Below, one piece after another: positions 1 to 5,162 of a stretch of DNA of 5,162 nucleotides. The position numbers and the translations under genes are program-made. How positions within the stretch are numbered: position 1 is the first letter of the stretch; each line of letters begins with the position of its first letter. Below the pieces are notes generated by a model, which worked only from the letters and a program-made list of their open reading frames with translations, had not been told where the DNA came from and made no database searches. The DNA is from Deltaproteobacteria bacterium (GTDB lineage: Bacteria; JAUYMQ01). Location of the stretch: positions 1 to 5,162 of the forward strand of contig JAUYMQ010000170.1 in NCBI GenBank assembly GCA_030698575.1, in the 5' to 3' direction.

Positions 1-887
1 ACCAACTTCCCCTGCACGAGCCATCCGCCCACGAGCAGACCATCTCGCTCCTTGACGGCCTCCTTCGCCATCTTGTCCAGCGCCTCATACTCTCGGTGCG
101 GGGCTTCCAACTCCGCCCGGCGGTCCAGGCGCGCCTCGAGCTCGCCATCCTCCACGAGCGTGAGCCCGTGGTACTCGGCCGGGGGGGCGCAGAGGCGCCC
201 GAACGCCCAACAGCGCCGGCAGACGGTCGGATCCCGGTGGTACTCGGGCAGGGCGCTCTCTTCCGGATCGCCGTTACGAATGCGATCCACCGCGTCCACA
301 GCCATCTCACACTGACGCAGGATCGTTTCCGTGGCGTCCAGATCCAGCGTGACCGGCAGGAGTTTCCAGTGGCCCATGCAGTCGTCGAGGAGGAAGAACC
401 CCTCCTCGAAGTTGTTGGCGTAGAGATACGCCTGAAGCTGCCGCGGATACTTGGCCGCCCACGTGAACGCCTCGAAGTCCTCGACGGTGTGGATACGCCG
501 GTAGACCAGCGGGTCGAGGCTCTTGCACTCGAACGGGTATTCCTGCCGCTCATGCGTCACGAATCCGTCAAGGCGTCCGCGGAGCACCACTCGGCCTGCC
601 TTGTCCTTGATCTCGAAGGGCTTCCGGTCCACCCGCACGCTGAATCCGAGCGCGCCAAGTTCGTTGACCACCAGATCCTCGATCGTGGTGCCCCGCTCGA
701 AGCGGGCCTTGAGATCGGCGCCGAAGAGGGGCCGCTCCTTCCAGTGGAGGATGGCGAGCGCGGTCTCGCGGCCACACGGCCCGAGGTCGGAGGCGATGGG
801 GTTGTTGCGTGGGTACGGGGAAATGCGGGCCTCAAGGGCCTTCTGTCGCCTGTCAGTGATCGCAGCGCACAGCTCGGCGGCGGTCAT
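1..887 (-). CDS. Cas4/AddB-like PD-(D/E)XK exonuclease with Fe-S cysteines (C-terminus beyond window)
   Basis: Probable DNA end-processing nuclease of a phage recombination module; 295 residues are visible and the frame is still open at base 1. The core shows a GRLDGF motif (D107) followed by FECKS (E120, K122), the D...ExK signature of RecB/Cas4-type PD-(D/E)XK nucleases, then Q150-x3-Y154 (QLQAY), matching their QxxxY motif. One cysteine lies before the core (C38 in GPCGRE) and three after it (C223-x2-C226-x6-C233), the arrangement that binds a 4Fe-4S cluster in Cas4 and AddB. After the cluster comes a charged helical tail and a GGWLVQGK segment, as in many phage exonucleases. Where such nucleases often have His in the first helix, this one has RGTTIED (E70). 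The start overlaps the stop of the coiled-coil gene (ATGA) and has only a weak ribosome site, so translation is probably coupled. The fold is well supported; cluster binding and polarity are inferred. Confidence 0.88.
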   Translation of the reverse strand, partial: MTAAELCAAITDRRQKALEARISPYPRNNPIASDLGPCGRETALAILHWKERPLFGADLKARFERGTTIEDLVVNELGALGFSVRVDRKPFEIKDKAGRVVLRGRLDGFVTHERQEYPFECKSLDPLVYRRIHTVEDFEAFTWAAKYPRQLQAYLYANNFEEGFFLLDDCMGHWKLLPVTLDLDATETILRQCEMAVDAVDRIRNGDPEESALPEYHRDPTVCRRCWAFGRLCAPPAEYHGLTLVEDGELEARLDRRAELEAPHREYEALDKMAKEAVKERDGLLVGGWLVQGKL

Positions 888-1573
888 GTCCGCACCGACA
901 GGCTTTCTTCCTGATACACCTCGATCCCGGGGATCTCGCGCACGCCGGCCATGATCGCCTTGCGGACGCAGGCTTCGTTCAGCTCCAGATACTCGCGGGG
1001 GATCGCCTCCGGGTCCAGAACTTTGAATGTCCACGTCTTGCGGACGCTGCTCGTGCCGGCGGCCGTCCTCACGACCCGCGCTGGGGCCTGCGCCTGAACC
1101 TCGGCTATCCTCGCCCCCTGCTCACGTGCAACCGCCGTGTCGAGCAGGCTCTCGGCGATGGCCGCTTTCCCGGCCGCCTCCGCGCGCTCGGCCTCTCGGA
1201 GCATCGCTTCCGCCTCCAGCCGCTGTCGTTCAGCCGCCGCCGTCGCTTCTGCCGCGAGTCGGATCTCCTCGCGTCGCCGGGCGAGAAGCTGCCCGTCGAG
1301 ATGTTTGTCCGCCTCGACGAATGGCGCGAGCACCTCGCGGAAAAGGTCGTTGATCGCCTTGACGTGATCATTGAGCGGCTTCACGAGGCTGACGCGCTTG
1401 GCTTCAGCGTCCTTCTGGATCTTCCGGCACGCGCCGAGGAGAGCCGTCGCTGTCGTCTTGGTCTCTTCCGAGGAGACGCGCAACGAGAGAGCCTCGGCCT
1501 TCACCATGGCCCCACGAGTGCGGCAATCGAGGACCATCGGTTCCTGCTCTGGAATGACGAGGGTCACGCTCAT
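884..1573 (-). CDS. Phage recombination-module coiled-coil protein, unknown function (229 aa)
   Basis: Function unknown. Residues 1-80 are a mixed N-terminal region containing KPLNDHVKAINDLF (about 65-78). Residues 83-160 are rich in Ala, Glu and Arg and read as a long coiled coil. A C-terminal domain (about 165-229) starts with VRKTWTFKVLDPEAIP and contains AGVREIPGIEVYQEES. From memory, proteins of this layout recur next to exonuclease and annealing-protein genes in phages, but I cannot name a family with certainty. The start is set by AAGGAGG seven bases upstream and by an ATGA overlap with the homing endonuclease gene; a longer in-frame reading to 1633 lacks this support. It overlaps the nuclease gene by four bases. 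Likely roles, all inferred, are a structural or regulatory partner of the nuclease or annealing protein. Confidence 0.85.
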   Translation of the reverse strand: MSVTLVIPEQEPMVLDCRTRGAMVKAEALSLRVSSEETKTTATALLGACRKIQKDAEAKRVSLVKPLNDHVKAINDLFREVLAPFVEADKHLDGQLLARRREEIRLAAEATAAAERQRLEAEAMLREAERAEAAGKAAIAESLLDTAVAREQGARIAEVQAQAPARVVRTAAGTSSVRKTWTFKVLDPEAIPREYLELNEACVRKAIMAGVREIPGIEVYQEESLSVRT

Positions 1574-1580
1574 GCGGCGC
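1566..1580. repeat. Right-hand (3') copy of short direct repeat bounding the homing endonuclease gene
   Basis: The plus strand reads acgctcatgcggcgc. It matches 2009-2024 (acgctcatgccggcgc) except for one missing c. It contains the stop/start overlap between the endonuclease and the coiled-coil gene. Confidence 0.7.
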
Positions 1581-2016
1581 CCTCCTTGCGTGCCCGATAG
1601 CGAACCGATGCTTGATTCCGACAGAATCTGCATCCCCGGTTCCCAGTCTTCGGGTCACGATATGTGTTGACTTCAGAGAAAGGGTGGCCACTGATGCAGG
1701 CAATTCGATAGCGAGGCCAGACATAACGACTCTTCCAGAACCGCAATGTCTGCCCAGCTTGAAGCTGGCGCCGACGGGACAGCAAGGAGTAGAGAGTCAT
1801 GGCGATCCCTGCTGCCCGAGGCCCCCAAGCCACCCATTCGTAGATCGTCTGGTGTTTCTTGGGTTTGATCACGCCACCCACTAGCGACTGTAGCCGTTCC
1901 AATGGCTCGCGATTGACTTGGGACGCCATTACGCGCATCTGGCGGCTGTTGTAGAAACAGCCTTCGCCCTCAAGGAACCCGGCGATCCAATAAAGATCGT
2001 GAGCCCGAACGCTCAT
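1570..2016 (-). CDS. LAGLIDADG homing endonuclease with C-terminal zinc-finger-like motif (148 aa)
   Basis: Predicted free-standing homing endonuclease. Residues 9-19 read YWIAGFLEGEG, a single LAGLIDADG motif in which E18 takes the place of the usual catalytic Asp; one motif means it would cut as a homodimer. The middle (about 25-95) has the beta-rich spacing and final helix of a single LAGLIDADG domain. The C-terminus has C107-x3-H111 and C129-x2-C132 around HPFSEVNTY and GNRGCRFCRN, a small zinc-binding module like those at the ends of phage HNH and LAGLIDADG nucleases, perhaps for DNA recognition. The gene is inserted between the annealing-protein and coiled-coil genes with ATGA overlaps at both ends and is bounded by a short direct repeat. 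Its GC is about 58% over 1621-2040, below its distant neighbours, which fits horizontal transfer. No intron or intein signs are seen. Activity is not shown; the protein could have lost cleavage. Confidence 0.87.
   Translation of the reverse strand: MSVRAHDLYWIAGFLEGEGCFYNSRQMRVMASQVNREPLERLQSLVGGVIKPKKHQTIYEWVAWGPRAAGIAMTLYSLLSRRRQLQAGQTLRFWKSRYVWPRYRIACISGHPFSEVNTYRDPKTGNRGCRFCRNQASVRYRARKEGAA
1581..1587 (-). promoter_or_regulatory. Strong ribosome-binding site deciding the coiled-coil gene start
   Basis: The minus strand reads AAGGAGG here, seven bases before the ATG at 1573. It lies inside the last codons of the homing endonuclease gene (Lys-Glu-Gly). It favours the ATG at 1573 over an in-frame start 60 bases further upstream. 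Confidence 0.85.
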
Positions 2017-2024
2017 GCCGGCGC
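2009..2024. repeat. Left-hand (5') copy of short direct repeat bounding the homing endonuclease gene
   Basis: The plus strand reads acgctcatgccggcgc, the partner of 1566-1580. It contains the stop of the annealing-protein gene and the start of the endonuclease gene. Because of the repeat, both the endonuclease and the coiled-coil protein begin Met-Ser-Val. Confidence 0.7.
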
Positions 2025-2810
2025 TTCCGTCGTCGCCGTTGGCGGCGCCTTCGAGACCATAGCCACCAATTCGTCGTATTCGTTGCGCTTGATCATCCGA
2101 CTCGACTCAATGTTGACGGATGTCAGAAGGGCTTTCATCTGACCGTCCGTCCACTTGTTTTGCCGGGCAATCGCAAACCAACGCTTTGCCATCGCCTCCG
2201 AAATTACATCGGTGGACTGCTCCGCCGTGCGCGAGCCCTGGCCGGAGTAGTCCACCACCGTGATCTTGGCGATGTCGAGGCCCGCCTTCTTCAGCATCTC
2301 CTCGGAGGGGTTGCGGATGCCGCACAGGCGCGTGACGCCGTTCGTGATCCAGTTGGAGAACGCCGCCTTCCGAATGTCGCCCTCGCCGTTGGAAGGATTC
2401 CATCCCGGTCGCGCGGTGAAAAACTTGTCGAGGCTGTCGCAGTTGCCCACGAACCACCCCATCCGCCCGAGCGCCGAGCAGGAGAAGATGCCGCTCACGA
2501 CGTACTCGTAGAACTTCCCGTGCTCGTCTTCCTTGTTGATCTTCTCCACCTTCGGCTCGCCCCACGAGATGCCGAACGGGTTGCAGAGCTTCTCGGCGCC
2601 GCTCGCCTGTAGGTAGTACCGGCCTTTCCCCTGGCCCACCCAGTCGTGCTCGTTCGTGAGCTTGAACGCCAACGGGAGGTAGCGCCCCTGGTAGAGCGTG
2701 GCGGCCTTCTCCAGTCGCTCGATGAACGCCTCATTGATGACGAGCTCCATCGGGCGCTCTTCGAGGATCTCCGGGCGATCGAGGTCTGTGGTCGTCGTTC
2801 CGTTGCTCAT
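2013..2810 (-). CDS. Putative phage single-strand annealing / recombination protein (265 aa)
   Basis: I read this as a probable single-strand annealing protein of an uncharacterised phage family; the assignment is inference. The N-terminal half has a helix (about 24-40), then DWVGQGKGRYYLQASGAEK (56-74) and FGISWGEP (79-86), a pattern I recall from proteins encoded beside phage exonucleases. A central part has GNCDSLDKFF (122-131) and a segment around KAAFSNWITNGVTRLCGIRN (148-167). A linker leads to a C-terminal helical module (about 203-252) beginning ISEAMAKRWFAIA and ending YDELVAMV, a type seen at the ends of several phage annealing proteins. The tail is rich in Ala, Pro and Thr. The start is set by AAGGAG six bases upstream. 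It is the first gene of the second block and overlaps the homing endonuclease gene (ATGA). The last ~190 bases are lower in GC than the rest. A DNA-binding accessory protein is the main alternative. Confidence 0.8.
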   Translation of the reverse strand: MSNGTTTTDLDRPEILEERPMELVINEAFIERLEKAATLYQGRYLPLAFKLTNEHDWVGQGKGRYYLQASGAEKLCNPFGISWGEPKVEKINKEDEHGKFYEYVVSGIFSCSALGRMGWFVGNCDSLDKFFTARPGWNPSNGEGDIRKAAFSNWITNGVTRLCGIRNPSEEMLKKAGLDIAKITVVDYSGQGSRTAEQSTDVISEAMAKRWFAIARQNKWTDGQMKALLTSVNIESSRMIKRNEYDELVAMVSKAPPTATTEAPA

Positions 2811-2902
2811 CCTTGACTCCTTCTCGCCCTCGTGGTATCAAGGGCTGCGATAGGTCACTGCTCGGCCGGCCTCGGGGTTTGGGTCCCGGGGCCGGTGCTG
2901 TC
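2811..2902 (-). promoter_or_regulatory. Only intergenic gap: leader of the recombination module
   Basis: These 92 bases are the only stretch without coding between complete genes. They hold a GC-rich inverted repeat (2866-2895) next to the upstream gene and AAGGAG at 2817-2822 before the annealing-protein start. CCTTGA at 2838-2843 (minus strand) and TCAAGG at 2811-2816 could pair and place the ribosome site in a 21-base loop directly before the ATG. I see no convincing -35/-10 pair: TTGATA occurs but nothing suitable follows at the right distance. A promoter with unfamiliar sequence is the likeliest reason for the gap. Confidence 0.5.
2866..2895 (-). other. GC-rich hairpin without U-tract
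   Basis: Arms of 11 bases (2866-2876 and 2885-2895) flank an 8-base loop. On the plus strand all positions pair if one T-G wobble is allowed; in minus-strand RNA the same position is a C-A mismatch. No run of T follows on the minus strand, so it is not a standard intrinsic terminator. It could be a pause or attenuation structure, an mRNA end protector after the first block, or a protein-binding palindrome. Confidence 0.55.
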
Positions 2903-3082
2903 TCAGGCGCTCTTCACCACCGAGCACTCCGGGATGACCCCGTGCTCGTCGTAGTACGCGAGCACCTGCTGGTACAAGTGCTCACGCTCGGCGATGGCCT
3001 CAGCCGGCGCATCACGGAGCACGTCATCCAGGCGCGCGTTAATCGCATCCCGCAGGACGTTGGGTACGATGACGAGCCTCAT
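2903..3082 (-). CDS. Small phage protein, unknown (59 aa)
   Basis: Not assigned to a family. The protein begins MRLVIVPNVLRDAINARLDD and has an acidic helical middle, then EREHLYQQVLAYYDEHG (residues 32-48) and a short tail. It looks mostly alpha-helical and soluble, with no Cys cluster or membrane segment. The start is set by an ATGA overlap with the 86-aa gene and by GGAGG seven bases upstream, inside the end of that gene. It is the last gene of the first block; the 92-base gap follows. A regulatory role before the recombination genes is possible but unsupported. Confidence 0.75.
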   Translation of the reverse strand: MRLVIVPNVLRDAINARLDDVLRDAPAEAIAEREHLYQQVLAYYDEHGVIPECSVVKSA

Positions 3083-3339
3083 CCCTCCGCCTCCATCGGG
3101 CTCCCGCCGTACTCGACCACGGGCGCTGGTCTCACCACCATCGGGTCCTCCTCGAACAGCACCGTGACATTCCCGTTCATCTCCTCGCCTCCGAGCAGCA
3201 AGGCAGCGCCGAACTCCTGCGACTGGCCGATGTCGAACACGAGCACGCCCGCGAGGGCCAGATGGTCGGCATCCGGCCCGACGAACACGCGATCGTGGAC
3301 GTGAGGGCCTCGCCGCTCGCTGCGGAGCTTGATGATCAT
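3079..3339 (-). CDS. Small beta-rich phage protein, unknown (86 aa)
   Basis: Not assigned to a family. It starts MIIKLRSERRGPHVHDRVFV, followed by GPDADHLALAGVLVF and a segment ending FGAALLLGG (about residues 43-51); alternating hydrophobics suggest beta strands. I recall small phage proteins with a similar GPHVH...GP...LAG pattern but no function for them. The C-terminal third is acidic and Pro-rich. The ATG at 3339 overlaps the previous stop (ATGA) and has GAGGT six bases upstream; a longer in-frame reading to 3537 would run through the neighbouring gene and is rejected. It overlaps the 59-aa gene by four bases, so the three small genes here are probably translated together. Confidence 0.75.
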   Translation of the reverse strand: MIIKLRSERRGPHVHDRVFVGPDADHLALAGVLVFDIGQSQEFGAALLLGGEEMNGNVTVLFEEDPMVVRPAPVVEYGGSPMEAEG

Positions 3340-3629
3340 CCCTCCACCTCCACGCTCTCCGGCACCGCCACCAGGCCGAGGTCGGCGGGCTGCATGTCCA
3401 GCGCCTCGTAGTGCGCCCGGAGAAGCGCCAGCGCCACATCGGGGGTTGGGCCTTTGAAGTGCATGCCCTTCGCGCTCGATGCGTCGTAGATGCTGCACTC
3501 CACCGACACGCCAGCGTCCGCGTGGGCGTGGTCCCACACTTCGATCTCGACGCAGAAGGACGTACCCGGCGGAAGGATGTCCTTCACCTGAGCGTGGAGC
3601 TTCACGAGGTCATACGTGAAACCGGCCAT
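3336..3629 (-). CDS. Small phage protein, unknown (97 aa)
   Basis: Not recognised. The N-terminus (MAGFTYDLVKLHAQVKDILP) looks helical, followed by a likely beta-rich core with SFCVEIEVWDHAHADAGVSV (about residues 24-43) and ECSIYDASSAKGMHFKG, then a helix PDVALALLRAHYEALD and an acidic tail. The two His residues in WDHAHAD and the Cys residues are too scattered for a clear metal site. AGGAGG lies seven bases before the ATG at 3629, which shares one base with the stop of the 53-aa gene (TGATG). A GTG at 3632 is an alternative start one codon longer but is too close to the ribosome site. Confidence 0.78.
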   Translation of the reverse strand: MAGFTYDLVKLHAQVKDILPPGTSFCVEIEVWDHAHADAGVSVECSIYDASSAKGMHFKGPTPDVALALLRAHYEALDMQPADLGLVAVPESVEVEG

Positions 3630-3790
3630 CACTCGTCCTCCTCATCATCGCCGCACGAGCACGGCAGGCAGCCGCACGTCGGGCAGGGTGGGGCGTCGTC
3701 GTCGCGGCCCTCGTCGGGGTCGAGGTCGTAGTCCGTCATCTCGGCGGACGTGAGCCGGAGCCACTGGCCGCGGGCGTAGCAGAGCGGCAT
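3629..3790 (-). CDS. Acidic Cys-rich small protein, possible metal binder (53 aa)
   Basis: Not assigned to a family. The N-terminal 20 residues are mixed (MPLCYARGQWLRLTSAEMTD), the middle is strongly acidic, and the C-terminus has C36-x2-C39-x-C41-x2-C44-x-C46 followed by DDEEDE. Five closely spaced cysteines suggest zinc or another metal, but no His ligand is near and the spacing fits no zinc finger I know. The ATG at 3790 has AGGAGG seven bases upstream and shares one base with the previous stop; an in-frame start at 3826 lies inside the previous gene and is less likely. The acidic tail partly reflects the AGGAGG it encodes for the next gene, so its charge should not be over-read. Confidence 0.72.
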   Translation of the reverse strand: MPLCYARGQWLRLTSAEMTDYDLDPDEGRDDDAPPCPTCGCLPCSCGDDEEDE

Positions 3791-3939
3791 CAGGTGTCCT
3801 CCTCTTTTCGTGTCGGCCCTGGGCATTCCTCACTCGCCCAGTGATCGGCGTCGACGTACCAGCCACAGGCTCGGCACTTCCCGTAGCCTGAGGGCGCGTC
3901 CGGGGCGTTGAGGTCGAGATCGTGATGGCGGGAGATCAT
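3790..3939 (-). CDS. Small zinc-finger-like protein (49 aa)
   Basis: A mini-protein with C22-x2-C25-x7-H33-x5-C39 (KCRACGWYVDADHWASEEC), a spacing consistent with one zinc ion held by three Cys and one His. Single-zinc proteins of this size are frequent in phage early regions and can bind nucleic acid or protein partners; no specific role is visible here. The N-terminal 20 residues look flexible and the tail is charged. The ATG at 3939 overlaps the stop of the 74-aa gene (ATGA) and has a weak GGTGA nearby, so translational coupling is likely. A longer reading to 3993 would lie wholly within the 74-aa gene. Confidence 0.74.
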   Translation of the reverse strand: MISRHHDLDLNAPDAPSGYGKCRACGWYVDADHWASEECPGPTRKEEDT

Positions 3940-4160
3940 GGCGTCACCACGAGGCGGACGGGCGCGGGCAGGGGCTTCGCCTGCCGCCGCCACGTCACCC
4001 GCCGCCCGCCCGTGTAGCCGCGGCGGCTCTCGCGTCGGCCAGGGTCGGCCCGGCGATCCTGGATCACGCAGGCCATCCCCGCCTCGACCTGCGCCGCGAG
4101 GGCCGCGTAGGTGGCGGAGCCGGGGCGATCGGCAGGGAACACCAGCGTGAGGGGGCTCAT
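3936..4160 (-). CDS. Small basic protein, unknown (74 aa)
   Basis: Not recognised. The N-terminal part ([20 protein letters not shown], then a short helix to about residue 33) is neutral. The middle is Arg-rich ([20 protein letters not shown]) and the end is Pro-rich, so the protein is basic and may touch nucleic acid. The start is chosen for the ATGA overlap with the pentapeptide-repeat gene; the longer in-frame reading to 4301 runs antiparallel in sense to nothing but overlaps that gene by over 140 bases and is rejected. No good ribosome site is seen, so expression probably depends on coupling. It is the least certain of the internal small genes, supported mainly by exact overlaps at both ends. 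Confidence 0.65.
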
Positions 4161-4927
4161 GTCAATCCGATCGTCGCGAGGTCCTTCTCGCCGACGATGC
4201 GGCAGCGCCGCACGCGGAACTTGCCGTCCGTCGCGGTTGGAATCGCGGCGATGTCGGCGGCAACGAACTCGGCGATCAGGATGCGGTAGCCGTCTCGCCA
4301 CTCACGCATACACCAGTCGAGCGTGGCGAGATTGATGCCGGCCGCGCACTGGAGCGTGGCGTCGGTGTTGGCGTTGGATACGGAGTACTCCTCGCCAATC
4401 GCGTAGGTGATGCCGCCGTTGAATGGGCCAACGCCGTCCCCCGTGACCAGCTTGTAGGCCCAGATTGGGCCGGGCTGGTCCATCAGCATCAGGAGCGGCG
4501 TGACGCGATAGGCGTTGAGATTCTTGGCGTCCCTGAGGTCGGCGTCCCTGAGGTCGGCGCCCCCGAGGTTGGCGTCCCTGAGGTCGGCGCCCCTGAGGTC
4601 GGCGTCCCTGAGGTCGGCGCCCCCGAGGTCGGCGCCCCTGAGGTTGGCGTCCCTGAGGTCGGCGCCCCTGAGGTCGGCGTCCCTGAGGTCGGCGCCCCTG
4701 AGGTCGGCGTCCCTGAGGTCGGCGTCCCTGAGGTCGGCGCCCCTGAGGTCGGCGCCCCCGAGGTTGGCGTCCCTGAGGTCGGCGCCCCTGAGGTCGGCGT
4801 CCCTGAGGTCGGCGCCCCCGAGGTCGGCGGGAGATTTCACGGCGGCTTCGAGCGCGATTTTCCACGAACCGACGTCGGCCGCGAAGAGCACCGACGCGTC
4901 GTATCTCGACCTGATTTCGATCTTCAC
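4157..4927 (-). CDS. Pentapeptide-repeat protein with conserved-looking C-terminal domain (256 aa)
   Basis: Residues 1-33 are a short N-terminal domain ([15 protein letters not shown]...). Residues 34-133 are 20 uninterrupted pentapeptides of form A-(D/N)-L-(R/G)-(D/G), which should fold as a right-handed quadrilateral beta-helix of about five coils. AKNLNAYRV then leads to a C-terminal domain (about 140-256) with [46 protein letters not shown] and [19 protein letters not shown] recall this C-terminal type in other phage-linked pentapeptide proteins but know no function. Gyrase protection (as in Qnr and MfpA) is known for some pentapeptide proteins, yet those repeats are more varied and lack this domain. 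The GTG start has AGGAGG five bases upstream and overlaps the previous stop (GTGA); an in-frame start at 5014 is rejected because it would run through the 35-aa gene. Confidence 0.9.
4526..4825 (-). repeat. Twenty tandem 15-bp units coding pentapeptides
   Basis: Twenty perfect-length 15-base units with no indels. In the coding strand only three sites vary, all A/G: Asp/Asn, Arg/Gly and Asp/Gly. Five unit types occur: DLRD (10), DLRG (5), DLGG (2), NLGG (2) and NLRG (1). The five-unit block at 4556-4630 is repeated exactly at 4751-4825; with flanking matches the identity spans 4546-4634 and 4741-4829. Confidence 0.95.
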
Positions 4928-5031
4928 CGTTTCCTCCTCGCCTGCCGATCCATGAGCCACACGATCGCCGCCAGCGTGACGAACCAGCCCGCGATGGCGC
5001 CCGTGGCGAACCACACGAGGCGCAGGGTCAC
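4924..5031 (-). CDS. Single-pass membrane micro-protein (35 aa)
   Basis: A micro-protein of 35 aa starting with GTG. Residues about 5-27 are one hydrophobic segment ([20 protein letters not shown]), followed by the basic tail DRQARRKR. By the positive-inside rule the C-terminus would be cytoplasmic. It has GTGA overlaps at both ends: with the 28-aa gene upstream and the pentapeptide gene downstream. A GTG one codon earlier (5034) is an alternative start. The ribosome site is weak, so coupling is likely. No known holin or spanin motif is visible; it could be a small membrane anchor or toxin-like protein, but nothing proves a role. Confidence 0.65.
4933..4938 (-). promoter_or_regulatory. Ribosome-binding site deciding the GTG start of the pentapeptide gene
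   Basis: The minus strand reads AGGAGG, five bases before the GTG at 4927. It is coded within the Arg-Arg-Lys end of the 35-aa gene. Confidence 0.85.
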
Positions 5032-5114
5032 CACGGCGTCAACATGCCCAACAGGGCGGAGTACGCCGCGCAGCCGACGAGGATCACGGCCATGCCGAGA
5101 AGGGCGGATTTCAT
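5028..5114 (-). CDS. Hydrophobic micro-protein (28 aa)
   Basis: A 28-aa protein beginning [18 protein letters not shown] and ending LTPW, hydrophobic almost throughout with one Lys near the start, so a single membrane segment is likely. LVGC at residues 12-15 resembles a lipobox, but only 13 residues would remain and they stay hydrophobic, so a lipoprotein is unlikely. GGAG lies five bases before the ATG, and the gene overlaps its neighbours by four bases on both sides (ATGA, GTGA). These overlaps and the tandem placement with another membrane micro-protein are the main reasons to accept so short a gene. Confidence 0.62.
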
Positions 5115-5162
5115 CGCGGCTCCATCGCCTCGGCCAGTTCCGGGCATTCTGATTCGAGCACC
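5111..5162 (-). CDS. C-terminal end of an upstream gene (partial)
   Basis: Only the last 16 residues are visible ([16 protein letters not shown], then TGA). The stop overlaps the ATG of the 28-aa gene (ATGA), as at most junctions in this window, which supports it as a real reading frame. Product not identifiable. Confidence 0.6.
   Translation of the reverse strand, partial: VLESECPELAEAMEPR

Follow-up and report, generated by a model that had tools for sequence, protein, structure and literature searches.

A freestanding LAGLIDADG homing endonuclease gene, probably acquired within a phage recombination operon, whose two ends may resemble each other mainly by convergence

The window analyzed here, which spans all of contig C293 (5,162 bases) in a draft genome of 4.1 Mb, carries on its minus strand a set of genes that reads as a phage operon, and within it a freestanding homing endonuclease gene that was probably acquired, the resemblance between its two ends being best explained, in our judgment, mainly by convergence on one form of gene junction. 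The endonuclease gene lies between the genes for an annealing protein (SSAP) and a coiled-coil protein, which are followed by a Cas4-like gene running to the contig end (Table 1). Seven ATGA gene overlaps were counted in the 5.2-kb operon, so that clean overlaps at both ends of the endonuclease gene follow a local rule. Promoter- and terminator-like sites in the window occurred only at chance level. The minus strand also encodes a pentapeptide-repeat protein (4157-4946), in which a long pentapeptide run is specified by nearly perfectly repeated DNA at about 4530-4830. Possibly the contig is phage DNA that was binned into the genome of an uncultured prokaryote (G000).

Table 1. Features of the recombination operon and of the two repeat copies (positions in the window)
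Feature	Position	Strand	Remarks
Annealing-protein (SSAP) gene, 265 aa	2013-2810	-	Rad52-like fold (predicted); 3' end GAA GCG CCG GCA TGA
Repeat copy 1, GCGCCGGCATGAGCGT	2009-2024	-	SSAP stop / endonuclease start; ATGA overlap 2016-2013
Freestanding LAGLIDADG endonuclease gene, 148 aa	1570-2016	-	I-CreI-like single-motif domain, residues 1-99; zinc ribbon, residues ~104-147 (both predicted)
AAGGAGG Shine-Dalgarno sequence of the coiled-coil gene	1581-1587	-	inside endonuclease codons Lys-Glu-Gly
Repeat copy 2, GCGCCGCATGAGCGT	1566-1580	-	endonuclease stop / coiled-coil start; ATGA overlap 1573-1570
Coiled-coil recombination accessory gene, 229 aa	884-1573	-	phrog_10477 'exonuclease'; Mu Gam-like match, weak
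Cas4-like exonuclease gene	3-887	-	incomplete at contig edge; ATGA-coupled to coiled-coil gene; phrog_1990, E 1.5e-12

The assignment of the 148-aa protein to the LAGLIDADG homing endonucleases, as in the original prediction, is supported by motif, fold, and family match. The LAGLIDADG-type motif WIAGFLEGEG occupies residues 10-19, and its acids Glu16 and Glu18 are invariant among 46 aligned sequences. The protein matches PHROG 5046 (E 2.8e-14) and, under the gathering score, Pfam PF14528 (E 0.0036), and a profile search with it retrieves LAGLIDADG structures. Its AlphaFold model (pLDDT 95) was matched by Foldseek to I-MsoI and I-CreI (E about 1e-5), and VIA alignment superposed residues 1-99 on I-CvuI, I-CreI, and I-MsoI with Z scores of about 11-14.5, the best being I-CvuI (Z 14.5, rmsd 2.1 over 97 residues). 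The C terminus matches PHROG 928 and, in HNH endonucleases of phages (PHROG 1492 and 826), their zinc-ribbon tails. From these models, the protein appears to combine an I-CreI-type single-motif domain with a C-terminal zinc ribbon and would be expected to act as a homodimer. The same ribbon (GH...C-x2-C) occurs on both LAGLIDADG and HNH phage endonucleases (window 1570-1705, minus strand; L072 499-1005; L013 5567-6028; L008 1962-2495), a distribution that suggests domain exchange between nuclease classes.

Because the GC3 of the endonuclease gene is 0.63 (overall GC 57.3%) against 0.80-0.86 in its three neighbors, its composition marks it as foreign and suggests a newcomer. No Rfam match to an intron RNA was found in the window, and the SSAP and coiled-coil reading frames on either side are both complete; the gene is thus of the ordinary freestanding type, outside any intron or intein, and neither neighbor is broken, as had been claimed. 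The claim that the insert supplies a strong ribosome-binding site for the downstream gene also held, since AAGGAGG lies at 1587-1581, 7 nt ahead of the coiled-coil ATG at 1573-1571. As a rule for the endonuclease family, such a 3' Shine-Dalgarno sequence with ATGA overlap was rejected by a survey in which HNH zinc-ribbon genes were ATGA-coupled in 27/85 cases versus 258/1408 controls (p 0.004, under a slightly laxer criterion) and LAGLIDADG relatives in only 8/76; the frequency of Shine-Dalgarno sequences at these overlaps (13/35) was no different from that in controls (83/258).

The flanking proteins are consistent with a recombination module. The annealing protein (P0001) has no convincing match of its own in Pfam or PHROG, and Foldseek alone returned nothing significant; its family alignment comprises 47 sequences and its AlphaFold model has a pLDDT of 88.6. 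The nine best VIA alignments were all to RAD52, with Z scores of 7.4-7.7, close to background, mostly over ~135 residues at an rmsd of 5.5. The predicted Rad52-like identity is suggestive and agrees with the usual place of the gene, almost all relatives having it next to the gene for a Cas4-like nuclease or a different exonuclease. Homologues of the coiled-coil protein were found in the recombination modules of five loci (L002, L040, L042, L050, and L074).

A profile search with the annealing protein gave 56 viral loci, and L072, the closest relative (57% identity in the annealing protein and 68% in the Cas4-like product), came to light in a further search with Cas4. Scanning viral contigs or plasmids with the single protein, or genome contigs with a profile or the single protein, yielded no close relative of the annealing protein. 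Nor was a close relative with the same annealing/coiled-coil pair minus the endonuclease found in a search set in which the genome of the window is the sole one of its phylum. In most relatives the Cas4-like gene directly follows the annealing gene. In L072 the two are joined straight to each other, with neither endonuclease nor coiled-coil gene between them; the junction is GGAGCCCCAGCATGAGCGTCAAG, and the annealing gene ends GCCCCAGCATGAGCGTC at the Cas4 start. The LAGLIDADG gene is absent from the matching module in L012, L072, L074, and others, none of which is a close allele. L074 has the order annealing protein, coiled-coil protein, an apparent DnaQ-like exonuclease (named by eye from sequence), and Cas4, and its annealing/coil junction, GTGCGGGCATGAGTGCC, is a single clean ATGA. 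Such a junction between the two gene families therefore does occur, although L074 is distant (27% and 25% identity).

Endonuclease genes of other kinds or positions accompany several of these modules. HNH endonucleases lie downstream of the annealing gene in L013 and L040, and endonucleases lie upstream of it in L072 and L074. Five endonuclease ORFs, a small number, were detected across 59 annealing-gene loci; every one sits near the annealing gene (L013, L040, L072, and L074), whose vicinity is a possible hot spot for endonucleases. L040, with an HNH gene at 4881-5483, and L041/L042 form a natural occupied/empty pair just past the annealing gene, the sole such pair found; here the C terminus of the annealing protein and the N terminus of the next gene product are both remodeled, and the HNH gene is not flanked by a clean direct repeat. 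L067 (3024-5038) shows the reversed order, with the Cas4-like gene ahead of an annealing gene whose product bears a long extra C-terminal tail, and its contig carries a LAGLIDADG gene elsewhere (L192).

The original prediction had centered on a direct repeat at the two ends of the endonuclease gene, and this is present: the plus strand reads ACGCTCATGCCGGCGC at 2009-2024 and ACGCTCATGCGGCGC at 1566-1580, the copies differ by one base, and they coincide with the two ATGA overlaps. Joining the flanks in silico gave ...GCG CCG GCA TGA / ATG AGC GTG ACC, with the clean ATGA foreseen for a deletion. The exact core of the repeat, however, is only the 10 bp GCATGAGCGT. Exact 10-mer direct repeats in the SSAP-endonuclease-coil region are not in excess (8 versus 4.6 expected, P = 0.16), so the existence of the repeat means little and only its position is informative. 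Of the 148 ATGA overlaps taken as controls from contigs with more than 60% GC, 45 (~30%) carried ATGAGC, 15 ATGAGCG, and 2 GCATGAGCGT, and just ~1-2% started with ATGAGCGT; at unrelated ATGA junctions, therefore, ATGAGC and GCATGAGC are common, whereas the full 10-mer is rare, so that the second ground for refutation named with the original prediction, recurrence of the repeat at many unrelated junctions, holds in part. An exact run of at least 10 was shared by 0.92% of random control junction pairs, 2 of 94 neighboring pairs were as alike by exact run, and a match of at least 15 with one indel was reached by 0.064% of pairs (7/10,878, a few of them probably homologous), all of these rates being approximate because the control genes were called with a simple home-made caller. 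The similarity is unusual for a pair chosen in advance, but both the pair and the indel were picked post hoc. Given the rarity of the 15-base match (0.06%) and of ATGAGCGT in controls, a shared origin of the two copies is possible. The 10-mer was also considered as a general junction signal in the assembly and rejected, since most of the 20 other GCATGAGCGT sites inspected in the 4.1 Mb are without long open frames on both sides and only a few could be junctions.

Sequence comparison with the relatives of each gene shows that the parts of the repeat occur natively, save the start of the endonuclease itself. On the annealing side, GCGCCGGCATGA is the SSAP's own APA* ending, for which L072 has GCCCCAGCATGA; the L072 SSAP stop carries GCATGAGCGTC with no endonuclease there, and thus a single GCATGAGCGT, but joined to another gene (Cas4). 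The endonuclease gene starts with ATGAGCGT and ends with GCCGCATGAGCGT. Its side of the repeat, GCGCCGCATGA, corresponds to an ...AA* ending, and zinc-ribbon endonucleases at unrelated sites end likewise, with GAGCCGCATGAGC in L072/L076 and GCGCCGCATGAGA in L087; their shared terminal sequence is GCCGCATGA, and an RRRAA* terminus recurs in those of L072 and L087. The coil-side start is native in L074 (ATGAGTGCC), coiled-coil proteins begin Met-Ser in L040, L042, and L074 (MSL in the first two, at 4-base overlaps with another upstream gene), and coiled-coil genes elsewhere start ATGAGC or ATGAGT at ATGA overlaps. The flanks of the repeat are therefore also present in unlinked relatives of each gene. 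The least explained part is the endonuclease start, where ATGAGCGT recurs as at the coiled-coil start and relatives differ (for example, MTV in L157). The extension of identity into the upstream GCGCCG, which had been offered as an argument for insertion, is accounted for by the APA* terminus that the SSAP shares with L072 and by the usual RRRAA* zinc-ribbon terminus, and the view of the repeat as a record of a duplication or short-homology event found no support, each flank being known from its own gene's relatives. Insertion into an existing four-base overlap, on the other hand, is plausible given the single ATGA of L074 and the GCATGAGCGTC of L072, with the distance of L074 as a reservation.

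Some of these observations would fit an ancestral junction GCGCCGGCATGAGCGTGACC into which the endonuclease gene came through recombination at short homology or through duplication of the junction, so that each end kept one copy; the corresponding empty junction would be one exact GCGCCG(G)CATGAGCGT. The L072 and L074 junctions make such an empty site realistic, and the rare 15-base match and the ATGAGCGT start of the endonuclease gene lean the same way, but the native occurrence of each upstream flank, the frequency of ATGAGC at unrelated junctions, the lack of excess of 10-mer repeats, and the remodeled, repeat-free flanks of the L040/L042 pair speak against it, and we consider this origin rather unlikely. 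That the repeat is a scar left by duplication or by recombination at short homology is possible but unproven. The more general proposition that recombination through GCATGAGCGT brought the gene into a single ATGA overlap, with overlaps of coupled operons serving as generic landing sites where both couplings are rebuilt, is likewise tentative and seems unlikely.

The joining of SSAP to Cas4 in L072, with neither gene between, and in most relatives could instead mean that the endonuclease and coiled-coil genes were acquired jointly into an L072-like SSAP/Cas4 junction, rather than the endonuclease alone into an SSAP/coil junction. We regard this as doubtful, because foreign codon usage is confined to the endonuclease gene while the GC3 of the coiled-coil gene (0.80) matches the neighbors, the SSAP-coil order exists in L074, and the coil/Cas4 junction, GACATGACC, is unlike the one between SSAP and endonuclease. 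Loss of endonuclease activity, with the protein kept as a DNA binder or passenger, might be supposed from its single short domain and because freestanding endonucleases can decay, but the open frame, the invariance of both motif glutamates, and the confident I-CreI-like fold prediction make it improbable.

In the reading we favor, acquisition of the endonuclease gene between the annealing-protein and coiled-coil genes would have placed it in a series of genes linked by ATGA stop/start overlaps, where it is probably coupled in translation at both ends. Ribosomes ending the annealing protein would reinitiate on the endonuclease, whose upstream Shine-Dalgarno sequence is weak, and the strong one held in its last codons would keep the coiled-coil gene translated. 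The gene would spread by intronless homing, its product cutting a genome devoid of it at a site within the neighboring recombination genes that need not be the junction itself, after which the gene would be copied in via flanking homology. The two ends would have become alike mainly by convergence on an Ala-stop / Met-Ser-Val junction in a GC-rich, ATGA-coupled operon. A selfish endonuclease may thus occupy a tightly coupled operon cheaply, by overlapping the preceding gene and holding the ribosome-binding site of the next, and short repeats at ATGA junctions of GC-rich phages are weak evidence for a mechanism of insertion. Were overlaps indeed landing sites, this would help to explain how freestanding endonucleases enter new operons.

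The gene fits what is known of freestanding phage endonucleases, whose cleavage sites lie hundreds to thousands of bp away from the endonuclease gene and which move by repair through flanking homology (PMC2988022). In T4, 5 of the 12 freestanding endonuclease ORFs overlap the upstream ORF, and the mobE/nrdA overlap, UAAUGA, suggests translational coupling (PMC2988022). Like mobE and the other T4 examples, the window gene is intergenic, overlaps the upstream stop with its start, and leaves the flanking genes intact, but the T4 enzymes are GIY-YIG or HNH rather than LAGLIDADG, and the window gene additionally overlaps its downstream neighbor, whose Shine-Dalgarno sequence it contains. I-CreI, I-CvuI, and I-MsoI share with the window enzyme the predicted fold of residues 1-99, the single motif, and the two conserved acids; they are intron-encoded, whereas the window enzyme is encoded by a freestanding gene, has a shorter core, and carries a zinc ribbon at its C terminus. 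That ribbon, GHxxxxxNTY...CRxC, is shared with Mycobacterium phage LittleE gp14 and with the zinc-ribbon endonucleases of PHROG 1492 and 826. The latter carry an HNH nuclease domain, unlike the window enzyme, whereas gp14 also has a LAGLIDADG-type core but is encoded, unlike the window gene, on the opposite strand within a split capsid gene that carries a group I intron annotation.
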